NCBI GenBank assembly: GCA_019637915.1
Contig: JAHBUV010000001.1
Span: 2,698,565-2,762,564 of the forward strand
DNA from: Pseudobdellovibrionaceae bacterium
GTDB taxonomy: Bacteria > Bdellovibrionota > Bdellovibrionia > Bdellovibrionales > Bdellovibrionaceae
Direction of reading: 5' to 3'
DNA length: 64,000 nt
The notes below the pieces were generated by a model. The model searched no databases. It saw only the letters and a program-made list of their open reading frames with translations, and was not told where the DNA came from. Position 1 is the first letter of the stretch; each line of letters begins with the position of its first letter. The translations under genes were made by a program, and so were the position numbers. This document shows, in pieces, positions 1 through 64,000 of the stretch.

Positions 1-94
1 GAAACGGGCTTGCACAATCAGCTCATTCAGCTGACAAAAACAAGAAACACCCCGAGCGAAGAAAGCGGCGGGGAGAACGGCCCGGCGGAGAACG
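1..94. other. Left-edge stretch, no gene assigned
   Basis: No start codon or recognisable protein is visible here. Three plus frames enter from the left edge; the one beginning at base 2 ends at a TGA at 32-34, the others run into sixA. The tail of an upstream gene could lie here but cannot be identified. The last bases carry the Shine-Dalgarno site of sixA. Confidence 0.4.
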
Positions 95-601
95 ATGGAA
101 CTGTACCTGATCAGACACGCGGTCGCGGAGGATCGTGAGGAGTTCGCGAGGCGGAGTCAGGACGACAGCCTGCGCCCTTTGACCGTCAAAGGCCGCAAGA
201 AGATGCAGAAAGTGGCGATCCGCCTGCGCGACCAGGTCGGCGACGTCGATCTCATCGTCACCAGCCCCTACCTGCGCGCCCGCCAGACCGCCGAAATCCT
301 GTCGCAGATGTTCTTCGAAACGAAAATCATTGAGGCTCCGGAGCTGGTGCCCCACGGGCCGCCCCAGGCCTTCGTGCGCTGGATGAAAGCCCATGCCCGC
401 GACCTGCAGTCGGTGGCCGTGGTGGGGCACGAGCCCCAATTGTCCCTGCTGGCGAGTTACCTGCTGGCGGGGGCGGAAGAGTCGCTGATCGCCATGAAAA
501 AATCCGGCATCGCCTGCCTGGAGACCGTCGACGTCGAGGAGCTGGGTCCATCCACGGCGGAGCTCAGCTGGCTCGTGCCGCCGAAGATCTGGACGGATTG
601 A
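95..601 (+). CDS. sixA: Phosphohistidine phosphatase SixA
   Basis: 168-residue histidine phosphatase of the phosphoglycerate-mutase-like fold. The N-terminal motif LIRHA puts the catalytic Arg7-His8 pair at the start, residues 57-66 carry the SPYLRARQTA segment typical of the family, and the second catalytic histidine is His112 in VGHEP. Family members remove phosphate from phosphohistidine; E. coli SixA (161 residues, from memory) acts on phosphotransfer proteins. The ATG follows a GGCGGAG Shine-Dalgarno site. A phosphate/polyphosphate regulatory group lies downstream, but no phosphorelay protein with an HPt domain is in this window, so the substrate is open. Confidence 0.9.
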   Translation: MELYLIRHAVAEDREEFARRSQDDSLRPLTVKGRKKMQKVAIRLRDQVGDVDLIVTSPYLRARQTAEILSQMFFETKIIEAPELVPHGPPQAFVRWMKAHARDLQSVAVVGHEPQLSLLASYLLAGAEESLIAMKKSGIACLETVDVEELGPSTAELSWLVPPKIWTD

Positions 602-717
602 AATCCCCGTCCCGACTTGAGACGAGGGGGCAGGAATCGCTGGTTTCCCCTCTGATCAACCGATAAATTGTGGAAAGGGGACGATCCGGCATTCCGCCCG
701 GGTCGGGAGGGCACTTC

Positions 718-2046
718 ATGGGATTTCGCCGCGGTCTCGCGCTGCTTTCGATGATCGGTTTGACTCTGTCGACGGGCCTCGCGCCGGCGGGACAGATCGT
801 GTTGTCCGACGGCACGGTGATCGACGACCCCTCCCTGACGGCGGATCCCCAGATGGCGGCGCAGCGGGCGGCTCAACAGCAGGCCGTCACGCGCTCCCTG
901 AACTCCGGTCAGCAGCTGAACACCGATCACCTGCGCCTGATCAACGAGCTTTGCTACGGCAAAACGAACGGCCAGGCGAACTACTCGGGGTCCTACAGCA
1001 GCGAGCAGCAATGCTACGATTCGCAGATGACGCAGATGCAGGGCGCCCGCGACAAAATTCTGGGTGAAGCCAAAAAAGGCAGCGGCAACGCCGAGAGCGG
1101 TGACAGCGGGAACGGCGGCGGCTCGCCGTCGATGCCGCAACAACAGGGCGGTCAGCAGCAGGCGCAGCAGCCCCAACAGCAGCCGGCGCAGCAAGCGTCG
1201 CAGAATCCGGCCACCAGCGCGGCGGGAGATCAGGCCGGCGGCGCGGGCGGATCGGGGGACGATCAAATCCCCGCCGGCGCCTCGTGCGAGCGGGAAGTGA
1301 AAAAACGCTTCCAGGCCTGCGAGCAGAAGCGCCTTTCGGCCGAGCGTGCCTGCGATCCGAACCAGCACGCCGGTCTTCAGGAGGCCGGCGCCACGGCGGA
1401 TCGCTCGCTGGCCCTGGCCGGTTCGGGCGCCACGATGAACAATTCGTCCACGCAGACGGCTTTCGCCAAGGGCTCGCTCGCCCCGCAGGTGAAGGCCTTC
1501 GCGGGCGGTTGCCGCCAGGAGCACGTGAGCTGCGAAAGCTCCTGCGCGGGCGTTCGCAAAGCCGCCGAAAAACTCTGCAAGACGGCGAAAGAAAAAGCCG
1601 CGGTGAAGAGCCAGGTGGAAACGGCCGAGAACAACCACAAACCTTACTGCGGCCAAACCCTGGCGGCGAAATCCACGCAAGCCGAAGGCGAGTCGGCCTC
1701 CATGGCCTCGACGGGGGACCAAAACGCCAAGAGCGCCGACAGCACGGGCATGGGCGCATTGTCGGGCCTGGGCGGCCTGTCGGGCCTGATGCAGAACAAG
1801 GGCGCGGAAGACCAGAAGCAAAAAGAGGAATACGAAAAACTGCAAAAAGCCTTCGAGAAAATCTCCGCCCAAGAGGGATTGCAGAACGCCTGTCAGCAGT
1901 CGCAGTTCCAGGGCCTGAAATCCTGCGTGTGCCGCGGCCTGGACGCGGCGGCCTGCGCCCAGCGCATGCCGACGTCGACCCCGGTCAACAACACGGTGAG
2001 CCCAGTGAACGGCGGCACGCCCTCATCGTGGCAACCGGGCTTTTAG
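718..2046 (+). CDS. Secreted Gln-rich and Cys-containing protein, unknown function
   Basis: About 442 residues and not recognised. The start at 718 is chosen because a GGGAGG site sits seven bases upstream and the first 22 residues form a good signal peptide (basic start, Leu-rich core, Ala before cleavage); an in-frame ATG at 670 would bury that signal. After the signal comes a helical region, then a low-complexity stretch rich in Gln, Pro, Ala and Gly (roughly residues 120-180), then a domain with many paired cysteines (CEREV, CEQK, CESSCAG, CVCRG) that suggests disulfides in the periplasm or outside. It lies alone between sixA and the convergent ppx, 11 bases from the ppx stop. Confidence 0.7.
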   Translation: MGFRRGLALLSMIGLTLSTGLAPAGQIVLSDGTVIDDPSLTADPQMAAQRAAQQQAVTRSLNSGQQLNTDHLRLINELCYGKTNGQANYSGSYSSEQQCYDSQMTQMQGARDKILGEAKKGSGNAESGDSGNGGGSPSMPQQQGGQQQAQQPQQQPAQQASQNPATSAAGDQAGGAGGSGDDQIPAGASCEREVKKRFQACEQKRLSAERACDPNQHAGLQEAGATADRSLALAGSGATMNNSSTQTAFAKGSLAPQVKAFAGGCRQEHVSCESSCAGVRKAAEKLCKTAKEKAAVKSQVETAENNHKPYCGQTLAAKSTQAEGESASMASTGDQNAKSADSTGMGALSGLGGLSGLMQNKGAEDQKQKEEYEKLQKAFEKISAQEGLQNACQQSQFQGLKSCVCRGLDAAACAQRMPTSTPVNNTVSPVNGGTPSSWQPGF

Positions 2047-2057
2047 GGACGGGGAAT

Positions 2058-2993
2058 TCAGGCCCGCGACGCCGGCAGATGATCCGCGACCGACCACAGG
2101 AGGCCGTCGCGCAGCCCCACTCCCGGAATCAGGAGTTTCTCCACGCCGGCCTGGCGCAGGACCGTTTTGACCAAGAGAACCGCCGGCACGATGACGTCGG
2201 CGCGGTCGGGGCGCAAATTCAGCTCATCGATGCGTTCATTGACCGTCAAGGCCTCCAGGCGCTCCGAGATTTCCGTCAGCTCCTGCAGGCTCACCAGGGT
2301 GGCCGGCGTCCGACCCAGCATTTCGGTCTTCAATCGCCCCATGCACTCCAGGTTGCCACCGGTGCCCACGGCGAGCTCCACGGGAGCGTGGCCGACATGG
2401 GATTCCAGATAGCGGGACAAGGGCTGAATGAATTCGCCCATGACGACCTTCAGGCCCTTCTCCGGGAGTTTGCGCTTTTGCAGCATCTGCAGGATGCGCA
2501 CCGTTCCCATGGGGAAACTCTGGGTCGCCGACATCATGCCGTTCTCGCTGAAGGTGATCTCGACGCTGCCGCCGCCCACATCGATCAACAAAAGACGTTT
2601 TCGCGATAAATCGACTTCCCTTTGCACGGCGGTGTGGATCAGGCGCGCCTCTTCGATGCCGTCGATCACCTCGATGCCGATGCCGGAGGTTTTCAGGATG
2701 CGTTGGGTGAACTGCCGGCGGTTGGCGGCCTCGCGCACGGCGCTGGTGGCGACCGCCCGGCAGCCGCGCACGCGGTACTTGCGGTTGATTTCCGCGAAGC
2801 GCCGGAAGGTCTCCTCCGCCTCGTGGAGCACTTCCTCGGAGATGCGGCCGTGTTTGAAGACGTCCTTCCCCAGGCGGACCGGGGCGCGGAATTTCTGGAC
2901 GGTGTGCAGGCGCTGATCGTGGATTTCCCCCACGATCATGCGAATGGCATTGGAGCCGATGTCGATGGCCGAGACGTGCTGCGATGATGCCAT
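2058..2993 (-). CDS. ppx: Exopolyphosphatase / pppGpp phosphatase (Ppx/GppA family)
   Basis: 311 residues, the length of the short single-domain-pair Ppx/GppA enzymes rather than the roughly 500-residue E. coli forms. The two ASKHA phosphate-binding loops are clear: AIDIGSNAIRM near residue 9 and LLIDVGGGSVEITF near 138, with an EEAR segment near residue 120 typical of the family. It should release phosphate from polyphosphate or pppGpp in the cytosol. It is transcribed away from phoU, and the 130 bases between the two starts hold promoter sequences. Polyphosphatase and pppGpp activity cannot be told apart from sequence. Confidence 0.88.
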   Translation of the reverse strand: MASSQHVSAIDIGSNAIRMIVGEIHDQRLHTVQKFRAPVRLGKDVFKHGRISEEVLHEAEETFRRFAEINRKYRVRGCRAVATSAVREAANRRQFTQRILKTSGIGIEVIDGIEEARLIHTAVQREVDLSRKRLLLIDVGGGSVEITFSENGMMSATQSFPMGTVRILQMLQKRKLPEKGLKVVMGEFIQPLSRYLESHVGHAPVELAVGTGGNLECMGRLKTEMLGRTPATLVSLQELTEISERLEALTVNERIDELNLRPDRADVIVPAVLLVKTVLRQAGVEKLLIPGVGLRDGLLWSVADHLPASRA

Positions 2994-3025
2994 GTCTGCG
3001 TCAGCGTGGCATAGCCACGGGGCTT

Positions 3026-3054
3026 TTGCAAATTCACCCCTTGTGGACTATCAT
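3026..3054 (+). promoter_or_regulatory. Sigma70-like promoter for phoU-phoB-phoR
   Basis: TTGCAA (3026-3031), a 17-base spacer and TATCAT (3049-3054, five of six matches to the -10 consensus) lie about 70 bases before the phoU start. A perfect 6-bp inverted repeat with a 3-base loop (CGTGGC/GCCACG, 3005-3019) lies just upstream and could be an operator. No classical Pho box is visible. Confidence 0.5.
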
Positions 3055-3123
3055 CTGTTAGGATTCGATTTTGACGCAAATCGTTACTTCCCTCAGGCGT
3101 CGCCAATAAGTTATGGAGTGAGC

Positions 3124-3783
3124 GTGGAAAGAGCTTTCGATACCCAGCTGGAAGATTTGAAAAGACAAATTTTGGTCATGGGTGGGCATGTGGAAAAAGC
3201 GCTGACCGAAGTGACCACCGCCCTGTTGAACCGGGACGAGGTGCGTTTCGCCGGCATCCGCGACATCGAAAAGAAGATCAACGACGAGCACATCAAGGTC
3301 GACAATTCCTGTTTAAACCTCCTGGCCAAGCAGAGCCCCGTCGCCAAGGACCTGCGCCTGATCCTGTCCATCATCAAAATCAACACGGACCTCGAGCGCA
3401 TGGGCGACCAGACCATGAACATCGCCTACACCGGCCGCGATTATCTGGGCCGCAAACCCCTCGTCCAGGTCGCCGACGTCAGCCGCATGGGCGAGATCGC
3501 CCGCCGCATGGTGAAGGGCGCCCTGGATTGCTTCGTGCGCGGCGACGTCGAGCACGCCCGCGAGATCCTGCTGATGGACGACCAGGTGGACGAGCTGAAG
3601 AACAGCGTGTTCCACCAGCTCGCCGCCCACATGAAAAGCAATCCCGGCGACGTCGAAGCCGGTCTGGACCTCATTCTCATCGCCCGCAATCTCGAGCGCA
3701 TGGGCGACCACGCCACCAATATCGCTGAGGACGTCATTTTCGCCGAGACCGGCAAGGACGTCCGTCACGGAGGACTGTCATGA
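3124..3783 (+). CDS. phoU: Phosphate signalling regulator PhoU
   Basis: 219-residue PhoU made of two tandem three-helix repeats, each with the hallmark E-R-M-G-D metal-binding motif (NTDLERMGDQTMNIA and ARNLERMGDHATNIA). PhoU normally links the Pst transporter to PhoR and restrains the Pho response. The start is the GTG at 3124, five bases after GGAG; a GTG at 3118 overlaps that site and longer in-frame versions would run into the ppx promoter region. Its stop overlaps the phoB start (ATGA). No pst genes are present, which is unusual for a phoU neighbourhood. Confidence 0.92.
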   Translation: MERAFDTQLEDLKRQILVMGGHVEKALTEVTTALLNRDEVRFAGIRDIEKKINDEHIKVDNSCLNLLAKQSPVAKDLRLILSIIKINTDLERMGDQTMNIAYTGRDYLGRKPLVQVADVSRMGEIARRMVKGALDCFVRGDVEHAREILLMDDQVDELKNSVFHQLAAHMKSNPGDVEAGLDLILIARNLERMGDHATNIAEDVIFAETGKDVRHGGLS

Positions 3784-4478
3784 CCGAAAATCCCGCCCGC
3801 GTCCTGGTCGTCGAAGACGAAAGGGAAATCCGCGAGCTCATGGCCCTGCACCTGCTTCGTCAAGGCTACAAGGTGCGCGAGTGCGTGACGGCGGAGGAGG
3901 CCATGGGGGAAGTGAGTCAGGGCGCCTACTCCCTGGTCATCCTCGATTGGATGCTGCCGGGTCTGTCGGGGCTTGATTTCCTGGATTACGTCAAGCGCCA
4001 GGAGGTGCAACCCAGCGTGCTGATGGTCACGGCCCGCACCGAGCCCAGCGACATCGTGCAGGGCCTGGAAAAGGGCGCCGACGACTTCCTGTCGAAGCCC
4101 TTCGAGCCCTCCGTGTTCATGGCCCGGGTGAAGGCCCTGCTGCGCCGTCTGCAGCTGCACGAGGCGCGCAGCGTGTCCCGCCGCCTGACCATCGACGGCT
4201 TGACGATGAATTTCGAGACTTACGAGATTTCCCTGAACGACGAGAAACTGCACCTCACGCCGTCGGAATTCAAACTGCTCTCGGCCATGCTCCACAACCG
4301 CGGCAAGGTGATGACGCGCGATCAGCTGATCGACCAGATCCAGGGAGAGGGCATCAACGTCGTCGGCCGCACCATCGACACCCATGTTTTCGGCTTGCGC
4401 AAAAAACTCGGCGAATGGTCGGACAACATCGAGACCATCCGCGGCGTCGGTTACCGGGTGAAGATGGAAGGAACCTGA
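3780..4478 (+). CDS. phoB: Response regulator PhoB (OmpR family)
   Basis: 232 residues with an N-terminal receiver domain (about 6-120) and a C-terminal winged helix. Acidic pocket Glu12/Asp13, phospho-acceptor Asp56 (VILDWMLPG), Thr84 (MVTART) and Lys106 (SKPFEP) are all present. The DNA-binding half ends in the characteristic ETIRGVGYRV segment. It should bind Pho-type promoters when phosphorylated by the kinase encoded next. The ATG overlaps the phoU stop and follows GGAGG, so translation is coupled. PhoB is preferred over other OmpR-family names because of phoU and a PhoR-type kinase on either side. Confidence 0.88.
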   Translation: MTENPARVLVVEDEREIRELMALHLLRQGYKVRECVTAEEAMGEVSQGAYSLVILDWMLPGLSGLDFLDYVKRQEVQPSVLMVTARTEPSDIVQGLEKGADDFLSKPFEPSVFMARVKALLRRLQLHEARSVSRRLTIDGLTMNFETYEISLNDEKLHLTPSEFKLLSAMLHNRGKVMTRDQLIDQIQGEGINVVGRTIDTHVFGLRKKLGEWSDNIETIRGVGYRVKMEGT

Positions 4479-4481
4479 GTT

Positions 4482-5921
4482 TTGAGCCGTTTCCCCTGGA
4501 CCGTCTTCATCCGCTTTTTCCTCGCGCAGCTTTTCGCTTTCAACCTGCTTTTCATCATCGCCATGGCGGTCTTTTTCCGGACGGCCGGCCTGCCCGCGAC
4601 CCATTTCTGGCCCGTCTTCGGGGTGTTTTTCGCCGGCTGCGCCCTGCTGTCGGCTTTCACCTCGTGGCGTTTCACCCGCCCCATCCAGAGGGCTTTGCGC
4701 AAAGCCATGCGCGTGGCGGGCAAACGCTACGCGCGCCTGAACGATGACGGCGGCGAGGAGCCGGGTCTCTTCGAGGACGAGCCGGGCGAGTACTCGGAAC
4801 TCGTTCTGGCCCTGGACCGCATCGACAAGAAACTGAAAAAACGCAAAGAGCAGCTGACCCGCGAGCGTGAGGAAAACGCCGCCTTCATGAGCTCGGTGCA
4901 GGAGGGCCTGATCTCCGTCAACGCCGACGGCCGCCTGCTGTACTTCAACTCGCAGTTCGCGGCGCTTTTCCTGCCGCCGTCGGCCCTGCAGCCGGAACAG
5001 AGCGTTTCGCTCACCGACGCCATCCGCGTGCCGGAGATTTACGAGTCATTCCGGCGCGTCCTCGAAAAAGGCGTCACGCAGAAGGTGCAGGTGCGCCTGG
5101 GGACGCGGCTCGACAACCAGCCGCGGGATTTTTCGGTGTCGATGAACCCTTTGCGCCAGGGCAAGACGGGCGAGATCCGCGGGGTCATCGGGATTTTCCA
5201 CGACATCACGGACATCAAGAAGGCCGAGCGCATCCGCATCGAGTTCGTCGGCAACGCCTCCCACGAGCTGCGCACGCCGCTGACGTCGATCAAGGGTTAC
5301 CTGGAAACCTTGAAGGAGGATTTTCAGGCGGGGCGCCTGGATCACGCCGGCAATTTCATCTCCATCATCTCGAGCAACGTCAACCGCCTGATCGAGCTGG
5401 TGAACGACCTGCTCAGCCTCTCGGCCCTCGAGCATCATTCGGAGCTGCAGCTCGAGACGGTGAACGCCCTGATGCTGTCCGATCACGTGGTGAAGGAGCT
5501 GGCCGGCATGGCGGCCGAGAAAAACCAGGTGATCCGCGTCACCGGCGTGGTGCCGCCCTTCCTGGCGGACGCCCGCAAGGTCGAGCAGGTGCTGCGCAAC
5601 CTGGTTTCCAACGCCATCAAGTACATCCCCGACAGCAAGCAGATCCACATCCGTTGGGACAAGGGCCCGAAGGGCGAGATCGTCCTTTCGGTCGCGGACA
5701 ACGGCGCCGGCATCCCGGAAGAGCACCATCAGCGTCTGTTCGAGCGCTTCTACCGCATCGACCGCGGCCGTTCCCGCGATGCCGGGGGCACGGGGCTCGG
5801 GCTCGCCATCGTCAAGCACATCATGCAAAGCCACGGCGGCAACGTCATGGTGAAAAGCCAGATGGGCGTCGGCTCCGAATTCATCTGCACCTTCCCGCAG
5901 CTGAAGGAACGGCATGCTTGA
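4482..5921 (+). CDS. phoR: Sensor histidine kinase PhoR
   Basis: 479-residue membrane kinase. Two transmembrane helices (about 8-32 and 43-62) are separated by only a ten-residue loop, as in PhoR proteins that sense through partners rather than a periplasmic domain. A linker, a PAS domain (about 135-245), the HisKA helix with His261 (NASHELRTPLT) and an ATPase domain with N (NLVSNAIKY), G1 (DNGAGIPE), F (ERFYRID) and G2 (GTGLGLAI) boxes follow. It starts at a TTG three bases after the phoB stop, with GGAAGGA upstream. The 3' end overlaps the next gene by eight bases. Confidence 0.9.
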   Translation: MSRFPWTVFIRFFLAQLFAFNLLFIIAMAVFFRTAGLPATHFWPVFGVFFAGCALLSAFTSWRFTRPIQRALRKAMRVAGKRYARLNDDGGEEPGLFEDEPGEYSELVLALDRIDKKLKKRKEQLTREREENAAFMSSVQEGLISVNADGRLLYFNSQFAALFLPPSALQPEQSVSLTDAIRVPEIYESFRRVLEKGVTQKVQVRLGTRLDNQPRDFSVSMNPLRQGKTGEIRGVIGIFHDITDIKKAERIRIEFVGNASHELRTPLTSIKGYLETLKEDFQAGRLDHAGNFISIISSNVNRLIELVNDLLSLSALEHHSELQLETVNALMLSDHVVKELAGMAAEKNQVIRVTGVVPPFLADARKVEQVLRNLVSNAIKYIPDSKQIHIRWDKGPKGEIVLSVADNGAGIPEEHHQRLFERFYRIDRGRSRDAGGTGLGLAIVKHIMQSHGGNVMVKSQMGVGSEFICTFPQLKERHA

Positions 5922-6816
5922 GCGCTTCGAGGCATTCCACCGCGACGCCCATGGGGACCGTTGGCCCGCCCTGCGCGCGGCTTTGCTGCAACCGGAGCGC
6001 CAGATCCTGCGTTTGAACGCCTTCGCCGGCGACGCGGCCGCCTCGCGTTTTGCCTCTCTGAAACCTTGCGGGGAGTGGGGGTTCTGGCAATCGCCGGAGG
6101 CCCCCCTCGCGCCGGAGCGCCGGGGCGGGGATCTGTTGGACGTCTACATCATGGATCCCGCCAGCGTCGCCGCCGCCACCGCCCTGGAGGCCCGGCCCGG
6201 CGAACGCATCGTCGATCTTTGCGCCGCCCCCGGCGGCAAAACCCTGATCGTCGCCGAGGCTTTGCGGGGGCGGGGGGAGCTGATCAGCAACGATGCTTCG
6301 CCGGACCGCCGCGAGCGCCTCACCAAGGTGCTACGCCAGTACGTCCCCCGCGACGTCCGCGAGGGGCATGTCTTCGTGGCGGGCAAGGACGGCGCGCGCT
6401 TCGGCCTGCTGGAGCCGGGGGCCTTCGACCGCGTCCTGCTGGACGCCCCTTGTTCGGGCGAAAGGCATCTTCTCGGGAACCCTTCCGCCATGGCCGAGTG
6501 GAGCCCGCGGCGCTCGGAAAACCTCGCGGTCCGACAATACAGTTTGTTGAGCGCAGCCTGGCTGGCCGTGAAAGCGGGCGGGCGGATCGTCTATTCCACC
6601 TGTTCGATCTCGCCCCGGGAAAACGACGCCGTCGTCGCCCGCCTGTTGAAAAAGAAAAAAGCCGGGGTGAAAGTCCGGCGCCCGGACACGGGCGCGATCT
6701 GGCCGGAAGAGATCCGCGCCCTGGCGGAGGAGACCGAGCACGGCTGGCGCTTCCTGCCGGATCGCGGCGGCATCGGTCCGATTTATCTCGCGGTGCTGGA
6801 AAAAGCCCTGGATTGA
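5914..6816 (+). CDS. NSUN4-like RNA (cytosine-5) methyltransferase
   Basis: 300-residue SAM-dependent m5C RNA methyltransferase of the RsmB/NOP2/NSUN superfamily. The SAM site is DLCAAPGGKT (101-110). The two catalytic cysteines are Cys180 (DAPCSGERH) and Cys230 (STCSIS). It lacks the NusB-like N-terminal domain of RsmB. The arrangement MDPAS before the SAM motif, ND-SP, YVP, the Arg-His after the first cysteine and a GPIYL-type C terminus recall the mitochondrial rRNA methyltransferase NSUN4 more than RsmB or RsmF; that comparison is from memory. It overlaps the end of phoR by eight bases and so is probably cotranscribed with the Pho regulators. Confidence 0.8.
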   Translation: MLERFEAFHRDAHGDRWPALRAALLQPERQILRLNAFAGDAAASRFASLKPCGEWGFWQSPEAPLAPERRGGDLLDVYIMDPASVAAATALEARPGERIVDLCAAPGGKTLIVAEALRGRGELISNDASPDRRERLTKVLRQYVPRDVREGHVFVAGKDGARFGLLEPGAFDRVLLDAPCSGERHLLGNPSAMAEWSPRRSENLAVRQYSLLSAAWLAVKAGGRIVYSTCSISPRENDAVVARLLKKKKAGVKVRRPDTGAIWPEEIRALAEETEHGWRFLPDRGGIGPIYLAVLEKALD

Positions 6817-6835
6817 AGGGCGGAACGAGGCGGGC

Positions 6836-7108
6836 TCAGGCGCGTTTGCGGCTGCCGCGCTTGGACTCGCGGTACTCCTGCAGGCTGAAAAAGCCGTAGG
6901 TTTTCTTGCGGTACATCTCCAGGACTTCGGCCTCCAGGTCCACCATGACGTCGTTGCGGAACTGATCGGGGATGATGCCCATCTCGCCGATCTCGAGGGC
7001 GTAGGCCAGGGCCACGCGCTGGATCAGCTGTTGCGCGGTTTCATCGCCGGCATCGGGACGGCGAAGCATCTGATGGAAGATCTCGAGAAGGCGGTCCTTC
7101 TTGTTCAT
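6836..7108 (-). CDS. Small conserved-looking cytosolic protein, unknown function
   Basis: 90 residues, predicted to be helical, with no signal peptide or membrane segment. The C terminus is very basic (SKRGSRKRA). No family is recognised. It converges on the methyltransferase gene with 19 bases between the stops and is divergent from the NFACT gene, whose start is 79 bases away. The Shine-Dalgarno site is weak (AAAGG close to the ATG). Coding density and codon use match the neighbours, so it is likely real. Confidence 0.6.
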   Translation of the reverse strand: MNKKDRLLEIFHQMLRRPDAGDETAQQLIQRVALAYALEIGEMGIIPDQFRNDVMVDLEAEVLEMYRKKTYGFFSLQEYRESKRGSRKRA

Positions 7109-7187
7109 GCCTTTTTTTTCGGAGATCGCGAGGTCCTCTCAAGGCCGGGAGTTCACAACCGGACCCGGCCGTGCCAGAATCAGGACC

Positions 7188-8438
7188 ATGAAGCCTTACA
7201 CCCAGCCCGAGCTCAGGACCTTCGTCAGCCAGGAAGCCTCTTCCCTGGTGGGGGCCCAGTTGCAGGAGGTGCTCGCCAACGACCGGGGGCTGGCGTTGGG
7301 CTTCTGGAAGGCGGGGACGTCCTGGCTCATTCTGGATCTCCTGCCCAATTCACCCCTGGCCCTGGTTTTCCGCGAGCGCTGCCCCTTCAGCAAATCGCCG
7401 CAACAAAAACCATTGAGCCTGTTCCTGCGCTCCCACGGCCGCAACAAGATCCTGCGCGAGGTGTCGCTGCTCGAGGAGCATGGCCGCGCGCTGCTGTTCC
7501 GGCTTTCGAACCAGGAGGGCGAGTGCGAGATCGAGGTGCACCTGATCCCGAAGCAGGTGAACGTCATCGTGCGCGCCGGCGGCAAACAGGTGGCTTGGGA
7601 AAAACCCCGCGAGATGACGCCGGGGCCACCGGTCGGCGAGTTCCCCGCGGAGCGGGCCATGGAGGACGTGCGCGAGGGATGGCTGCAAGAGCAGCGCGGC
7701 GGCAAGACCTCCCGCGACCCCGAGGAGCAATGGCGGAAGAAACACGATCGCGACCTCGAGAAAAAGCGCAAGGCCCTGCAGGAGATCGAGGCGTCGCTCG
7801 CCAAGGACGAGGGCGCCGGGTGGTACGCCCGCGGCGACGCCATGAAGTCGGGGGGCGAGTTCATCGATGCCTCGCAGTCCCTGGCGTGGAACCTCAACGA
7901 GGCTTACGGCCGCGCCAAAAAATCCGTCGCGAAAAAAGCCGGCACGGAGGAGCGGCGCCGTCTGCTGGCGGCGGAAATCGCCGCTTTGGAAAAGGCCACC
8001 TACGCCTCGAGCCTCGCCGAGAAAGCGGCGCGCCCGGGACCGGCGCCCGGCCGCGATCTGATGGCCCAGGCGGAGGCGAAAGGCCGCAAGCTCGCCCTGG
8101 AAAAAGGCGTCACCGCTTACATCGGCCGCAGCGCCGCCGACAACCTGGCCTTGTTGCGCAAAGCCAGGGCCTGGGATTATTGGCTGCACCTGCGCGACTA
8201 TCCGGGGGCCCACGCCATCGTGCACCGGCAAAGGGATCAGGTCATCGCGGACGCGGAGCTGCGCCAGATCGCGCTGTGGCTGGCCCGCGAATCCCTGGGC
8301 AGCAAAGCCCAGGCCCTGGGACAAAAGCTGGAGGTGGTGGTGGCGGAATGCCGTCACGTGCGTCCGATCAAGGGCGACAAACTGGGCCGCGTGAATTACC
8401 ACCATGAGAGGCAATTCTCGGTGGAGTGGACACGCTGA
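7188..8438 (+). CDS. NFACT family protein (RqcH/Rqc2-like)
   Basis: 416 residues. The C-terminal part (about 300-416) is an NFACT-R (DUF814) domain with IGRSAADNLALL, an Asp-Tyr-Trp-Leu-His run and GAHAIVHR, which are strong family marks. The N-terminal half looks like a reduced NFACT-N domain and is followed by a charged helical segment (about 175-245) that may be the coiled coil. Bacterial RqcH proteins of about 570 residues bind obstructed 50S subunits and add alanine tails to stalled chains; this one is about 150 residues shorter, so part of the N-domain or HhH region is reduced or missing. Start 7188 follows CAGGA; an earlier in-frame ATG at 7101 has no family-like sequence. Confidence 0.75.
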   Translation: MKPYTQPELRTFVSQEASSLVGAQLQEVLANDRGLALGFWKAGTSWLILDLLPNSPLALVFRERCPFSKSPQQKPLSLFLRSHGRNKILREVSLLEEHGRALLFRLSNQEGECEIEVHLIPKQVNVIVRAGGKQVAWEKPREMTPGPPVGEFPAERAMEDVREGWLQEQRGGKTSRDPEEQWRKKHDRDLEKKRKALQEIEASLAKDEGAGWYARGDAMKSGGEFIDASQSLAWNLNEAYGRAKKSVAKKAGTEERRRLLAAEIAALEKATYASSLAEKAARPGPAPGRDLMAQAEAKGRKLALEKGVTAYIGRSAADNLALLRKARAWDYWLHLRDYPGAHAIVHRQRDQVIADAELRQIALWLARESLGSKAQALGQKLEVVVAECRHVRPIKGDKLGRVNYHHERQFSVEWTR

Positions 8439-8453
8439 TTTTCGCGACGCGCC

Positions 8454-8510
8454 GTCAAGAGGGAGAAGCCTCCCGACGTTTCTTGACTCGGGCACCACAC
8501 TCACTAAAAA
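8454..8510 (+). promoter_or_regulatory. Promoter with overlapping inverted repeat, ABC operon
   Basis: TTGACT (8483-8488) and TAAAAA (8505-8510) form a sigma70-like promoter with a 16-base spacer about 50 bases before the operon start. The -35 box lies inside the right arm of an inverted repeat (GTCAAGA 8454-8460, TCTTGAC 8481-8487) that also encloses a small GGGAG/CTCCC hairpin. The repeat could be an operator or the weak terminator of the gene before it. Confidence 0.45.
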
Positions 8511-8559
8511 TTTTCGACGAAACTTGTGCCTGAGCAGTGACTTGGAAAAAGAGGTCCCC

Positions 8560-9501
8560 ATGATTGAAGTCCGTGATTTGACGAAGGACTATGGACCGCA
8601 CCGCGCGATCCATGCCCTGAACTTCACCGTGAAAAAAGGCGATGTCGTCGGTTTCCTCGGCCCCAACGGGGCGGGCAAATCCACCACGATGAAAATCATC
8701 ACCGGCTTCATGGCGCCGACGTCCGGCACCGCCCGCATCGCCGGTTTCGACGTTTTTGAAAGCCCCCTCGAGGTGAAAAAGCGCATCGGCTACCTGCCCG
8801 AAACGCCGCCGGTCTACACGGACATGTACGTGCGCGATTACCTGCGCTACGTGGCCCGCCTCAAAGGCATGGAAAAAAACCGCATTGAAAAATCCATCGA
8901 CCGCGCCGTGGAGAAAACCAGCCTCGGCGACGTGCAAAAGCGTTTGATCGGCCATTTGTCGAAAGGCTTCCGCCAGCGCGTCGGCATCGCGCAGGCCATC
9001 GTTTCCGACCCCGACGTGCTGGTGCTCGATGAACCCACGGTCGGCCTCGACCCGAAGCAGATGCACGAGATCCGCGAGCTGATCCGCGAACTGCGCGGCC
9101 AGCACACCATCATCCTGTCGACGCACATCCTGCCGGAAGTGCAGGCGACCTGCGAGCGCGCCATCATCATCAACAAAGGCCGCATCGTCGCGGAGGACAG
9201 CATCGCCAATCTGGCCACGCTGGAAAAAGGCCGGAGCCGCCTCTTCGTGCGCCTGCGCCGCGAGGTCGGCGACCTCGGGGCCGTGCTGTCGGACATCGAC
9301 GGCGTCATGGGCGTGGAATCCGGTTCCAGCAACCGCGAATGGCGGGTGAACCTGCGGGGCAACGAGGACACGGTGGACGCGGTGTCCTCGCGCCTGGTGT
9401 CCCAGGGTTACGGCCTCCTCGAATTCAGCCCGAGCAAGGTGGATCTCGAGGACGTCTTCCTGAAGCTGACATACGGTCAATCCCGCGGAGGTGAGGCATG
9501 A
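8560..9501 (+). CDS. ABC transporter ATP-binding protein (GldA-like)
   Basis: 313 residues. Walker A GPNGAGKS (34-41), a signature region LSKGFRQRVGIAQA (133 onward), Walker B VLVLDEP ending in Glu158, and an H-loop STHIL are intact, so it should hydrolyse ATP. About 90 residues after the nucleotide domain form the accessory C-terminal domain usual in ABC-2 exporters such as GldA, CcmA and NosF-type ATPases. The start at 8560 follows GAGG by five bases; longer in-frame extension adds no family sequence. Its stop overlaps the permease start (ATGA). It is the first gene of a seven-gene coupled operon. Confidence 0.88.
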   Translation: MIEVRDLTKDYGPHRAIHALNFTVKKGDVVGFLGPNGAGKSTTMKIITGFMAPTSGTARIAGFDVFESPLEVKKRIGYLPETPPVYTDMYVRDYLRYVARLKGMEKNRIEKSIDRAVEKTSLGDVQKRLIGHLSKGFRQRVGIAQAIVSDPDVLVLDEPTVGLDPKQMHEIRELIRELRGQHTIILSTHILPEVQATCERAIIINKGRIVAEDSIANLATLEKGRSRLFVRLRREVGDLGAVLSDIDGVMGVESGSSNREWRVNLRGNEDTVDAVSSRLVSQGYGLLEFSPSKVDLEDVFLKLTYGQSRGGEA

Positions 9502-10274
9502 GGGGAACATTGGTCATCGCCGGCAAGGAATTGCGCGGCTTTTTCGCGAGCCCGACGTTTTACGTCATGCTCTTCCTGATCACCCTGATCATGAGCTACA
9601 TCTATCCGATCCAGCTGACGCTCTTCAATCAGATGCTGATGAGCTACGTCATGCAGCCGGGCATGCCCCAGCAGCAGCTGAACATCCATTACGGGTTGTT
9701 CCTGCGCCTGCTCAGCTACCTGAACCTGATGCTGATCTTCATCGTGCCGGCCTTGACGATGAAACTGATCGCCGAGGAAAAGAAGATGCGCACCTTCGAC
9801 CTGCTGCTGACCTCGCCGGTGAAAAGCGTCGACATCGTCCTGGGCAAATACCTGGCCGCTCTGGGGGCCATCCTCGGCATCATGGGCGTGGCTTTCCTGT
9901 ACCCCCTGGTGACGGCCAGCTTCGCCACGGTGAACTGGGCGCCCCTGGTGATTTCCTTCATCGGCATTTTCCTGGTGGCCGGGGTTTACGCCGCCATGGA
10001 CCTGTTCTGCTCGAGCCTGACGGAGAGCGCCCTCGTCGCCTACGTCATGTCGGTGATGATGAACGTGTCCATCTGGTTCATCGGCCTGAGCGCCGAGGTC
10101 GTCGACAGCCAAAAGGCGCGGCAGGTGTTCGAACACCTGTCGCTGAACACCCATCTGGCGGGCCTGGTGGAGGGCACGGTGCGCACGAGCGGCCTGGTGT
10201 TCCTCCTCAGCCTGGTCATCCTGTTCATCTTCCTGGCGGAACGCGTGGTGGAATCCTCGCGGTGGAGGGCTTGA
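9498..10274 (+). CDS. ABC-2 type permease (GldF-like)
   Basis: 258-residue membrane protein with about six hydrophobic helices, the first at about residues 12-32 and the last at about 230-248. The cytoplasmic segment IAEEKKMRTFDLLLTSPV after the second helix is a hallmark of the ABC-2 exporter permease family that includes GldF. It pairs with the ATPase whose stop it overlaps by four bases. The substrate is unknown. In Bacteroidota GldA-GldF-GldG is linked to gliding; in proteobacteria related cassettes are common with no defined substrate. Confidence 0.85.
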   Translation: MRGTLVIAGKELRGFFASPTFYVMLFLITLIMSYIYPIQLTLFNQMLMSYVMQPGMPQQQLNIHYGLFLRLLSYLNLMLIFIVPALTMKLIAEEKKMRTFDLLLTSPVKSVDIVLGKYLAALGAILGIMGVAFLYPLVTASFATVNWAPLVISFIGIFLVAGVYAAMDLFCSSLTESALVAYVMSVMMNVSIWFIGLSAEVVDSQKARQVFEHLSLNTHLAGLVEGTVRTSGLVFLLSLVILFIFLAERVVESSRWRA

Positions 10275-10276
10275 TC

Positions 10277-11821
10277 ATGAGCAAATTGAGCAAAGTGAGT
10301 TTTCTGTTCTCCGGCATCTCGCTGGTCTGTCTGATCCTGGCGCGCCTGGCTTACGGGGGCTGGCACCATGTTTTCTGGGTGCCCCTGCTGTTCTTCCTGG
10401 TGCTGTTCTTCCTGCCCCTGGTGAAGGACGGCCGTTTCCTGGTCGACTTTTTCCGCATGAAGACCACGAAGCGCGGGCTCAGCATGGGCACGATGATCCT
10501 GCTGGTCGCGGCCATCCTGGTGTTCGCCAACCTGATCGCCGCGCGCAAATCGAAGACCTGGGACTTCTCCGCGGCCCAGAGCAACACCCTGTCGCCGCAA
10601 TCCGTGCAGCTGGTGAAATCCCTGACGGGGCCCTTGAAGGCGGTTTTCTTTTACCGCCAGGGCGTCGAGGGCAACGAGGAGAACCGCCGCGCTTTCCGCG
10701 AGCTCATGAAGAAGTACCAGGATCAATCCGATCAGGTGAGCCTGGATTTCATCGAGGTCAACGAGCGTCCCGACCTGGCCGCCGATTACGGGGTGAACAA
10801 AGGCTCCGGCGTCGCCTTCCTGGAGTACCAGGGGCGCCGCAACCGCGTCGAAAAGATCGATGAACAGGAAGTCACCGGCGCCCTGGTGAAGGTCACCCGC
10901 GAAAAAGACAAGGTGATTTACTTCGTCGTCGGCCAGGGGGAAATGGACCTGGAGGAGACGCGCGAAGGAAACGGCCTGAACGCGCTCAAGATGCTGCTCT
11001 CGAACAACCGCTACCAGGTGAAGACCCTGGCGGTCAGCTCGAGCCCCAAGGTGCCCGACGACGCCGACGTCGTGGCGGTGGTGGGCCCGCAGCAGAACCT
11101 CATGGAGCAAGGGGTGGCGGCCCTGGAGGATTACCTCAAGCGCGGCGGCGGGCTGTTGATCGCTTTGGAGAGCAAGAAGACCGCGGGCCTCGAAAGGCTT
11201 CTGGGCACCGCGGGCATCGTTCCCCAGAACAACTACATCCTGAACGTCGTGGAGACGGGCATGGGCCGGGGCGTGCAGCAAGGCGCCACCATGGCGACGG
11301 TCTTTTCGCCCGAGAGCGCCATCACCAAGGTGTTCCGCGGCCAGGAGTTCGCCCTTTTCCGCCTGCCCATGGCGCTGAAAAAAGACAAGCAGCCGGTCAA
11401 CGTGACCCTCGACGAGATCGTCAAGGTCCCGGAAAGCAGCATGGCCTTCAACGACATGAAGATCACCAGCGAGGGGCCGACGGGCGCTTTCACCTTGGGG
11501 ATCAGCGCCGCCGGCACCTGGCCGGGCGTTCCGGTTTCGGACAGCTCGCCGCAGTTCCGCCTGGTCGTTTACGGCGACGCGGATTTCCTGTCGAATTCCC
11601 TGTTGTACCAGAACCTGAACCGTGACCTGGCGCTGAACACCTTCGCCGCCCTTTCGAAGGAGGAGAACATGGTCACCATCATCCCGAAGGATCCGGCGAC
11701 CACGAAGATGGTGCTGACCGACGCGAAGTTCAGCCTCTTCCTGTGGGCCTTCGTGGTGCCCTTGCCTTTGTTGTTGCTGGCCACCAGCCTCGGTTTGTGG
11801 ATGCGCCGGAGATTCGCGTGA
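10277..11821 (+). CDS. GldG-like ABC transporter auxiliary protein
   Basis: 514 residues. Two or three hydrophobic segments at the N terminus (about 10-30, 34-52, 74-90), a large soluble region and a C-terminal membrane helix before a MRRRF tail match the GldG-like auxiliary proteins (ABC_transp_aux domain). The soluble part contains ALYPSQ-like segments typical of the family, including LSPQSVQLVKSL and the DADVVAVVGPQQNL stretch. It is thought to sit with the permease and face the periplasm. The ATG at 10277 follows GGTGGAGG by eight bases and lies two bases after the permease stop. Confidence 0.78.
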   Translation: MSKLSKVSFLFSGISLVCLILARLAYGGWHHVFWVPLLFFLVLFFLPLVKDGRFLVDFFRMKTTKRGLSMGTMILLVAAILVFANLIAARKSKTWDFSAAQSNTLSPQSVQLVKSLTGPLKAVFFYRQGVEGNEENRRAFRELMKKYQDQSDQVSLDFIEVNERPDLAADYGVNKGSGVAFLEYQGRRNRVEKIDEQEVTGALVKVTREKDKVIYFVVGQGEMDLEETREGNGLNALKMLLSNNRYQVKTLAVSSSPKVPDDADVVAVVGPQQNLMEQGVAALEDYLKRGGGLLIALESKKTAGLERLLGTAGIVPQNNYILNVVETGMGRGVQQGATMATVFSPESAITKVFRGQEFALFRLPMALKKDKQPVNVTLDEIVKVPESSMAFNDMKITSEGPTGAFTLGISAAGTWPGVPVSDSSPQFRLVVYGDADFLSNSLLYQNLNRDLALNTFAALSKEENMVTIIPKDPATTKMVLTDAKFSLFLWAFVVPLPLLLLATSLGLWMRRRFA

Positions 11822-13155
11822 ACCGCACTCTGATCGTTCTTTTGCTGCTGGTCGGCGCCCTGGGCGGTTACCTGGCCTATGACCTGAATGCGGAGAAGCA
11901 GGAAAAGAGCCGCCTCGAGCAAGAGACGACTTTGTTCCCCTTCCCCCCCGAGCACGTCACCGAAGTGCTGATCGAAAAAAACGCTCAGCCGGTGAAGTTG
12001 GTCCGCGGCGTGGACGGCTGGAAGGTCGAGGCCCCCTTGCGGGACTGGGCCGACAACGGCTTCACGGATGACTTCGTCGAGCGCAACATCAAGGAAAAAG
12101 CGGCGAGCATCGTCAAAGAGGGCGAAAACATCGATTGGAAGATCTACGGTCTGGATCAGCCCCTGGGCATGATCACCTTCAAAACGCAATCGGGTGAATC
12201 CCGCCGTCTGGAGGTTTCCGGCAAGACCGACATCGATAAAAACCCCTTCGCCCGGTTCACGGGCGAGAACCGCGTTTACACCGTGGGCACCGCCTGGCCC
12301 GTGAACATCGATCGCGGCGCCTTGGATTTCCGCGACAAGCGTTTGTTCCGCGGCAAAGTCGGCGGCATCGACAAGCTGACGGTGAGGAACTCCTGGGGGA
12401 CCTTCGACCTCGGCAACAAGGACGGGCAGTGGATGTCGCCGGGCCGTCCCGCCTGGAAGCTGGATCAGAACCGCGTGCGCGAAGTGATGTCCATGCTGAT
12501 GCAGACCCAGGCGCAGTCTTTCGCCACGGAAAAAACGCCGACGGCGGCGGAGCAGAAAAAATTCGGCCTCCATCGGCCCAACGCCACCTTGACGGCCGTT
12601 ATGCCGGAAAAAAAATGGACGGCGACCCTCGCTCTCGGCGTCGATGGCGGCGAGTACGCCTGGCCCAGCGAGCCGGGCGGCGTCCTGAAGATGGAAGCGG
12701 GGACCGTGCGGAAATTCGTCGATCTCAAGCTGGCCGATCTGCGCGATAAAAAAGAGGCCTTCCAGTTCGACACGACCCTGGCGAAAAAAATCGAGGTCCA
12801 GACGCCGATCAAAAAGGTGAGCATCGAGTCCGCCGATCAGGTCCGTCAGCTGCTGGATCGCCTGAAGGCCTCGACGGCGGTGGGTTACGCCGAAGGCCCG
12901 CAGGCGGCGAATTTCCGTCCCACCAGCCGTTTGAAGGTGCTCGATGCGCAAGGCCGGCCGGTCTTTGAAGTGGCTTGGACCGAGCTGGTGCAAAAAGGCA
13001 CGGCGGAAGCCCCCGTCAGCCGCCGTCTGGCGAAAACCAGTCAGCTCGACGACGTCATTCTGCTGGACGAGGTCACTTTGCAGAGCTGGCCTCTCGGTGA
13101 GGCGGCTCCGCCGCGTCCGGAAGAACAACAACCCCAACCCGAGGCGGCCCCTTGA
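11818..13155 (+). CDS. DUF4340 membrane-anchored protein
   Basis: 445 residues with one N-terminal membrane anchor (about 5-22) followed by a long soluble region that would face the periplasm. The order of beta-rich repeats, with segments such as VRGVDGWKVEAPL and WKIYGLDQPLGMITF, fits DUF4340, a domain commonly encoded after GldG-like genes. The last 25 residues are rich in Pro, Glu and Gln. It starts with a GTG whose last bases form the stop of the gene before it (GTGA), with CCGGAG upstream. It is probably a structural partner of the exporter; the exact role is unknown. Confidence 0.75.
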   Translation: MNRTLIVLLLLVGALGGYLAYDLNAEKQEKSRLEQETTLFPFPPEHVTEVLIEKNAQPVKLVRGVDGWKVEAPLRDWADNGFTDDFVERNIKEKAASIVKEGENIDWKIYGLDQPLGMITFKTQSGESRRLEVSGKTDIDKNPFARFTGENRVYTVGTAWPVNIDRGALDFRDKRLFRGKVGGIDKLTVRNSWGTFDLGNKDGQWMSPGRPAWKLDQNRVREVMSMLMQTQAQSFATEKTPTAAEQKKFGLHRPNATLTAVMPEKKWTATLALGVDGGEYAWPSEPGGVLKMEAGTVRKFVDLKLADLRDKKEAFQFDTTLAKKIEVQTPIKKVSIESADQVRQLLDRLKASTAVGYAEGPQAANFRPTSRLKVLDAQGRPVFEVAWTELVQKGTAEAPVSRRLAKTSQLDDVILLDEVTLQSWPLGEAAPPRPEEQQPQPEAAP

Positions 13156-14141
13156 ACAACATCACTCTCAGCTCTCCCACCCGCGTGGATCTGGCGGGCG
13201 GCACTCTCGACCTCTGGCCCCTGTACTGTTTCACGGGCGGGGCGACGACGGTGAACGTGGCCATCGACGTGCGCACGCACGTCAGCCTGGAGGCGACGGC
13301 GGGGGAGGTCGTCCTCGATTCGGCGGATCTGAACGAGGTGAGGAAATACGCCTCCGTGCCGGAGGCGTTGAACGACCGCGAACCGCGTTTTGAACTGCTG
13401 CGCACGGTGCTGCGCGAGTTGAAGCCCGATCGCGGCTTCGTGATGAAAACTCGATCGGAAAGTCCCGTGGGCGGGGGCCTGGGCGGCAGTTCCAGCCTGA
13501 TGATTTCCATCCTGAAGGCTTTCGCGCGTTTCCTGGATCGCCCGGCCATGCCCATCCATCAAATGGTGCACCTGGCGCACAATCTCGAGGCGCGGATCCT
13601 GAACACGCCGACGGGCACCCAGGATTACTACCCGGCGGCGTCCGGCGGCATCAACATCCTCACTTACGACAATGAGGGCGTCGCCCAGGAGGTTCTGCCT
13701 GTGACCGGCAGTCCCTTCGAAAAACGATTTTTATTGGTGTACACCGGTCGCAGCCATCATTCGGGTCTGAACAACTTCGAGGTGATGAAGGCCGCCGTCG
13801 CCAAGGACGCCGTGGTGATGGGGGCTTTGCGCGATCTCAAGCAGGTCGCGGAGGAGATGGCCCGGGCGGTGCGCGCCTCGCGCTGGGCGGAGTTGGGCGG
13901 CCTGTTCCGCCGGGAGTACGACGCCCGCATCCGCTTGGCCCCGGCTTTCACCTGCCCCGAGATCGAACAGCTGGCGAAAACCGCCCGCCAGGCCGGCGCG
14001 GAAGCCGTGAAAATCTGCGGCGCCGGCGGCGGAGGTTGCGTCATGCTCTGGTGTCCGGAAGAGGGACGTGAGACAATCGCCGAAGCATGTCGAAAAGACG
14101 GATTCCAGATTCTGAACGCAAGACCCGCTCCGCCGCTGTAA
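13152..14141 (+). CDS. GHMP family sugar kinase
   Basis: 329 residues. GHMP motif 1 is PTRVDLAGGTLDL near the N terminus, motif 2 is SPVGGGLGGSSSL (104-116), the ATP phosphate-binding loop, and motif 3 is KICGAGGGGCVML near residue 297. Closest in style to heptose-7-phosphate, fucose or arabinose kinases of the GHMP family rather than homoserine or mevalonate kinases, but the sugar cannot be read from sequence. It starts at a TTG overlapping the previous stop (TTGA) with GAGG upstream. Coupling to an exporter suggests the product feeds an envelope or exported glycan; this is inference. Confidence 0.8.
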   Translation: MNNITLSSPTRVDLAGGTLDLWPLYCFTGGATTVNVAIDVRTHVSLEATAGEVVLDSADLNEVRKYASVPEALNDREPRFELLRTVLRELKPDRGFVMKTRSESPVGGGLGGSSSLMISILKAFARFLDRPAMPIHQMVHLAHNLEARILNTPTGTQDYYPAASGGINILTYDNEGVAQEVLPVTGSPFEKRFLLVYTGRSHHSGLNNFEVMKAAVAKDAVVMGALRDLKQVAEEMARAVRASRWAELGGLFRREYDARIRLAPAFTCPEIEQLAKTARQAGAEAVKICGAGGGGCVMLWCPEEGRETIAEACRKDGFQILNARPAPPL

Positions 14142-14974
14142 GCCCGGCCGGGGAACGGGTGCGTTTTCTCGGCCTGGCCTTGAGCGGCGGCAAGGCCGAC
14201 AAGGCGAGCCTCGCCGTCGTCGACTACTACCCCAAGCACCGCAAGGTGTTCCTGTCGAAGCTCGTCGATCAAATCCGCAACGAACCGGATTTTTCCGCCG
14301 ACACGCGGATCTGCGAGCTGGTCGAGCAGTTCTCGGAGGACGCGGTCAGCCTCTCTTTGGACGTGCCGTGGCGGTTGCCCACTTCCCTGCGCCATGCGAA
14401 CAGCCGCGTCGGCATTGAGACCTCGAAAGAGCCCCATGTCCTGTGGATGTGGGAGCACTACCGCAAGATCAACAAAAAGAAAAAACCCAAGCGCATCTTC
14501 ACTCCCTACACGGAACGTTGCGTGGAGATGTACGTCGCCAGCGAACTCGAGGAGCCTTTCATTCTCAATCAGGCGCTCGGCGCCAACAACGCGCCCTTGT
14601 TGGCGCGGGCGGCGCATCTGGAACGTCGTTTGAAAATCCCGCTGATCGAGGTCGCGCCGAAAATTTCGCTCTGGCGCATCGGTCGTTCGCTCAATATCAT
14701 GAAGAGCCATTTGCGTTTTCATCGCCATGCGGTGGGCGGGGATGAGGCCCGCAAGGCGATCTTGGAGAATCTGGCCCAGAACAACGTGGTGTTTCTCTAT
14801 GCCCAGGACCAGAAAGCCATGGTGGAGAACAACCACGCTTTTGAAGCGTTCATCACGGCCTTGACGGGTTTTTTGAAGTACAAAAAACTGACGGAGCCCC
14901 GTCCGACCGGTTTCCCGGAGGACGAGGACTGGATCGAGTTCCCGGTTCCGGAAATCCGCTGGAAGGAGATTTGA
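14087..14974 (+). CDS. DUF429-like protein (possible RNase H-fold)
   Basis: 295 residues, cytosolic. Three spaced elements resemble DUF429: an N-terminal beta-strand GLALSGGK, LSLDVPWRLP near residue 88 where the family has an acidic residue, and the C-terminal helix ENNHAFEAFITALTGFL. DUF429 proteins are predicted RNase H-fold nucleases without a settled function. A lysine-rich patch (KKKKPK) sits mid-protein. The start overlaps the kinase gene by 55 bases, a long but in-frame-consistent overlap. Assignment to DUF429 is moderate; a profile search would decide. Confidence 0.55.
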   Translation: MSKRRIPDSERKTRSAAVSPAGERVRFLGLALSGGKADKASLAVVDYYPKHRKVFLSKLVDQIRNEPDFSADTRICELVEQFSEDAVSLSLDVPWRLPTSLRHANSRVGIETSKEPHVLWMWEHYRKINKKKKPKRIFTPYTERCVEMYVASELEEPFILNQALGANNAPLLARAAHLERRLKIPLIEVAPKISLWRIGRSLNIMKSHLRFHRHAVGGDEARKAILENLAQNNVVFLYAQDQKAMVENNHAFEAFITALTGFLKYKKLTEPRPTGFPEDEDWIEFPVPEIRWKEI

Positions 14975-16051
14975 ATGGCCGACTGGCGCGAGCAGGCCGA
15001 GCTTTTCGGCGATGTGGTCTTTTTCCGCTCGAGCACGCCGGAGATTGAAAAGTCCAGCCCCGAGGTTTTCGTGTGGGACTTGGACAAAACTTATCTCGAC
15101 ACCACGATCGATTCTTTGAGCGGTCTGCTGCAGGCGGTGATCGAGCGCGCCTTCTCGAAAAAAAACATCCCGGGCACCGACACCTTGCTGCGCACTCTGG
15201 CGCAGGAGCGCGCCATGCGCACGGGCAGCCAGTTGTTCCCGATTTATTTCATCACGGCCTCGCCGCCGCAGATGGAAGCGCGGATCACGGAGAAGTTCGT
15301 CTTCGACAACATCCGTCCTTTGGGTTGCTTCTACAAAGACAACCTGAAGAACCTGCGCCCGGGCCGTTTCTGGCGCCTCACCAAGCAGGTGGGTTACAAG
15401 CTCCAGGCCCTGATGCAGCTGCGGGTGCGACTGGCCGACGAGGTCCGCCAGGTCTGTTTCGGCGACGATTCGGAAACCGACGCGGTGATTTACAATCTCT
15501 ATTCCGACATCTGCGCGCGCCGTCTGTCGGCGGCGGAGATCCGCGCGGTGTTGGCGGCTTTTTCCGTCACCGGTGAGCAGGTCGACACGATCCTGTCCCT
15601 GCAGGCGCGGGCGCCCTCCCAGGATCCGGTGGAGAAGATCTACATCAACCTCGCGACGGACACGGACCCGGAGTATTATTTCAAGTTCGGCCGGCGCACG
15701 CTGGCCACCTACAACACCTATCAACTGGCCTTGGATCTTTATCAGGACAACCGTTTGTCCTTCGACGGCGTGTACGCGGTGGCCGAGGACATGATCCAGA
15801 ATTACGGCTACACGCCGGATGAGTTGACGAAGTCCCTGGATGAGCTCGTGCGCCGCGGGGTTTTGGGGCGCGGCGCCTGGGAAAAACTCAAGGCGCTCCT
15901 GGCGGACCGCGGCCTCACCTATCCCGGTTACGAACCGTCCATGGCGCCCATGAAAGAGAAAGAAACCCGCGACGGCCGCGTTTACTCGCTCGAAGGCCAC
16001 CAGGAGGCCTGGCTGCCGGAACGCATCGATTATTTGCACGACGACCGTTGA
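14975..16051 (+). CDS. HAD-superfamily phosphatase-like protein
   Basis: 358 residues. All four HAD motifs are visible: I, Asp35 and Asp37 in VWDLDKTYLD; II, Thr94 in FITASPP; III, a lysine near 142; IV, GDDSETD at 163-169. The layout recalls the App1/LNS2-type phosphatases rather than small sugar phosphatases, and a C-terminal domain of about 150 residues of unknown fold follows. It begins directly after the previous stop with GGAAGGA upstream, so it closes the exporter-kinase operon. A metabolite phosphatase acting on the kinase product is possible but unproven. Confidence 0.65.
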   Translation: MADWREQAELFGDVVFFRSSTPEIEKSSPEVFVWDLDKTYLDTTIDSLSGLLQAVIERAFSKKNIPGTDTLLRTLAQERAMRTGSQLFPIYFITASPPQMEARITEKFVFDNIRPLGCFYKDNLKNLRPGRFWRLTKQVGYKLQALMQLRVRLADEVRQVCFGDDSETDAVIYNLYSDICARRLSAAEIRAVLAAFSVTGEQVDTILSLQARAPSQDPVEKIYINLATDTDPEYYFKFGRRTLATYNTYQLALDLYQDNRLSFDGVYAVAEDMIQNYGYTPDELTKSLDELVRRGVLGRGAWEKLKALLADRGLTYPGYEPSMAPMKEKETRDGRVYSLEGHQEAWLPERIDYLHDDR

Positions 16052-16058
16052 TCAGGGC

Positions 16059-16085
16059 CCGCGAAGGGCGTTGCGCCCGCGGGGC
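16059..16085. terminator. GC-rich hairpin between convergent genes
   Basis: The 38 bases between two converging stops contain CCCGC ... GGGCG TTG CGCCC GCGGG, a stem of about ten GC pairs with a three-base bulge. There is no T run on either side, so termination strength is uncertain. Confidence 0.4.
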
Positions 16086-16089
16086 CGGG

Positions 16090-18717
16090 TTATTTCGCGC
16101 CTTTCGTCAGGTACATGACGAGGTTGCGGCGGTTGTAATCGCGGAAGGCGCAGATGCGCTTCGAGTGGTTCGCGCTGCGGTCTTTTTCGTCGTACTCTTC
16201 CCACGCTTTGGCTTTGTACTGCACGTTGAGGATCCGGCGGAAAGCCTTTTTCGCCTCGTCCGTCATGCGCGACGCCGCGAAGGGGCTGACCAGTTCTTCA
16301 TCGCGGCACATCGACCAGAAAGGACTCAGGTTGTTGAAGGCCAGGGTCTGGATGCAGAACTGGGCTTTCAAGTAGGCGGAGCTTTGTTTTTCGTCGTCGG
16401 GGGAGATGACGGCCGTGCGGCCGAACCAGGTTTCGCCCTGTTTGTTCCAGAACCGCGGGAAGTCGCCGAAGCTCGCCAGGTAGCTGCGCCACAATCCGAC
16501 CACGCCCTGGAAAAGGGGATTGTTCTTGAGGGGGCTCTGGCCCGGGATTTTCTCGATCCTCGGGACCGCGCGGGTTTCCTCGGGGTGCTTGATGTTCCAC
16601 AAAGTGGTGCCCGTGGTGACGCGGTCGCCGCGTTTGATCTGCTCCAGGTAAGCGATCTGATTGGCGTAGGAGTCCGCGAGGCCCGTTTCAAGGGCGACCA
16701 GGTTGCCCTTGCCGATGCGCAGGCCCATGGCGAGATCGCTCTTCAGCGCCGACGGATTGCCCTCGGCGAGGCGGATGATCTGGTCGACCAGGGTTTTCCC
16801 GGACGCGGTGTAGAGCTCCTGCAGGTGGGAGTCGAGGCCGACGCCGGCGCGTTTCATCAATTGGAAGTCGGCCTGCACGAAGTCCGAGACGCGCATCGAA
16901 AGGAAGCCGCTCTTCACCAGCATGACGTTGAACTGGTTGAAGGCCTCTTTGATCAATTCCTCGGACAGGCTTTGCGTGCGCGCGCCGATTTCCTCGCGGC
17001 TCAGGCCCTGGCTTTGGGCGACGCGGCCCAGTTCCTCCAGGGCGTCGAAGCGTTTCAGCACGGCGACGATGCGGTTCTCGGTTTCCATCAGGATGGGCAC
17101 GAGGGACTGGTCGTCCGAGAGCTTGGCGAATTTCCTTTCCAGGTGGCGCAGGTAGGTGACCGTGTTGCGCAGGCTCTCTTTGACGTTGTAGTTCACGCCC
17201 AGCAGGGCGCGGTTGGTGACCAGCACTTTGTCGACGATGAACCATTTGTTGTAGAAGCTGATGGAGCTGACGGCGGCCTTTTTCATGATCTCGTCCAGGG
17301 TGACGCTGAGTTTGCGCAGCAGCGCCTTGGGATCGTTGAACTCGGGCAGGTTCTTGTAGTTCATCTGCAGCCACTGGTCGGGGGCCTGCACCTGACCCAT
17401 CTTCGGTTTGACGGCGTCGGGGGTGGGGATGCCGATCAGGTAGAAGGGGATGTCGACGGGCATCAGCGCCAGGGTGAAGAAGTTCTGGTTGTTGCTGTTG
17501 TTCCCGAAGCCGCTGCCGCCGTTGTTGCTGAGGCTGTCGGTCAGGCTGATGACCAGTTTCAAAACGGCGTTCTGCTGCTCTTCGAAAGTGCTGTAGCTGG
17601 CGATCATCTCGGACTGGGAGTTGAGGATGGCGCGCAGTTTGTTGACGTTCTTCTGGAATTCCGCGATCTGCGTGATCGGGTCGTTCTTCTGGTCGGCGTC
17701 CGTCATCAGGCGCGGTTCGGCGCCCAGCTGCACCATCTGCAGCCACTCGGTGATGATCGGGATGTTCTGGGTCAGCAGGTAATAACCGGCGAGCGGCGAA
17801 TTCTCGTTCTGCAGCTGCAGGAAGCGGTCGATCTGGGCCTTGGCGCGGAGCTGCCCCTTGTCGTCCACGACGAGTTCGTCCTCGGCCATCATTTCATCGA
17901 GCATGATGCGGGCGTCGCGGGTGGCGCAGTAGTTTTCCGCGGTCATTTCGAGCAGGCAGCTCAACGAGGCGGTGAATTCCGTCTGGTTCACTTCGGCCAG
18001 GGCCTTGGCGAAGGAGCTTTCCCGGGCGTAGCTCGCCAGCTTGGAGATGGTCTGGGCCAGCAACGTGCCGCTGGAGCTCTGGCCGCCCGAAACGATGGCG
18101 GTGAGGAAATGCACCGAGGCGGAGAGCATCTGGGCGCCCTGCTGGGGGTCCAACAAACATTGTTGCAGATCGGGAAGGGTGTCCAGGGTTTCATTGAACA
18201 GGCGCAGGGACTGCTCCGAACCGGCGCGCACGCGGTCGTGCAGGCTTTTCAGGGACTGCGAGTGCTGTTGAACGCGGCTGGAAAAAGGGTTGCCGTTGAC
18301 GTCGTTGTTCCCTTCGGTGGTTTTCTGCGCTTCGATCATGCGCGAGAACATGGCGTTCAGCACCTGGCCCTTGAAGGCGGATTCCCCGGCGAGGAAGCCG
18401 CGCAGGGCGCCGATCTCCTGGGGCAATTGGCTCGTGTGGTACGTGGTCATGCGATTGTCGTCCAGGGCGGAGAGGCGCTGGTTGATCTGATCCAGGTTGG
18501 CGCGCAGGCGTTCGCCGTGGCTTTTGCAGTTGGCGTCGTCTTTCAGGCGGTTCAGCACGGAGCGCAGGTTCGAGGTCTGTTGCAGGGCCTGCTGGGTCCA
18601 GATCCCTTGCGAGCCGCAGGCGCCGGTGAATTGATAGGGGTTGAAGCTGTCCGCGGTCGCGGGCACGGCCCAACCCAAGGACGCAAAAAGGATCAACCAC
18701 AGGGACGAACGCGTCAT
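16090..18717 (-). CDS. Large secreted protein, unknown function
   Basis: About 875 residues and not recognised. The start at 18717 is chosen because GAGG lies six bases upstream and the next 22 residues form a clean signal peptide (MTRSSLWLILF core, Ala-rich cleavage region). The mature protein begins with Cys-containing FTGACGSQG, then is predicted largely alpha-helical and Gln/Leu-rich through most of its length, with scattered single cysteines and a patch of Asn and Gly near residues 410-420. No catalytic motif was found. The preceding minus-strand gene is 193 bases upstream, leaving room for its own promoter. Size and helical content would suit a periplasmic scaffold, but that is a guess. 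Confidence 0.7.
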   Translation of the reverse strand: MTRSSLWLILFASLGWAVPATADSFNPYQFTGACGSQGIWTQQALQQTSNLRSVLNRLKDDANCKSHGERLRANLDQINQRLSALDDNRMTTYHTSQLPQEIGALRGFLAGESAFKGQVLNAMFSRMIEAQKTTEGNNDVNGNPFSSRVQQHSQSLKSLHDRVRAGSEQSLRLFNETLDTLPDLQQCLLDPQQGAQMLSASVHFLTAIVSGGQSSSGTLLAQTISKLASYARESSFAKALAEVNQTEFTASLSCLLEMTAENYCATRDARIMLDEMMAEDELVVDDKGQLRAKAQIDRFLQLQNENSPLAGYYLLTQNIPIITEWLQMVQLGAEPRLMTDADQKNDPITQIAEFQKNVNKLRAILNSQSEMIASYSTFEEQQNAVLKLVISLTDSLSNNGGSGFGNNSNNQNFFTLALMPVDIPFYLIGIPTPDAVKPKMGQVQAPDQWLQMNYKNLPEFNDPKALLRKLSVTLDEIMKKAAVSSISFYNKWFIVDKVLVTNRALLGVNYNVKESLRNTVTYLRHLERKFAKLSDDQSLVPILMETENRIVAVLKRFDALEELGRVAQSQGLSREEIGARTQSLSEELIKEAFNQFNVMLVKSGFLSMRVSDFVQADFQLMKRAGVGLDSHLQELYTASGKTLVDQIIRLAEGNPSALKSDLAMGLRIGKGNLVALETGLADSYANQIAYLEQIKRGDRVTTGTTLWNIKHPEETRAVPRIEKIPGQSPLKNNPLFQGVVGLWRSYLASFGDFPRFWNKQGETWFGRTAVISPDDEKQSSAYLKAQFCIQTLAFNNLSPFWSMCRDEELVSPFAASRMTDEAKKAFRRILNVQYKAKAWEEYDEKDRSANHSKRICAFRDYNRRNLVMYLTKGAK

Positions 18718-18820
18718 CTGACACCTCAATAAGGTCCTGAGGATCAAAAAGCCTGCCAGAGCTTGGGGGGAAATCAGGGCGTCCTGACCCCCGCGAAATC
18801 AGGGGCCGGGGGCCCGGCTT

Positions 18821-18847
18821 GCGATAAAGGGGACCTGGGGATGTCAA
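18821..18847 (-). promoter_or_regulatory. Candidate promoter for the 875-residue secreted protein
   Basis: Read on the minus strand, TTGACA (plus 18842-18847) is a perfect -35 box, followed after 15 bases by TATCGC (plus 18821-18826). The spacer is short. It lies about 100 bases before the start at 18717. Confidence 0.4.
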
Positions 18848-18910
18848 AGAAGTCGACGCCCGTTGACGGGAAGGGACCCGAGGGGGGCGTCTCAATCCGG
18901 GACGGTGGGA

Positions 18911-19714
18911 TCACTCGAAACGGACGGGGAAAACGGCGCTCACCGGCTCGCCGGCGAAGGATTTGAACTCGATGCGTTTGACCGCTTCGCCCAGGCAGCG
19001 GCGGAATTGCGGATCCTGCACGCTGGCGCTGGCGACTTCGGCCTGGCTGACGCGGCCGGTGCGTTCGATGGTGAAGGACAGGGCGGCTTCGCCGCTCACG
19101 CCCGGGGTTTTCTGCAGCAGGCGCGTGTAGCATTTGAAGAACTGGTTGCGCTGGGTGCGCAGGGTCGCCTGGATGTACTCGGAGCTGAGGGTTTCATTGC
19201 CGGCGGCGACGGGTTTCGCGACGGGGGCGGCTTCGGTCGGCGGCGGGCGCACGACGCGACGGGGCTGCTGCTGGCGTTCCTGCAGGTCCTCGGCGAGGCC
19301 GCGGCGGACGCCCTCCCGGGAAACCAGGGCGGACTCGGCGTTGCTTTTGGTTTTTTCCGGCCAGATCTCGCCGTCACGCAAAACCAGGACGGGTCGACCG
19401 GCCTCCCAATCGATCAGCACGAGGCTGTTTTCCAGCAGGCGCACCTGCTCGCCGTTTTCAAAAGACAGAAGAGCTTCGGTTTCCGCGCCGGTGCCGACGG
19501 TGGTCAGGCGCTCCACGGGGCGGGAGCGGTTGACGGGTTCTTTGCGGCCGTCGCGTTCGATCCAGAGCTCCCCGAAGACCGGCTCCAAGCGGGCCATGGT
19601 GCGTGACCCGGAACGGGGGGCGGGGCCTTCGAGGCTCACGCGCCACAGGGCCAAGGCGAAGATCAAAAGACCGGCCACCGAAAAAAGAAAAGGCAAAGAA
19701 CGCAGACGCTTCAT
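18911..19714 (-). CDS. FecR-like / AgmX-PglI tail membrane-anchored protein
   Basis: 267 residues. An N-terminal membrane anchor (about 7-26) is followed by a FecR-like beta region (about 42-115, with VNRSRPVERLTTVGTG and SFENGEQVRLLENSLV), a basic Pro/Gln linker, and a C-terminal domain (about 175-267) of the AgmX/PglI type with CYTRLLQKTPGVSGEAALSF, a conserved Cys pair and a terminal RFE. Such tails are frequent in Myxococcota and Bdellovibrionota secretion and motility proteins and resemble TonB C-termini. A hairpin overlaps the start codon. The job of this copy is unknown. Confidence 0.72.
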   Translation of the reverse strand: MKRLRSLPFLFSVAGLLIFALALWRVSLEGPAPRSGSRTMARLEPVFGELWIERDGRKEPVNRSRPVERLTTVGTGAETEALLSFENGEQVRLLENSLVLIDWEAGRPVLVLRDGEIWPEKTKSNAESALVSREGVRRGLAEDLQERQQQPRRVVRPPPTEAAPVAKPVAAGNETLSSEYIQATLRTQRNQFFKCYTRLLQKTPGVSGEAALSFTIERTGRVSQAEVASASVQDPQFRRCLGEAVKRIEFKSFAGEPVSAVFPVRFE

Positions 19715-19730
19715 CCCTTTCAGGATGAAG
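19709..19730 (-). promoter_or_regulatory. Hairpin enclosing the start codon of the FecR/AgmX-like gene
   Basis: CTTCATCC-CTTTCA-GGATGAAG is a perfect 8-bp stem with a 6-base loop. On the mRNA the right arm contains the purine-rich ribosome site and the ATG itself (plus 19712-19714), so the structure would mask initiation until opened. Confidence 0.45.
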
Positions 19731-19766
19731 GACAGTCCGCTGTTTTGTCATCAGATTGATGATCGT

Positions 19767-20117
19767 TTATTGCTGAGGGGCGGTTTCCGCGGGAGCCGCG
19801 GCGGGCGGTTCAATCGGAGCCGTGATCGGCTCCAGCGACGGATTGGCGGCCGGAAGAACATCCGTGGCATCCAAAACGGATTTCGAACGGCTGGCCGTCA
19901 TCAAAGTCAGGGAAATGCAGGTGATGGCGAAAACCACCGCCGTCCAGCGGGTCATGCGAGCCGCCAGGGACTGAGCGCCCGTGGCGCCCAGCAGGGAGTT
20001 GGAACCACCGCCGCCGCCGATTCCCAAAGCGCCACCGCCTTTGGAGTCTTGGATCAGCACCAAGCCGATCAGAAGCAACGCGACCAGGATGTGAAGAATC
20101 GCCACAAAAGTCATCAT
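19767..20117 (-). CDS. secG: Preprotein translocase subunit SecG
   Basis: 116 residues. Two transmembrane helices (about 4-22 and 56-75) are joined by the SecG-type loop QDSKGGGALGIGGGGGSN, rich in glycine. The C terminus is an Ala/Pro-rich tail typical of proteobacterial SecG. It supports SecYE-SecA export at the inner membrane. The ATG pair at 20117/20114 follows GAGGAG by about ten bases. In many bacteria secG follows tpiA; here tpiA is 6 kb away and secG faces away from tmk. Confidence 0.88.
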   Translation of the reverse strand: MMTFVAILHILVALLLIGLVLIQDSKGGGALGIGGGGGSNSLLGATGAQSLAARMTRWTAVVFAITCISLTLMTASRSKSVLDATDVLPAANPSLEPITAPIEPPAAAPAETAPQQ

Positions 20118-20240
20118 ATCAGGCTGTCTCCTCGAGCGACCCAATCTAAAAGAAAGCCGGCGCATTCGTCCACGGATAAGGGCTCGATGATGCACGGCGC
20201 AAGGCGCTCTTTGTTCAAAAAAAGGAATCCCGCCCCCGCC

Positions 20241-20269
20241 TTGACCGGCTTGCGGCCGGACGGGATAAA
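20241..20269 (+). promoter_or_regulatory. Promoter predicted to give a leaderless tmk mRNA
   Basis: TTGACC (20241-20246), a 17-base spacer and GATAAA (20264-20269). Transcription should begin six to eight bases beyond the -10 box, which is the A of the tmk ATG at 20276. No good Shine-Dalgarno site is present. Confidence 0.45.
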
Positions 20270-20275
20270 GACCCG

Positions 20276-20914
20276 ATGTCACGATTTCTCGTTTTTGAAG
20301 GCCTGGATGGTTCCGGCAAAAGCTCGTTGATGAAGGCCCTGGAGGCGGAACTCCACAAGGGCGGCCTGTCTTTTCATCGCACCCGCGAGCCGGGGGGCAC
20401 GCCCCTGGGCGATGCGGTCCGTCCCCTGATCCTGAGCAAAGACGGCCCCAACCCCGTGCCCCGCGCCGAGCTTCTCCTTTATGAAGCCAGCCGCGCCCAG
20501 CACGTGGAGGAAATCATCCGCCCGAAGTTGAAACAAAATATCTGGGTGCTTTCGGACCGCTTCGCCGCGAGCTCGGTGGCGTTTCAGGCCGGTGGCCGCG
20601 AGATCGCCGAGGCCGACGTGCATTGGTTGAACCGCTTCGCCACCGCGGGCCTCGAGCCGGACCTGACCGTGCTGCTGGATCTGAGCGTGGATCTCGCCCG
20701 CGGCCGCCGCGGTCACCGCACCGGTCAGGGTGGGGACGAGGAGGACCGCATCGAGGCGGAAGCCGACGCGTTTCACGATCGCGTGCGCGCCTCTTTCCTG
20801 GAACAGGCGGAGCGCGCCCCGGATCGCTGGCTGGTTTTGAACGCCGCCAAAACCCCGGATGAGTTGCTGCGGGCTTTGCTCGAGGAGCTGCGGAGGCGGG
20901 GATGGCTCGCCTGA
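20276..20914 (+). CDS. tmk: Thymidylate kinase
   Basis: 212 residues, same length as E. coli Tmk. P-loop GLDGSGKS (9-16), the DR(F/Y) motif LSDRFAASSVAFQ near residue 93 and REPGGTPLG near 37 are diagnostic. It phosphorylates dTMP to dTDP for DNA synthesis. The Arg after the P-loop glycine and the lid region RRGHRTGQGG fit a bacterial enzyme. Its 3' end overlaps holB by 13 bases. The start has only a weak GGA upstream and sits where transcription is predicted to begin. Confidence 0.95.
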   Translation: MSRFLVFEGLDGSGKSSLMKALEAELHKGGLSFHRTREPGGTPLGDAVRPLILSKDGPNPVPRAELLLYEASRAQHVEEIIRPKLKQNIWVLSDRFAASSVAFQAGGREIAEADVHWLNRFATAGLEPDLTVLLDLSVDLARGRRGHRTGQGGDEEDRIEAEADAFHDRVRASFLEQAERAPDRWLVLNAAKTPDELLRALLEELRRRGWLA

Positions 20915-21864
20915 AGGATCGCCTGATCGGGCACGATGAGGTCTTTGATTTCCTGCTGCCCTCGTTGCAGGGCGACGGCCTGGCTTTGACCCTGTTGTTC
21001 GCGGGGCCTTCCGGCATCGGCAAGCGCGCGACGGCGCTGGCCCTCGCCCAGGCTTTGCTGTGCGAGCGCAGCAGCGCCGCCTGCGGCCAGTGCGGTTCCT
21101 GCCAGCGCGTCGAGCAGGGCGTTCACGAAAGCCTGCTGAGCCTCGAGCCCGAGGGCCCCATGATCAAAATCGATCAGGCCCGCGAGGTGCTGGAGTTCCT
21201 GCAGCTGCGCCGGCTCGGCCGGGCGCGCGTCGTTCTGATCGATCAGGCGCAGAGCCTGAATCCCCAGGCGGCGAACTCGCTGCTGAAAATCCTCGAGGAG
21301 CCGCCGGAGGGGACTTTCATTTTCCTCATCGCGCCCAGCCCCTCTTCCGTCCTGCCCACTTTGCGCTCCCGCTCGCGGGTGGTGCAGTTCCGCCCGCTGA
21401 CGGACGCGGAGCTGAAGAAAATCCAGACGGCCCCCGACTGGGCCGTGCGCGCCGCCCGCGGCAGCGTCGAGAAACTGCGTGGCCTGATGGAATCCGAAGA
21501 ACAGGAAACACGCCAGGTTTCCTCGCAGGTTCTCGAGGCCTTCCTGGCCGAGCCGGAATTCCTGCAAGGCGCCGGCTGGCGCGATTTCGTGAAGGAGAAG
21601 GGCGCTTTCCCGCGCATCCTGGGGTTCTGGCAGGGCTTCGTGCGCGATGGCCTGGTGCTGCATGCCCGGGGGCCGGCGTTTTTGATGAACCCGGACCAAA
21701 AGAACCTGCTGGATCGCTTGAGCCAGGTGCCGCGGCCGGCCCTGGAGGAGCTGAGCCAGCGTCTGCTGCAACTCGAGAAGGACACGGTTTTCCATCGCGA
21801 TCCCGCCCTGGCCGTCGAGGAGTTGTGGGTGACTTGGCGACGTCCCCGGGAGAAAATGGCCTGA
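20902..21864 (+). CDS. holB: DNA polymerase III subunit delta prime
   Basis: 320 residues, clamp-loader AAA+ subunit. Walker A-like GPSGIGKR (35-42), a zinc site with Cys54, Cys61, Cys64 and Cys67, the helix QAANSLLKILEEPP and the SRC-region LRSRSRVVQF are present; the sensor part shows Arg rather than the SRC cysteine. It works with tau/gamma and delta to load the sliding clamp. GGAGG lies upstream of the ATG inside the end of tmk. The tmk-holB-tatD order is conserved in many bacteria. Confidence 0.92.
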   Translation: MARLKDRLIGHDEVFDFLLPSLQGDGLALTLLFAGPSGIGKRATALALAQALLCERSSAACGQCGSCQRVEQGVHESLLSLEPEGPMIKIDQAREVLEFLQLRRLGRARVVLIDQAQSLNPQAANSLLKILEEPPEGTFIFLIAPSPSSVLPTLRSRSRVVQFRPLTDAELKKIQTAPDWAVRAARGSVEKLRGLMESEEQETRQVSSQVLEAFLAEPEFLQGAGWRDFVKEKGAFPRILGFWQGFVRDGLVLHARGPAFLMNPDQKNLLDRLSQVPRPALEELSQRLLQLEKDTVFHRDPALAVEELWVTWRRPREKMA

Positions 21865-22637
21865 TGACGGAATGGATCGATCTGCACGCCCATCTGGATA
21901 AATTGCAGGAAGGCCCCGACGAGGCCCTGCGCCTGGCCCGCGAGGCTGGCGTCGCGCGCGTCGTCACCATCGGCACCGATCCCGAGGATCTCGCCGTCGT
22001 GGTGGAGTTGACCCGCCGGCATCCCGGCGTCGTCTACGGCACCCTGGGGATCCATCCTCACGAAGGGGTCAAGTACACGGCGGAGATCGGGCGCTCCATC
22101 GAGCGGCACCTGTCTGAACCCGGCATCATCGCCGTCGGCGAGATCGGGTTGGATTACCACTACGATCAATCGCCCCGCGAAGAACAGCGCCAGGCCTTTC
22201 GCGCCCAGCTCGACATCGCCGCCCGTCACGGCCTGCCGGTGGAGATCCACACCCGCGACGCCGAAGAGGACACGGTCGCGATCCTCAACGAATTTCGTGG
22301 ACGGGTGACGGGCATCATCCACTGTTTCACCGGCACGCGGTGGCTGGCGGAGCGGGCCCTCGATCTGGGGTTCAACATCTCGATCAGCGGCATCGTCACC
22401 TTCAAGAACGCCGAGGCCCTGCGCGACGTCGTGCGCTTCCTGCCCATCGACCGCCTGCACGTCGAAACCGATTCGCCCTTCCTCGCTCCCGTCCCCCTGC
22501 GCGGCAAACAAAACACGCCGGCCTTCATGGTGCACACCGCGAAGTTCGTGGCGGAGTTGAAGGGAATGCCTTTGGATCAGTTCCAGGCCCAGATGCGCGC
22601 CAATGCCCTGCGCATGTTCCCGAAGCTTTCGGGGTAA
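21864..22637 (+). CDS. tatD: TatD family metal-dependent nuclease
   Basis: 257 residues. Metal ligands are seen at His8 and His10 (WIDLHAHLD), in GEIGLDYHY, at the His of PVEIHTRDAEED, in HCFTG and in ETDSPFLAP. Family members are 3'-5' DNases with roles in DNA repair and quality control. The start shares one base with the holB stop. The final codons GGG-TAA lie within the left arm of the large inverted repeat that follows. Confidence 0.93.
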   Translation: MTEWIDLHAHLDKLQEGPDEALRLAREAGVARVVTIGTDPEDLAVVVELTRRHPGVVYGTLGIHPHEGVKYTAEIGRSIERHLSEPGIIAVGEIGLDYHYDQSPREEQRQAFRAQLDIAARHGLPVEIHTRDAEEDTVAILNEFRGRVTGIIHCFTGTRWLAERALDLGFNISISGIVTFKNAEALRDVVRFLPIDRLHVETDSPFLAPVPLRGKQNTPAFMVHTAKFVAELKGMPLDQFQAQMRANALRMFPKLSG

Positions 22638-22687
22638 CAGTTCCCTTTTTGCCGCGCACCGCGCGACAAAAAGGGAACCGTTACCCC
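22631..22687. terminator. Large inverted repeat holding both stop codons of converging genes
   Basis: 26-base arms with two mismatches and a 5-base loop (CACCG). The left outer arm GGGGTAAC contains the tatD TAA and the mirrored right outer arm contains the TAA of the DUF962 gene. Each arm also has a T5/A5 run, so RNA from either strand forms a strong stem. A bidirectional terminator is the simplest reading. Confidence 0.7.
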
Positions 22688-22992
22688 GGGGGGAGTTTGC
22701 CTCTCAGAATCAGAAACCACATTTTGAAGTCGCCGCGCAGGGACCACCACGGGTGGGTGAAGGTGGCGGGGCGGTTTTTTTCGATGAAGAAATGGCCGAC
22801 CCAGGCGAAGGCGTAGCCGCTGACGACGGCGGCGGGCAGTCCCCACCAGAAACCCGTGATCAGGCTGAGGATCAAGATCAGCAAGGACAGGCTGGTGCCG
22901 ATGAAATGCAGACGGCGGCTCAAGGGGTGGCGGTGCTCCCGCAGGTAGTGGGGCCAGAACTCCTCGAAAGTGCGCCAGCGCGGGCTTTCCAT
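22681..22992 (-). CDS. Mpo1-like (DUF962) membrane protein
   Basis: 103 residues. The N-terminal HxHP motif in REHRHPLSRRLHFIGT and the second histidine region GHFFIEKNRP match the Mpo1/DUF962 family. Two or three hydrophobic segments (about 32-46, 49-68) place it in the membrane. Yeast Mpo1 is an iron-dependent 2-hydroxy fatty acid dioxygenase; whether bacterial members share this is inferred from conserved histidines. The chosen ATG has GGAGGG only about three bases upstream, an unusually short spacing, so a start slightly upstream is possible. Confidence 0.75.
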   Translation of the reverse strand: MESPRWRTFEEFWPHYLREHRHPLSRRLHFIGTSLSLLILILSLITGFWWGLPAAVVSGYAFAWVGHFFIEKNRPATFTHPWWSLRGDFKMWFLILRGKLPPG

Positions 22993-23103
22993 GCCCTCCA
23001 GCTTGGGCCGCGCTCCTTTCGGGGTCAATGACCTCCAGCGTCTTTTCTGGTCTTTTCGCGGGGGAGCGCCCATATTGGGCTCTTTCAAACCAAGGAGTGA
23101 AAG

Positions 23104-24105
23104 ATGGCGAAATTGCGTGTGGGGATCAATGGCTTTGGACGCATCGGTCGGGTTCTTTTCCGGGCCGGTTGGGACAAGCTCGACATCGTCGGCATCAATA
23201 ACCTGGACAGCCTCGAGGGCGCCGCCCATCTGCTGAAGTACGACTCCACCCACGGCATTTTCCCCCCTGAGGTCTCCCATGACGGCCAGAGCCTCGTCGT
23301 CGGCGGCAAAAAGATCCCCTACAGCTCGACGAAGAATCCCGCCGAGATCCCGTGGAAGGATTGGGGCGTCGACATCGTGCTCGAGTGCACGGGCGTGATG
23401 AAGGGCAAAGAGGATTACCAGAAGCACATCAGCGCCGGCGCCAAAAAGGTGCTCATCTCGGCTCCGGCCGACGGCGTGGACCTGACCGTCGTTTACGGCA
23501 TCAACCACGAGCTCTACGACGGCAAGCAGAATTTCCTGTCGAACGCCTCGTGCACGACGAACTGCCTGACCCCGTTGGCGAAAGTGCTGAACGAAAGCTT
23601 CGGCATCGAGCACGGCGTGATGACGACGATCCACTCCTACACCAACGATCAGCGGATCCTGGACGCCTCCCACAAGGACCTGCGCCGCGCCCGCACGGCC
23701 GGCGTCAGCATGATCCCCACCACCACGGGCGCCGCCAAGGCGGTGAGCCTGGTGCTGCCGGAACTCAAGGGCAAACTGGACGGCACCTCGATCCGCGTGC
23801 CGACCCCGAACGTCTCCCTGGTGGACTTCACTTTCCGCAGCAACCGCGACGTCACCGTTCAGGAGGTGAACGAGGCGCTGACCGCGGCGGCGAACGGCAA
23901 ACTCAAGAACATCCTGGCCGTCGAGAAGAAAGAGCTCGTCTCCGTCGACTTCAACGGCAACCCGCACTCCTCCATCGTCGACCTGAAGTGCACGATGGTG
24001 CAGAACGGCCGCATGGTGAAAGTGATGAGCTGGTACGACAACGAGACCGGCTTCTCCCACCGCATGATCGACATGGCCCTGTACATGGCTTCGAAAGGAC
24101 TCTGA
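23104..24105 (+). CDS. gap: Glyceraldehyde-3-phosphate dehydrogenase, type I
   Basis: 333 residues. NAD-binding GINGFGRIGR (8-17), catalytic Cys150 in SNASCTTNCL and the downstream His of HSYTNDQ are complete. It oxidises glyceraldehyde-3-phosphate to 1,3-bisphosphoglycerate. At the end of the second beta-strand it reads GINNL (30-34), with Asn where most NAD-specific bacterial enzymes have Asp, which could loosen cofactor choice. AAGGAG lies upstream. One base separates its stop from pgk, so the two are coupled. Confidence 0.96.
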   Translation: MAKLRVGINGFGRIGRVLFRAGWDKLDIVGINNLDSLEGAAHLLKYDSTHGIFPPEVSHDGQSLVVGGKKIPYSSTKNPAEIPWKDWGVDIVLECTGVMKGKEDYQKHISAGAKKVLISAPADGVDLTVVYGINHELYDGKQNFLSNASCTTNCLTPLAKVLNESFGIEHGVMTTIHSYTNDQRILDASHKDLRRARTAGVSMIPTTTGAAKAVSLVLPELKGKLDGTSIRVPTPNVSLVDFTFRSNRDVTVQEVNEALTAAANGKLKNILAVEKKELVSVDFNGNPHSSIVDLKCTMVQNGRMVKVMSWYDNETGFSHRMIDMALYMASKGL

Positions 24106-24106
24106 G

Positions 24107-25315
24107 ATGGCGAGCAACGGCCTGAAGGGCATCCGCACGGTCCGCGACCTGAACGTCGAGGGGAAAACCGTTTTCCTGCGCCTGGATCTGAACGTCCCTT
24201 TGGATGACGGCAAGATCAGCGATGAGACGCGCATCACGGCCTCGCTGCCGACGATCCGTTACCTGATGGATCACGGCGCCAAGATCGTCATGGCCTCGCA
24301 CCTGGGCCGGCCGAAGAGCGCCGAGGACCGCCAGTTCTCCCTGGAGCCGGTGGCCCGCCGCCTGAGCGAGCTGCTCGACGCCGAGGTCATGCTGTTCGAC
24401 GATCCGGCCTCGGACGGCGTGAAGAGCCTGCTCGTGGGCCTGAAGAAGAATCAATTGATTTTGTTGGAGAACGTGCGTTTCGTCCCCGGCGAGACGAAGG
24501 ACTCCGAGGAGTTCGCGCAGGTCATCGCCTCTTACTGCGACGTCTACGTGAACGACGCTTTCGGCGCCAGTCACCGGGCCCACGCGACGATCCACGCCCT
24601 GCCGAAGCTGATGAAGGAAAAAGGCGTCGGCCTGCTGATCGAAAAAGAGCTGACCATGCTCGATCAGCTGATCGACAACCCGAAGCGCCCCTACCTGGCC
24701 GTCCTGGGCGGCGCCAAGGTGTCCGACAAGATCGCCGTCATCGAAAAGTTCATGGACCTCGTCGACGGTTTCCTGATCGGCGGCGCCATGGCTTACACTT
24801 TCCTGAAGAGCCAGGGGCATCCCACCGGGAAGTCCCTGGTGGAGGCGGATCGCGTGCGCTTCTCGGGGGAGATGCTCAAGCGCATCGAGGCCCGCGACAA
24901 GACCGTGCTCCTGCCGATCGACCATGTGGTCACCAAATCCATCACCGACACCAAATCGATGCGCACCACGCCGGGCGTCGCCATCAATGATGACGAATTG
25001 GGCGTGGACATCGGCCCCAAGACCTTGGTCCAGTTTGAAACGGCCTTGCGCGAGGCGGGAACGATTTTCTGGAACGGCCCCATGGGCGTCTTCGAGACTC
25101 CGGAGTTTTCCCGCGGCACCTTCGGGGTGGCGAAAGCCATCGCCGAGTCCCAGGCGGTGAAGATCGTCGGCGGCGGTGATTCCGCGGCCGCGGCGGAGGC
25201 CTCGGGCCATGCGGGGCAAATGACCCATATTTCCACGGGCGGTGGGGCAAGTTTGGAGTATCTCCAAGGCGACAAGTTGCCCGGCCTCGAAGTTTTGCGC
25301 CAACGCTCGCGTTGA
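24107..25315 (+). CDS. pgk: Phosphoglycerate kinase
   Basis: 402 residues, normal bacterial length. Substrate-binding RLDLNVPLDDG near the N terminus, MASHLGRP, the ENVRF segment with a nearby NDAFG, the LGGAKVSDK nucleotide motif, WNGPMGVFE and the C-terminal GGGDSAAAA/STGGGASLE segments are present. It makes ATP from 1,3-bisphosphoglycerate. The second gene of the gap-pgk pair; tpiA follows 0.7 kb downstream in the same direction after an inverted small gene. Confidence 0.96.
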   Translation: MASNGLKGIRTVRDLNVEGKTVFLRLDLNVPLDDGKISDETRITASLPTIRYLMDHGAKIVMASHLGRPKSAEDRQFSLEPVARRLSELLDAEVMLFDDPASDGVKSLLVGLKKNQLILLENVRFVPGETKDSEEFAQVIASYCDVYVNDAFGASHRAHATIHALPKLMKEKGVGLLIEKELTMLDQLIDNPKRPYLAVLGGAKVSDKIAVIEKFMDLVDGFLIGGAMAYTFLKSQGHPTGKSLVEADRVRFSGEMLKRIEARDKTVLLPIDHVVTKSITDTKSMRTTPGVAINDDELGVDIGPKTLVQFETALREAGTIFWNGPMGVFETPEFSRGTFGVAKAIAESQAVKIVGGGDSAAAAEASGHAGQMTHISTGGGASLEYLQGDKLPGLEVLRQRSR

Positions 25316-25345
25316 GCCGGCCTGAAGTCCAGTCGATGCAAAAAA

Positions 25346-25369
25346 GAAGCCCCGCCGAGGCGGGGCTTC
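25346..25369 (-). terminator. Intrinsic terminator of the small secreted gene (minus strand)
   Basis: GAAGCCCCGCC-GA-GGCGGGGCTTC is an 11-bp stem (the innermost pairs probably open). Read on the minus strand it is followed by a run of six Ts, so it ends transcription of the gene at 25421-25810. Read on the plus strand it may also stop pgk, though no T run follows. Confidence 0.75.
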
Positions 25370-25372
25370 ACG

Positions 25373-25414
25373 GCCGAGAGAGAATGGGAGGTGCGCCCAG
25401 GTCTCTCTCGCGGC
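25373..25414. repeat. Inverted repeat beside the small secreted gene
   Basis: GCCGAGAGAGA (25373-25383) and TCTCTCTCGCGGC (25402-25414) form a stem with a two-base bulge. The right arm plus following bases (CTCTCGCGGCTGAG) reappears, inverted and 13 of 14 bases identical, at 25910-25923 on the other side of the gene. Confidence 0.5.
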
Positions 25415-25420
25415 TGAGAC

Positions 25421-25810
25421 TTATTCCATCACTGACTGGATGTGGAAATAAGTCTGACAATTCACGACCTGCGCGACGCTGGGCCGGTCGCCATGCAGGT
25501 TCAAAAAACCTTTCAAAATGCCGTTGTTGGGAATGACCCGCAAAGAAACCTCTTTCGAGAGGTACAACTGGATCTGTTCCGGGTCGGTTTCCACGGGCTG
25601 GACCGTGCTGCTGTAAATGATGTTTTGTCCGCCGCTGACGGCGTCCCGCACGACCATCCGGGCCTCTTTCTGATTTTCATGGCTGTCGATTTGCACCATC
25701 AACCCCGATCCGATGCAGGACAGCAAAGGACGGCGGGTGACGCTGGTGTCGATGACGGCATGAGCGGAGAAAGAAAAAATCAAAAGGGAAAACAACGCGG
25801 CAAGTCTCAT
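25421..25810 (-). CDS. Small secreted protein, unknown function
   Basis: 129 residues with a 19-residue signal peptide (MRLAALFSLLIFSFSAHA). The mature part is predicted beta-rich and has two cysteines (SCIG and NCQT) that could form a disulfide. No family is recognised. AAGGAGG lies seven bases before the ATG at 25810. It lies on the minus strand between pgk and tpiA, which are normally neighbours, has its own terminator, and is flanked by similar inverted sequences. This makes a later insertion likely. Confidence 0.7.
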   Translation of the reverse strand: MRLAALFSLLIFSFSAHAVIDTSVTRRPLLSCIGSGLMVQIDSHENQKEARMVVRDAVSGGQNIIYSSTVQPVETDPEQIQLYLSKEVSLRVIPNNGILKGFLNLHGDRPSVAQVVNCQTYFHIQSVME

Positions 25811-25909
25811 AGATCCTCCTTGAATCTTGAGCAATGAGAGACGACTCGCAATTTCTATAAGCAACTCTTGTACCAAGTATGAAATGTTCTTAGAGTGCGT
25901 GATTTCGAG

Positions 25910-25933
25910 CTGAGCCGCGAGAGACTCTCGCGG
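25910..25933. repeat. Short perfect palindrome upstream of the small secreted gene and tpiA
   Basis: CCGCGAGAG-A-CTCTCGCGG (25915-25933) is a 9-bp inverted repeat around one base. It lies between two divergent starts and could be an operator. Its left part matches, inverted, the repeat at 25405-25418. Confidence 0.45.
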
Positions 25934-26003
25934 TGGTTCCAGGCTGTCACTGTCATGCTGGTGTCATTCCGGTTTGGCACCATCGGGAAAGGATGAAAGA
26001 GAA

Positions 26004-26738
26004 ATGAAAACAACAAAAAAGATTTTCGCCGCCAATTGGAAACTGCACAAAACCCCGGCGGAGACGAGATCCTTTTTTCGCGAATTCCTGCAAGTCTCCT
26101 TGCCCGGTGAGATCTGGTTTTTCCCCCCGGCTTCGTCCTGGGAAGCCTGCGCCGAATCCCTGCGCGGCTCGAACCTCCAGTGGGGCGGGCAGAACGTGTG
26201 GTCGCAGGTCCAAGGAGCTTTCACCGGCGAAAACTCCGCCGCCGTCCTGAAAGAGCTGCGGGCGCGGGGCGCTCTGGTCGGTCACAGCGAACGCCGGCGC
26301 CTGTTCGGCGAGGGCGATGAGCTTCTCGCCGACAAAGTGGCCGTCTTGCAGGGCTTGGATCTGACCCCTGTGTTCTGTTTCGGCGAAACCCTGGAGGAGC
26401 GCGACGCCGGCCGCACCGACGAGGTGAACCGCCGTCAGCTGCAAAAAGGCCTTGGCAAAGCCGTCATCGGCAAACCCTTGATCGTCGCCTATGAACCCGT
26501 GTGGGCCATCGGCACGGGGCGCGTGGCGACGCCGGAGCAGGTGGCCGCGGCCCATGCCGCCGCCCACGACGTGCTGAAGGAATTGCGGCTCGCCGACGCG
26601 CCCATTTTGTATGGCGGCAGCGTCAAGCCGGACAATGCGCCCGGCCTGCTGGGTCTTCCCCATGTCGATGGTTTTCTGGTGGGGGGGGCCTCCCTGGAGG
26701 TCGCGAGCTTCCAGGCCATCTGCCGCGCCGGACAGTGA
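26004..26738 (+). CDS. tpiA: Triosephosphate isomerase
   Basis: 244 residues, slightly shorter than the usual 250-255. Active-site Asn11 and Lys13 (AANWK), His94 (VGHSERR) and Glu164 (AYEPVWAIGTG) are complete, with the phosphate-gripping GGSV and VGGASL segments near the end. It interconverts dihydroxyacetone phosphate and glyceraldehyde-3-phosphate. The chosen ATG is preceded by AAAGAGA; an in-frame ATG at 25974 adds no family sequence. Its stop directly abuts the stop of the convergent secreted gene. Confidence 0.95.
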   Translation: MKTTKKIFAANWKLHKTPAETRSFFREFLQVSLPGEIWFFPPASSWEACAESLRGSNLQWGGQNVWSQVQGAFTGENSAAVLKELRARGALVGHSERRRLFGEGDELLADKVAVLQGLDLTPVFCFGETLEERDAGRTDEVNRRQLQKGLGKAVIGKPLIVAYEPVWAIGTGRVATPEQVAAAHAAAHDVLKELRLADAPILYGGSVKPDNAPGLLGLPHVDGFLVGGASLEVASFQAICRAGQ

Positions 26739-28160
26739 TCAGCGCCGGCCGCGGGTGCCCTCGTCAGGACGCCCGTCGGCGTCCACATCCGGAACCTTGG
26801 GCGGCGCCGGGGAGTCCTTGGGGCGATCGAGGTCGATGTACTTGCGTTCCCCGTTGTAGGTCTCCGCGAGTTTTTTCAGCTGGGTCCGGGCGGACGAGCA
26901 GGTTTGCTCGATGTCCTTCAAGGTCTTCTGCGGGAGGGCGCGGGGCTCGCCGTTGCGGACGCGCACGAACTCATTCGATTCGATTTTTTTGTCGTCGCAG
27001 AGCTCGTAGAACCCCGTCATGTACTCCTGCCAGGACTTCGGGTTGCTGACGATGAAGGTGGCGGCCGACCACAGATGGTTGTCCGTCACCTGCTCCGAGC
27101 AATCGCGCGTGGCGAATTTCCCGCGCTTCACGCACACCGGGGAGGCCTCGGCGAGGCAGAGTTTGCGTTCCTCGTTGCCGCTCCGCTCGTTCAATTCACA
27201 CTTCATATTGACGCCGAAAACCAGGGGATTGCAGATCACCTGGCCGGCGCCGCAGGACTTCGTGCGGTCGAAGCCGTAGAGGTTCACGTCCTCGGGCAGG
27301 GCGCTGGGGCCGCGGCAGGGGTCGGTTTTCAGAATGAAGCCGGCGTACATGCACCGGTAAACGCGCTCCGCCTTCGCCGTGTCTCCGGCGGGATCCGGGG
27401 TCGCCGCCGCGGGGGAATCGGCGGGGTTTTGAGCCGGCTTCGCGGCGTCTTCGGCGGGCGTCAGCCCTTTGGAAAGCACGCGCGGTTTTTTGCTGGCGTG
27501 ATCGACCAGCTTGTCGTCCAGGATGAATGAGGCGTTTTCCAGGGTGAAGTCGCCCTGGCGGCTTTTCTCCAGGGTTTTGTAGGCGTTCGCCAGCTCACGG
27601 TTCGGGGCGACGCTGCTTTCCAGCATGGCGCGGTTGCCGCCGTAGAATTTCTCCAGATCCTGCAGGCGCTCCACGGCCTCGGCGCGACGGGGGGAGGAGG
27701 CGGGGATTTTCTGCAGACGCAAGTGCGCCGCCGCCATCCAGGCCATGGAGTTCTGGAAATTCGCGCGGTATTCCGGCGCGTTGTCGCGCAGTTTCTGGGC
27801 GTTGCGGAAGGGCGTGATCCCGCCTTTCCATTTTTCCGCCTGCTCGAGGTCCTGGAAAACCTCGTCGATGCTGGGGGTGTCGGCGGCGGCGGCGATGCCC
27901 CGCCGGGCCGGCGGCAGGGAGGCGAAGTGATCGCTCATGTTCGGCAGGTCACCGAGGATGCGCTGCACGCCCTTCAGGTATTTTTTTTGCTGGCTGAGGC
28001 TCAGGCGCGAAAATTCCTGATGGGATAAAAACCATTCCTCGCCGGGACGGGAAAGCGGGGCCGCGAAGCCCGGGCTCGCCAGTCCGAGGACGAGCAGGAT
28101 CGCCAGGCCCCACCGGGCGGTCCGTTCCCGCTTAATCTTCTTCTTCTCGGGCAATGACAT
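26739..28160 (-). CDS. Secreted protein, unknown function (third gene of a secreted set)
   Basis: 473 residues with a basic N terminus and signal peptide ending near AAPLSRPG. The first half is helical; a Pro/Ala/Asp-rich linker (about 235-265) leads to a Cys-rich domain (about 265-420) with cysteines in YRCMY, DPCRG, SCGAG, VICNP, KCELN, LCLAE, VCVKR, DCSEQ and ELCDD. The tail is charged and ends in basic residues. No enzyme motif was found. GAGGA lies before the ATG, and the gene overlaps the previous one by 29 bases. Its stop abuts the tpiA stop with no spacer. Confidence 0.7.
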   Translation of the reverse strand: MSLPEKKKIKRERTARWGLAILLVLGLASPGFAAPLSRPGEEWFLSHQEFSRLSLSQQKKYLKGVQRILGDLPNMSDHFASLPPARRGIAAAADTPSIDEVFQDLEQAEKWKGGITPFRNAQKLRDNAPEYRANFQNSMAWMAAAHLRLQKIPASSPRRAEAVERLQDLEKFYGGNRAMLESSVAPNRELANAYKTLEKSRQGDFTLENASFILDDKLVDHASKKPRVLSKGLTPAEDAAKPAQNPADSPAAATPDPAGDTAKAERVYRCMYAGFILKTDPCRGPSALPEDVNLYGFDRTKSCGAGQVICNPLVFGVNMKCELNERSGNEERKLCLAEASPVCVKRGKFATRDCSEQVTDNHLWSAATFIVSNPKSWQEYMTGFYELCDDKKIESNEFVRVRNGEPRALPQKTLKDIEQTCSSARTQLKKLAETYNGERKYIDLDRPKDSPAPPKVPDVDADGRPDEGTRGRR

Positions 28161-28572
28161 AGAGATCCTCGCACTGGCTGGTCTTGTTCTTCAGGAGACG
28201 AAAAACGAAGGCGCCGCCCTTGTGGGAGATGGCGCGGAAAGCCTCGCGGGGATCGAAGTGGCGGGCCGTGCGGTAGGCGGGATCGGATTCCCACGGACTG
28301 AATTCATATTGCTTGCTGGACAGCGGTTTGCCGGAAGCGCTCCGGCGGGTTTCCACTTCCAGGACCAGGGCGGCGTCCTCCGAGTTTTTCATCACCACGC
28401 CGTCGAAGGCGCTGGAATCCGACCAATCGCCGACCTCGAAAACGGAATGCTTCTCGACGATGCGGTTGTTCACGACCTGCTCGTAAACATTGAAAGCCAT
28501 CAGCCGTGAACCGCAGCTGGGAAGGGGGTCGGCGTGGGCGAAGCTCAGAGCGAAGAGGAGGCTGATCATCAT
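28132..28572 (-). CDS. Small secreted protein, unknown function
   Basis: 146 residues. Start at 28572 gives a short signal peptide (MMISLLFALSFAHA) and an ATGA overlap with the gene before it. The mature part has one cysteine near each end (PSCGS, SQCEDL), is predicted beta-rich and ends in an acidic tail (EEED). No family is recognised. It is translated in a chain between the murein peptidase-like protein and the Cys-rich protein, so the three probably act together. Confidence 0.68.
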   Translation of the reverse strand: MMISLLFALSFAHADPLPSCGSRLMAFNVYEQVVNNRIVEKHSVFEVGDWSDSSAFDGVVMKNSEDAALVLEVETRRSASGKPLSSKQYEFSPWESDPAYRTARHFDPREAFRAISHKGGAFVFRLLKNKTSQCEDLYVIAREEED

Positions 28573-29909
28573 AAGTTGCTCACCGGGCACAAAGGGGTTG
28601 TCGGTTTGAAATTGTCGCAGGCTTTGCGCGAGTTCGCATTGTTGTTGAAGCAAACGTGAATGTGGTTGTCGTGGCCGCCGGCGCGGGACGCTTTGATGGA
28701 GGGATCGTTGAAGATCACTTCACCGCCGCGTTCTTTGAGCATGGCCACGAACTTTTGCGTGGTGGCGCGGTCGTATTTGGCGCCGGAGCAGACCAGGCGG
28801 CGTCTTTTGCCGCCGCCGCGGTAAACGTCGCGGTGGCACAGGGGCTCGTTGGAGAAACCGCCCTTCATGATGGGACGGATGTCGATGCACTGGCCGCGCG
28901 TGTGGGATTTATGGCCGTTGAAGCGTTTTTTGTTCGGGTGGGAGATATCGCCCCAGGCGATCTGGCAATCCGAACCGGCGGGACAGAGCTGCGCTTTTTG
29001 TTTGTCCCAGTCGTGCAGCACCGAACTGAAGGCGCAGGCGGTGAGGGGGTTGGCGTAGGCGTCCGCCCCGACCGGTCCCGGCGAGGCGGGATCGTAGTGG
29101 AAGGAGTTGAAGGGGCCGATGAAACCCTTCTTGCTGCAAAGGGGCAGCTGCACCATGCCGCGGGCCTTGTTGAGGTTGCGCGGCCGGTGCGAGGGCTTTT
29201 TGATCAGCTTCTGCAGCTCATCGACGAAGAGGTTCTGCGGGCCGACCACCTCGCCCAGTTGATCGATGTTTTTGTTTTCCTTCCCGCACTCGCCGGTCGC
29301 GCAGCCCAGGCCGGATTCCAGGCGGGGCGGCGGCAGGGGGATCTGGCTGCCGGTGAGGGGCAGATCCTGGTAGGTGTCCGTGGAGGTCAGGTAAGAGGTG
29401 TTGACGAAGCCCTCGTCGGGACAGCCCGAGGCCGGTTCGCTCAGGCGGATTTTCACCCAGGCGCCCTGGCGGACGCCGGGAGGGTTTTCGTCGATGACCT
29501 GCACCTTCTGGTTTTCGTGCAGGGTGCAGTGGGCGCGGCTGTTGGCGGACGGACGGCTGCGGAAGTTCAGGCCTTCGGTGTCGACCACGGCGTTGCCGTT
29601 GACGCTGCCGTCGGCGTTCAGGGGGCGGACATAGGTGCGATCGATGAAGGTGGGGCCGCTGGTTTTGCAGTTCCGCGCGCTCACTTGGACCTGCAGGTCC
29701 TCCTCATTGACGTGGCGGCCGACGGCTTTCATCGAGGTGCCCCGGCGCACGGAGCAGACCACGTCGCCCTCTTCATCCAGGATGTTCACGCTGCGGCCGA
29801 TGGCGCGCACTTCACGGCTGGGGGCGGCCGGGATCTCCTGGCTCCGGGCGGGGGCAACGACAAGAACGGCGAGGACCAGGGGCCCGCTCAGGAACAAAAA
29901 AGTCTTCAT
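28569..29909 (-). CDS. Secreted SH3b protein with MepA/M15-like murein peptidase domain
   Basis: 446 residues. A signal peptide (about 1-23) is followed by two SH3b-like repeats (about 31-95 and 105-175, the second with LNFRSRPS and a WVKIRL strand), a linker, and a C-terminal peptidase-like domain. Zinc-ligand motifs are SHTRGQCID (His336, Asp343) and GGHDNHIHVCF (His413, His416, His418), the pattern of MepA (M74) and related M15 peptidases that cut peptide cross-links in murein. Many extra cysteines suggest periplasmic disulfides. The start at 29909 is chosen for the signal peptide; AAAGG sits almost against the ATG, so the ribosome site is poor. Confidence 0.75.
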   Translation of the reverse strand: MKTFLFLSGPLVLAVLVVAPARSQEIPAAPSREVRAIGRSVNILDEEGDVVCSVRRGTSMKAVGRHVNEEDLQVQVSARNCKTSGPTFIDRTYVRPLNADGSVNGNAVVDTEGLNFRSRPSANSRAHCTLHENQKVQVIDENPPGVRQGAWVKIRLSEPASGCPDEGFVNTSYLTSTDTYQDLPLTGSQIPLPPPRLESGLGCATGECGKENKNIDQLGEVVGPQNLFVDELQKLIKKPSHRPRNLNKARGMVQLPLCSKKGFIGPFNSFHYDPASPGPVGADAYANPLTACAFSSVLHDWDKQKAQLCPAGSDCQIAWGDISHPNKKRFNGHKSHTRGQCIDIRPIMKGGFSNEPLCHRDVYRGGGKRRRLVCSGAKYDRATTQKFVAMLKERGGEVIFNDPSIKASRAGGHDNHIHVCFNNNANSRKACDNFKPTTPLCPVSNL

Positions 29910-30137
29910 CCTTTCATCATCTCTGATCAAATTGAGCCTTTTCAATGAGATGGGACGGAAAGCTCAGGAAACTGGCCGTCCGCCCCAAGTGCGTGAAGTC
30001 CCTGGCAAAGACTCATGTTGCGTCAAGTCAATTGGCAATTAATCAAGTAAATTCAATATCTTATATGAAACGACCCCTTGTGCCCGCGACCTTGGTCTGG
30101 AACAATGGGGATGTGTGTGGAGAAAGTTCGGAAAAAC

Positions 30138-30380
30138 ATGGCAAACAAGGTGCACGTTCGTCGTTGTCACGTTTGTGGTGAGATCACGGAAGCGGAAGGA
30201 CAGTTGGTCGAGCAGTGCCATCACTGCGGCAAGCACCTGTCGCCCTTTTATTACTTCAACGAAAGACTGGCGATGAATTTGATCTCGCCCCAGGAAGCGG
30301 ATAAAGAATATAAAAGCTCCGCTTTGCCGCTCAGGGAATATCCGCCCGTTTGGGGACTGACCGTTTATTGGGAATCCTGA
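30138..30380 (+). CDS. Small zinc-ribbon protein
   Basis: 80 residues. A CxxC pair at Cys10/Cys13 (RRCHVCGE) and another at Cys27/Cys30 (QCHHCGK) make a zinc ribbon; the rest is a short hydrophobic C-terminal part with several Trp, Tyr and Pro. The start is uncertain: in-frame ATG 30111 and GTG 30117 lie upstream, and none has a well-placed ribosome site, with GGAG 15 bases before ATG 30138. It sits 28 bases before the threonine dehydratase gene and may be cotranscribed. The function is unknown. Confidence 0.65.
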   Translation: MANKVHVRRCHVCGEITEAEGQLVEQCHHCGKHLSPFYYFNERLAMNLISPQEADKEYKSSALPLREYPPVWGLTVYWES

Positions 30381-30408
30381 GGCATGAGGGGGGCGGAAAG
30401 CGCCGCCC

Positions 30409-31614
30409 ATGAAAGTGACCTTGCAGGACATCCAAAACGCCCGAACCCGTCTGTCGGGCGTGGTTCATCACACGGAAACCAGTCATTCCAACAGCCTCAG
30501 CCAGTGGGTCGGCAGCCAGGTCCATCTCAAGTCCGAAAACCTGCAGCGCACGGGCAGCTTCAAGATCCGCGGCGCCTACAACAAAATCGTCAGCCTCACC
30601 GATGAGGAGAAAAAACGCGGCGTCGTCGCGAGCTCCGCCGGCAACCACGCGCAAGGCGTCGCCTTGAGCGCGCGCCTGCAAGGGGTCAAAGCCACCATCG
30701 TCATGCCCGAAGGGGCGAGCCTGAATAAGATCTCCGCCACCCGCGGCTACGGCGCCGAGGTCGTTCTGCACGGTGAGATTTACGACGACGCCTACGCCAA
30801 GGCCCGCGAGATCGAGTCGCGCACGGGAGCGGTCTTCGTGCATCCCTATGAGGACGCCATGGTCATCGCCGGTCAGGGCACCGTCGGCCTGGAGATGCTC
30901 GAGGCCGTGCCGGATCTGGACACGGTGCTGGTGGCGGTGGGCGGCGGCGGACTCATCGCCGGCGTCGCGACGGCGATCAAAGCCCTGCGGCCCCAGTGCC
31001 GGGTGATCGGCGTGCAATCGCAGGCGGCGGACGCCATGACCCGTTTGTTCCGCGGCCAATCCGCCGCCGCTCCCGGCGCCCGCATCGCCACCATCGCCGA
31101 CGGCATCGCGGTGAAAACACCGTCCGCGGCCATGCACGCGGATTTCCTCTCGAAGCACGTCGATGAGATGGTGACGGTGAACGATGATCAGATCGCCGCC
31201 GCCATCGTCTATCTCCTGGAGCGCACCAAAAACCTCGTTGAAGGGGCGGGGGCCGCGGCCGTGGCCGCCCTGATGAGCGGTCAGGTCAAGGTCGGCCCCA
31301 AGGTGGGCGTGGTTCTGAGCGGCGGCAACATCGACCTCAACATCATTGCCAAAATCGTCTCCCGCGGCCTCATCCAGCAGGGGCGTTTGGCGGAGATCTC
31401 GGTGATCGTCGACGATCAGCCGGGCACCATGCATCGTTTGACGAAAATCTTCGCCGATCAGCGCGCCAACATCCTCGAGGTCCATCACGACCGCGTCGAG
31501 CGCGGCCTGTCCTTGCGCGAAGCCAAGGTCGACTTCGTCGTCGAGATGGTCAGTCACGAACACGCGGAACAATTGAAGCAGGCTTTGCAAAAAGCCGGGG
31601 CGCGTTTGCTCTAG
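30409..31614 (+). CDS. Threonine dehydratase with ACT domain
   Basis: 401 residues. The PLP lysine is Lys52 (TGSFKIRGA), SAGNHAQG (76-83) is the substrate loop and VGGGGLIAG (177-185) binds the PLP phosphate. A single C-terminal ACT domain (about 325-401) suggests allosteric control. It deaminates threonine to 2-oxobutanoate. Its length and single ACT domain match the TdcB-with-ACT form rather than the longer double-ACT IlvA of E. coli, so a biosynthetic or catabolic role cannot be settled. The last stop base overlaps the convergent gene's stop in a shared CTAG. Confidence 0.92.
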   Translation: MKVTLQDIQNARTRLSGVVHHTETSHSNSLSQWVGSQVHLKSENLQRTGSFKIRGAYNKIVSLTDEEKKRGVVASSAGNHAQGVALSARLQGVKATIVMPEGASLNKISATRGYGAEVVLHGEIYDDAYAKAREIESRTGAVFVHPYEDAMVIAGQGTVGLEMLEAVPDLDTVLVAVGGGGLIAGVATAIKALRPQCRVIGVQSQAADAMTRLFRGQSAAAPGARIATIADGIAVKTPSAAMHADFLSKHVDEMVTVNDDQIAAAIVYLLERTKNLVEGAGAAAVAALMSGQVKVGPKVGVVLSGGNIDLNIIAKIVSRGLIQQGRLAEISVIVDDQPGTMHRLTKIFADQRANILEVHHDRVERGLSLREAKVDFVVEMVSHEHAEQLKQALQKAGARLL

Positions 31615-32975
31615 AGCAGGCTGCCGCCGGAGCCCGAGTGCAGCGTCAGCACGTCGCCGGCCTGCAGGGGGATCCATTCGTTGGCGGCGGGGCGGCTGTC
31701 CTGACCCGCCCGTTGCAGGCTCACGCCGGGGGCGTCGCCCGGCAGCTGGTGTTTTTCCGCCGGCCAACGGGAGGGGGAGGCGGCGTGGATGATCTGGCCG
31801 GGGGCGAGAATTTCCAGTTGCAGCAGCAAACCGCGGCCGCCGTTCAAGCGCGCCTTGTGGCCCGAAGGCGGCCGTTCCACCGCGCGCAGGACACGCACCG
31901 GCAGACGGCGCTCGAGGTCCTCGACGGAGCAATCGCCGTGATCGGGGCGTTGTTGCCAGAAGCTCGTGCCTTCCGCGCCTTCGCGGGCGGGGGAGCCGCT
32001 GGGCAGGTGAACGGCTTCCGGCGGATGCCCTTCGAATTTCAGTTCCGACCACAGATCGAAGTAATTCGTGAGAGCCCGGGGCTGACGGCGATCCCAGCGG
32101 TGCAGGGCCCCCTCGACGGCGGTTTTCAGCCAGGCCGCCGCTTCGACCAGGCAGCCCGAGCAGGCGTCGCGGGTCTGCGCGTTCAGAAAACAGCCGTTGG
32201 GCACGGTGAGGGGGATCAGGTGGTCGCAGGCGGAATCCAGTTCCATTTCCCACTGCAGCCACTCGCGCACCGTCGTGCGCACTAGGCCGGAGGTGGCGGC
32301 CAGGGGCAAAAACAAACGGCGGCCCGGGGACGTGCCGGTGAAATCGAAACGCAAAGCGCGGCCGTCGTTCTGCAGGCGCAGGCGGATCTGCTCGCCGCCG
32401 GTGGCGAGGTCGAAGCTCACCTCCCCCTCGGGCAACTCCTCGAGGCGGCGGCGGATGCGCTCCTTGGCGCGTTGCTCGATGTCCTGAAGGCCGCGGCGCG
32501 ACCACAGGTCGCGGAAGGCCTCATGGCGGAAACGGGCGGCGGCCCCGTCCAATAAATTCAATTGAGTCTCGAGCAGGTGGCGCGAATCGCCCAGGGCCTG
32601 CAGCAGCATCTGGTTGGTGTCGCCCTTTTGCCGCAAGGGCACCGGCGGCAGGCGGAACTCCGCCGATCCCGGCAGGCGCAGGCTGGTGGCGGCCCACACG
32701 CTGGGGCGCGAATCGCTCTCGGCGGACACGCATTGCACCAGGGCCAGGCGATCGCGGCCCGGGCCGCCGACGGCGGGGTCCTTCAGCAAGGCGACGTCGC
32801 CTTCCTTCAAGGGGAAATACTGGGTGACGGCGCCGATGCCCATGGGCAGGAGGCCGGCGTCGAGGCCTTCCGGCGAGCGCGCCAGCAGGATTTGCCCCTG
32901 GCCGCTCACCCAGGCGATCGAGGAAAAAGGCGCCGACAATTCCGAGAGCACATGCTGCGCGGGATGGCACTTCAC
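31611..32975 (-). CDS. Shortened hydantoinase B / oxoprolinase beta-like protein
   Basis: 454 residues, against about 570-600 for HyuB. Family-like segments remain: KEGDVALLKDPAVGG (HyuB has GDVW..NDPY.GG), a FDFTGTSPG strand, and a conserved arrangement of the N-terminal half. Several residues of the usual metal and substrate loops are replaced, so activity is doubtful. It starts with a GTG overlapping the HyuA-like stop (GTGA) after AAGGAG, so both are translated together as in HyuAB pairs. This is a divergent, possibly repurposed homologue; the substrate is unknown. Confidence 0.6.
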   Translation of the reverse strand: MKCHPAQHVLSELSAPFSSIAWVSGQGQILLARSPEGLDAGLLPMGIGAVTQYFPLKEGDVALLKDPAVGGPGRDRLALVQCVSAESDSRPSVWAATSLRLPGSAEFRLPPVPLRQKGDTNQMLLQALGDSRHLLETQLNLLDGAAARFRHEAFRDLWSRRGLQDIEQRAKERIRRRLEELPEGEVSFDLATGGEQIRLRLQNDGRALRFDFTGTSPGRRLFLPLAATSGLVRTTVREWLQWEMELDSACDHLIPLTVPNGCFLNAQTRDACSGCLVEAAAWLKTAVEGALHRWDRRQPRALTNYFDLWSELKFEGHPPEAVHLPSGSPAREGAEGTSFWQQRPDHGDCSVEDLERRLPVRVLRAVERPPSGHKARLNGGRGLLLQLEILAPGQIIHAASPSRWPAEKHQLPGDAPGVSLQRAGQDSRPAANEWIPLQAGDVLTLHSGSGGSLL

Positions 32976-34354
32976 GGCGACTCCTTCGACCAGCCGGCCT
33001 TGGCGGCGCGGTCCGCCGAGCTTTCACGCGGCGTGGGAACCACGCGGCCCTTCAGGCGCGCGCTCAATTCTTTTTCCAGGATCGGCGCGAAGAAACCCGT
33101 GAGCCACAGCGGCCCCCGGGGATATTTCAGGTTCACGTCGAGCACCAGGCTCTCGAGGATTTTTTCCCGCAACAGGCGCACCAGGCCGGCGGCGTCCTTC
33201 TTCACGGTCTGGCGGCCGAGGGCGTTCAGCACGCCTTCGCGGCGCGAGCGGGCCGTTTCAGAGATCTGCTCGCGCAGCCCGCTTTCCTCGGGGATGTCGT
33301 CGGCGAAAAGATCGAAGACCAGGAGTTTCTGCCCGCGGCCGAAGCTGATGGGGCCGGGCTCGTAACCCTCGGGCCGGCGGCCCGGACCGATGTCGTGATC
33401 CTCGGTTTGCCCGATGGCCAGGGTCGGCTGCCAGCGCAGCTCGAAGCGCCGCGGCCGGCGCGCCGCCACCTGACCCCAGGGGCTGCGCCAGTCCTCGTCG
33501 CGGCTCGGATCGAGCAGACGCCAGGACTCCAGGCCGAGATCGAGGATCCAGCCTTCGCCGGGGGTGCGCTCGCCGAGCAGGCGGTCTTCGCCGAACAGCG
33601 AGGCCACGCGACTGCACTTCGGGGCGTTCACGAAATCGCGGCCGTCATGGAAAAACAAACGCTCGGCCGGCACGACCTCGGCGAAACCTTTTTCGATGTC
33701 CTGGAAAAGCTCGTCGAAGGTGCCGGCGAAAGAGGCTTCCAGCGTGCTGGCCCTCCAGGCGGCGCTTTCATTGGGGGCGTCGGCGGGGGGCAGGAAGACG
33801 TCGAAGCCCTGCTCGCGCAGCCAGGCGGCGGCCATGTCCTGATGAACGGCGTTGCGGCGGGCGTGCAGGAAGTGCACGCAGACGCGGCGGATGCTCATCG
33901 GGCGCAGTTTTTCCGCCACCGCGGCGAGCTCCCGCGGGTCCAGGGGCTTCAGCACCTCCCCTTCGGCGCTCAGCCGCTCGTTGATGGCGAAGCTCAGCTC
34001 CTGCGAGGCGATGGGCAGGGATTTCTGCGGCTGCATCCAGCCCGCGCGCGAGGGCGCGCCGTTCAGAAAGGGCCAGGACTCGAGCCCGGCCGTCATCAGC
34101 TGCGCGGTGCTGCCGCCCAGGCGGTAATCGCACAGTCGTTCAAGAAAGCGCGTCGTGATGAAGGCGGCGTCAATGCGGTCTTCCGCGGGCTTCAAAAAGC
34201 CGGCGAAAAATTTCGGGAGGGCGCTTTTCAGGTTCTGGCGCGGAAGATAAAAGACGGCCGACGCCGTTCGCGACGGCGATGCCTTTGTCCCATTGGCTTT
34301 CCACACGCTCACCTCAGCAAAAGAACTGCCGATGTGCAGCCCGATGACTTGCAT
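32972..34354 (-). CDS. Shortened hydantoinase A / oxoprolinase alpha-like protein
   Basis: 460 residues, against about 690 for HyuA. The N-terminal strand GLHIGSSFAEVSV takes the place of the ASKHA phosphate loop, normally GxDxGGT, and lacks its key residues. The central part keeps the family order: FITTRFLERLCDYRLGG, ERLSAEGEVLKPLD and VCVHFLHARRNAVHQ. The loss of the phosphate-loop aspartate argues against normal ATP use. GGGAG precedes the ATG by eight bases. It is divergent from hisC across 69 bases. Confidence 0.58.
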   Translation of the reverse strand: MQVIGLHIGSSFAEVSVWKANGTKASPSRTASAVFYLPRQNLKSALPKFFAGFLKPAEDRIDAAFITTRFLERLCDYRLGGSTAQLMTAGLESWPFLNGAPSRAGWMQPQKSLPIASQELSFAINERLSAEGEVLKPLDPRELAAVAEKLRPMSIRRVCVHFLHARRNAVHQDMAAAWLREQGFDVFLPPADAPNESAAWRASTLEASFAGTFDELFQDIEKGFAEVVPAERLFFHDGRDFVNAPKCSRVASLFGEDRLLGERTPGEGWILDLGLESWRLLDPSRDEDWRSPWGQVAARRPRRFELRWQPTLAIGQTEDHDIGPGRRPEGYEPGPISFGRGQKLLVFDLFADDIPEESGLREQISETARSRREGVLNALGRQTVKKDAAGLVRLLREKILESLVLDVNLKYPRGPLWLTGFFAPILEKELSARLKGRVVPTPRESSADRAAKAGWSKESP

Positions 34355-34423
34355 CGCCCGAACTCCCTTGTTATGGATTCTTGCGACATCCTGACGCCGC
34401 TGTCAAAACGAAAGGATCGGGCC

Positions 34424-35554
34424 GTGAAAGTCTCTCCTGAAATTTTGGGCATGACGCCTTACAAACCCGGCAAGCCCATCTCCGAAACGCAACGCGAGTA
34501 CGGACTGAAGACGGTCTACAAACTGGCCAGCAACGAAAACCCCCTGGGTCCGAGCCCCAAGGCCCTGGCCGCCGTGCGGAACGTCCTGGACCGTCAGCAC
34601 CTTTACCCGGATCCTTCCGCCTATGATCTTTTGACGACACTGTCCCGCGTCTGGTCGGTGCCGCGGGAGAGAATGTCCATCGGCAACGGCTCCGACGAAA
34701 TCATTGACCTTTTGACGCGGATTTATTGCGAGGCCCATGAGGGCGTCCTGACTTCCAAGGTCGGCTTCCAGGCCTACGCGGTGAGCTCGGCCGCCAACCG
34801 CCTGCGCCTGATCGAGACCCCTCTGACCGCCGACTGGCGTTTCGACCTCAAGGCGATGGCCGATCATTTCCTGTCGCGACCGGAAGACAAGATCCGCCTG
34901 ATCTTCGTCGCCAACCCGAACAATCCGACCGGCACCTACAACACCAGGGCCGAACTCGACGAGTTTTTCCGCCGTTTGGGCGGCCGCGACGACGTTCTGC
35001 TGGTGTTCGACGAGGCCTACACGGAGTTCGTGCGCGCCGACGACTACGCGTCGGCGATGGAGTACATCGACCGCGTCCCCAACCTGGTCGTGCTGCGGAC
35101 TTTCTCGAAAACCTACGGTCTGGCCGGGTTCCGCGTGGGAACCATCATCGCGCCCAAGGAAGTCATCGACATCTACAACCGCGTGCGCAAGCCCTTCAAC
35201 GTCAACGACCTCGCCCAGGTGGCGGCGGCGGCGGCGGTGGAGGACACCGAGTTCATCGAAAAAACCCGTCGCCTGACCTGGGAGGGCCTGGATTATTTCG
35301 CCCGCGAATTCACCCGGCTGGGCCTGAAGTTCCTGCCCTCGCAGGGCAACTTCATTCTTTTCGACACCGAACGCGACGCTTTGAAAGTGTATGAGGCCTT
35401 GCTGAAACGCGGTCTCATCCTGCGCCCGGTGCTGAACTACGGGCTGCCCCGGCACTTGCGCATCAACGCGGGCCTGCCGGAAGAAAACGCCGCCGCCATC
35501 AAGGCGCTGGAAGAGGTCCTGAAGGAAATCCCGCCGCTCACAGCGTCGAAGTGA
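34424..35554 (+). CDS. hisC: Histidinol-phosphate aminotransferase
   Basis: 376 residues, class I/II PLP aminotransferase. PLP lysine is Lys229 (TFSKTYGLAGFRVG); SNENPLGPS near residue 36, NPNNPTGTY, FDEAYTEF and the C-terminal LRINAG are diagnostic for HisC. It transfers an amino group from glutamate to imidazole-acetol phosphate. The GTG at 34424 has AAAGGA seven bases upstream and matches the family start (PYKPGKP near the N terminus); an ATG at 34373 has no site. No other his biosynthesis gene is nearby. Its end overlaps the convergent hydrolase gene by 17 bases. Confidence 0.9.
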   Translation: MKVSPEILGMTPYKPGKPISETQREYGLKTVYKLASNENPLGPSPKALAAVRNVLDRQHLYPDPSAYDLLTTLSRVWSVPRERMSIGNGSDEIIDLLTRIYCEAHEGVLTSKVGFQAYAVSSAANRLRLIETPLTADWRFDLKAMADHFLSRPEDKIRLIFVANPNNPTGTYNTRAELDEFFRRLGGRDDVLLVFDEAYTEFVRADDYASAMEYIDRVPNLVVLRTFSKTYGLAGFRVGTIIAPKEVIDIYNRVRKPFNVNDLAQVAAAAAVEDTEFIEKTRRLTWEGLDYFAREFTRLGLKFLPSQGNFILFDTERDALKVYEALLKRGLILRPVLNYGLPRHLRINAGLPEENAAAIKALEEVLKEIPPLTASK

Positions 35555-36539
35555 CGCAGTCGACGCCTTTGTCCTCGATCTGAGGGAAGGAGAAGGGGCC
35601 GGTTTCGCTCTTGAGCCAGGCCCGCAGGATCTTCACCGTGGCGTTGACTTCTTTTTCTTTCCACAGATCGATGTGCACGCCGCCGATCAGCGTGCAGGTC
35701 ATTTTCGGGCCGCCGGCGAGGCGGTCGAGATCCTTGCGTGAGGAGTCGCGGAAAACGGCGTCGCGCCCGCCGTGGATGATCAGCTTGCGGCCGGTCAGTT
35801 GCGGCAGGTACCACATCGGCTCGTAAGGCGTCGTCACCGCCGAGATCAGCTCGGTGAGGAGGCGGCTTTCGTTCGCGCCGAAAGACAGGCGCAGGACCTC
35901 GTAGAGCGGGTGACGGATGCCGACGCCGCCGAAGGCGCTGATGTAGGACGTGAAATCGAAGCCTTCGGCCTGCAGCATCCGCAAAGTGACGGGCAGGTAG
36001 AGGGTGCCGAGGCTGATGCCCATGATGTGGAAGCGCGACGGGTCGGCCCAGGGCTGCCGCTGGGCCCAGCGCAGGGAGAGCATCAGCCGGGCCGGCACCT
36101 GCACGACGGTGCGGGCGAATTGCTCGGGCCGTTCGATCAGGCCTTTGGTGTCGTCGGAGTATTCGAAGCCGATGAGGATCTGGTCTTCGTCGCCGCTCAA
36201 CAATTCCAGATGACGGGTGCCGGAATAAAATCCGGCGCTGATGAACAGCACCGCCCGCGGCGCGGTGGATTTCAGGAAGTCCTTCGGGCCCTGCAGCAGC
36301 AGGCGGAAGCGGCCGGCGGGACCGGCTTCGAAGGAGGCCGTCACCAGCTCGCGCTTTTCACCGAGGGCCTTGACCTCGAGTTTCTCGATGCGCAGCGCCC
36401 GCGTGGCGTCGTCGATCTTCAGCTCTTCGCGCAGGCGTTTCAGCACGGCGCTCTCGGCGTTCTGTTCGAGCAGGGAGGCGGCCCCGGCCGAAGCCGCGAC
36501 CAGACTGAGGCTCACGAGGAGGAACAGGGCGTTTTTCAT
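35538..36539 (-). CDS. Secreted alpha/beta-hydrolase
   Basis: 333 residues with a 20-residue signal peptide (MKNALFLLVSLSLVAASAGA). The catalytic triad is Ser176 in the nucleophile elbow GISLG, Asp260 in HGGRD and His289 in GGVHI. It should be an esterase, lipase or peptidase acting in the periplasm or outside. Two cysteines near the C terminus could bond. The ribosome site is poor (CAGG against the ATG). It is divergent from cmk with 190 bases between the starts. Confidence 0.8.
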   Translation of the reverse strand: MKNALFLLVSLSLVAASAGAASLLEQNAESAVLKRLREELKIDDATRALRIEKLEVKALGEKRELVTASFEAGPAGRFRLLLQGPKDFLKSTAPRAVLFISAGFYSGTRHLELLSGDEDQILIGFEYSDDTKGLIERPEQFARTVVQVPARLMLSLRWAQRQPWADPSRFHIMGISLGTLYLPVTLRMLQAEGFDFTSYISAFGGVGIRHPLYEVLRLSFGANESRLLTELISAVTTPYEPMWYLPQLTGRKLIIHGGRDAVFRDSSRKDLDRLAGGPKMTCTLIGGVHIDLWKEKEVNATVKILRAWLKSETGPFSFPQIEDKGVDCVTSTL

Positions 36540-36729
36540 CCTGACTTTTTATCCCGGGACGCAGGGCGGCTCAATGCGGCCATGGGGACTTGAAAAAAGG
36601 CCAAGCCCTGTCAACGGATCAGGCAACGCGCCGTTCATTGCCTCAAAAATAGGACACTCTCAGCGATTGCTTGCCAGGGCCGGGAAGTCGTTTTACGTGG
36701 TGAGGTCCTTGTTTGGAAGAGGGGTTTTC

Positions 36730-37389
36730 ATGGGTCAAGTGGTCACCATCGACGGTCCGGCGGCATCGGGCAAATCTTCGGTCAGCCGGGATTTGGCGCG
36801 CCGTTTGGGATGGCGTTGGGTGTCCACGGGCGCGTTTTACCGCGGCCTCGCCTACGTCGCCCGGCAAATGAACGTGGACCTCGACGACGCCCGTCGTTTG
36901 GGGGAACTCGCCCACTCGAAAGAGTGGGAGGTGCTGCTCGATCCGGAGCGCACCTCGGTGTTGTTCCGCGGTCAGGACGTCACTCAGCATATTTTCGCCG
37001 AGGACGTCGGCGGCATCGCCAGCAAGATCAGCCATTATCCGGAGGTCCGTGAGGCCCTGCTGGGCGCCCAGCGCGCCTGCGCCGAGGGTCCGGACGGGCT
37101 CGTGGCGGAAGGCCGCGACTGCGGCACGGTGGTTTTTCCGGGGGCCCCGGCGAAAATCTACCTCACCGCCAGCAGTGAAAGCCGCGCCGCCCGCCGGGCC
37201 GCCGAAGAGGGCGCCGATCCGAACTCCATCATCGAAGCCCAGAAAGTCCGCGATCAGCAGGACTCCACGCGAAAAAATGCCCCGCTCAGCGTGCCGAAAG
37301 AGGCCCTGGTCCTGGACACCTCCACGTTGAATCTGGACCAGGTGGTGGATCAGGTGGAAGCCTTCGCCCGTCGTCAATTGAAGCTCTGA
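36730..37389 (+). CDS. cmk: Cytidylate kinase
   Basis: 219 residues. P-loop GPAASGKS (9-16), GRDCGTVVFPGAP and the lid region with repeated Arg (RAARRAAEEGADP) fit Cmk, followed by DTSTLNLDQVV near the end. It converts CMP and dCMP to diphosphates. GGAAGAGGGG lies five bases before the ATG. The cmk-rpsA order seen here is conserved across proteobacteria. Confidence 0.93.
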   Translation: MGQVVTIDGPAASGKSSVSRDLARRLGWRWVSTGAFYRGLAYVARQMNVDLDDARRLGELAHSKEWEVLLDPERTSVLFRGQDVTQHIFAEDVGGIASKISHYPEVREALLGAQRACAEGPDGLVAEGRDCGTVVFPGAPAKIYLTASSESRAARRAAEEGADPNSIIEAQKVRDQQDSTRKNAPLSVPKEALVLDTSTLNLDQVVDQVEAFARRQLKL

Positions 37390-37442
37390 TTCGTCTCTTT
37401 GGAACGAGGAACAATCCGCTCAAATGCGGCGCATTAATTCCT

Positions 37443-37471
37443 TTGACTTCCCTGATTCGCCCTCCTAGAAC
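37443..37471 (+). promoter_or_regulatory. Sigma70-like promoter of rpsA
   Basis: TTGACT (37443-37448), a 17-base spacer and TAGAAC (37466-37471). It leaves a 5' leader of about 90 bases before the rpsA start, in which S1 autoregulation could act as in E. coli. Confidence 0.55.
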
Positions 37472-37570
37472 AGTCCATTCAATAACAAGGTGGGCGGCCC
37501 GGCACGGAATTTCAATACCCAGTTCCGGCCATTTCGAGGCGGCTCACCACGGGAGGTAGATATTTCTATT

Positions 37571-39367
37571 ATGGGTCAAACAATGAACAAGTCGAAACAA
37601 GAACGTCAGAAGGTGCTTGCCTTCTTGGATGCTGAAGACGCCAAGGTTCCGTCGAACCCGGGCCTCGACAGCGGCAAATCCGCGGGAGATTTCGAAAAAC
37701 TCTTCCAAGAATCCATGAAAGAGCAGGACTTCAAAGTCGGTGACGTGGTGACCGGAACGGTCGTCGAAGTGCAGTCCGACTACGTGCTTGTGGACATCAA
37801 CTACAAGTCCGAGGGTCTCATCCCGATCAACGAATTCCGCATCGTCGATGGCGTGCGCGAAGTGAAGCCCGGGGACAAAGTTGAAGTCTTGATCGATCGG
37901 ATCGAAAACGAGAACGGCATGGTCGTCCTGTCCAAGGACAAAGCCGACATGCTGCGCGCCTGGTCCGACATCTCGAAAGCCGCCGAGAACGAAGAGGTCA
38001 TCGAAGGGACCGTCGTCGCCAAAGTCAAAGGCGGTCTGTCCGTCGACATCGGCGTCAAGGCCTTCCTGCCCGGCTCGCAGATCGACCTGCGTCCCGTCCG
38101 CAACATGGACGTCTACATCGGCAAGAAGTACAAATTCAAAGTCATCAAGTTCAATAAAAAGCGTGGGAACATCGTTCTCTCGCGCCGTGCTCTTCTCGAG
38201 GAAGAGCGCGAGAGCCTCAAGACCCAGACCCTCGATGCCATGCGCGAAGGTTCCATCGTCAAGGGCGCCGTGAAGAACATCACCGACTACGGTGCGTTCA
38301 TCGATCTCGGCGGCATGGACGGCCTTCTGCACATCACCGACATGTCCTGGGGCCGGATCAAACATCCGTCCGAGATGCTCAACGTCGGTGACGAAATCGA
38401 CGTCAAGGTCCTCAAGTACGACCAGGAGAAAGAGCGCGTGTCGCTCGGCCTCAAGCAACTGCAGGCCGATCCGTGGGAGTCCGTCGTGGCTCGTTTCCCG
38501 GTGGGCGCGAAAACCAAGGGCAAGGTCGTCTCGCTGGCCGATTACGGCGCTTTCGTCGAAATCGACTCCGGCGTGGAAGGCCTGATCCACGTTTCCGAAA
38601 TGAGCTGGACGAAGCGGGTGAAACACCCCTCCGCCCTGATCAACGTCGGCGACGAAGTGGACGTGCAGGTGCTGGAAGTGGATACGGCCAACCGCCGCAT
38701 CTCCCTGGGCATGAAACAACTGATGCCGAACCCGTGGGTGGAGCTGCGTGACAGCTATCAACCGGGCACGATCATCGAAGGCGAAGTGAAGTCGGTCACC
38801 GACTTCGGGATCTTCGTGGGCGTGGAAGAAGGCATCGACGGCCTGGTCCACATCTCCGATTTCTCCTGGACCCGCCGCGTGAACCATCCTTCGGAAATGT
38901 TCGCCAAAGGCCAGAAAGTCCGCGCCGTCGTTCTCGGTGTTGACGTTGAGAACGAGCGTTTCTCGCTCGGGATCAAGCAACTCGAGGCCGATCCGTGGTC
39001 GAACATCGAGTCCAAGTACGCCATCGGCACCCAGCATGACGTGAAAGTCACCAAGCTGGCCGATTTCGGCGCCTTCGTGGAACTCGAAGCCGACATCGAA
39101 GGTCTGATCCACATCAGCGAACTCAGCACCGAAAAGGTCAACCACCCTCAGGACATCCTGAAGGCGGGCGACACCGTGCGCGCCGAAGTGATCTCCATCG
39201 ACAAGGATGCCCGCAAAATCGGTCTGAGCGCCAAGCTCGTGAAGCTGCGTGAGACCAAAGGCGACGTGGACGATTACGTCCGCAAAGCCACCTCGACGTC
39301 GAAGACCAGCCTGGGTGATCTGTTCGCGGATCAACTCAAAGGCATCAAGACCGACGGGAAGAACTAA
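37571..39367 (+). CDS. rpsA: 30S ribosomal protein S1
   Basis: 598 residues with six S1 (OB-fold) repeats, each marked by G(A/I)FV or a similar strand, a GL(I/V)HISE/D-like segment and a (S/R)LG-K end. It binds mRNA and helps initiation. An N-terminal extension of about 70 residues, charged and helical, makes it longer than the 557-residue E. coli protein. GGAGGT is 13 bases before ATG 37571, a long gap; a second ATG (37583) has no better site. A sigma70-like promoter and a long leader precede it and a strong terminator follows. Confidence 0.95.
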   Translation: MGQTMNKSKQERQKVLAFLDAEDAKVPSNPGLDSGKSAGDFEKLFQESMKEQDFKVGDVVTGTVVEVQSDYVLVDINYKSEGLIPINEFRIVDGVREVKPGDKVEVLIDRIENENGMVVLSKDKADMLRAWSDISKAAENEEVIEGTVVAKVKGGLSVDIGVKAFLPGSQIDLRPVRNMDVYIGKKYKFKVIKFNKKRGNIVLSRRALLEEERESLKTQTLDAMREGSIVKGAVKNITDYGAFIDLGGMDGLLHITDMSWGRIKHPSEMLNVGDEIDVKVLKYDQEKERVSLGLKQLQADPWESVVARFPVGAKTKGKVVSLADYGAFVEIDSGVEGLIHVSEMSWTKRVKHPSALINVGDEVDVQVLEVDTANRRISLGMKQLMPNPWVELRDSYQPGTIIEGEVKSVTDFGIFVGVEEGIDGLVHISDFSWTRRVNHPSEMFAKGQKVRAVVLGVDVENERFSLGIKQLEADPWSNIESKYAIGTQHDVKVTKLADFGAFVELEADIEGLIHISELSTEKVNHPQDILKAGDTVRAEVISIDKDARKIGLSAKLVKLRETKGDVDDYVRKATSTSKTSLGDLFADQLKGIKTDGKN

Positions 39368-39408
39368 TCCCTGAACCGAAGACATCGGGCTGAAAAGCCC
39401 GGTTTCGG

Positions 39409-39442
39409 AAAAGCGGCTCTCCACGGAGAGCCGCTTTTTTTT
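39409..39442 (+). terminator. rpsA intrinsic terminator
   Basis: AAAAGCGGCTCTCC-AC-GGAGAGCCGCTTTT forms a stem of up to 14 bp followed by eight or more Ts. A smaller stem (CGGGCT-GAAA-AGCCCG, 39386-39401) lies just before it. The rest of the gap to sppA (to 39679) shows no further gene. Confidence 0.85.
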
Positions 39443-39679
39443 GGCCTTCGCCGAGGGAAGGCGGCGAAAGCCGCGATCACGCTCGGCCGCCGGGATCCGC
39501 CGCGGACAAGCGCTGCGTTATTTGAAGGTCCTGTGCCCTTGGGTCCGAGAAGTGGCGGGGTTTGAGCTGATCCTCAGACCCGTGCGAGCAGGGGAGGGAT
39601 GGCTTTGAGCCTGGCAACGCGGCGTAGTATCGGGAGGGCTCCACTTGGGGGTGTCCTGAATATTGATTACCATTCTTCC

Positions 39680-40603
39680 ATGGCAGCAAAACCTTGGTTT
39701 CGATTTTTGATTGTCGTTCTGGTCTTCATCGGGTTGGCGAGCTTGCTTCGCTTCGTCGGCAAGGGCTTTGAGCCCATGAACACGCCGAGCGCCCCCCGCA
39801 ACAGCATCCTGCGCCTGGATCTGGAAGGCGTCATCATGAACGGCAAGAAGTTCCTGCAGACCCTGAAGGACTACTCCGAGGACAAGAACGTCAAAGCCAT
39901 CGTCATCAACATCAATTCCCCCGGCGGTTCGGTCGGGCCCTCGCAGGAAATCAACGCCGCTCTCCGGCGGGTGCGGGAAGAGCACAAAATCCCGGTGATC
40001 TGCTCCTCGTCGGGGCTCATGGCGAGCGGCGCTTATTACGCCGCCGTCGCCTGCGACAAGATCGTCGTCTCGCCGGGCGCCCTGGTCGGCTCCATCGGCG
40101 TCATCATGGAGTTCGCGAACCTGGAGAAACTCTATGATTGGGCGAAGGTCAGCCGTTACTCCATCACGTCGGGCAAGTACAAAGACTCCGGCGCCGAGTA
40201 CCGTCCCATGCGCGAGGACGAACGGCATCTGTTCCAGGACCTGATCTCCGAAGTCTACGGCCAGTTCACCGAGGCCATCGTGACCGGCCGGCCGAACCTG
40301 AAAAAAGACGTCCTGACCGAGTACGCCGACGGCCGCGTCTTCACCGGCGCCAAGGCCGTGAAGCTCGGTTTCGCCGACGCGGAAGGCAGCTTCGATGACG
40401 CCGTGAACATGGCGGCGGAGGCGGCGGGCCTCGAGAAGGACAAGTACGAGCTCTTCAAGGCCCCGAAAGCGCGCTCGCGCTGGTGGAGCTGGGCGAGCGA
40501 GGACGAGGATCCCATCAACGGCTTTTTCTCCTCGATGAAGGGCTTCTTGAAATTGAACACCCTGAACAAGCCCATGTACCTCATGCCCGGATCCTGGGAG
40601 TGA
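39680..40603 (+). CDS. sppA: Signal peptide peptidase SppA
   Basis: 307 residues, the short single-domain form. One membrane anchor (about 6-24). The catalytic dyad is Ser116 in ASGAYY and Lys168 in GKYKDSG, the lysine that precedes Asp in the family motif; the PGGSV loop lies at 81-85. It degrades signal peptides remaining in the inner membrane. No Shine-Dalgarno site is seen before ATG 39680, and an earlier ATG at 39599 would insert unrelated sequence before the anchor, so the start is uncertain. The stop touches the HIT gene's GTG region. Confidence 0.9.
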   Translation: MAAKPWFRFLIVVLVFIGLASLLRFVGKGFEPMNTPSAPRNSILRLDLEGVIMNGKKFLQTLKDYSEDKNVKAIVININSPGGSVGPSQEINAALRRVREEHKIPVICSSSGLMASGAYYAAVACDKIVVSPGALVGSIGVIMEFANLEKLYDWAKVSRYSITSGKYKDSGAEYRPMREDERHLFQDLISEVYGQFTEAIVTGRPNLKKDVLTEYADGRVFTGAKAVKLGFADAEGSFDDAVNMAAEAAGLEKDKYELFKAPKARSRWWSWASEDEDPINGFFSSMKGFLKLNTLNKPMYLMPGSWE

Positions 40604-40605
40604 GA

Positions 40606-41268
40606 GTGGCGGGGAAGGCTTCCAAGAAGGGGAAAAAAACCGCGCCGTCGCGAGGCGCCTCCAAAAAGGCCGGGAACCCGGGCGGCAAGAAGGCCCCGGC
40701 CGCCGGCCGCCCGGCGGACGCGTCCTGGAAAAAAGTCTCGGCCGCCAAGGACATCTGGCCCTTCGAACGCGACATCCTGTTCCGCCCGGACCGCTTCAAG
40801 TACGTGCGCAAACTCGTCAAACCCGAGGGCTGCGTCTTCTGCCGGGCCGGCGAGGAGGAACCGTCGTTTGAAACCCTGTGCGTCTTCCAGAACGAGCACT
40901 CGATGGTCGTCCTCAACAAATTTCCTTACAACAGCGGCCACCTGCTGGTGCTGCCGCGCCGGCACGTCGGCGACCTGCTGCAGCTGAAGAACGACGAGTA
41001 CCAGGTCCTCATGGCGACGTTGCGTTTCGCCATGGCCTCCATGCAGGATCTTTACCAGCCCGGCGGCATCAACGCGGGCCTCAATCACGGGCAGGCCGCG
41101 GGCGCGGGCATTCCCGATCACCTGCATTTCCACCTGATCCCGCGCTGGGCGGGGGATCTGAATTTCTTCCCCTTGATCGCCGATACCAAGGTGGTCATCG
41201 AGACCCTCGAGCAGACCTGGGACCGTTACAGCAATCACTTCCGCGCCCATCCGGGGAGGACCCCATGA
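40606..41268 (+). CDS. HIT family protein with basic N-terminal tail
   Basis: 220 residues. The HIT motif DHLHFHLIPRW and a CVFC zinc-site pair identify a histidine-triad enzyme of the Ap4A phosphorylase/hydrolase branch. The first 45 residues are a low-complexity tail of Lys, Ala, Gly, Pro and Ser (GKASKKGKKTAPSRG start) resembling histone H1 tails. GTG start at 40606 follows GGGAG by five bases; GTG 40600 is an alternative. Substrate would be a nucleoside phosphate such as Ap4A, ADP-ribose linkage or AMP-lysine, which cannot be told from sequence. Overlaps the rhomboid gene (ATGA). Confidence 0.85.
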   Translation: MAGKASKKGKKTAPSRGASKKAGNPGGKKAPAAGRPADASWKKVSAAKDIWPFERDILFRPDRFKYVRKLVKPEGCVFCRAGEEEPSFETLCVFQNEHSMVVLNKFPYNSGHLLVLPRRHVGDLLQLKNDEYQVLMATLRFAMASMQDLYQPGGINAGLNHGQAAGAGIPDHLHFHLIPRWAGDLNFFPLIADTKVVIETLEQTWDRYSNHFRAHPGRTP

Positions 41269-42038
41269 CACGCTCCATGGATTTCCGCCAAGGCATGCCT
41301 TTCACGCCGGCCGTGAAGTGGCTGCTGATCATCAACGTCGCCGTCTGGTTCGGCCTGCAGGTCGTGCTGGAGGGATTCATCCTGCGTTCGGATGCCCTCT
41401 CCGCGGCCCTGTCCCTGGTGCCGGAGCGGGTGCTCTTCGGCGGGGCGGTCTGGCAGCTTTTCACCTACATGTTCCTGCACACCTCGCAGGTCACCCACAT
41501 CCTGTTCAACATGCTGATGCTGTGGTTCTTCGGGGCCGAACTCGAGCAGCGCTGGGGCACGAAGTTCTTCGTCGCCTACTACCTCGTGTGCGGCGTGGGC
41601 GCCGCCGTCATTTACGTCGTCGGCACGGCCCTGGCGGCGGGCCTGTTCGGCGTCGGCGCCATGTCCCTGCTGATCCCGGTGCAGGGCGCGTCCGGCGCCG
41701 TCTTCGGTCTGCTGCTCGCTTACGGCCTGCTCTTCGGTGACCGCACGATCTACTTCTTCATGGTCTTCCCGATGAAGGCCCGTTATTTCGTCATGATCAT
41801 GGGCTTCGTGGAGCTCGCCTCGCTGATGACCTCGCGGGAGAGAGGCGGGGAAGTCGCTTACCTCGCGCATCTGGGCGGCCTGATCTCGGGCTTCGTTTTC
41901 CTGAAAGGCTGGGGCTGGTGGCAGCGCTACCGCTGGAACCGCAAGATCCAGCAGAAGCACAAGGGCCGCAACCTGCGCCTGGTGGTCGACAACGACAAGA
42001 ACAAGAACGACAAAGACGGACCTCGTTACTGGAACTGA
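41265..42038 (+). CDS. Rhomboid family intramembrane serine protease
   Basis: 257 residues with six or more membrane helices. The catalytic pair is Ser143 (QGASGAVFGLL) and His202 (YLAHLGGLISGF); Asn82 in HILFNMLMLWFFG completes the oxyanion site. It cleaves membrane proteins inside the bilayer. After the last helix comes a basic, Lys/Asn/Asp-rich cytosolic tail of about 40 residues. The start overlaps the HIT stop by four bases with GGGGAGGA upstream, so sppA, HIT and rhomboid form one operon with two membrane proteases. Confidence 0.92.
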   Translation: MTRSMDFRQGMPFTPAVKWLLIINVAVWFGLQVVLEGFILRSDALSAALSLVPERVLFGGAVWQLFTYMFLHTSQVTHILFNMLMLWFFGAELEQRWGTKFFVAYYLVCGVGAAVIYVVGTALAAGLFGVGAMSLLIPVQGASGAVFGLLLAYGLLFGDRTIYFFMVFPMKARYFVMIMGFVELASLMTSRERGGEVAYLAHLGGLISGFVFLKGWGWWQRYRWNRKIQQKHKGRNLRLVVDNDKNKNDKDGPRYWN

Positions 42039-42061
42039 AAAGCTGAATTCGGGAGGCTGAT

Positions 42062-42247
42062 ATGACGTTGGATAAGGCGATGAAGGACTTGAAATACGAC
42101 ACGCGACTGACCCAGTGGTGCCTGACCACCGGTCAGATGACGAAAGAGGAGTGGAAGAAACACCTCGAATCCCTGCCGGACCTTCAGGCCCGGGTCATCA
42201 CTTTCAATCTTTCTGAGGTTCGGAACTCACGGGAGGAAGAGCACTGA
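42062..42247 (+). CDS. Small protein of 61 residues, unknown function
   Basis: Predicted all-helical, with YDTRLTQWCLTTGQMTKEEW as the most distinctive stretch. GGGAGG lies five bases before the ATG, which is the main evidence it is real. It ends the sppA-HIT-rhomboid operon and its last 44 bases overlap, antisense, the 3' end of the L,D-transpeptidase gene. The charged C terminus (SREEEH) is encoded in that overlap. No family is recognised. Confidence 0.65.
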   Translation: MTLDKAMKDLKYDTRLTQWCLTTGQMTKEEWKKHLESLPDLQARVITFNLSEVRNSREEEH

Positions 42248-43208
42248 TCTGCGCGGGGGAGGTCGTGCCGGTTTCATCGGCCTTCTCCCACTCTTCGCGG
42301 ATGATCTTGTAGCCGTCCTTGGTGCGCAGGGCGTGAACGACCTTCACGCCGTAGTCGGCATGGCGGTCCGATTCGTACTTCTGCAGGGTCTTGATGATCA
42401 GCTGATCCTTGTGCAAGAGGAGGAACGGCTGGTTCAAGGTCACCTTGATGGTCTTGTAGTTCCTCGCCAGACGGCGCTTGTGCTTTTCCCAGTTGCTGAA
42501 ACCCTTGAAGCCCGGCGCGCTGAAATCCTTGTCATAGAACGACAGGTAGCGGTCGGCGTCCTGGGATTCCCAGGACTGTCGCCAGTTCTCCATCCATTCG
42601 CCCAGTTCCTTGCGGCGGCGGTCGTGCTCTTCCTTGGCGATGTACTCGATCTTGTCGTAGATGATCACCGGGGTTTCATGCAGCTGGATGTAGCTTTCGA
42701 CGCGGGCCAGGGCCTCGTTGCGGATGACGATGCAGCCGCGGCTGCCGCGGGTCAGGGGCACGTTCTCGGGGATCGAGTGCAGCCAGATGCCGGAGCCGGT
42801 TTTCTTGGCGCGTTTGTCGAAGAGGTTCGGGTAATCCGTCGTGAAAGCCATTTTGCCGTACAGGCTGAAGGGGATCTCCGGCGGGGCTTTTTTCTGCTGG
42901 AAGAAGTAGATGCCCTCCGGCGTGCGGTGGTCGTTCTCTTTTTCCTTGTTGCCGTTGTTCTTGCCGATGTCGGCGGGGATCTCGTCGATCTTGCGGATGG
43001 TCTCGCCGTCCCGTTCAAAGATCATGAGCTTGCGCGCGCTCTTGTCGACCAGCATCACGTGTTTGGAAAAAGCCTGGGTCGTGCTGATCTGCAGCAGATC
43101 CGCCGGAAAGACGTTCACCGCGGACTCAACGGGGACCGTCGTCGCGGTTTCAGCATAAGCGGCCAAAGAGCCGGTGATGAGCAAGCTCAGCAAAGTCGGT
43201 GTGCGCAT
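42204..43208 (-). CDS. L,D-transpeptidase (YkuD) with C-terminal NTF2-like domain
   Basis: 334 residues with a signal peptide (about 1-20). The YkuD domain (about 50-185) has His144 and catalytic Cys159 in the HSIPENVPLTRGSRGCIVI region, the family motif HXn-SRGC. A C-terminal domain (about 200-310) with WRQSWESQDADRYLSFYD resembles the NTF2-like half of Csd6/Pgp2 enzymes of Helicobacter and Campylobacter, which trim or cross-link murein peptides and affect cell shape. It should act in the periplasm on peptidoglycan. The ribosome site is weak, with AGG against the ATG. Confidence 0.88.
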   Translation of the reverse strand: MRTPTLLSLLITGSLAAYAETATTVPVESAVNVFPADLLQISTTQAFSKHVMLVDKSARKLMIFERDGETIRKIDEIPADIGKNNGNKEKENDHRTPEGIYFFQQKKAPPEIPFSLYGKMAFTTDYPNLFDKRAKKTGSGIWLHSIPENVPLTRGSRGCIVIRNEALARVESYIQLHETPVIIYDKIEYIAKEEHDRRRKELGEWMENWRQSWESQDADRYLSFYDKDFSAPGFKGFSNWEKHKRRLARNYKTIKVTLNQPFLLLHKDQLIIKTLQKYESDRHADYGVKVVHALRTKDGYKIIREEWEKADETGTTSPAQISALPPVSSEPQKD

Positions 43209-43306
43209 ACCTGTCCAATATATCGGAATTCCGGTGTTTCGTCTTGAGTCTCTGGCTAAAAAATCGACGTTTTTCCCGAAGTGAGATGGCGCGTTGACAA
43301 AAGTCT

Positions 43307-43333
43307 TAAGACCGAGGTCCGGTCGGCCGATAA
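43307..43333 (+). promoter_or_regulatory. Sigma28 (FliA)-type promoter of fliL
   Basis: GCCGATAA (43326-43333) equals the flagellar sigma28 -10 consensus. TAAG at 43307-43310 sits exactly 15 bases before it, where E. coli has TAAA. The predicted start of transcription leaves a leader of about 16 bases with CGAGGAG, ideal for the fliL ATG at 43356. Confidence 0.7.
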
Positions 43334-43355
43334 AGAGACATCACGAGGAGTGGCC

Positions 43356-43871
43356 ATGGCCGATGCGGAAAATCAGCAAGCACCGAAGAAGAGCCTGAAC
43401 ATGGGGCTGATCCTGAGCCTGGCCTTCGCTCTCGTCAACCTGGGGGCGATGGGCGGCGGCGCTTACCTGGTCTACGCCTCCACCATCGGCTGGCAGAACC
43501 CGACCATCACGGAAAACGACCTGCGCACGGAAGAGGAAAAGCTCGCCGAAGCCAACCGCAGCCTGGACCCCTTCATCTACACCATGGACAAATTCACCGT
43601 GAACCTGGACGGGGAACCGCGCCGCACGATCCGCGTCGAGGTGAACCTGGAAATGCTGGCCAAAGACGGTTTCGAAGAGGTCATCAACACCGAAAACCGC
43701 GCCAAGGCCCGCGACCGCATCGTGCGCATCCTCAACGAAAAGAACTTCTCCGACCTGGAGACCATCCAGGGCAAGCTCTTCCTGAAAGACCGCATCGCCC
43801 TGGAAGTGAACGGGCTGCTGAGGGACGGCGTCGTGAAGGACGTGTTCTTCAGCGAGTTCGTCGTGCAGTGA
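43356..43871 (+). CDS. fliL: Flagellar basal-body protein FliL
   Basis: 171 residues. A short cytosolic N terminus, one transmembrane helix (about 16-41) and a periplasmic domain with IYTMDKFTVNLDG, RTIRVEVNLEM and a VKDVFFSEFVVQ end match FliL. It rings the flagellar stator and supports torque. The ATG at 43356 has GGAG five bases upstream and lies behind a sigma28-type promoter. It is away from other flagellar genes, so this may be one of several FliL paralogues, as in Bdellovibrio, but copies cannot be counted here. Confidence 0.85.
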   Translation: MADAENQQAPKKSLNMGLILSLAFALVNLGAMGGGAYLVYASTIGWQNPTITENDLRTEEEKLAEANRSLDPFIYTMDKFTVNLDGEPRRTIRVEVNLEMLAKDGFEEVINTENRAKARDRIVRILNEKNFSDLETIQGKLFLKDRIALEVNGLLRDGVVKDVFFSEFVVQ

Positions 43872-43884
43872 GGGTTTTCCGGTT

Positions 43885-45468
43885 TTATTTCTGTCCGTCC
43901 TGAGCCGGCAACGGCGTTTTTTGACCGGCCTGATCCCGAATCAGCGCGCAGGAGAGCTTTTCGAAATCCTTTTCCTCGGTCTGGGACGCCTTGCATTTTT
44001 GAAAACCGAAAAGGCCGCCCCGGATGTGTTGGGCCCGCGTCCAAAGCTCATCGACTTCCCATGTCTGCAAAAGCTTCGCGGCCTCGTCGCAGCGCTGTTG
44101 ACTCCAGCCTTTTTGCCGGCAGCCGTTGCCGTACAGGGCGCGATCGAAGAAAGAGCCTTTGAGGGTTTCCTCGCCTTGAAGTTGCGGTCCCGTGTACGTG
44201 GCGAACACGCAAGGCAGGGCCCCGTCCTTGAAGAGGTTGCCGTCCTCGTACATTTGGCCCGCGTCCATCAAGGTGAGAAGGCGGAGAATGGCTTTTTTGC
44301 GCTCGGGGGCGTTGTCCCGCCAGTTTTTTTGGGATTGGGTGATGTCGCTGGTCAGCGCGAAGTAACCCTCCATCTTCCGTCCCGGGAGAAGGTCGAAAAA
44401 ATCGCTTTGCGTCTTCAAAGAAGTCAAAGTCTGCAGGAATTTTTCGCGCTGCCCGGTCGTCTGTCTTTTGAGGCCGGCCTTTTCGAGGTCTTTGCGCAGT
44501 TGATTGACCTCTTTGGTGTGGGCGCAAAGGCGGATTCCGCGGTAGACCATGGCCATTTTGTCGTGGATCGAGCGGATTTCCGTTTCATTCAAACCACAGT
44601 TTGAAAGGGCGCAACCCAAGGCGGCCGATCCGTAGACATGGTAGGACTTGGCGGGAAGAGGGGCCGCGGCAGGTTCCAGGCTCTGCAGATCGATGATGGT
44701 TTTTTTCACCTCTTCGGGCAGATCCGTGTTGAGAGACAGGGAGCCGGGGACGAAGGCTTCGTTTTTCCTCTCGGGGCAGATGAGATCGACCGGGACATCG
44801 AACTGTCCCGGAGTCTCGGACTCCTTGAATTCTTTGAGATAGGAGAGGTAGCGGTCCATCGTCAGCATGGACCACTTCGGATCGGTTTTTTTGTTCTGCT
44901 CGGAACCGTACTCCGCGTATGTTTTTTTGATCCGGCTCGCTTCGTCGCGATCCATGCGGACGAAGATTTTTTTCGTCGCGTTCGGGATATCATCGTTCAG
45001 GCAGATATTGATCAAAGCCATGGCCAGGCGGGGATTTCCTCGAGTGAGATCGATCGCTTTGTCCCAGAGCCACCCTGGTTTGAGATGCCGGCGCTCCCCT
45101 TGTCCCGCGACCTCTTTGAGGGCGGGACGCTGCGAGGAAAGATGATTCTGGTTGAGGTCTTGATAAAACCGCACGGCCAGCGCGCTCAGGCAAGGGGAGG
45201 CGGCCAGGCGCTGTTCATTGGTCGCGCGCATCCCTTTGTTTTCAATGAAGACGGTTTTTTCATCGCCTTGATAGGCGGCGGGATTGATTTCCCGTTCGAC
45301 CACGCGGCTGACGCAGGCGGCTTTGCTGCCGGCGAATTGATTCGAAATGAAGGCCAGAGGTTTGGCTAATTCCCGGACGGCCCGGGCTTGCGGGGAAGGG
45401 AGGGTCAAGAGCAGCAGCCCCAGCGGGATCAGGATTGTTGTTTGTTTCGTCTTTGGTGGCATTCTCAT
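43885..45468 (-). CDS. Secreted protein, unknown function
   Basis: About 527 residues. A basic start and a Leu-rich segment (TTILIPLGLLLLTLPSPQARA) give a signal peptide. The mature protein is helical with many cysteines (AACVSR, SPCLSA, NICLN, DLICPE, LGCALSNCGL, RLCAH, LPCVF, NGCRQ, QRCDE, FQKCKA, LSCAL) arranged like the other secreted unknowns here. Start is uncertain: ATG 45468 and ATG 45462 both lack a clear ribosome site. Its third-position bases look more A/T-rich than those of its neighbours. It converges on fliL with 13 bases between stops. Confidence 0.62.
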   Translation of the reverse strand: MRMPPKTKQTTILIPLGLLLLTLPSPQARAVRELAKPLAFISNQFAGSKAACVSRVVEREINPAAYQGDEKTVFIENKGMRATNEQRLAASPCLSALAVRFYQDLNQNHLSSQRPALKEVAGQGERRHLKPGWLWDKAIDLTRGNPRLAMALINICLNDDIPNATKKIFVRMDRDEASRIKKTYAEYGSEQNKKTDPKWSMLTMDRYLSYLKEFKESETPGQFDVPVDLICPERKNEAFVPGSLSLNTDLPEEVKKTIIDLQSLEPAAAPLPAKSYHVYGSAALGCALSNCGLNETEIRSIHDKMAMVYRGIRLCAHTKEVNQLRKDLEKAGLKRQTTGQREKFLQTLTSLKTQSDFFDLLPGRKMEGYFALTSDITQSQKNWRDNAPERKKAILRLLTLMDAGQMYEDGNLFKDGALPCVFATYTGPQLQGEETLKGSFFDRALYGNGCRQKGWSQQRCDEAAKLLQTWEVDELWTRAQHIRGGLFGFQKCKASQTEEKDFEKLSCALIRDQAGQKTPLPAQDGQK

Positions 45469-45596
45469 ATTTTTGGCCGGGATTGGCCGGAGGCGCAAGG
45501 CCAGGGCGTCAAGATGGAAGGCCGGGTTTCTCGAAGCGCCTTGAACTTCATCGAAAATCCAAGAGAATGATACCCATGCTGTCGAAAGGAACCCCC

Positions 45597-46952
45597 ATGA
45601 GGCTGATGGTCAGATGCACGACTTTGGTCGTTTCATTGTTTTTCTGCGCGGGCCCGGGCCTCGCATTCGCGGCCGAGCCCGGCGACGCCCTGTCCATCAA
45701 GCTGCCCGTCGAGAAGTACCAGCTGAAGAACGGCCTGACGGTTCTGCTGCTCGAGGACCACACGGTGCCGATGATCAGCTACCACACGTGGTACAAGGTC
45801 GGCTCCCGCGACGAGAAGGAGGGCATCACGGGGTCCGCCCACATGCTGGAGCACATGATGTTTCAGGGCGCGAAGAAGTACGGCGGCAAGGATTTCCACC
45901 GCCTGATGCAGGAAAACGGCATCGAGTGGAACGCCTTCACCACTTACGATTACACCGGTTTCTACATGAACCTGCCTTCGGACAAGATCGATCTGGTCAT
46001 GGACGTCGAGGTGGACCGCATGAGCAGCCTGGCCATCGACGAGAAGAACCTGACCAGCGAGCGCGAGGTCGTCAAGGAGGAGCGCCGCTGGCGCGTCGAC
46101 AACAACCCCACGGGTTTGCTGTTCGAGCTCACCATGTCGACGGTGTTCCGCAAATCGCCCTATCACTGGCCGGTCATCGGCTGGATGAAGGACATCGCCA
46201 AGTACGACCCGAAAACCCTGCGGCACTTCTACGAGACCTACTACGTGCCGAACAACGCGGTCCTGGTCATCGCCGGCGATTTCGACACCGGCAAGATCAA
46301 GAAACAGATCGAGAGCGTTTACGGCGTTCTGCCCTTCCGCGAGGTGCCGCCGCGGGTGAACGCCGCGGAGCCGCCGCAGACCGTGCAGTACAACGCCAAA
46401 TTGCGCAAGGACGTGCAGAGCACCTCGTTCAACGTCGCCTACCAGGGCGTGCCGGAGGGGCATGAGGACATGTACGCGCTGGATCTCGCCGCCACGGCCC
46501 TGGGCGTGGGCAGCTCGAGCCGCCTGAACCGCCGCCTGGTTTACCAGAAGGAAATCGCCACGGGCGCGTCCGCCATGAACTTCGGCATGCAGAACGCGGG
46601 ACTCTTCGGGGTGTCGGTGACGATGAAACCGGGCCTGCCGATGAACGACGCTCTGGATATCGTTTACAACGAAGTCTACAAATTGCGGCAGAAGCCCCTC
46701 AGCGAGGAAGAGCTCAAAAAGGCCCGCACCATCAAGATGAAATCCTTCGTGGACGGTTTGCGCACCATCGACGCCAAGGCCCAGGCCTTGGCGGCGACGG
46801 AGATCATCACGGGTTCCTATGAGAACCTGCTGCGTGACCTGCCGAAGTACGAGAAAGTCACGGCGGCCGACGTGCAGCGCGTGGCGAACAAATACCTGAA
46901 TCAGACGCAAAGATCCATTGTGGTGCTCGAGCCCCGCGGAGGTCAGCCGTGA
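45597..46952 (+). CDS. M16 family zinc protease, catalytic subunit
   Basis: 451 residues with a signal peptide ending in GLAFAAE. The inverted zinc motif HxxEH is His82, Glu85 and His86 (AHMLEHMMFQ), with the second Glu region downstream (EREVVKEER). Mature length equals a standard two-domain M16B subunit. GAAAGGA lies six bases before ATG 45597. It overlaps the next gene (GTGA), which encodes an M16 partner lacking the zinc motif, so the two should form a heterodimeric periplasmic protease of the mitochondrial-processing-peptidase type. Confidence 0.9.
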   Translation: MRLMVRCTTLVVSLFFCAGPGLAFAAEPGDALSIKLPVEKYQLKNGLTVLLLEDHTVPMISYHTWYKVGSRDEKEGITGSAHMLEHMMFQGAKKYGGKDFHRLMQENGIEWNAFTTYDYTGFYMNLPSDKIDLVMDVEVDRMSSLAIDEKNLTSEREVVKEERRWRVDNNPTGLLFELTMSTVFRKSPYHWPVIGWMKDIAKYDPKTLRHFYETYYVPNNAVLVIAGDFDTGKIKKQIESVYGVLPFREVPPRVNAAEPPQTVQYNAKLRKDVQSTSFNVAYQGVPEGHEDMYALDLAATALGVGSSSRLNRRLVYQKEIATGASAMNFGMQNAGLFGVSVTMKPGLPMNDALDIVYNEVYKLRQKPLSEEELKKARTIKMKSFVDGLRTIDAKAQALAATEIITGSYENLLRDLPKYEKVTAADVQRVANKYLNQTQRSIVVLEPRGGQP

Positions 46953-48379
46953 GAACCCTGTTGTTGAGTTCCTTGTCCCTGAGCCTGATCCTGGGCGCGG
47001 GCTGCGCCTCGAAAAAAACCTCGCCGTCGGCGAAGACCGTGAAGTCGTCCTCGGGGGGCATGATGGATTGGTTCCGGGGTTCCGGATTCCGCGTGCGCCC
47101 GTACCGCATCGTCACCCTGAAGAACGGCATGAAGGTGTTTTTCATCCAGGACGACAGTTTGCCGCGGCTGAGCCTGCAGGGTTTGATGAAAACCGGCCTG
47201 CGCGATGAACCGACGGATCTGGCCGGCATCAACTCGATGACCGCGGCCGTCCTGGACCAGGGCACGACGAAGCGGGACGCGATGAAGCTCGCCGGCGATT
47301 TCAACGCTCTGGGAACGGAGTTCGCGGCGGGTCCGGGCCTGGACGGCACTTTCCTTTCGGCGAGCAGTCTCAGCACGGACGCCGACGCGTTGCTGGAATT
47401 GTACGCCGAGGTGCTGATGAATCCCGCCTTCACGCAGAAGGAAGTGGACCGCACCAAGAGCCAGACGGTGGCGGCCCTGCGCCGCAAGGTGGATAACCCC
47501 TCGGGTTACGCCACGGACCTGTATGAGCTGTACCTGTACGGCGCGCATCCTTACGGCCGCGACACCCTGGGTTCCCTGGCGACGGTGAACAAGATCCGCC
47601 GCGCCGACGTCATCCGCCACTATCTGGCGAATTACCGCCCGAACAATTTCACCCTGGCGGTGGTGGGCCGTTTCGACGCGAACTTCGAGCGCAAGGTGGC
47701 CGCGGTTTTCGAACCCTGGGGCGGCCGCGAGATCAAAAAACAAACTGCGGACGTGCCGGCGAACCCGGAGCAGTTGAGCCTGCGTTTCGTGTCCAAAAAA
47801 GGTTTGCAGCAGACGCAGTTGCGTTTGGGCCGCATCGGCGTCACGCGCGACAATCCCGATTACCTGGCTCTGCTGGTGGCCTCCGAAGCCTTCGGCGGCG
47901 GCTTCAGCTCGCGCTTGATGCAGAAAGTGCGGGACGACCTCGGCTTGACCTACTCGATCTCGTCCTCGGTGGACGCGCGCCAGGCGGCGGGTTCTTTCAA
48001 CATCTCCACCTTCACGCGCAACGAGGCCGTGGGCAAAGCCTTGGATGAGATCCTGAAGCTCTACAAAGAGTTCGCCGCGAACGGCATCACCGAAGAGGAG
48101 CTGAAGTCCGCGAAGGCGCAATTGATCGGGCAGTACCCGCGCGGCATCGAGACCGCCGACGGCACGGCCACGGGCCTGGTGCTGCTGGATTTCTATGGGC
48201 GTCCGTTGAGCGACCTCGCCGACTTCCCGAAGAACGTCGCCAAGCTCAGCCTGAAAGACGTGAACGCCGCCATCTCCCGGCACTTCACGCAAGGATCATT
48301 GAAGGTTCTGGTGTTCGGCGACGAAAAAGCCATCGGCACTCAACTGAAAGCAATGAGCCCGGAAACGATCCGCCTCTGA
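46949..48379 (+). CDS. M16 family non-catalytic partner, lipoprotein
   Basis: 476 residues. A lipobox-like ILGAGC near residue 19 marks a likely lipoprotein. The M16 fold is kept (GMKVFFIQDDSLPRLSL at the start, GGFSSRLMQKVRDDLGLTYS near the end, the R/Y pair of the substrate-binding half) but the HxxEH position reads INSMTAAVLDQ, so it cannot bind zinc in the usual way. Starts at a GTG overlapping the catalytic subunit stop, with GGAGG upstream. The stop touches the perfect 39-bp palindrome. Confidence 0.88.
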   Translation: MRTLLLSSLSLSLILGAGCASKKTSPSAKTVKSSSGGMMDWFRGSGFRVRPYRIVTLKNGMKVFFIQDDSLPRLSLQGLMKTGLRDEPTDLAGINSMTAAVLDQGTTKRDAMKLAGDFNALGTEFAAGPGLDGTFLSASSLSTDADALLELYAEVLMNPAFTQKEVDRTKSQTVAALRRKVDNPSGYATDLYELYLYGAHPYGRDTLGSLATVNKIRRADVIRHYLANYRPNNFTLAVVGRFDANFERKVAAVFEPWGGREIKKQTADVPANPEQLSLRFVSKKGLQQTQLRLGRIGVTRDNPDYLALLVASEAFGGGFSSRLMQKVRDDLGLTYSISSSVDARQAAGSFNISTFTRNEAVGKALDEILKLYKEFAANGITEEELKSAKAQLIGQYPRGIETADGTATGLVLLDFYGRPLSDLADFPKNVAKLSLKDVNAAISRHFTQGSLKVLVFGDEKAIGTQLKAMSPETIRL

Positions 48380-48465
48380 AGGTACCGCCTACTTTCTGGT
48401 ACCCCTTCGCGTCACATTTTTTGAAGATGTGACGCGAAGGGGTACCAGAAAGTAGGCGGTACCTT
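48379..48465. terminator. Perfect 39-bp inverted repeat, shared-arm family copy A
   Basis: Left arm 48379-48417 and right arm 48427-48465 are exactly complementary over 39 bp around a 9-base loop (TTTTTGAAG). The outer 23 bases (AAGGTACCGCCTACTTTCTGGTA without its first A starts at 48380) are identical to copy B at 62720-62795; the inner 16 bp differ. It fills the whole space between two converging genes and ends in a short T run on the plus strand. Confidence 0.85.
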
Positions 48466-49197
48466 TTATTTGCGGCGTTTTTTCATGAATAGGTAGCCGC
48501 CGGCGGCGGCCAGGGCGAGGGCGATCAAGACCAAGGGGCCTTTGCCTTTGTTGCCGCTGCCGCCGTCCTGGGTGAGGTCGCCGTCCATCATGTCGGCGGG
48601 CATGCCGGAACCCACTCCGGGGCCGAGCAGGCCTTCGGAGCCCGGACGGATGGGGCCGAGGTCGGGGCGGGATCCCAGGTTTTTCGTGGCGATGACCTTC
48701 AGGCTCATCACGGTTTTGAAGAACTCCTGGCTGTAGCGCGTGTAGTAGTTCTTGTGGGCCGAGAGGGTCACGAGGATGGCGATCTTGTCCTTGATGGTGG
48801 CGAGGTAGCGCGTGAAGTAGTTCGGCACTTCCGAGCCGAGGTGCAGGCCGTCCACCCAGGGCTGGTCGTTGATGCTGACGTTCTTCGCCTTGTAGACGAT
48901 CTTCGATTCGGAGCTGCCCCCGACCTTGGTCTGGAGGGTGATCGGCTTGTTCAGGTACTGCTCGTACAGGGCGAAGCTGTCGGGCGGGCCGACTTCCTTG
49001 GCGGTGAGGATGATGATGGCCTCTTTGGCTTCCTTGCCCTGCTCGGCGCGACACACCCACTCGGTCACTTCCAGGTTGCACTTCCAGTTCTCGGGCATCT
49101 CGAAGGCGATGTAGGCGTTCCGAAAGACTTTGGCCTCGGAGGGAATTGCCGTTAAGATCGGAGCGAAGAAGGCAAGAACGGGCAGAAGTTGTTTCAT
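48466..49197 (-). CDS. Secreted, membrane-anchored protein, unknown function
   Basis: 243 residues. A signal peptide (MKQLLPVLAFFAPILTAIPSEA) leads to a domain of about 150 residues with two cysteines (WKCNLEV, WVCRAEQ) and IIILTAKEVGPPDSF. A Gly/Asp/Met-rich linker then precedes a C-terminal hydrophobic segment (GPLVLIALALAAAGGYLFM) and a basic tail, so the domain hangs in the periplasm. AGAGGT lies before the ATG. It is divergent from the LysR gene with 76 bases between starts, which could make it that regulator's target. Confidence 0.7.
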   Translation of the reverse strand: MKQLLPVLAFFAPILTAIPSEAKVFRNAYIAFEMPENWKCNLEVTEWVCRAEQGKEAKEAIIILTAKEVGPPDSFALYEQYLNKPITLQTKVGGSSESKIVYKAKNVSINDQPWVDGLHLGSEVPNYFTRYLATIKDKIAILVTLSAHKNYYTRYSQEFFKTVMSLKVIATKNLGSRPDLGPIRPGSEGLLGPGVGSGMPADMMDGDLTQDGGSGNKGKGPLVLIALALAAAGGYLFMKKRRK

Positions 49198-49273
49198 CAA
49201 GACCTCTTGTTTTGAGTCCGTCGTCGCTTTAGAGGATAACGGATGAACGAGCCCGGGCTCAAGGAGGAATCTC

Positions 49274-50182
49274 ATGTTGAACCTGCAGCAGCTACACACC
49301 TTCGTCACGGTCATCAGCGAAGGCAGCATGACCGCCGCCGCCGATAAGCTCTACCTCACGCAGCCCGCCGTCTCCCAGCAGATCCGCAACCTCGAAGAGG
49401 AGATGGGCGTCGAGCTCCTGGTCCGGGGCGTGCGCCAGATCAAAGCCACGCCCCAAGGCGAGGTTCTCTACGAACACGCCAAACGCATCCTGCAACAGGT
49501 CCAGCAGGCCGAGGTCGGCGTGCGCTCCATGGGCGCCGAACTCAAAGGGCACATGCGCATCGGCACCATGAACTCCATCGGTTTGCACATCATGAGCCCC
49601 ATCGTCAGCCGTCTCATGCGCCACAACCCCGACCTCATGGTGCGCGTCGATTATCAAAAAGGCGAAGAGCTGATCAAGGCCTTCAAAAAAGGCCAGTTCG
49701 ACGTGCTCATCATTCCCGAAGCGGAAGAGGAATTCGGCGCGGAAATGGACGCCGGGATCGAAGGCAAATTCCTCCTGAAAGAAGAGCTCTGGCTCGTCGG
49801 TTCCGGCAAAGACAGCAGCATCCCGCCGCAGATCACCCTGAAGGAGATCGGCCTTTTCCCGCTGGTGAATTTCATCGACGAATTCCCCGGCTTCCAGAAA
49901 AAGATGCGGGACCTGCTGGGCCCCGCCAGCACCGAGAACGTCTCCGTCTTTGAATCCTCCAACGTCGGCACCCTCAAGCGCGTCATCGAGGCCGGCCTCG
50001 GCTGGGGTTTCCTGCCGTCGCACTCCGTGCGCAAGCAGGTCCGCGCCGGCCGTCTCACCCGCACCCACATCAAGGATTTCCACTACGAAATCGACCTGGT
50101 TTTCTACTACAACCGCAAGAGCGACAAAAAAGTCCTCTGCGAAACCTTCTACCAAGCCCTAAGCCAGCAAGAAAAAGGTTAA
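49274..50182 (+). CDS. LysR family transcriptional regulator
   Basis: 302 residues. The winged helix-turn-helix (about 4-62, with GSMTAAADKLYLTQPAVSQQ as recognition region) is typical; the effector domain of two alpha/beta lobes follows (about 90-295). It lacks the two redox cysteines of OxyR. AAGGAGG precedes the ATG. Its divergent neighbour at 48466-49197 is a natural candidate target. The effector is unknown. A 35-base pyrimidine tract and a 119-base palindrome follow the stop. Confidence 0.88.
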   Translation: MLNLQQLHTFVTVISEGSMTAAADKLYLTQPAVSQQIRNLEEEMGVELLVRGVRQIKATPQGEVLYEHAKRILQQVQQAEVGVRSMGAELKGHMRIGTMNSIGLHIMSPIVSRLMRHNPDLMVRVDYQKGEELIKAFKKGQFDVLIIPEAEEEFGAEMDAGIEGKFLLKEELWLVGSGKDSSIPPQITLKEIGLFPLVNFIDEFPGFQKKMRDLLGPASTENVSVFESSNVGTLKRVIEAGLGWGFLPSHSVRKQVRAGRLTRTHIKDFHYEIDLVFYYNRKSDKKVLCETFYQALSQQEKG

Positions 50183-50184
50183 GA

Positions 50185-50219
50185 CCTCTTTCTCTCCCTT
50201 TCTCTTTTTCTTTCTCTCT
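50185..50219. other. Pure pyrimidine tract downstream of the LysR gene
   Basis: 35 consecutive C/T bases on the plus strand begin two bases after the LysR stop. As RNA it is unstructured and G-free, a form that could bind Rho; on the other strand it is pure purine. It precedes the large palindrome. Confidence 0.6.
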
Positions 50220-50240
50220 GCGGAGCGATTGAACCGAAAA

Positions 50241-50359
50241 GCCTGTCGCGGGGCCCGGGGGGTTTCAACGCGAGTTCGGCTTTGGCGCGACTTTGCGAAC
50301 GCAAAGGCGTGCCAAAACGCATGTCTGAGCGTTGGAACCCCCCGGGCCCCGCGACAGGC
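50241..50359. repeat. 119-base palindrome between convergent genes
   Basis: Outer arms 50241-50271 and 50329-50359 are complementary over 31 bases with one G-T pair. Inside, TTTGGCGCG/CGTGCCAAA and CTTTGCG/CGCAAAG extend the stem to near a two-base loop. The space between the LysR and ppsR stops contains nothing else besides the pyrimidine tract. It could be a bidirectional terminator or a structured RNA. Confidence 0.75.
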
Positions 50360-50373
50360 GTCCGCTTCAAGCA

Positions 50374-51213
50374 CTAAAAGAGAACAGAGTCCGGCAAGCC
50401 AAGCCGAGCCGCGATGACGCGCACGATTTCGCTGGCGGTTTCCTCGAGGGCGCGTTCGGTGACGTTGAAGACGGGCCAGCGGCGGTTCTCGCGGAAGAGC
50501 TTTTCGGCGAACTCGATTTCCTTCGAGATGTGCGACAAAGAGGCGTATTCGCCACCCGGGTCCTGGCCGAATTTTTCGAGGCGGTTCTTGCGGATCCTTT
50601 GCAGGGATTCGATGTCGATCATCAGGCCGACGACGCGTCGTTGATCCACTTTCGCGAGTTCGGGCGGCAGCGGCGCGCCCAGCACGAGGGGCACGTTCGC
50701 GACTTTCCAGCCCTTGTGCGAGAGGAAGATCGACAGCGGCGTTTTGCTGGTGCGGCTGATGCCGACCAGGATGATGTCGGCCTTGTCGAGGTCGGACATG
50801 GTTTTGCCGTCGTCGTGCTTGACGGTGTACTCGATGGCTTCGATGCGTTTGAAGTACATGGCGTCGACGACGCGCAGGGCGCCGACGTGGCTGCCGGAGC
50901 TGACGCCGAAGTAAATGTCCAAGGTCGAAAGCAGGGGATCGAGAAGGTCCACCGCGGGGATCCCCTTCGCGGCGGCGAGCTCTTTCACTTTCGTCCGGAG
51001 CGGGCGGCTCGCCATGGTGAAGGCGATCATGCCGCGGCGGTCGAAGCATTCGTCGACGATGCGCTCGGCTTGCTCCTCGGTGCGGACGTTTTTGCAGCGG
51101 ACGAGGCTGACGTCTTTCTGGGGGTATTGCACGAGGGCCGCGCGGATCATCGTCGCGGCGGTTTCACCGGTGCTGTCGGAGACGATGTAGATGACGGCTT
51201 CGTTGCTGCTCAT
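50374..51213 (-). CDS. ppsR: PPDK/PEPS regulatory kinase-phosphorylase (DUF299)
   Basis: 279 residues, the normal length. SDSTGETA (12-19), the P-loop GISRTSKT (151-158) and the following PLSIFLSHKGWKVANVPLV are diagnostic. Members switch pyruvate phosphate dikinase or PEP synthetase on and off by reversible phosphorylation. The target enzyme is not in this window. The ATG at 51213 overlaps the stop of the gene before it (ATGA), so it ends the nrdR-nusB operon. Confidence 0.92.
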   Translation of the reverse strand: MSSNEAVIYIVSDSTGETAATMIRAALVQYPQKDVSLVRCKNVRTEEQAERIVDECFDRRGMIAFTMASRPLRTKVKELAAAKGIPAVDLLDPLLSTLDIYFGVSSGSHVGALRVVDAMYFKRIEAIEYTVKHDDGKTMSDLDKADIILVGISRTSKTPLSIFLSHKGWKVANVPLVLGAPLPPELAKVDQRRVVGLMIDIESLQRIRKNRLEKFGQDPGGEYASLSHISKEIEFAEKLFRENRRWPVFNVTERALEETASEIVRVIAARLGLPDSVLF

Positions 51214-51752
51214 CCGGCGAACCCGTCGGCGAGGGATTTCACCGTGCGCTCGAGGTGATCTTTCAGCCAGAGATCGGGGAGATCGCTCAGCAGCAGGTAG
51301 GCGAAATCGGGGACGGGCTTGATCAGGAAAGCGCGACGGCGGTTTTTTTCGTCGAGTTCCGCGAGACCCAGGCGGCGGAGCAAAGCCTCCGTCGGGGCCT
51401 GCAGGGCGGTGAGCGGGCCGGGATCGGGAAGCGGCAGGGACGGCATGGGATCGCGGCGCAAAGGCCGGGCTTGTCCGTCGCGGAAGAAGGCTTGCGGGCG
51501 CCACAGGCCATCGTGATTTTCGAGCAGCACACCCGCGTCGTAGAGCCCGGCGAGGCGGCTGAAAAGGACGATGGCGCGATCCAGGTGGTCTTCGGGCAAA
51601 CCCAGGGGCAGGTCGCGCACGAGGGCGGGGTCGCGGGAGACTTCGAAGCGGACGGAGGAGGGGGGCGCGGCCTCTTCGGTTTCGAGAAGGGACTCGATGC
51701 GTTTCTGGAAGCGGTTGAAACCTTGGCTGAGGGAGCGGGTCAGTTTGTCCAT
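51210..51752 (-). CDS. Cytosolic protein of 180 residues, unknown function
   Basis: Mixed alpha/beta, Leu/Arg/Pro-rich, with no signal or membrane segment. A Phe-rich helical start (GFNRFQKRIESLLETEE) precedes a domain with HDGLWRPQAFFRDG and, at the end, FLIKPVPDFAYLLLSDLPD. It resembles no family I can name. It lies 40 bases after the previous gene and overlaps ppsR by four bases. Its position beside ppsR suggests a metabolic or regulatory role, which is inference. Confidence 0.62.
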   Translation of the reverse strand: MDKLTRSLSQGFNRFQKRIESLLETEEAAPPSSVRFEVSRDPALVRDLPLGLPEDHLDRAIVLFSRLAGLYDAGVLLENHDGLWRPQAFFRDGQARPLRRDPMPSLPLPDPGPLTALQAPTEALLRRLGLAELDEKNRRRAFLIKPVPDFAYLLLSDLPDLWLKDHLERTVKSLADGFAG

Positions 51753-51792
51753 GCCTTGATGCTAAGGCAGGTTGGGCTTGAAGGCACGGGCC

Positions 51793-52266
51793 TTACGCGT
51801 CAGGGGCGCGGGAATCCTGATCGAGCACCAGGGTCATGTCGTCGAAATGGGAGTGGCGCTTCCACTCTTCGTTGAAGCGTCCGGCCGGAAGTCCAGTGGG
51901 CAAAAAGACACGCAGGCTGGGTTTGCGCAGTCCGCCCCAGACTTCGAGCAGACGGGCGATCCAGTCCGACAGCGGTTCGGGATGGGGGACCACCACCAGC
52001 CATCGCGCCGGCAAACGGGAGTCGACGGAGATCATCAGCGGATTTTTTTTCTGCGGGGGGATTTGCGGCGCCGGCCAGTCGATTTCACCGAGCAGCTCGT
52101 TCATGCCGCCCGACAACTCGGAAGGGGCGTGACGGCCGGCCTGCTGGATCTGGAAGTTCAGGTACCAATCGAGCTTCAGCACCCAGCGCGAGTTGTCCGC
52201 GTCGGGGACGATCCACAGGTCGTTGCCGGGGTTGAAGGCGCTGGCCGCCGACAGGACCTGCGCCAT
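51793..52266 (-). CDS. Cytosolic protein of 157 residues, unknown function
   Basis: Trp- and Pro-rich globular protein (DLWIVPDADNSRWVLKLDWY, PARWLVVVPHPEPLSDW), without signal peptide or obvious catalytic motif. Its first ATG base is the last base of the nusB stop, so it is translationally coupled to nusB. The HPEPLSDW stretch and the C-terminal half may form a Rossmann-like fold, but this is only an impression. No family name can be given. Confidence 0.62.
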   Translation of the reverse strand: MAQVLSAASAFNPGNDLWIVPDADNSRWVLKLDWYLNFQIQQAGRHAPSELSGGMNELLGEIDWPAPQIPPQKKNPLMISVDSRLPARWLVVVPHPEPLSDWIARLLEVWGGLRKPSLRVFLPTGLPAGRFNEEWKRHSHFDDMTLVLDQDSRAPDA

Positions 52267-52661
52267 CAGGAACCTTTGGCGATCTGATCCAGCACGCCGT
52301 TCACGAAGGCGCCGGAATCGGTGGTTCCGAATTTTTTGGCGATCTCGATCGCTTCATCGATGATGATGTTTTCCTTGATCGGGTTCGCCGCGAATTTCAT
52401 CTCGAAGACGGCGATGCGGAGCATGTTGCGGTCGACGCCGGCCATGCGCTCGATTTTCCAGTGGCGGCTGGCCGCCTGGATTTTGCTGTCGATGTCCGCC
52501 TTGTGCTCGATGACGCCGTCGATGAGGTCCTCGGCGTAGTCGAGGGTCTCGCGGTCGAACTCTTGCTCGTGCACGGCGACGAATTCGGAGCGGCTGAGCT
52601 TCGGCGTGAATTCAGTTTGAAAAAGGATCTGCAGGGCGATTTCGCGGGATTGTCTTCTCAT
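52266..52661 (-). CDS. nusB: Transcription antitermination factor NusB
   Basis: 131 residues, all-helical. RRQSREIALQILFQ at the start, the middle helix RMAGVDRNMLRIAVFE and IIIDEAIEIAKKFGTTDSGAFVNGVLD at the end are the family core. It binds boxA RNA with NusE in rRNA antitermination. ATG overlaps the nrdR stop (ATGA). The nrdR-nusB neighbourhood is common, usually with rib genes, which are absent here. Confidence 0.94.
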   Translation of the reverse strand: MRRQSREIALQILFQTEFTPKLSRSEFVAVHEQEFDRETLDYAEDLIDGVIEHKADIDSKIQAASRHWKIERMAGVDRNMLRIAVFEMKFAANPIKENIIIDEAIEIAKKFGTTDSGAFVNGVLDQIAKGS

Positions 52662-53164
52662 GGATTCGGATTCAGCGGTTTCAGGGTGAGTTGCGGGTTG
52701 TTGGCGTCCACGAATTCCATCATCTCATCGTCCTCGAGGGCGTCGACAAATTCCTGAACGTCTTTGAAGGTGCGGTAAACGCTGGCGAAGCGCACGTAGG
52801 CGACGTCATCGAGGGCTTTGAGCTCGCTCATGACTTTTTTGCCGACCAGGCGGGCGGGAACTTCATTCTCGCCGCGGTTGATGACCCAGGCGGCGATGCG
52901 TTCGACGGCGGCTTCCAGCTGGCCGTGGCTGATCGGGCGTTTCTGGCAGGCCTTTTCCAGGCCGCTCAGGATTTTTTCTTTCGAGAAGGGCTCGCGGCGT
53001 CCGTCTTTTTTCACGACGAAGGGGTAATCCAGCAGCAAGGTTTCTTGCGTGGAGTAGCGCCCGCGGCAGCTCAGGCACTCGCGGCGACGACGGATGGAGC
53101 CGTCTTTTTGGACGCGGGTGTCGAGCACTCGGTCTTCAGTTTGGCCGCAGAAAGGACACTTCAT
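52658..53164 (-). CDS. nrdR: Transcriptional repressor NrdR
   Basis: 168 residues. Zinc ribbon with Cys3, Cys6, Cys30 and Cys33 (KCPFCGQ, ECLSCRG), then an ATP-cone domain with VVKKDGRREPFSKEKI. It represses ribonucleotide reductase genes according to ATP/dATP. No strong ribosome site precedes ATG 53164; the long upstream in-frame extension is not family-like. A C-terminal tail rich in Asn and Pro makes it slightly longer than the usual 150 residues. It starts the nrdR-nusB-ppsR operon. Confidence 0.93.
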   Translation of the reverse strand: MKCPFCGQTEDRVLDTRVQKDGSIRRRRECLSCRGRYSTQETLLLDYPFVVKKDGRREPFSKEKILSGLEKACQKRPISHGQLEAAVERIAAWVINRGENEVPARLVGKKVMSELKALDDVAYVRFASVYRTFKDVQEFVDALEDDEMMEFVDANNPQLTLKPLNPNP

Positions 53165-53269
53165 GGGCAAAAAATAGGGGCCAGGATGTCGGGGGTCAAC
53201 ACAAGCGGTGCCGTTGCGCATCGCGTCTCGCCCCTAGATAAGGCCCTTCGCCCTTGTTATCCTGGGGCC

Positions 53270-53890
53270 ATGAAACTTTCCTTTCTTTTTCTGACATCCT
53301 CCCTGTTCTTCGCCCAGAATGTCCTCGCCGAAGCGCCTCGAGTGGGGAGGGACGCGGCCGCTCGTTACTTCCAGCGCGAGCCCTCCCAGGAGGTCGCGAT
53401 GCCGGCGGGCCCGCGCGATCACTATTTGGCCCTGCACATCGGAAAGTTCATGAACGGACAGTCCTGGGAATGGGGCCGCGGCGGCCGCGTGGATGACACG
53501 GGCGGCATGAGCTTCGGCGTGACCTACCGTCTGTACGAGTACAGCAACTCCTCCGACGTCGCCCTGCGGGTCGATTTCAACGACTACAAGGCCGTCGGCG
53601 AAAAACCCTTGAAGATGAGCCTGATGCCGATGTTCATGTTCCCCGACGCCAACTCGCGCTTTCCGCTGTACTTCGGGGCGGGCGCCGGCTTGGGGGTTTT
53701 CTTCAAGCAGGTCAAGGACGAGTCGGCCCTGTCCTTCGACTACCAGCTGATCGCCGGCGCGCGCTTTTTCGACGTTTTCGAAAACACCGGCTTCTTTTTC
53801 GAGACGGGTTTGAAAAACCACGTGCTCCTGACCACCAGCGGTCAATTCAACGGCGTCTTCCTGAGCGGCGGCGCGGTGTTCACGTTTTGA
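53270..53890 (+). CDS. Outer-membrane beta-barrel-like protein
   Basis: 206 residues with a 20-residue signal peptide (MKLSFLFLTSSLFFAQNVLA). The mature part has about eight amphipathic strands rich in Gly, Tyr and Phe (FPLYFGAGAGLGVFF, VFENTGFFFETGLKN) and ends in Phe (GAVFTF), as barrel proteins do. It resembles small OmpA-like or Ail-like barrels but carries no known motif. A TTGTTATCCT sequence just upstream may form part of a promoter. Its stop overlaps the rsmB TTG start. Confidence 0.7.
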   Translation: MKLSFLFLTSSLFFAQNVLAEAPRVGRDAAARYFQREPSQEVAMPAGPRDHYLALHIGKFMNGQSWEWGRGGRVDDTGGMSFGVTYRLYEYSNSSDVALRVDFNDYKAVGEKPLKMSLMPMFMFPDANSRFPLYFGAGAGLGVFFKQVKDESALSFDYQLIAGARFFDVFENTGFFFETGLKNHVLLTTSGQFNGVFLSGGAVFTF

Positions 53891-55104
53891 AAATCCATCG
53901 CCATCTCGTCGAGCAAGTCATCGCCGCCGTCCACGAGATCTTTTCCTCGCGGCGTCCCGCCGACAAAGTCCTCGAACGTTATTTGAAGACGCAGAAAAAA
54001 TGGGGCGCCCGCGACCGGCGCTTTTTCGCCGAGAGCTGTTACGAGATCGTGCGCCACTGGCGTTACCTGTGGGTGGCCTCGGGCCTGCCGCCGGGCGAGT
54101 TTCTGGACGCCGACGCCCTGACGCCGAAAAGCGTCTGGCGTCTGTGGGCCTTTTACGAGAACGAACGCACCGGTCAGACCCCGCAATGGGCGGAGACGGA
54201 GGGCCTGCGCTTTCAAAAAACCCCCCGTGAAAGCCTGCCGCGGGCGGTGCGTGAGTCGATCCCGGACTGGCTCGACGAGTTGGGCGCGAAGGAATTCGGC
54301 GCCGAATGGGATTCGTTGTTGTCGGCCTTGAACAAGCCCGCCGATGTGTTCCTGCGGGTCAATCGTTTGAAGGGGGATCCGGGGAAAGCGGTTCGCGAAC
54401 TCGCCGCCGACGAGGTCGACGCCGAGTCCGTGCCGGGACTGCCGGATGCCCTGCGTTTGCCGGTGCGGAAAAATGTTTTCATCACCAAGGCTTTCCGCGC
54501 CGGGCTGTTCGAGGTGCAGGACGCCGCTTCGCAAACCGTGGCGCCGATGCTGAAGCCGGAGCCCGGCCTGCGGGTGGTGGACGCCTGCGCCGGCGCGGGC
54601 GGGAAGACCCTGCACCTGGCGGCCTTGATGAAAAACAAAGGCCGCATCCTGTCCCTGGACATTCATGAATGGAAGCTCGATCAGTTGCGCGAGCGCGCCC
54701 GGCGCGGCGGCGTCGACATCGTCGAGACCCGCGTGATCGAGAGCTCGAAAACCATCAAGCGCCTGGAGGCGTCCTTCGATCGCGTGCTGCTCGACGTGCC
54801 GTGCAGCGGTCTCGGCGTCCTGCGCCGCAATCCCGACACGAAGTGGAAACTCGCGCCCGCCGAGATCGACCGCTTGCGGGCTTTGCAAAGCGAATTGCTG
54901 GCGTCCTACTCGAAGATGCTGAAGCCGGGCGGTTTTCTTGTTTACGCCACCTGCAGTCTTTTGCCCGATGAAAACGAGCGCCAGGTGAAGGCCTTTCTGG
55001 CGTCGCCGGCGGGCGCCCGCTGGACCTTGGAAGAGGAACAGCACCATCGTCCCGACCGCGAGGGCTTCGACGGTTTTTACGCCGCCCGTTTGCGGCTGTC
55101 CTGA
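53887..55104 (+). CDS. rsmB: 16S rRNA (cytosine-5) methyltransferase RsmB
   Basis: 405 residues. An N-terminal NusB-like helical domain (about 1-145) is followed by the SAM domain with DACAGAGGKT (232-241) and the catalytic cysteines Cys306 (DVPCSG) and Cys356 (YATCSL). E. coli RsmB methylates C967 of 16S rRNA. It begins at a TTG inside the stop of the barrel gene (TTGA), with no clear Shine-Dalgarno site, so translation likely depends on coupling. A second m5C methyltransferase lies at 5914-6816. Confidence 0.88.
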   Translation: MKIHRHLVEQVIAAVHEIFSSRRPADKVLERYLKTQKKWGARDRRFFAESCYEIVRHWRYLWVASGLPPGEFLDADALTPKSVWRLWAFYENERTGQTPQWAETEGLRFQKTPRESLPRAVRESIPDWLDELGAKEFGAEWDSLLSALNKPADVFLRVNRLKGDPGKAVRELAADEVDAESVPGLPDALRLPVRKNVFITKAFRAGLFEVQDAASQTVAPMLKPEPGLRVVDACAGAGGKTLHLAALMKNKGRILSLDIHEWKLDQLRERARRGGVDIVETRVIESSKTIKRLEASFDRVLLDVPCSGLGVLRRNPDTKWKLAPAEIDRLRALQSELLASYSKMLKPGGFLVYATCSLLPDENERQVKAFLASPAGARWTLEEEQHHRPDREGFDGFYAARLRLS

Positions 55105-55139
55105 CTTGAGAAAAAGCCCGTTTTGACCGATCACGGAAC

Positions 55140-55706
55140 ATGCGCTGGTGCATGGCTTTCTGCCTTTCCATTCTGCTCGGTCCCGCCGCGGCCTTCGCCG
55201 AAGGCATGCTCGACCTTGATGTCGCGCTCTTTCAGGACGCCTTCAAAACGGACGGCAATGCCGCTCACAACAAATCATTTTACGGTCTCGGTCTTTACGT
55301 CGATCTCGGCTCGAAACAGCGGTTTTATTTCGGTGCCACCTACGCCGGCGGTTCTTCGTCGGACAAGGAAGGTGACGCCGAAGCGACGACGCTGTCCTTC
55401 CAGGACATCCTCCTGGGATTCAAATGGTTCATGGACCGGCAGCGCATGCTGTCCCTGACGGCGGGTTACGGTTTCGCATCGGCCGCGACTTACAAAGTCT
55501 CGGGCGGTGAAGCGGAAAAATGGCGCGGCACCGGCACTTTCGCGAAGTTCACCGTCGCTCCGGAAATCAAGAACTGGAACATCGGTTTGTCGGTGCTTTA
55601 CTACGCCGGCGCCTTCAAGGAAAAAAACCTCGAGACCACGACCGAGCAGGTCTCCTACAACGCGACTTTTCTTCTTCCCAGCCTCGCCATCGGTTACAAC
55701 TGGTGA
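55140..55706 (+). CDS. Outer-membrane beta-barrel-like protein
   Basis: 188 residues with a signal peptide (about 1-21). Strand pattern with alternating aromatic residues (YGLGLYVDLG, RFYFGATYAGG, ILLGFKWFM, LTAGYGFASA, GLSVLYYAGAF) and a C-terminal Trp (IGYNW) indicate a small barrel of about eight strands. Weak ribosome site (CACGGA). First of a run of envelope genes that reaches 61.6 kb. No named family is recognised. Confidence 0.72.
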   Translation: MRWCMAFCLSILLGPAAAFAEGMLDLDVALFQDAFKTDGNAAHNKSFYGLGLYVDLGSKQRFYFGATYAGGSSSDKEGDAEATTLSFQDILLGFKWFMDRQRMLSLTAGYGFASAATYKVSGGEAEKWRGTGTFAKFTVAPEIKNWNIGLSVLYYAGAFKEKNLETTTEQVSYNATFLLPSLAIGYNW

Positions 55707-55843
55707 CGAATTCCTGAACAGCTTTGAAGTCCTTACCCGGGGGACGCGGACCGGCCCTCTTGAAAGGGCGAAAAACCGCCTTGCCACGGGGATTTGCGCC
55801 CGGAAAAGCTGGTCCCGGGATTGCTCTGTTCCGCGCCAGATCC

Positions 55844-56686
55844 ATGGCGCTCAAACCCTTGATTTTCCTTTTGTCGCTGTTCCTGGTGCTTGGTGGCTGT
55901 TCGCCGAAGCCGGAAACGCCCGTCGACAAGGATCCCGTCGAGAACGCCTACCGCCGCCTGGACCGCGGCGACACGAGCGGCGCCATCGCGCAACTCGAAA
56001 CCTTGATGCGTGAGGATCCGCGCCCCGAAGTCCGCGACGCTTTGGCCTCGGCCTATGCGGCGCGCGCCGGGGTTTTCATCGACAGCTACTGGGGGCTGAT
56101 TTCCTCGTTCCGCGCGCCGGTGATTTCCAACGATCAGATCCGCGGCACCGGCGTCGTCGCCCGTCTGGCCCGCATCCTCACGCAACTGGAATCCCGGCCC
56201 GAACTCGCCGGTTCCCAGGGCCTCGCCCAGCTCGTGAAAGTGATGGCGAGCCTCGAGCTGTGGCAACGCCGCATCGACACCCTCCCCGTGGTGGAGGGCC
56301 CGGCCCGTCAGGATCTCTTCCGCGCCATGCAGGTTCTGGAACCGACCCGCAAGCAGGGCAGCCGTTTGTACCGCGCCCTCCTGGGGCTCGTGTGGTTCCG
56401 GTCCGAACTGCAGGACGGCTACCATGGCTGGGGCCGCATCGAAGCGACCCTGCAAAAGCAGGACTGGAGAAAAACCGATCCGGCGCAGGGACGCCGGATT
56501 TTGTGCGACATCAACTTCCAGCAGTTCACGGAATGGTCGGCGCGCCTGGTGTCGGTGCTCGGCGCCACCATCGAGGACGTGACGGTGGCTTACCCCTCGA
56601 AACGTGATGAGCTCCGCCAGGCGGTGCGCGAATCGGAGCGTATCTCGCGGCAATTCGAGAACGCGGGGAGGACCACGTGTCGCTGA
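55844..56686 (+). CDS. Lipoprotein with helical repeats, unknown function
   Basis: 280 residues. ATG 55844 gives a lipoprotein signal (LLSLFLVLGGC, lipid Cys at about residue 19). The mature part begins with a TPR-like helical pair (ENAYRRLDRGDTSGAIAQLE, MREDPRPEVRDALASAYAAR), then further helices. No ribosome site is visible and an earlier in-frame ATG (55724) would hide the signal. Its end overlaps the next gene by ten bases. It may be the lipoprotein partner of the barrel-like protein encoded next. Confidence 0.68.
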   Translation: MALKPLIFLLSLFLVLGGCSPKPETPVDKDPVENAYRRLDRGDTSGAIAQLETLMREDPRPEVRDALASAYAARAGVFIDSYWGLISSFRAPVISNDQIRGTGVVARLARILTQLESRPELAGSQGLAQLVKVMASLELWQRRIDTLPVVEGPARQDLFRAMQVLEPTRKQGSRLYRALLGLVWFRSELQDGYHGWGRIEATLQKQDWRKTDPAQGRRILCDINFQQFTEWSARLVSVLGATIEDVTVAYPSKRDELRQAVRESERISRQFENAGRTTCR

Positions 56687-57756
56687 AGAACCTCTGCCGC
56701 GAAGTCCTCCTGATGTCCATCGTGGTCACGATCATTTCGGGCCTGATGGCGTCCCTCGCCCACGCGGCGCCCTCGGCGCCGCGCTCGCTGACCCTGGGGT
56801 TGAGCGATTCCGACGACAAGGCCTTGGGCGGCGTCTGCCACTCGCTCGACGTGGGCGGGCAGGCCCTGCCCTGCAATCCCGCGTTCATCGCCCGGGAAAC
56901 GAAACCGAATTTCCGCGCCCAGCTTTTCGCCGGCAACAACATCTCCTACATGCAGGACGTTTCGAAGTTGCTCGACGGCGAGGGGGATCGCGAGAACATG
57001 CAGCGCCTGTTTTCGCAGACCCGCGCTTCCGAGATGGAGGCGAACCTCGAGGGCGCTTACCGCCGGCCCACCTTCGGCGTGGCGTTCTCCCCCTATCGTC
57101 TGATGTACTATTCCTTCATCCGCAACCGCTCCCTGCCGGTGATCACCCTGCTGGCGGCGCAGGAGCAGACCCTGCGTTTCCAGTTCGCCGGTTACGCCGG
57201 CGACGACTGGAGCTGGGGCCTGCAGGTGCGCGGCGTGCGCCGGACTTTCATCGCCAGCACCTTCTCGATCACCGACGCTTTCAGCGAAGACCATGACGAC
57301 ATCCTCGGGCCGCGCCAGCAAAGCGCCGTTTATCTCGAACCCGGTTTTCTCAAGGAATACCCGGACTCCCCCTGGCGGACGCAGTTCACGGGCACCCTGT
57401 CGCAGCTGGGCGCCGTCGACCGCAAAGCCGACGATTTCCCGACCTCGCCGGAACTGCACCTGGGTTCCGCCGTGCGCCCGCCGGTGTCGTTGGGGGAGCT
57501 CGAGCTCGGCCTGGATCTGGCGTTCAGCTCCCAGACCTCGCACTGGAGCGATCCTTTCCGCCTGGGCGCCTCCTACGAGATCGGCGTCACCAAGGTGTCG
57601 GGCAGCGCCGGCGCGAGCGAGCACGCCTTTGGTTTTCAATTGCGTTACTGGGACATGACGGGGGGGCTGACTTACACCTCCCGTTGGATCAAAAACTGGA
57701 TCGGTGAGGACGAGTGGGTCCGCACCGTTTATCTGCAATTCGGGTTCAACATATGA
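56677..57756 (+). CDS. Outer-membrane protein, probable beta-barrel
   Basis: 359 residues. Signal peptide after a longer N-terminal stretch (LLMSIVVTIISGLMASLAHA). Cysteines in GGVCHSLDVGG and LPCNP could form a loop; the rest alternates polar and aromatic residues in strands (FAGYAGDDWSWGLQVRG, FGFQLRYWDMTGGLTYTS) and ends in VYLQFGFNI. This suits a barrel of ten to twelve strands. GTG start with GGGGAGGA four bases upstream. It overlaps both neighbours, so the set 55844-58319 is one operon. Confidence 0.7.
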   Translation: MSLKNLCREVLLMSIVVTIISGLMASLAHAAPSAPRSLTLGLSDSDDKALGGVCHSLDVGGQALPCNPAFIARETKPNFRAQLFAGNNISYMQDVSKLLDGEGDRENMQRLFSQTRASEMEANLEGAYRRPTFGVAFSPYRLMYYSFIRNRSLPVITLLAAQEQTLRFQFAGYAGDDWSWGLQVRGVRRTFIASTFSITDAFSEDHDDILGPRQQSAVYLEPGFLKEYPDSPWRTQFTGTLSQLGAVDRKADDFPTSPELHLGSAVRPPVSLGELELGLDLAFSSQTSHWSDPFRLGASYEIGVTKVSGSAGASEHAFGFQLRYWDMTGGLTYTSRWIKNWIGEDEWVRTVYLQFGFNI

Positions 57757-58319
57757 TGATGAAACGCGGGTTCCTGATTCTTTTGCTGTCGCTGTGGGCG
57801 TTGCCGGTGACGGTGTTCGCGGATGAGATCCTTTACGACGGCACGGCCCAATGGCAGGACTTCGAAAACTTCATGAGGAACCGCGAGGAGGAAGAGCGCG
57901 TCACGGGGATCAGTTACATGATCAGCGGCGCGGTCGCGACTTTGGGCGGTCTTGTCGGTTATCAGTCGTCGCAGGACAATTTCAGCCGCAGCGCTTATGC
58001 CATCGCTCAAAGCGTCGGGATCGGGGCCCTCGGCTACGGCGCGAGCATCTATTGGAACGGCAACGAGTACGATTCCTTTTACCGCGCCGTGCGCGGCAGC
58101 TCGCTCACGCCGATGCAGAAGAACGAGTTGCTGGCGCGCTTCCTGTCGAATGAAAAAAGCGAGCGCCGCCGCGCCCGCTGGATCCGTGTCGGAACGCACA
58201 CTTTGCTGGCCGTCGTGAATTTTTATGCGGCTTCGCAGGAGTCAAATCGCGACGTGCGCAACCTGCTGCAGTTCATGGGCGGCGTGAACGCCGTCATCGC
58301 CTTCAGCTACTCTTTCTGA
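57753..58319 (+). CDS. Secreted or membrane protein, unknown function
   Basis: 188 residues. Three ATGs in a row start it; the first overlaps the previous stop. A signal peptide (LILLLSLWALPVTVFA) is followed by a region with two moderately hydrophobic, Gly-rich stretches (YMISGAVATLGGLVGY and AIAQSVGIGALGYGASIY) and, later, TLLAVVNFYAA and an end in FSYSF. It may be a membrane-inserted partner of the barrel gene before it. No family is recognised. Confidence 0.62.
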   Translation: MMMKRGFLILLLSLWALPVTVFADEILYDGTAQWQDFENFMRNREEEERVTGISYMISGAVATLGGLVGYQSSQDNFSRSAYAIAQSVGIGALGYGASIYWNGNEYDSFYRAVRGSSLTPMQKNELLARFLSNEKSERRRARWIRVGTHTLLAVVNFYAASQESNRDVRNLLQFMGGVNAVIAFSYSF

Positions 58320-58351
58320 ATTCCTTGAACGATCGATCGGCTTTTCTTCCA

Positions 58352-58377
58352 TTGAACCCGCGACTGTCCGGGTTCAA
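58352..58377. terminator. Hairpin after the envelope operon
   Basis: TTGAACCCG-CGACTGTC-CGGGTTCAA is a perfect 9-bp stem with an 8-base loop, 32 bases after the stop at 58319. No long T run follows, so it is a probable but not certain terminator. Confidence 0.5.
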
Positions 58378-58438
58378 AGTTTCACCATGCAACGGGATCC
58401 ATACCGGGTCCAACAACACACAACGATGGGAGAACACC

Positions 58439-59023
58439 ATGAGAACGTTTTTGAATACCGGAAAAGTCGCGATGATGAGCCTGCTCGCCGCCCTGGCCGT
58501 GACGGGCGTGGGAATCAGTCAAGTCCACGCTCAAGAGGAACCGGCCCCGCCGACGGAACCGGCTCCGGCCCCGGCCATCTCCGATGCCCAGATCCTGAGC
58601 ATCGTGGGCGCGGTGAACAAAATGGAAATCACCTTGGGCAATATCGCCGAAGGGAAAGCCAGCGGCGCGGTGGTGAAGGAGTACGCCGAAACGATGGTGA
58701 AAGAGCACACGAAGGTGAGTGACAAAGTCACGTCCATCATGACCGCCCTGAACCTGCAACCGGCGGAACACCCGGCCGTCACGGCGACGCAGGAAAGAAC
58801 GCAGGTGGCGACGGAGGATCTGGCGAAACTGGAAGGCGTGGATTTCGACAAGGCTTACATCAACAACCAGGTGCAAGTGCAAACGGATATCCTGTCCATC
58901 CTGGATAAAACCCTGATCCCGGCCGCCGACAACGCCGACGTGAAAAACCTGCTGACGGAACTGCGCGAATCCGCCGACGCCCACCTGAAAGCGGCGCAAG
59001 CCATCCAGGCCTCCTGGGAATAA
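58439..59023 (+). CDS. DUF4142 secreted protein
   Basis: 194 residues with a signal peptide ending near VHAQ, then a Pro/Ala/Glu spacer and a ferritin-like helical DUF4142 domain (about 45-190) with EITLGNIAEGKASGAVVKEY, MVKEHTKVSDKV and ADAHLKAAQAIQ. Members are periplasmic or outer-membrane associated and of unknown role. GATGGGAGA lies before ATG 58439. It stands between a hairpin upstream and a strong terminator downstream, so it is probably a single-gene transcript. Confidence 0.85.
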   Translation: MRTFLNTGKVAMMSLLAALAVTGVGISQVHAQEEPAPPTEPAPAPAISDAQILSIVGAVNKMEITLGNIAEGKASGAVVKEYAETMVKEHTKVSDKVTSIMTALNLQPAEHPAVTATQERTQVATEDLAKLEGVDFDKAYINNQVQVQTDILSILDKTLIPAADNADVKNLLTELRESADAHLKAAQAIQASWE

Positions 59024-59056
59024 GCGCCACCAGCCGCTTCCCGCGAGCCCTCCCGA

Positions 59057-59083
59057 ACCCGCCCCTCCAGGGCGGGTTTTTTC
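59057..59083 (+). terminator. Intrinsic terminator of the DUF4142 gene
   Basis: AACCCGCCC-CTCCA-GGGCGGGTT is a perfect 9-bp stem followed by a T6 run including arm bases. Confidence 0.85.
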
Positions 59084-59220
59084 ATGCCTTTTCAGGAGCC
59101 TGGAAGGTGTCTCATTTTTTGACAGCTGTCGGGCCTCTTTCGGGGATCCTCTCAAATTCCCGGGCCTGACCCGCTCCAATGGTTTCCGGATTGGCGAAGG
59201 CTTTGCTTTGGAAACCCCTC

Positions 59221-60198
59221 ATGCGAGCGCGAGGTTGCAAACGCCGGTTTCTGATGGCCGCCTTGATGGTGGCCGCTCCCTTTTTCGCGGCTCAAGCCGC
59301 GGCCCCGGTTTGCGCGTCGGTCTTCGGGCCCTCCGGGGGCATGATCCAGGCCTTCGAAAATTCCGCTTCGTGGCTGGGGCCCAAGGCCGCCCAGCGCTTG
59401 TCGCGTCGTTTGCAGAAGCATCTCGACCAGGGATCTCTGTCGACGGCACAGATCACGGGCCTGGAACGCCTGATGCGCCGTTTGTCCCTGGAAAAAGCCC
59501 TGGACTGGCGCAAGGCCCTGCGCTCTGACCTGCACGGCATGCGCGAGGAGCTGGCCCGCGGCCAGATGTCCTCCGAGCAGTTGGCGGCGGAGATCACCCG
59601 TCTGGCCCGGGAAGAAAACCTCTTGCGCGATTCCACGCGCGTGGAAAGGGCCCTGCTGGCCTTGACCACGTCCTCGAACCTCCGCAGCTTGAGCACCTGG
59701 GGCGCCGTGCATCTGTCCCTGAACGTGGCGAGCTTGAATTTCCTTGGTCAGGCCATGCTGGAACCCTTGTACTTCGCCTCCCTGAATCTGCGCCTGCTTC
59801 CCGAGCAGATCAACCGCCTGGCGGATGAATCCGCGCGGGTGGGTTTCCCGGAAGCCTTCCGTCGCATGGAAAATGAAGTGAAGGGCCGTCTGGACGCGCA
59901 GATCGGTTATCAGTTCTTCCAGCGCGGCGTGAACCTGATCATCGCGGCCTTCATGATCGAGTGGATCATCAATGATCTCCCCGGGGAGCTGAACCAGGCC
60001 AAGGTGGAAAGCCTCCTGCGGGAGACCGACCGGCAGGCGGAATCGATGAAGGACCTGCTGATCGCCATGAACACGGAAATGATCCAACGCTACCGGGAAC
60101 GCCTGACCACGGTGAAGGAAACGCCTTTGCGTGAAGCCATCATGGCGGAAATCCAGCGTCTGAACGAACAAATTGAAAGTTTTCAAAAAGGAGAATGA
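59221..60198 (+). CDS. Secreted helical protein with membrane segments, unknown function
   Basis: About 325 residues from ATG 59221. A basic start and a hydrophobic segment (FLMAALMVAAPFFAAQAAA) act as signal peptide or anchor. The body is helical and Arg/Leu/Gln-rich, with a hydrophobic stretch at about FQRGVNLIIAAFMIEWIIN and a coiled-coil-like C terminus (REAIMAEIQRLNEQIESF). The start is uncertain; ATGs at 59179 and 59254 are alternatives and none has a clear ribosome site. It lies two bases before the next gene. Confidence 0.58.
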   Translation: MRARGCKRRFLMAALMVAAPFFAAQAAAPVCASVFGPSGGMIQAFENSASWLGPKAAQRLSRRLQKHLDQGSLSTAQITGLERLMRRLSLEKALDWRKALRSDLHGMREELARGQMSSEQLAAEITRLAREENLLRDSTRVERALLALTTSSNLRSLSTWGAVHLSLNVASLNFLGQAMLEPLYFASLNLRLLPEQINRLADESARVGFPEAFRRMENEVKGRLDAQIGYQFFQRGVNLIIAAFMIEWIINDLPGELNQAKVESLLRETDRQAESMKDLLIAMNTEMIQRYRERLTTVKETPLREAIMAEIQRLNEQIESFQKGE

Positions 60199-60200
60199 CG

Positions 60201-60794
60201 ATGTCCTTCCTGAAAAAACACGCGATCGCGCTGTCCGTTTGCCTGGCCCTCTCGGTGCAGGCCGCGCTGCCGGTCCAGGCGCAAACGATGCCGGCCTCGG
60301 CGAACTTGTCCGAGCTGCTGAACCAGGTGCAGCGGGGTGATGTCCGCGACGAGGAGGCCCATGCGGCCTTGAAGGCGCTGTCCTCCGCGGAACGCGCGGA
60401 GCTCGTCGCCCTGGTCACGAGCCGCCTGCGCGACGAGGAAAAACGCCTGGCGGAACTGGAGGAGAAAATCCAGGGCGATGAGCGCATCCAGGCCGTCATG
60501 ATCGGCGGCAGCGCCGCGGGCTTCATCCTGTTCATGAAATCGGGCCTGGTCTTGCTGGATGAATTGAACGAGATCGCCCGGAACAACGGCGCTTTGCTGA
60601 AGAACCGCACGGGCAAAGGCGCCCTGGTGTCGGGCCTGGCCTTCGCCGGCGTGCTGGCGCTGGGCCTGAACCATTCGGGCGAGATGAAAATCTCGAAAGC
60701 CGAAGCGGCCCAGCTCCGTCAGGGCGTCAAACGCCTGCTGGTGTATTCGGAAGCGCTGCTGAACAACCTGCAACAGCAGGGGCGTCTTCAGTAA
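60201..60794 (+). CDS. Secreted or membrane helical protein, unknown function
   Basis: 197 residues. AAGGAG lies seven bases before ATG 60201, better spacing than for ATG 60195. A signal peptide (ALSVCLALSVQAALPVQAQ) is followed by charged helices (SSAERAELVALVTSRLRDEEKRLAELEEKI) and two hydrophobic segments (AVMIGGSAAGFILFM and GALVSGLAFAGVLALGL). It is probably cotranscribed with 59221-60198, which has a similar design of signal, charged helices and late hydrophobic parts. Its last seven bases overlap the convergent gene. Confidence 0.62.
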   Translation: MSFLKKHAIALSVCLALSVQAALPVQAQTMPASANLSELLNQVQRGDVRDEEAHAALKALSSAERAELVALVTSRLRDEEKRLAELEEKIQGDERIQAVMIGGSAAGFILFMKSGLVLLDELNEIARNNGALLKNRTGKGALVSGLAFAGVLALGLNHSGEMKISKAEAAQLRQGVKRLLVYSEALLNNLQQQGRLQ

Positions 60795-61558
60795 TAGATC
60801 CGCAGTCCCGACTTCACGCCCGTGCGTGAGGTCGCGGACTCCGCTCCCGTCGTGTCGTTTTTATTCTTCTGCACGTCCTGGTACCAGGCGCCGAACACCC
60901 GCACGGCTTGGAAATCGATGAAGAGGCCCACCTCGCTCAGGTTGCCGTCCACCGTGACGCCGAGATCGGCGTTTTTATCCGGGCTGTAGTGGCGGTAAAA
61001 ACCGTCCAGGCCGAAGTACTTCGAGAAATACAGCTGCAAGCTGCCCTGCACGAAGACGTTGCGCAAAGTGGCCGCCGTGCCGTTGACGACGAGGCCGCGG
61101 CTGCGCTGGCCTCCGTGCAACGTCAGGGATGAGTTCTGCAGGGAGTTCCCGAACAGGCGCAGGTTCAGCATGCCTGTGAAGTCGTGGTAGTTCTCCTCGG
61201 CGTTGTTTTCATACTCCGCCGTGAGGCCCACGAACTGGGCGTAGGCCCGCACCTCGGCCCCCGCATGGTTGAAGGACTTCTCGAAGGCCGGCGTGTCCAC
61301 CTTCGTCGTGGTGGACAGATAAGATAGGCCCAGCATGAACTCAAAAGGGGACGGGGAGTTCATGGACAACCACAGGTCCATCATGCGGCTGCGATCCCTT
61401 TGTTCCAGCCACTCCTGCAGGGTCCATCGCGATGACTCGCGCTGGGTGGCCCTTTGGCTGAATCCGCCGCGGCTCTGGGCCTCGGCCTTCCAGCCCCACA
61501 GGAAGTTCATGAAAAACACCGTCACCAGGGCCCAAAGAACCGTCTTGATCTGAGACAC
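60788..61558 (-). CDS. Outer-membrane beta-barrel-like protein
   Basis: 256 residues. GTG start at 61558 with AAGGAGG six bases upstream; no earlier start has a site. A signal segment (TVLWALVTVFFMNFLWGWKAEA) leads to a Ser/Arg-rich helical part, then strands with alternating residues (FMLGLSYLSTTTKV, AEVRAYAQFVGLTAEYENN, LNLRLFGNSLQ, LQLYFSKYFGLDGFYRHY) and a final SGLRIYY. A barrel of ten or so strands is likely. It is divergent from lgt across 100 bases. Confidence 0.7.
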   Translation of the reverse strand: MSQIKTVLWALVTVFFMNFLWGWKAEAQSRGGFSQRATQRESSRWTLQEWLEQRDRSRMMDLWLSMNSPSPFEFMLGLSYLSTTTKVDTPAFEKSFNHAGAEVRAYAQFVGLTAEYENNAEENYHDFTGMLNLRLFGNSLQNSSLTLHGGQRSRGLVVNGTAATLRNVFVQGSLQLYFSKYFGLDGFYRHYSPDKNADLGVTVDGNLSEVGLFIDFQAVRVFGAWYQDVQKNKNDTTGAESATSRTGVKSGLRIYY

Positions 61559-61658
61559 GGGGCACCTCCTTGGCTTTCCCCATTTTCTCACTTCCACGCC
61601 CCTGGTCGAAGGTGTTTTTCCTTTGATCTCAAAAAGGCGGGTTGTTTTAATCCCACAC

Positions 61659-62717
61659 ATGGTTCATGACTTGAGTCCTTTTATCCTGCGTTTTTCCGAC
61701 GACTTCGGCCTGCGATGGTATGGTTTTTCCTACGTGCTGGGCTTCATCGCGGCCTACTTCATGATGGTGTGGCTGGTGCAGCGCCAGCGCGCCGGCCTCA
61801 GCAAAGACCAGATCGGCGATTTCATCACCTACATCGCTTTCGGCACCCTGATCGGCGGCCGTCTCGGTTATGTGCTGTTCTACAGCCCGGATCTGCTGTG
61901 GAAGTTCAAGGCCGACTTTCCCTTCTGGGGCGTGCTGGCCGTCAATGAAGGCGGCATGGCCTCCCACGGCGGCATGATCGGGATCGTCGTCGCCTGCTTG
62001 CTCTTCGCTCGCCGCAGTGGCGTCTCGAGTTTGTACCTCTTCGACCTCTGCGCCTTGTCCGGTCCCATCGGGATTTTCTTCGGTCGCCTGGCGAACTTCA
62101 TCAATGGTGAATTGGTCGGCCGCCCGGCGCCGCCGGATTTCCCCTTGGCGGTGAAATTTCCCCAAGACATCGTGATGTGGCCCACTCAGGAATTCGACCG
62201 CCTGCGCGGCCTGGCCCCGGTGACGGATCAGCTGGGCGTCACTTCCAATCAGTGGATGGAGTGGCTCGACAAGTACCGTTTCGACGCCGGCATCCGCGAT
62301 CAGGTCTATGGCACCTTGAACCGCATCATTCACGAGATTCAGAACGGCAACACGGCGGTCAAAGAGGCCATCGCGCCCTTGCTGACCCCTCGCCATCCGT
62401 CGCAACTTTATGCGGCTTTCGGGGAGGGCCTGTTCCTGTTCGTCGTGCTGTTCTTCCTGTGGCGCTCGCCGCGCAAGCCGGGGTTCATCTCTTCGGCCTT
62501 CGTCATTCTCTACGCCATGGTTCGCATCGCCGACGAGTTCTTCCGGACTCCCGATGCGCACATCGGCTTTCAGCTCTTCGGCCTCACGCGCGGGCAGTGG
62601 CTGAGCGTCGCCATGATGGGAGTGGGGATCGTCCTCATGATCTGGTGGGGGCGGTCGGCGACCATGACCATTCCCGGGTGGGGGCGCGCTCGCTCTGTGC
62701 GCATCAACCGGCGTTGA
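61659..62717 (+). CDS. lgt: Prolipoprotein diacylglyceryl transferase
   Basis: 352 residues, seven membrane helices. ASHGGMIG (101-108) with catalytic His103, the signature GRLANFINGELVGRP (142 onward) with Arg143, and PRHPSQLYAAFGEG fit Lgt. It adds diacylglycerol to lipobox cysteines in the inner membrane. It is about 60 residues longer than the E. coli enzyme; most of the extra lies between GRP and PRHPSQ. ATG 61659 has only a distant AAGGCGG, so the start is slightly uncertain. Its stop lies two bases before a 76-bp perfect palindrome. Confidence 0.93.
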   Translation: MVHDLSPFILRFSDDFGLRWYGFSYVLGFIAAYFMMVWLVQRQRAGLSKDQIGDFITYIAFGTLIGGRLGYVLFYSPDLLWKFKADFPFWGVLAVNEGGMASHGGMIGIVVACLLFARRSGVSSLYLFDLCALSGPIGIFFGRLANFINGELVGRPAPPDFPLAVKFPQDIVMWPTQEFDRLRGLAPVTDQLGVTSNQWMEWLDKYRFDAGIRDQVYGTLNRIIHEIQNGNTAVKEAIAPLLTPRHPSQLYAAFGEGLFLFVVLFFLWRSPRKPGFISSAFVILYAMVRIADEFFRTPDAHIGFQLFGLTRGQWLSVAMMGVGIVLMIWWGRSATMTIPGWGRARSVRINRR

Positions 62718-62719
62718 CG

Positions 62720-62795
62720 AAAGGTACCGCCTACTTTCTGGTATCACGGCGCGCCATATGGCGCGCCGTGATACCAGAAAGTAGGCGGTACCTTT
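62720..62795. terminator. Perfect 76-bp palindrome without loop, shared-arm family copy B
   Basis: Each half is 38 bases (62720-62757 and 62758-62795) and the halves are exact reverse complements meeting at CCAT/ATGG. The outer arm shares 23 bases with copy A at 48379-48465; the inner part (CACGGCGCGCC) is different. It fills the space between the converging lgt and hisS genes. Confidence 0.85.
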
Positions 62796-62801
62796 TGCCT
62801 T

Positions 62802-64000
62802 TTAGCGGAAGTTGAAGTTTTTGAGTTCGGGGCGGGGGATGGTTTTTTGTTCGCCGGTGCTGAGGTTTTTCAGGGCGAACTGGGCGGTTTCGACTTCGGT
62901 GGTGCCGAGGATGAGGGCCCATTGGGCGCCGGCGTTGTTGGCTTTTTTCATTTTTTTGCCGACGTTGCCGGAAGAGAAGATCTCGACCCGTTCGCCTTTT
63001 TGGCGGAGCTCGTGGGCCACCTTCAGGCTTTCTTTTTCGCCGGCTTCGTCGGCCGGGATCAGGGCGATCAAGGGTGAGTCCTTCGGGAGCTTGGTTTTGT
63101 CCAGGAGGTCGGCCAGGCGGTCGATGCCCGCGGCCCAGCCGACGCCGGGCGTGCGGGGGCCGCCCATCATTTCGATCAGGCCGTCGTAGCGGCCGCCGGC
63201 CAGCACCGTGCCCTGGGCACCCAAACGGTCGGTCGTGAATTCGAAAACAGTGTGGTTGTAGTAATCGAGGCCGCGCACTAGACGCTGGTTCAGTGTGTAG
63301 GAAATCCCGAGGTCCTTGAGGCCTTGCAGCACCCGCGCGAAGAATTTTTTCGACTCTTCGTTCAGGCACTCCTCGAAAGACGGGGCGCCGGCGATCAGGC
63401 GGCGGTCGCCTTCGTCCTTCGAGTCGAGGATGCGCAGCGGGTTTTTTTCCAGGCGCGTCCGGCTGTCTTGGCTCAGGCTCGCCTTGTGGGGCGTGAAATA
63501 AGCCACCAGCTGGTCGCGGTAAGCCTGACGCGAAGCCGGGTCGCCCAGGGTGTTGATTTCCAATTGCACCTCGCCGCCCAAACCCAGGGCCTGCAAGAGG
63601 TCGTGGGCCAGGGCCAGGCATTCGACGTCGGCCAAAGGGGTTTCCAAGCCCAGGCACTCGACACCGAGCTGCTGGAATTGGCGGTAGCGCCCCTTCTGCG
63701 GACGCTCGTAACGGAACATCGGACCGGAGTAGTACAAACGCAAAGGCAGGTTCTGGGCCAAACCCTCGCTCACGAAAGCGCGGGCGACGCCGGCGGTCCC
63801 TTCCGGGCGCAGGGTCAATTTGTCGCCGCCGCGGTCCTCGAAGTTGTAGGTCTCTTTGCTGACCACGTCGGAGGTCTCGCCCATGCGGTGGAACACCTCG
63901 GAAAACTCGAAGATCGGGGTCTCGATCTCGCCGTAGCCGTAACGACGGGCGATCTGAAAGGCCGTTTCGTCGACGAAACGAAAACTCTTCTTGTCTTCAG
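62802..64000 (-). CDS. hisS: Histidyl-tRNA synthetase (5' end beyond window)
   Basis: 398 residues are visible; the N terminus (perhaps 15-25 residues) lies past the right edge. Class II motif 1 region ([12 protein letters not shown]), motif 2 ([18 protein letters not shown]), the HisA motifs [15 protein letters not shown] and LAGGRYDGL, motif 3 ([11 protein letters not shown]) and the C-terminal anticodon-binding domain are present. It charges tRNA-His. The visible start of the frame at the edge reads [11 protein letters not shown]. Its stop is six bases from the 76-bp palindrome. Confidence 0.95.

Follow-up and report, generated by a model that had tools for sequence, protein, structure and literature searches.

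The 64,000-nt window analyzed here (C1:2698565-2762564 of a 3.32-Mb genome) contains two long palindromes, each lying between the ends of two convergent genes. Their components and neighboring genes, in window positions, are as follows.

46949-48379, plus strand: M16-family peptidase gene, whose TGA stop overlaps the first base of copy 1
48379-48465, no strand: F1 palindromic element copy 1, with arms at 48379-48417 and 48427-48465
48379-48401, plus strand: shared terminal arm of copy 1, AAGGTACCGCCTACTTTCTGGTA, the outer part of which (GAAGGTA-CCGCC-TACTTTC) is a small REP-like hairpin
48402-48442, no strand: copy-specific, self-complementary inner part of copy 1 (beginning CCCCTTCGCGTCACAT)
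48466-49197, minus strand: convergent gene, family unassigned, with its TAA stop immediately 3' of copy 1
61659-62717, plus strand: lgt (prolipoprotein diacylglyceryl transferase), with its stop 5 nt upstream of the copy 2 GGTACC
62720-62795, no strand: F1 element copy 2, perfect and spacerless, with arms at 62720-62757 and 62758-62795
62802-63998, minus strand: hisS (histidyl-tRNA synthetase), reaching the window edge, with its stop 9 nt past the copy 2 GGTACC

Direct reading of the sequence found the arms of copy 1 to be exactly complementary over 39 bp, with a stem that extends to 42 nt at 98% around a 3-nt center, and copy 2 to be a perfect 38-bp palindrome with a spacer of 0. The first 23 bases (AAGGTACCGCCTACTTTCTGGTA) are common to both copies, and the inner parts are unrelated. 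A 20-mer from the arm occurs four times in the window, in these four arms only, and had 0 matches at up to 3 mismatches in 100 dinucleotide shuffles of the window. Both hairpins have a folding energy of about -80 kcal/mol on either strand (z about -18). These readings bear out a first-pass annotation of the window, which had described a perfect 39-bp hairpin sharing its outer 23 bases with a second copy, and inner arms unrelated between copies yet each self-complementary. Two other inverted repeats were seen between convergent gene ends in the window: a long imperfect hairpin at 22630-22688 (28-nt arms, 93%; beginning CGGGGTAACAGTTCCC), which is possibly a further repeat family, and a 31-bp inverted repeat at 50241-50359 (97%) with 57 nt separating its arms.

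The annotation had also suspected a dispersed repeat family, and a pattern search of the whole genome found not just two copies but 20 loci of this family, designated F1, which lie at gene ends rather than at random inside and outside genes. They comprise 16 two-armed elements of 53-1004 bp and 4 one-armed remnants, all bearing the common end GAAGGTACCGCCTACTTTCTGGTA or close variants, and hold 36 arms of one end of about 23 bp, arranged head-to-head in 16 of the 20 loci. The two-armed elements measure 53, 53, 53, 70, 83, 88, 90, 101, 112, 123, 123, 130, 141, 190, 833 and 1004 bp. A search with the arm at 3 mismatches returned noise beyond 1 mismatch (controls 27 and 34 versus 24 and 19). The end consensus is GAAGGTACCGCCTACTTTCTGGTAYCCCnnyGCGTCA, of which the last dozen positions are variable. 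Its outermost 19 nt form the small GAAGGTA-CCGCC-TACTTTC hairpin, which is clearly better on one strand, includes one G-U pair and is only -4 kcal/mol, weak by z-score. The two 123-bp elements have an identical core in opposite orientation, which is what an element able to lie in either direction would give.

One F1 copy encloses a transposase, and a second transposase of the same type lies between the ends of another repeat family, F2.

C1:2222577-2223409 (L040:2578-3410): 833-bp F1 element enclosing a RAYT-like Y1 transposase, with F1 ends on both sides
L077:2251-2889: second RAYT, 37% identical to the L040 RAYT, between F2 ends (AAGGTGCCAGGTCC)

The open frame in the F1 element encodes 231 aa (start at L040:2739; C1:2222738-2223430) and carries an HUH motif (SNHYHLLL) and a tyrosine region (YIYRNPV) that align with those of E. 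coli TnpAREP, PDB 4er8, its sole relative of known structure. Its only Pfam domain is Y1_Tnp (PF01797, 2e-7), and it matches NCBIfam REP_Tyr_transpos at 3e-15, below the equivalog cut-off. F2 has its own ends (AAGGTGCCAGGTCC) at about 20 loci, mostly dimers of 53-57 bp, and is cognate to the second RAYT. The first-pass annotation, made from the window alone, had recognized the repeat family; the enclosed RAYT and the second RAYT family lay beyond its view. A divergent gene has its ATG 1 nt from the left end of the F1 RAYT element (L040:2570-2580), and the AGGCGG of the repeat could serve it as a ribosome-binding site.

Because one F1 copy encloses a RAYT-type transposase, we read the hairpins as parts of a mobile element, and they probably belong, as non-autonomous members, to a family of mobile palindromes that uses RAYT ends (TIRtron/REPtron, with REPIN-like dimers). 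Several other signatures were sought. GTAG, a hallmark of classical REPs, is absent from the 5' foot of the F1 hairpin and is confined to the complementary strand within the stem; the F2 ends also lack it, and no GGGGWSAS motif was found in the F1 or F2 ends as read. Inspection by eye of the flanks of the 16 paired F1 elements showed no direct repeat indicative of target-site duplication. An Rfam search of the palindromes gave only chance matches on perfect hairpins, below the gathering score, and a promoter/terminator scan gave results near shuffled expectation. Empty sites were sought in G001, the only other genome of the genus, which was compared via concatenated flank proteins; orthologous gene ends there have no F1 element, but the two genomes are too diverged outside genes for the intergenic DNA at these sites to be aligned.

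Placement of F1 relative to stop codons is exact. With gene ends called by a codon-usage script, on which all placement figures depend, a stop codon lies 0-2 nt from the GGTACC or overlaps it in 14 of 20 loci and lies within 13 nt in 19 of 20, compared with 1.5% and 5.9%, respectively, of non-coding positions in the same regions. The sole locus without a stop within 13 nt is the RAYT copy, which sits beside a start codon. Seven of the 20 loci lie between convergent pairs, 12 are tandem beside the stop of one gene and one, the RAYT copy, is divergent. The placement rule is therefore the stop codon rather than convergence, so that the annotation was right in placing the family at gene ends and too narrow in making these ends convergent. 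Two other accounts were rejected. That abutment is a mere effect of tiny convergent gaps does not hold at six loci with 65-510 bp free downstream (L035 and L041-L045), where the copies are still at the stop with gaps of -1 to 7 nt. That insertion creates the stop codons was rejected for most loci: in most cases compared, G001 orthologues end at the same residue (the exceptions being pth, enolase and two others, which are one residue shorter), and the stops are thus native.

The abutment may reflect insertion targeting, with the transposase, or its access to single-stranded DNA, favoring the site just after a stop codon, a serious possibility to which we nevertheless assign slightly less than even weight. 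The excess over non-coding positions at 0-2 nt, its persistence where there is free space downstream, the native origin of the stops in most cases tested and a similar stop-codon tendency of F2 and of the copies in the order relative G047 all speak for targeting. On the other hand, the stops at F1 copies are TGA, TAA or TAG and the offset shifts by 1-3 nt, a pattern that does not fit any fixed sequence motif, and purifying selection in a very compact genome could purge insertions elsewhere. REPs in other bacteria, moreover, have been described in convergent positions less than 20 bp from both flanking ORFs, with some REP termini supplying a TAG stop (Di Nocera et al. 2013, PMC3733652). The gene-end tendency is hence already known, and the near-zero gap is sharper in F1 than reported for REPs.

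The arms of individual copies have changed together. At positions 24-35, beyond the common end, the two arms are identical at 12/12 positions in L034, L036, L037 and both window copies, at 11/12 in the 1004-bp copy and at 5-9/12 in other long-core copies (permutation p about 5e-5 when arms are shuffled among F1 copies). Most long-core copies have no complementarity beyond 21-25 bp, whereas short-core copies are perfect, with inner arms that differ between copies. In several palindromic copies both ends carry an identical variant, as though one had served as template for the other, and in L036, whose core is not palindromic, the arms share 36 identical bases, including family-unique variants. 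Among F2 dimers, 26 double changes are compensated and 9 changes are single, with no G-U pair on the strand read. B. bacteriovorus shows no arm homogenization, and G047 shows it weakly.

This pattern, as read from the sequences, favors arm-to-arm copying, by template switching or hairpin repair, over independent mutation; published work supports the idea that template switching can generate perfect stems (Monttinen and Loytynoja 2022, PMC8794818). We consider it rather unlikely that selection for RNA or DNA pairing instead kept the inner arms complementary base by base. REPINs often show compensatory changes (Bertels and Rainey 2011, PMC3116915), and pairing selection on both strands would exclude G-U pairs; such selection is harder to reconcile with inner arms that are specific to each copy over multiple bases and pair perfectly up to the loop, with the largely bimodal division into perfect short cores and unpaired long cores, and with several compensated changes within one F2 copy. 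The annotation had invoked either selection or template switching to maintain the palindromes; its premise of non-independent change is upheld, and of its two options the pattern leans toward arm copying.

It is unlikely that the palindromes are strong bidirectional intrinsic terminators perfected by selection for RNA pairing at gene ends: they do fold stably on both strands, have stops adjoining both sides at the 7 convergent pairs and are followed in some copies by TTTT (T-run of 3-4), but many are followed by TTC rather than a T-run, a transposase and other genes lie between the same ends, the interior of long-core copies is unpaired, so that full pairing is not required, independent origin would not give a common 23-bp arm, and the half-elements L035 and L044 lie between a stop codon and a separate, ordinary terminator-like hairpin, so that termination is not the reason for every copy.

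Under the mobile-family reading, RAYT would recognize the folded, single-stranded F1 end (GAAGGTACCGCCTACTTTC; GAAGGTACCGCCTACTTTCTGG), and the element would move via a single-stranded hairpin. After insertion, the replication fork may switch templates within the strand, or the folded hairpin may be repaired; either would homogenize the arms and turn short-core copies into perfect palindromes of copy-specific sequence. Retained copies might then insulate neighboring genes as bidirectional transcript-end hairpins; this is the least certain step, and is plausible given the fold and the sites. REPs near stops have also been reported to stall ribosomes (PMC12306157).

Comparable RAYT elements occur in relatives, where RAYT loci lie between inverted repeats, mostly of the form AGGTnCC..CTTTT, in 25 of 30 cases, and in named lineages in 38 of 54. 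The closest named RAYT relatives are nearly all Bdellovibrionota, including Bdellovibrio, Bacteriovorax and Halobacteriovorax. In the G047 genome, GGTACCGCCTACATTT or a closely similar sequence occurs about 27 times, mostly as 54-bp dimers, one of them beside the RAYT of that genome. Bdellovibrio bacteriovorus kdesi contains GGTACGGACTTACTTATGG, with up to 3 mismatches allowed, at 35 sites, among them both ends of a RAYT element, and dimers of a similar kind occur in both genomes. In G001, an F2-like end (GGGTGCCAGGTCCTGTTTGCGG) follows the pstB stop (L112:1500-1560, minus strand), and the pstB gene end of the window's genome bears the F1 passenger element. G001 also has a foldback repeat family of its own, not present in the window's genome, for which no Rfam family was found.

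L213, L217, L219, L222-L224, L113 and L262-L277: loci of the G001 foldback repeat family

Eighteen copies of this family were measured, and the genome has 26 pattern matches. They have a conserved asymmetric middle (beginning GACATCCGGGAAGCGTGACGCG and ending CATAGCTCAAGGACGAGCGGGTC) and, in most copies, outer arms of 42-72 bp that are about 95% or more complementary and are largely unrelated between copies (mean score 48 within and 9 between copies).

RAYTs are usually described as dispersing only tiny REPs and REPINs. Among 190 genes tested in the retrieved regions, only three, all unrelated to transposition, are flanked by matched repeats.

L046:2493-3496 (C1:3198492-3199495): YcaC-like isochorismatase-family gene between matched F1 ends, 1004 bp, with a nested F2 palindrome
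L107:1340-2020 (C1:2805738-2806418): GNAT acetyltransferase gene flanked by F2 ends of about 45 bp, 677 bp
L104:1328-2165 (C1:1502230-1503061): DUF2239 gene with an F2 end on one side and an F2 dimer on the other

All three lie behind stop codons. The GNAT element is 2 nt from each of two convergent stops, that of a folE-like gene on one side and that of an aminopeptidase-like gene on the other, and the DUF2239 element lies behind one stop and ahead of another. The isochorismatase and GNAT genes are rare in relatives and missing from G001, a pattern expected of laterally acquired genes. In relatives, homologues of the passengers have no flanking inverted repeats, and no description of passenger genes in RAYT elements was found in the part of the open literature covered. 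We tentatively propose, while considering it somewhat doubtful, that the RAYT/TIR system inserts specifically behind stops and moves passengers as single-gene cassettes, leaving the host gene unharmed.

Among known systems, MITEs resemble F1 in being short, non-autonomous elements that keep the terminal inverted repeats of a complete one. DDE transposases drive the best-studied MITEs, whereas the parent enzyme of F1 is Y1/HUH and no target-site duplication was seen. Perfect RNA stems attributed to template switching (PMC8794818) are likewise apparently maintained by arm copying, but the F1 stems are members of a repeat family with a common outer arm. REPINs and REPtrons (PMC3116915; Nunvar 2010, PMC2817692) share with F1 inverted pairs of hairpin ends, a variable spacer with compensatory changes, a cognate RAYT flanked by the same ends and extragenic sites at gene 3' ends. 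F1 has several of the features that mark a REPIN or GTAG REPtron, namely a RAYT with HUH and catalytic tyrosine, inverted flanking repeats, an imperfect-palindrome unit and inverted dimers; it differs in its copy number (about 20 loci, against hundreds for REPINs), in lacking a GTAG foot (the REPIN criterion being GTAG or GTGG), and in having spacers of 0 to about 950 bp and a stop codon mostly within 2 nt. TIRtrons (PMC3733652), for which a C-terminal helix-turn-helix of subclass 2.1 is a further criterion (PMC6006769), likewise have a RAYT-like Y1 transposase (TIRYT) within non-GTAG TIRs and repeats also dispersed as dimers. F1 departs from them in its repeat sequence, in lacking GGGGWSAS (a motif of some, not all, TIRtrons), and in its copy-specific perfect inner arms and passenger genes, and no Bdellovibrio is included in the study by Di Nocera et al.

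F1 and F2 are thus a Bdellovibrionota version of the RAYT/TIR palindrome system, in which the exact stop abutment and the apparent passenger genes are new. A Bdellovibrionota clade that combines several RAYT/TIR families with such placement and such passengers would offer a natural system for testing RAYT site choice and whether RAYTs move genes. The F1 copies, with paired short cores and mostly unpaired long cores, are a natural record of how palindromes stay perfect, and this contrast within one element allows a direct test, by comparing strains, of template switching against selection.
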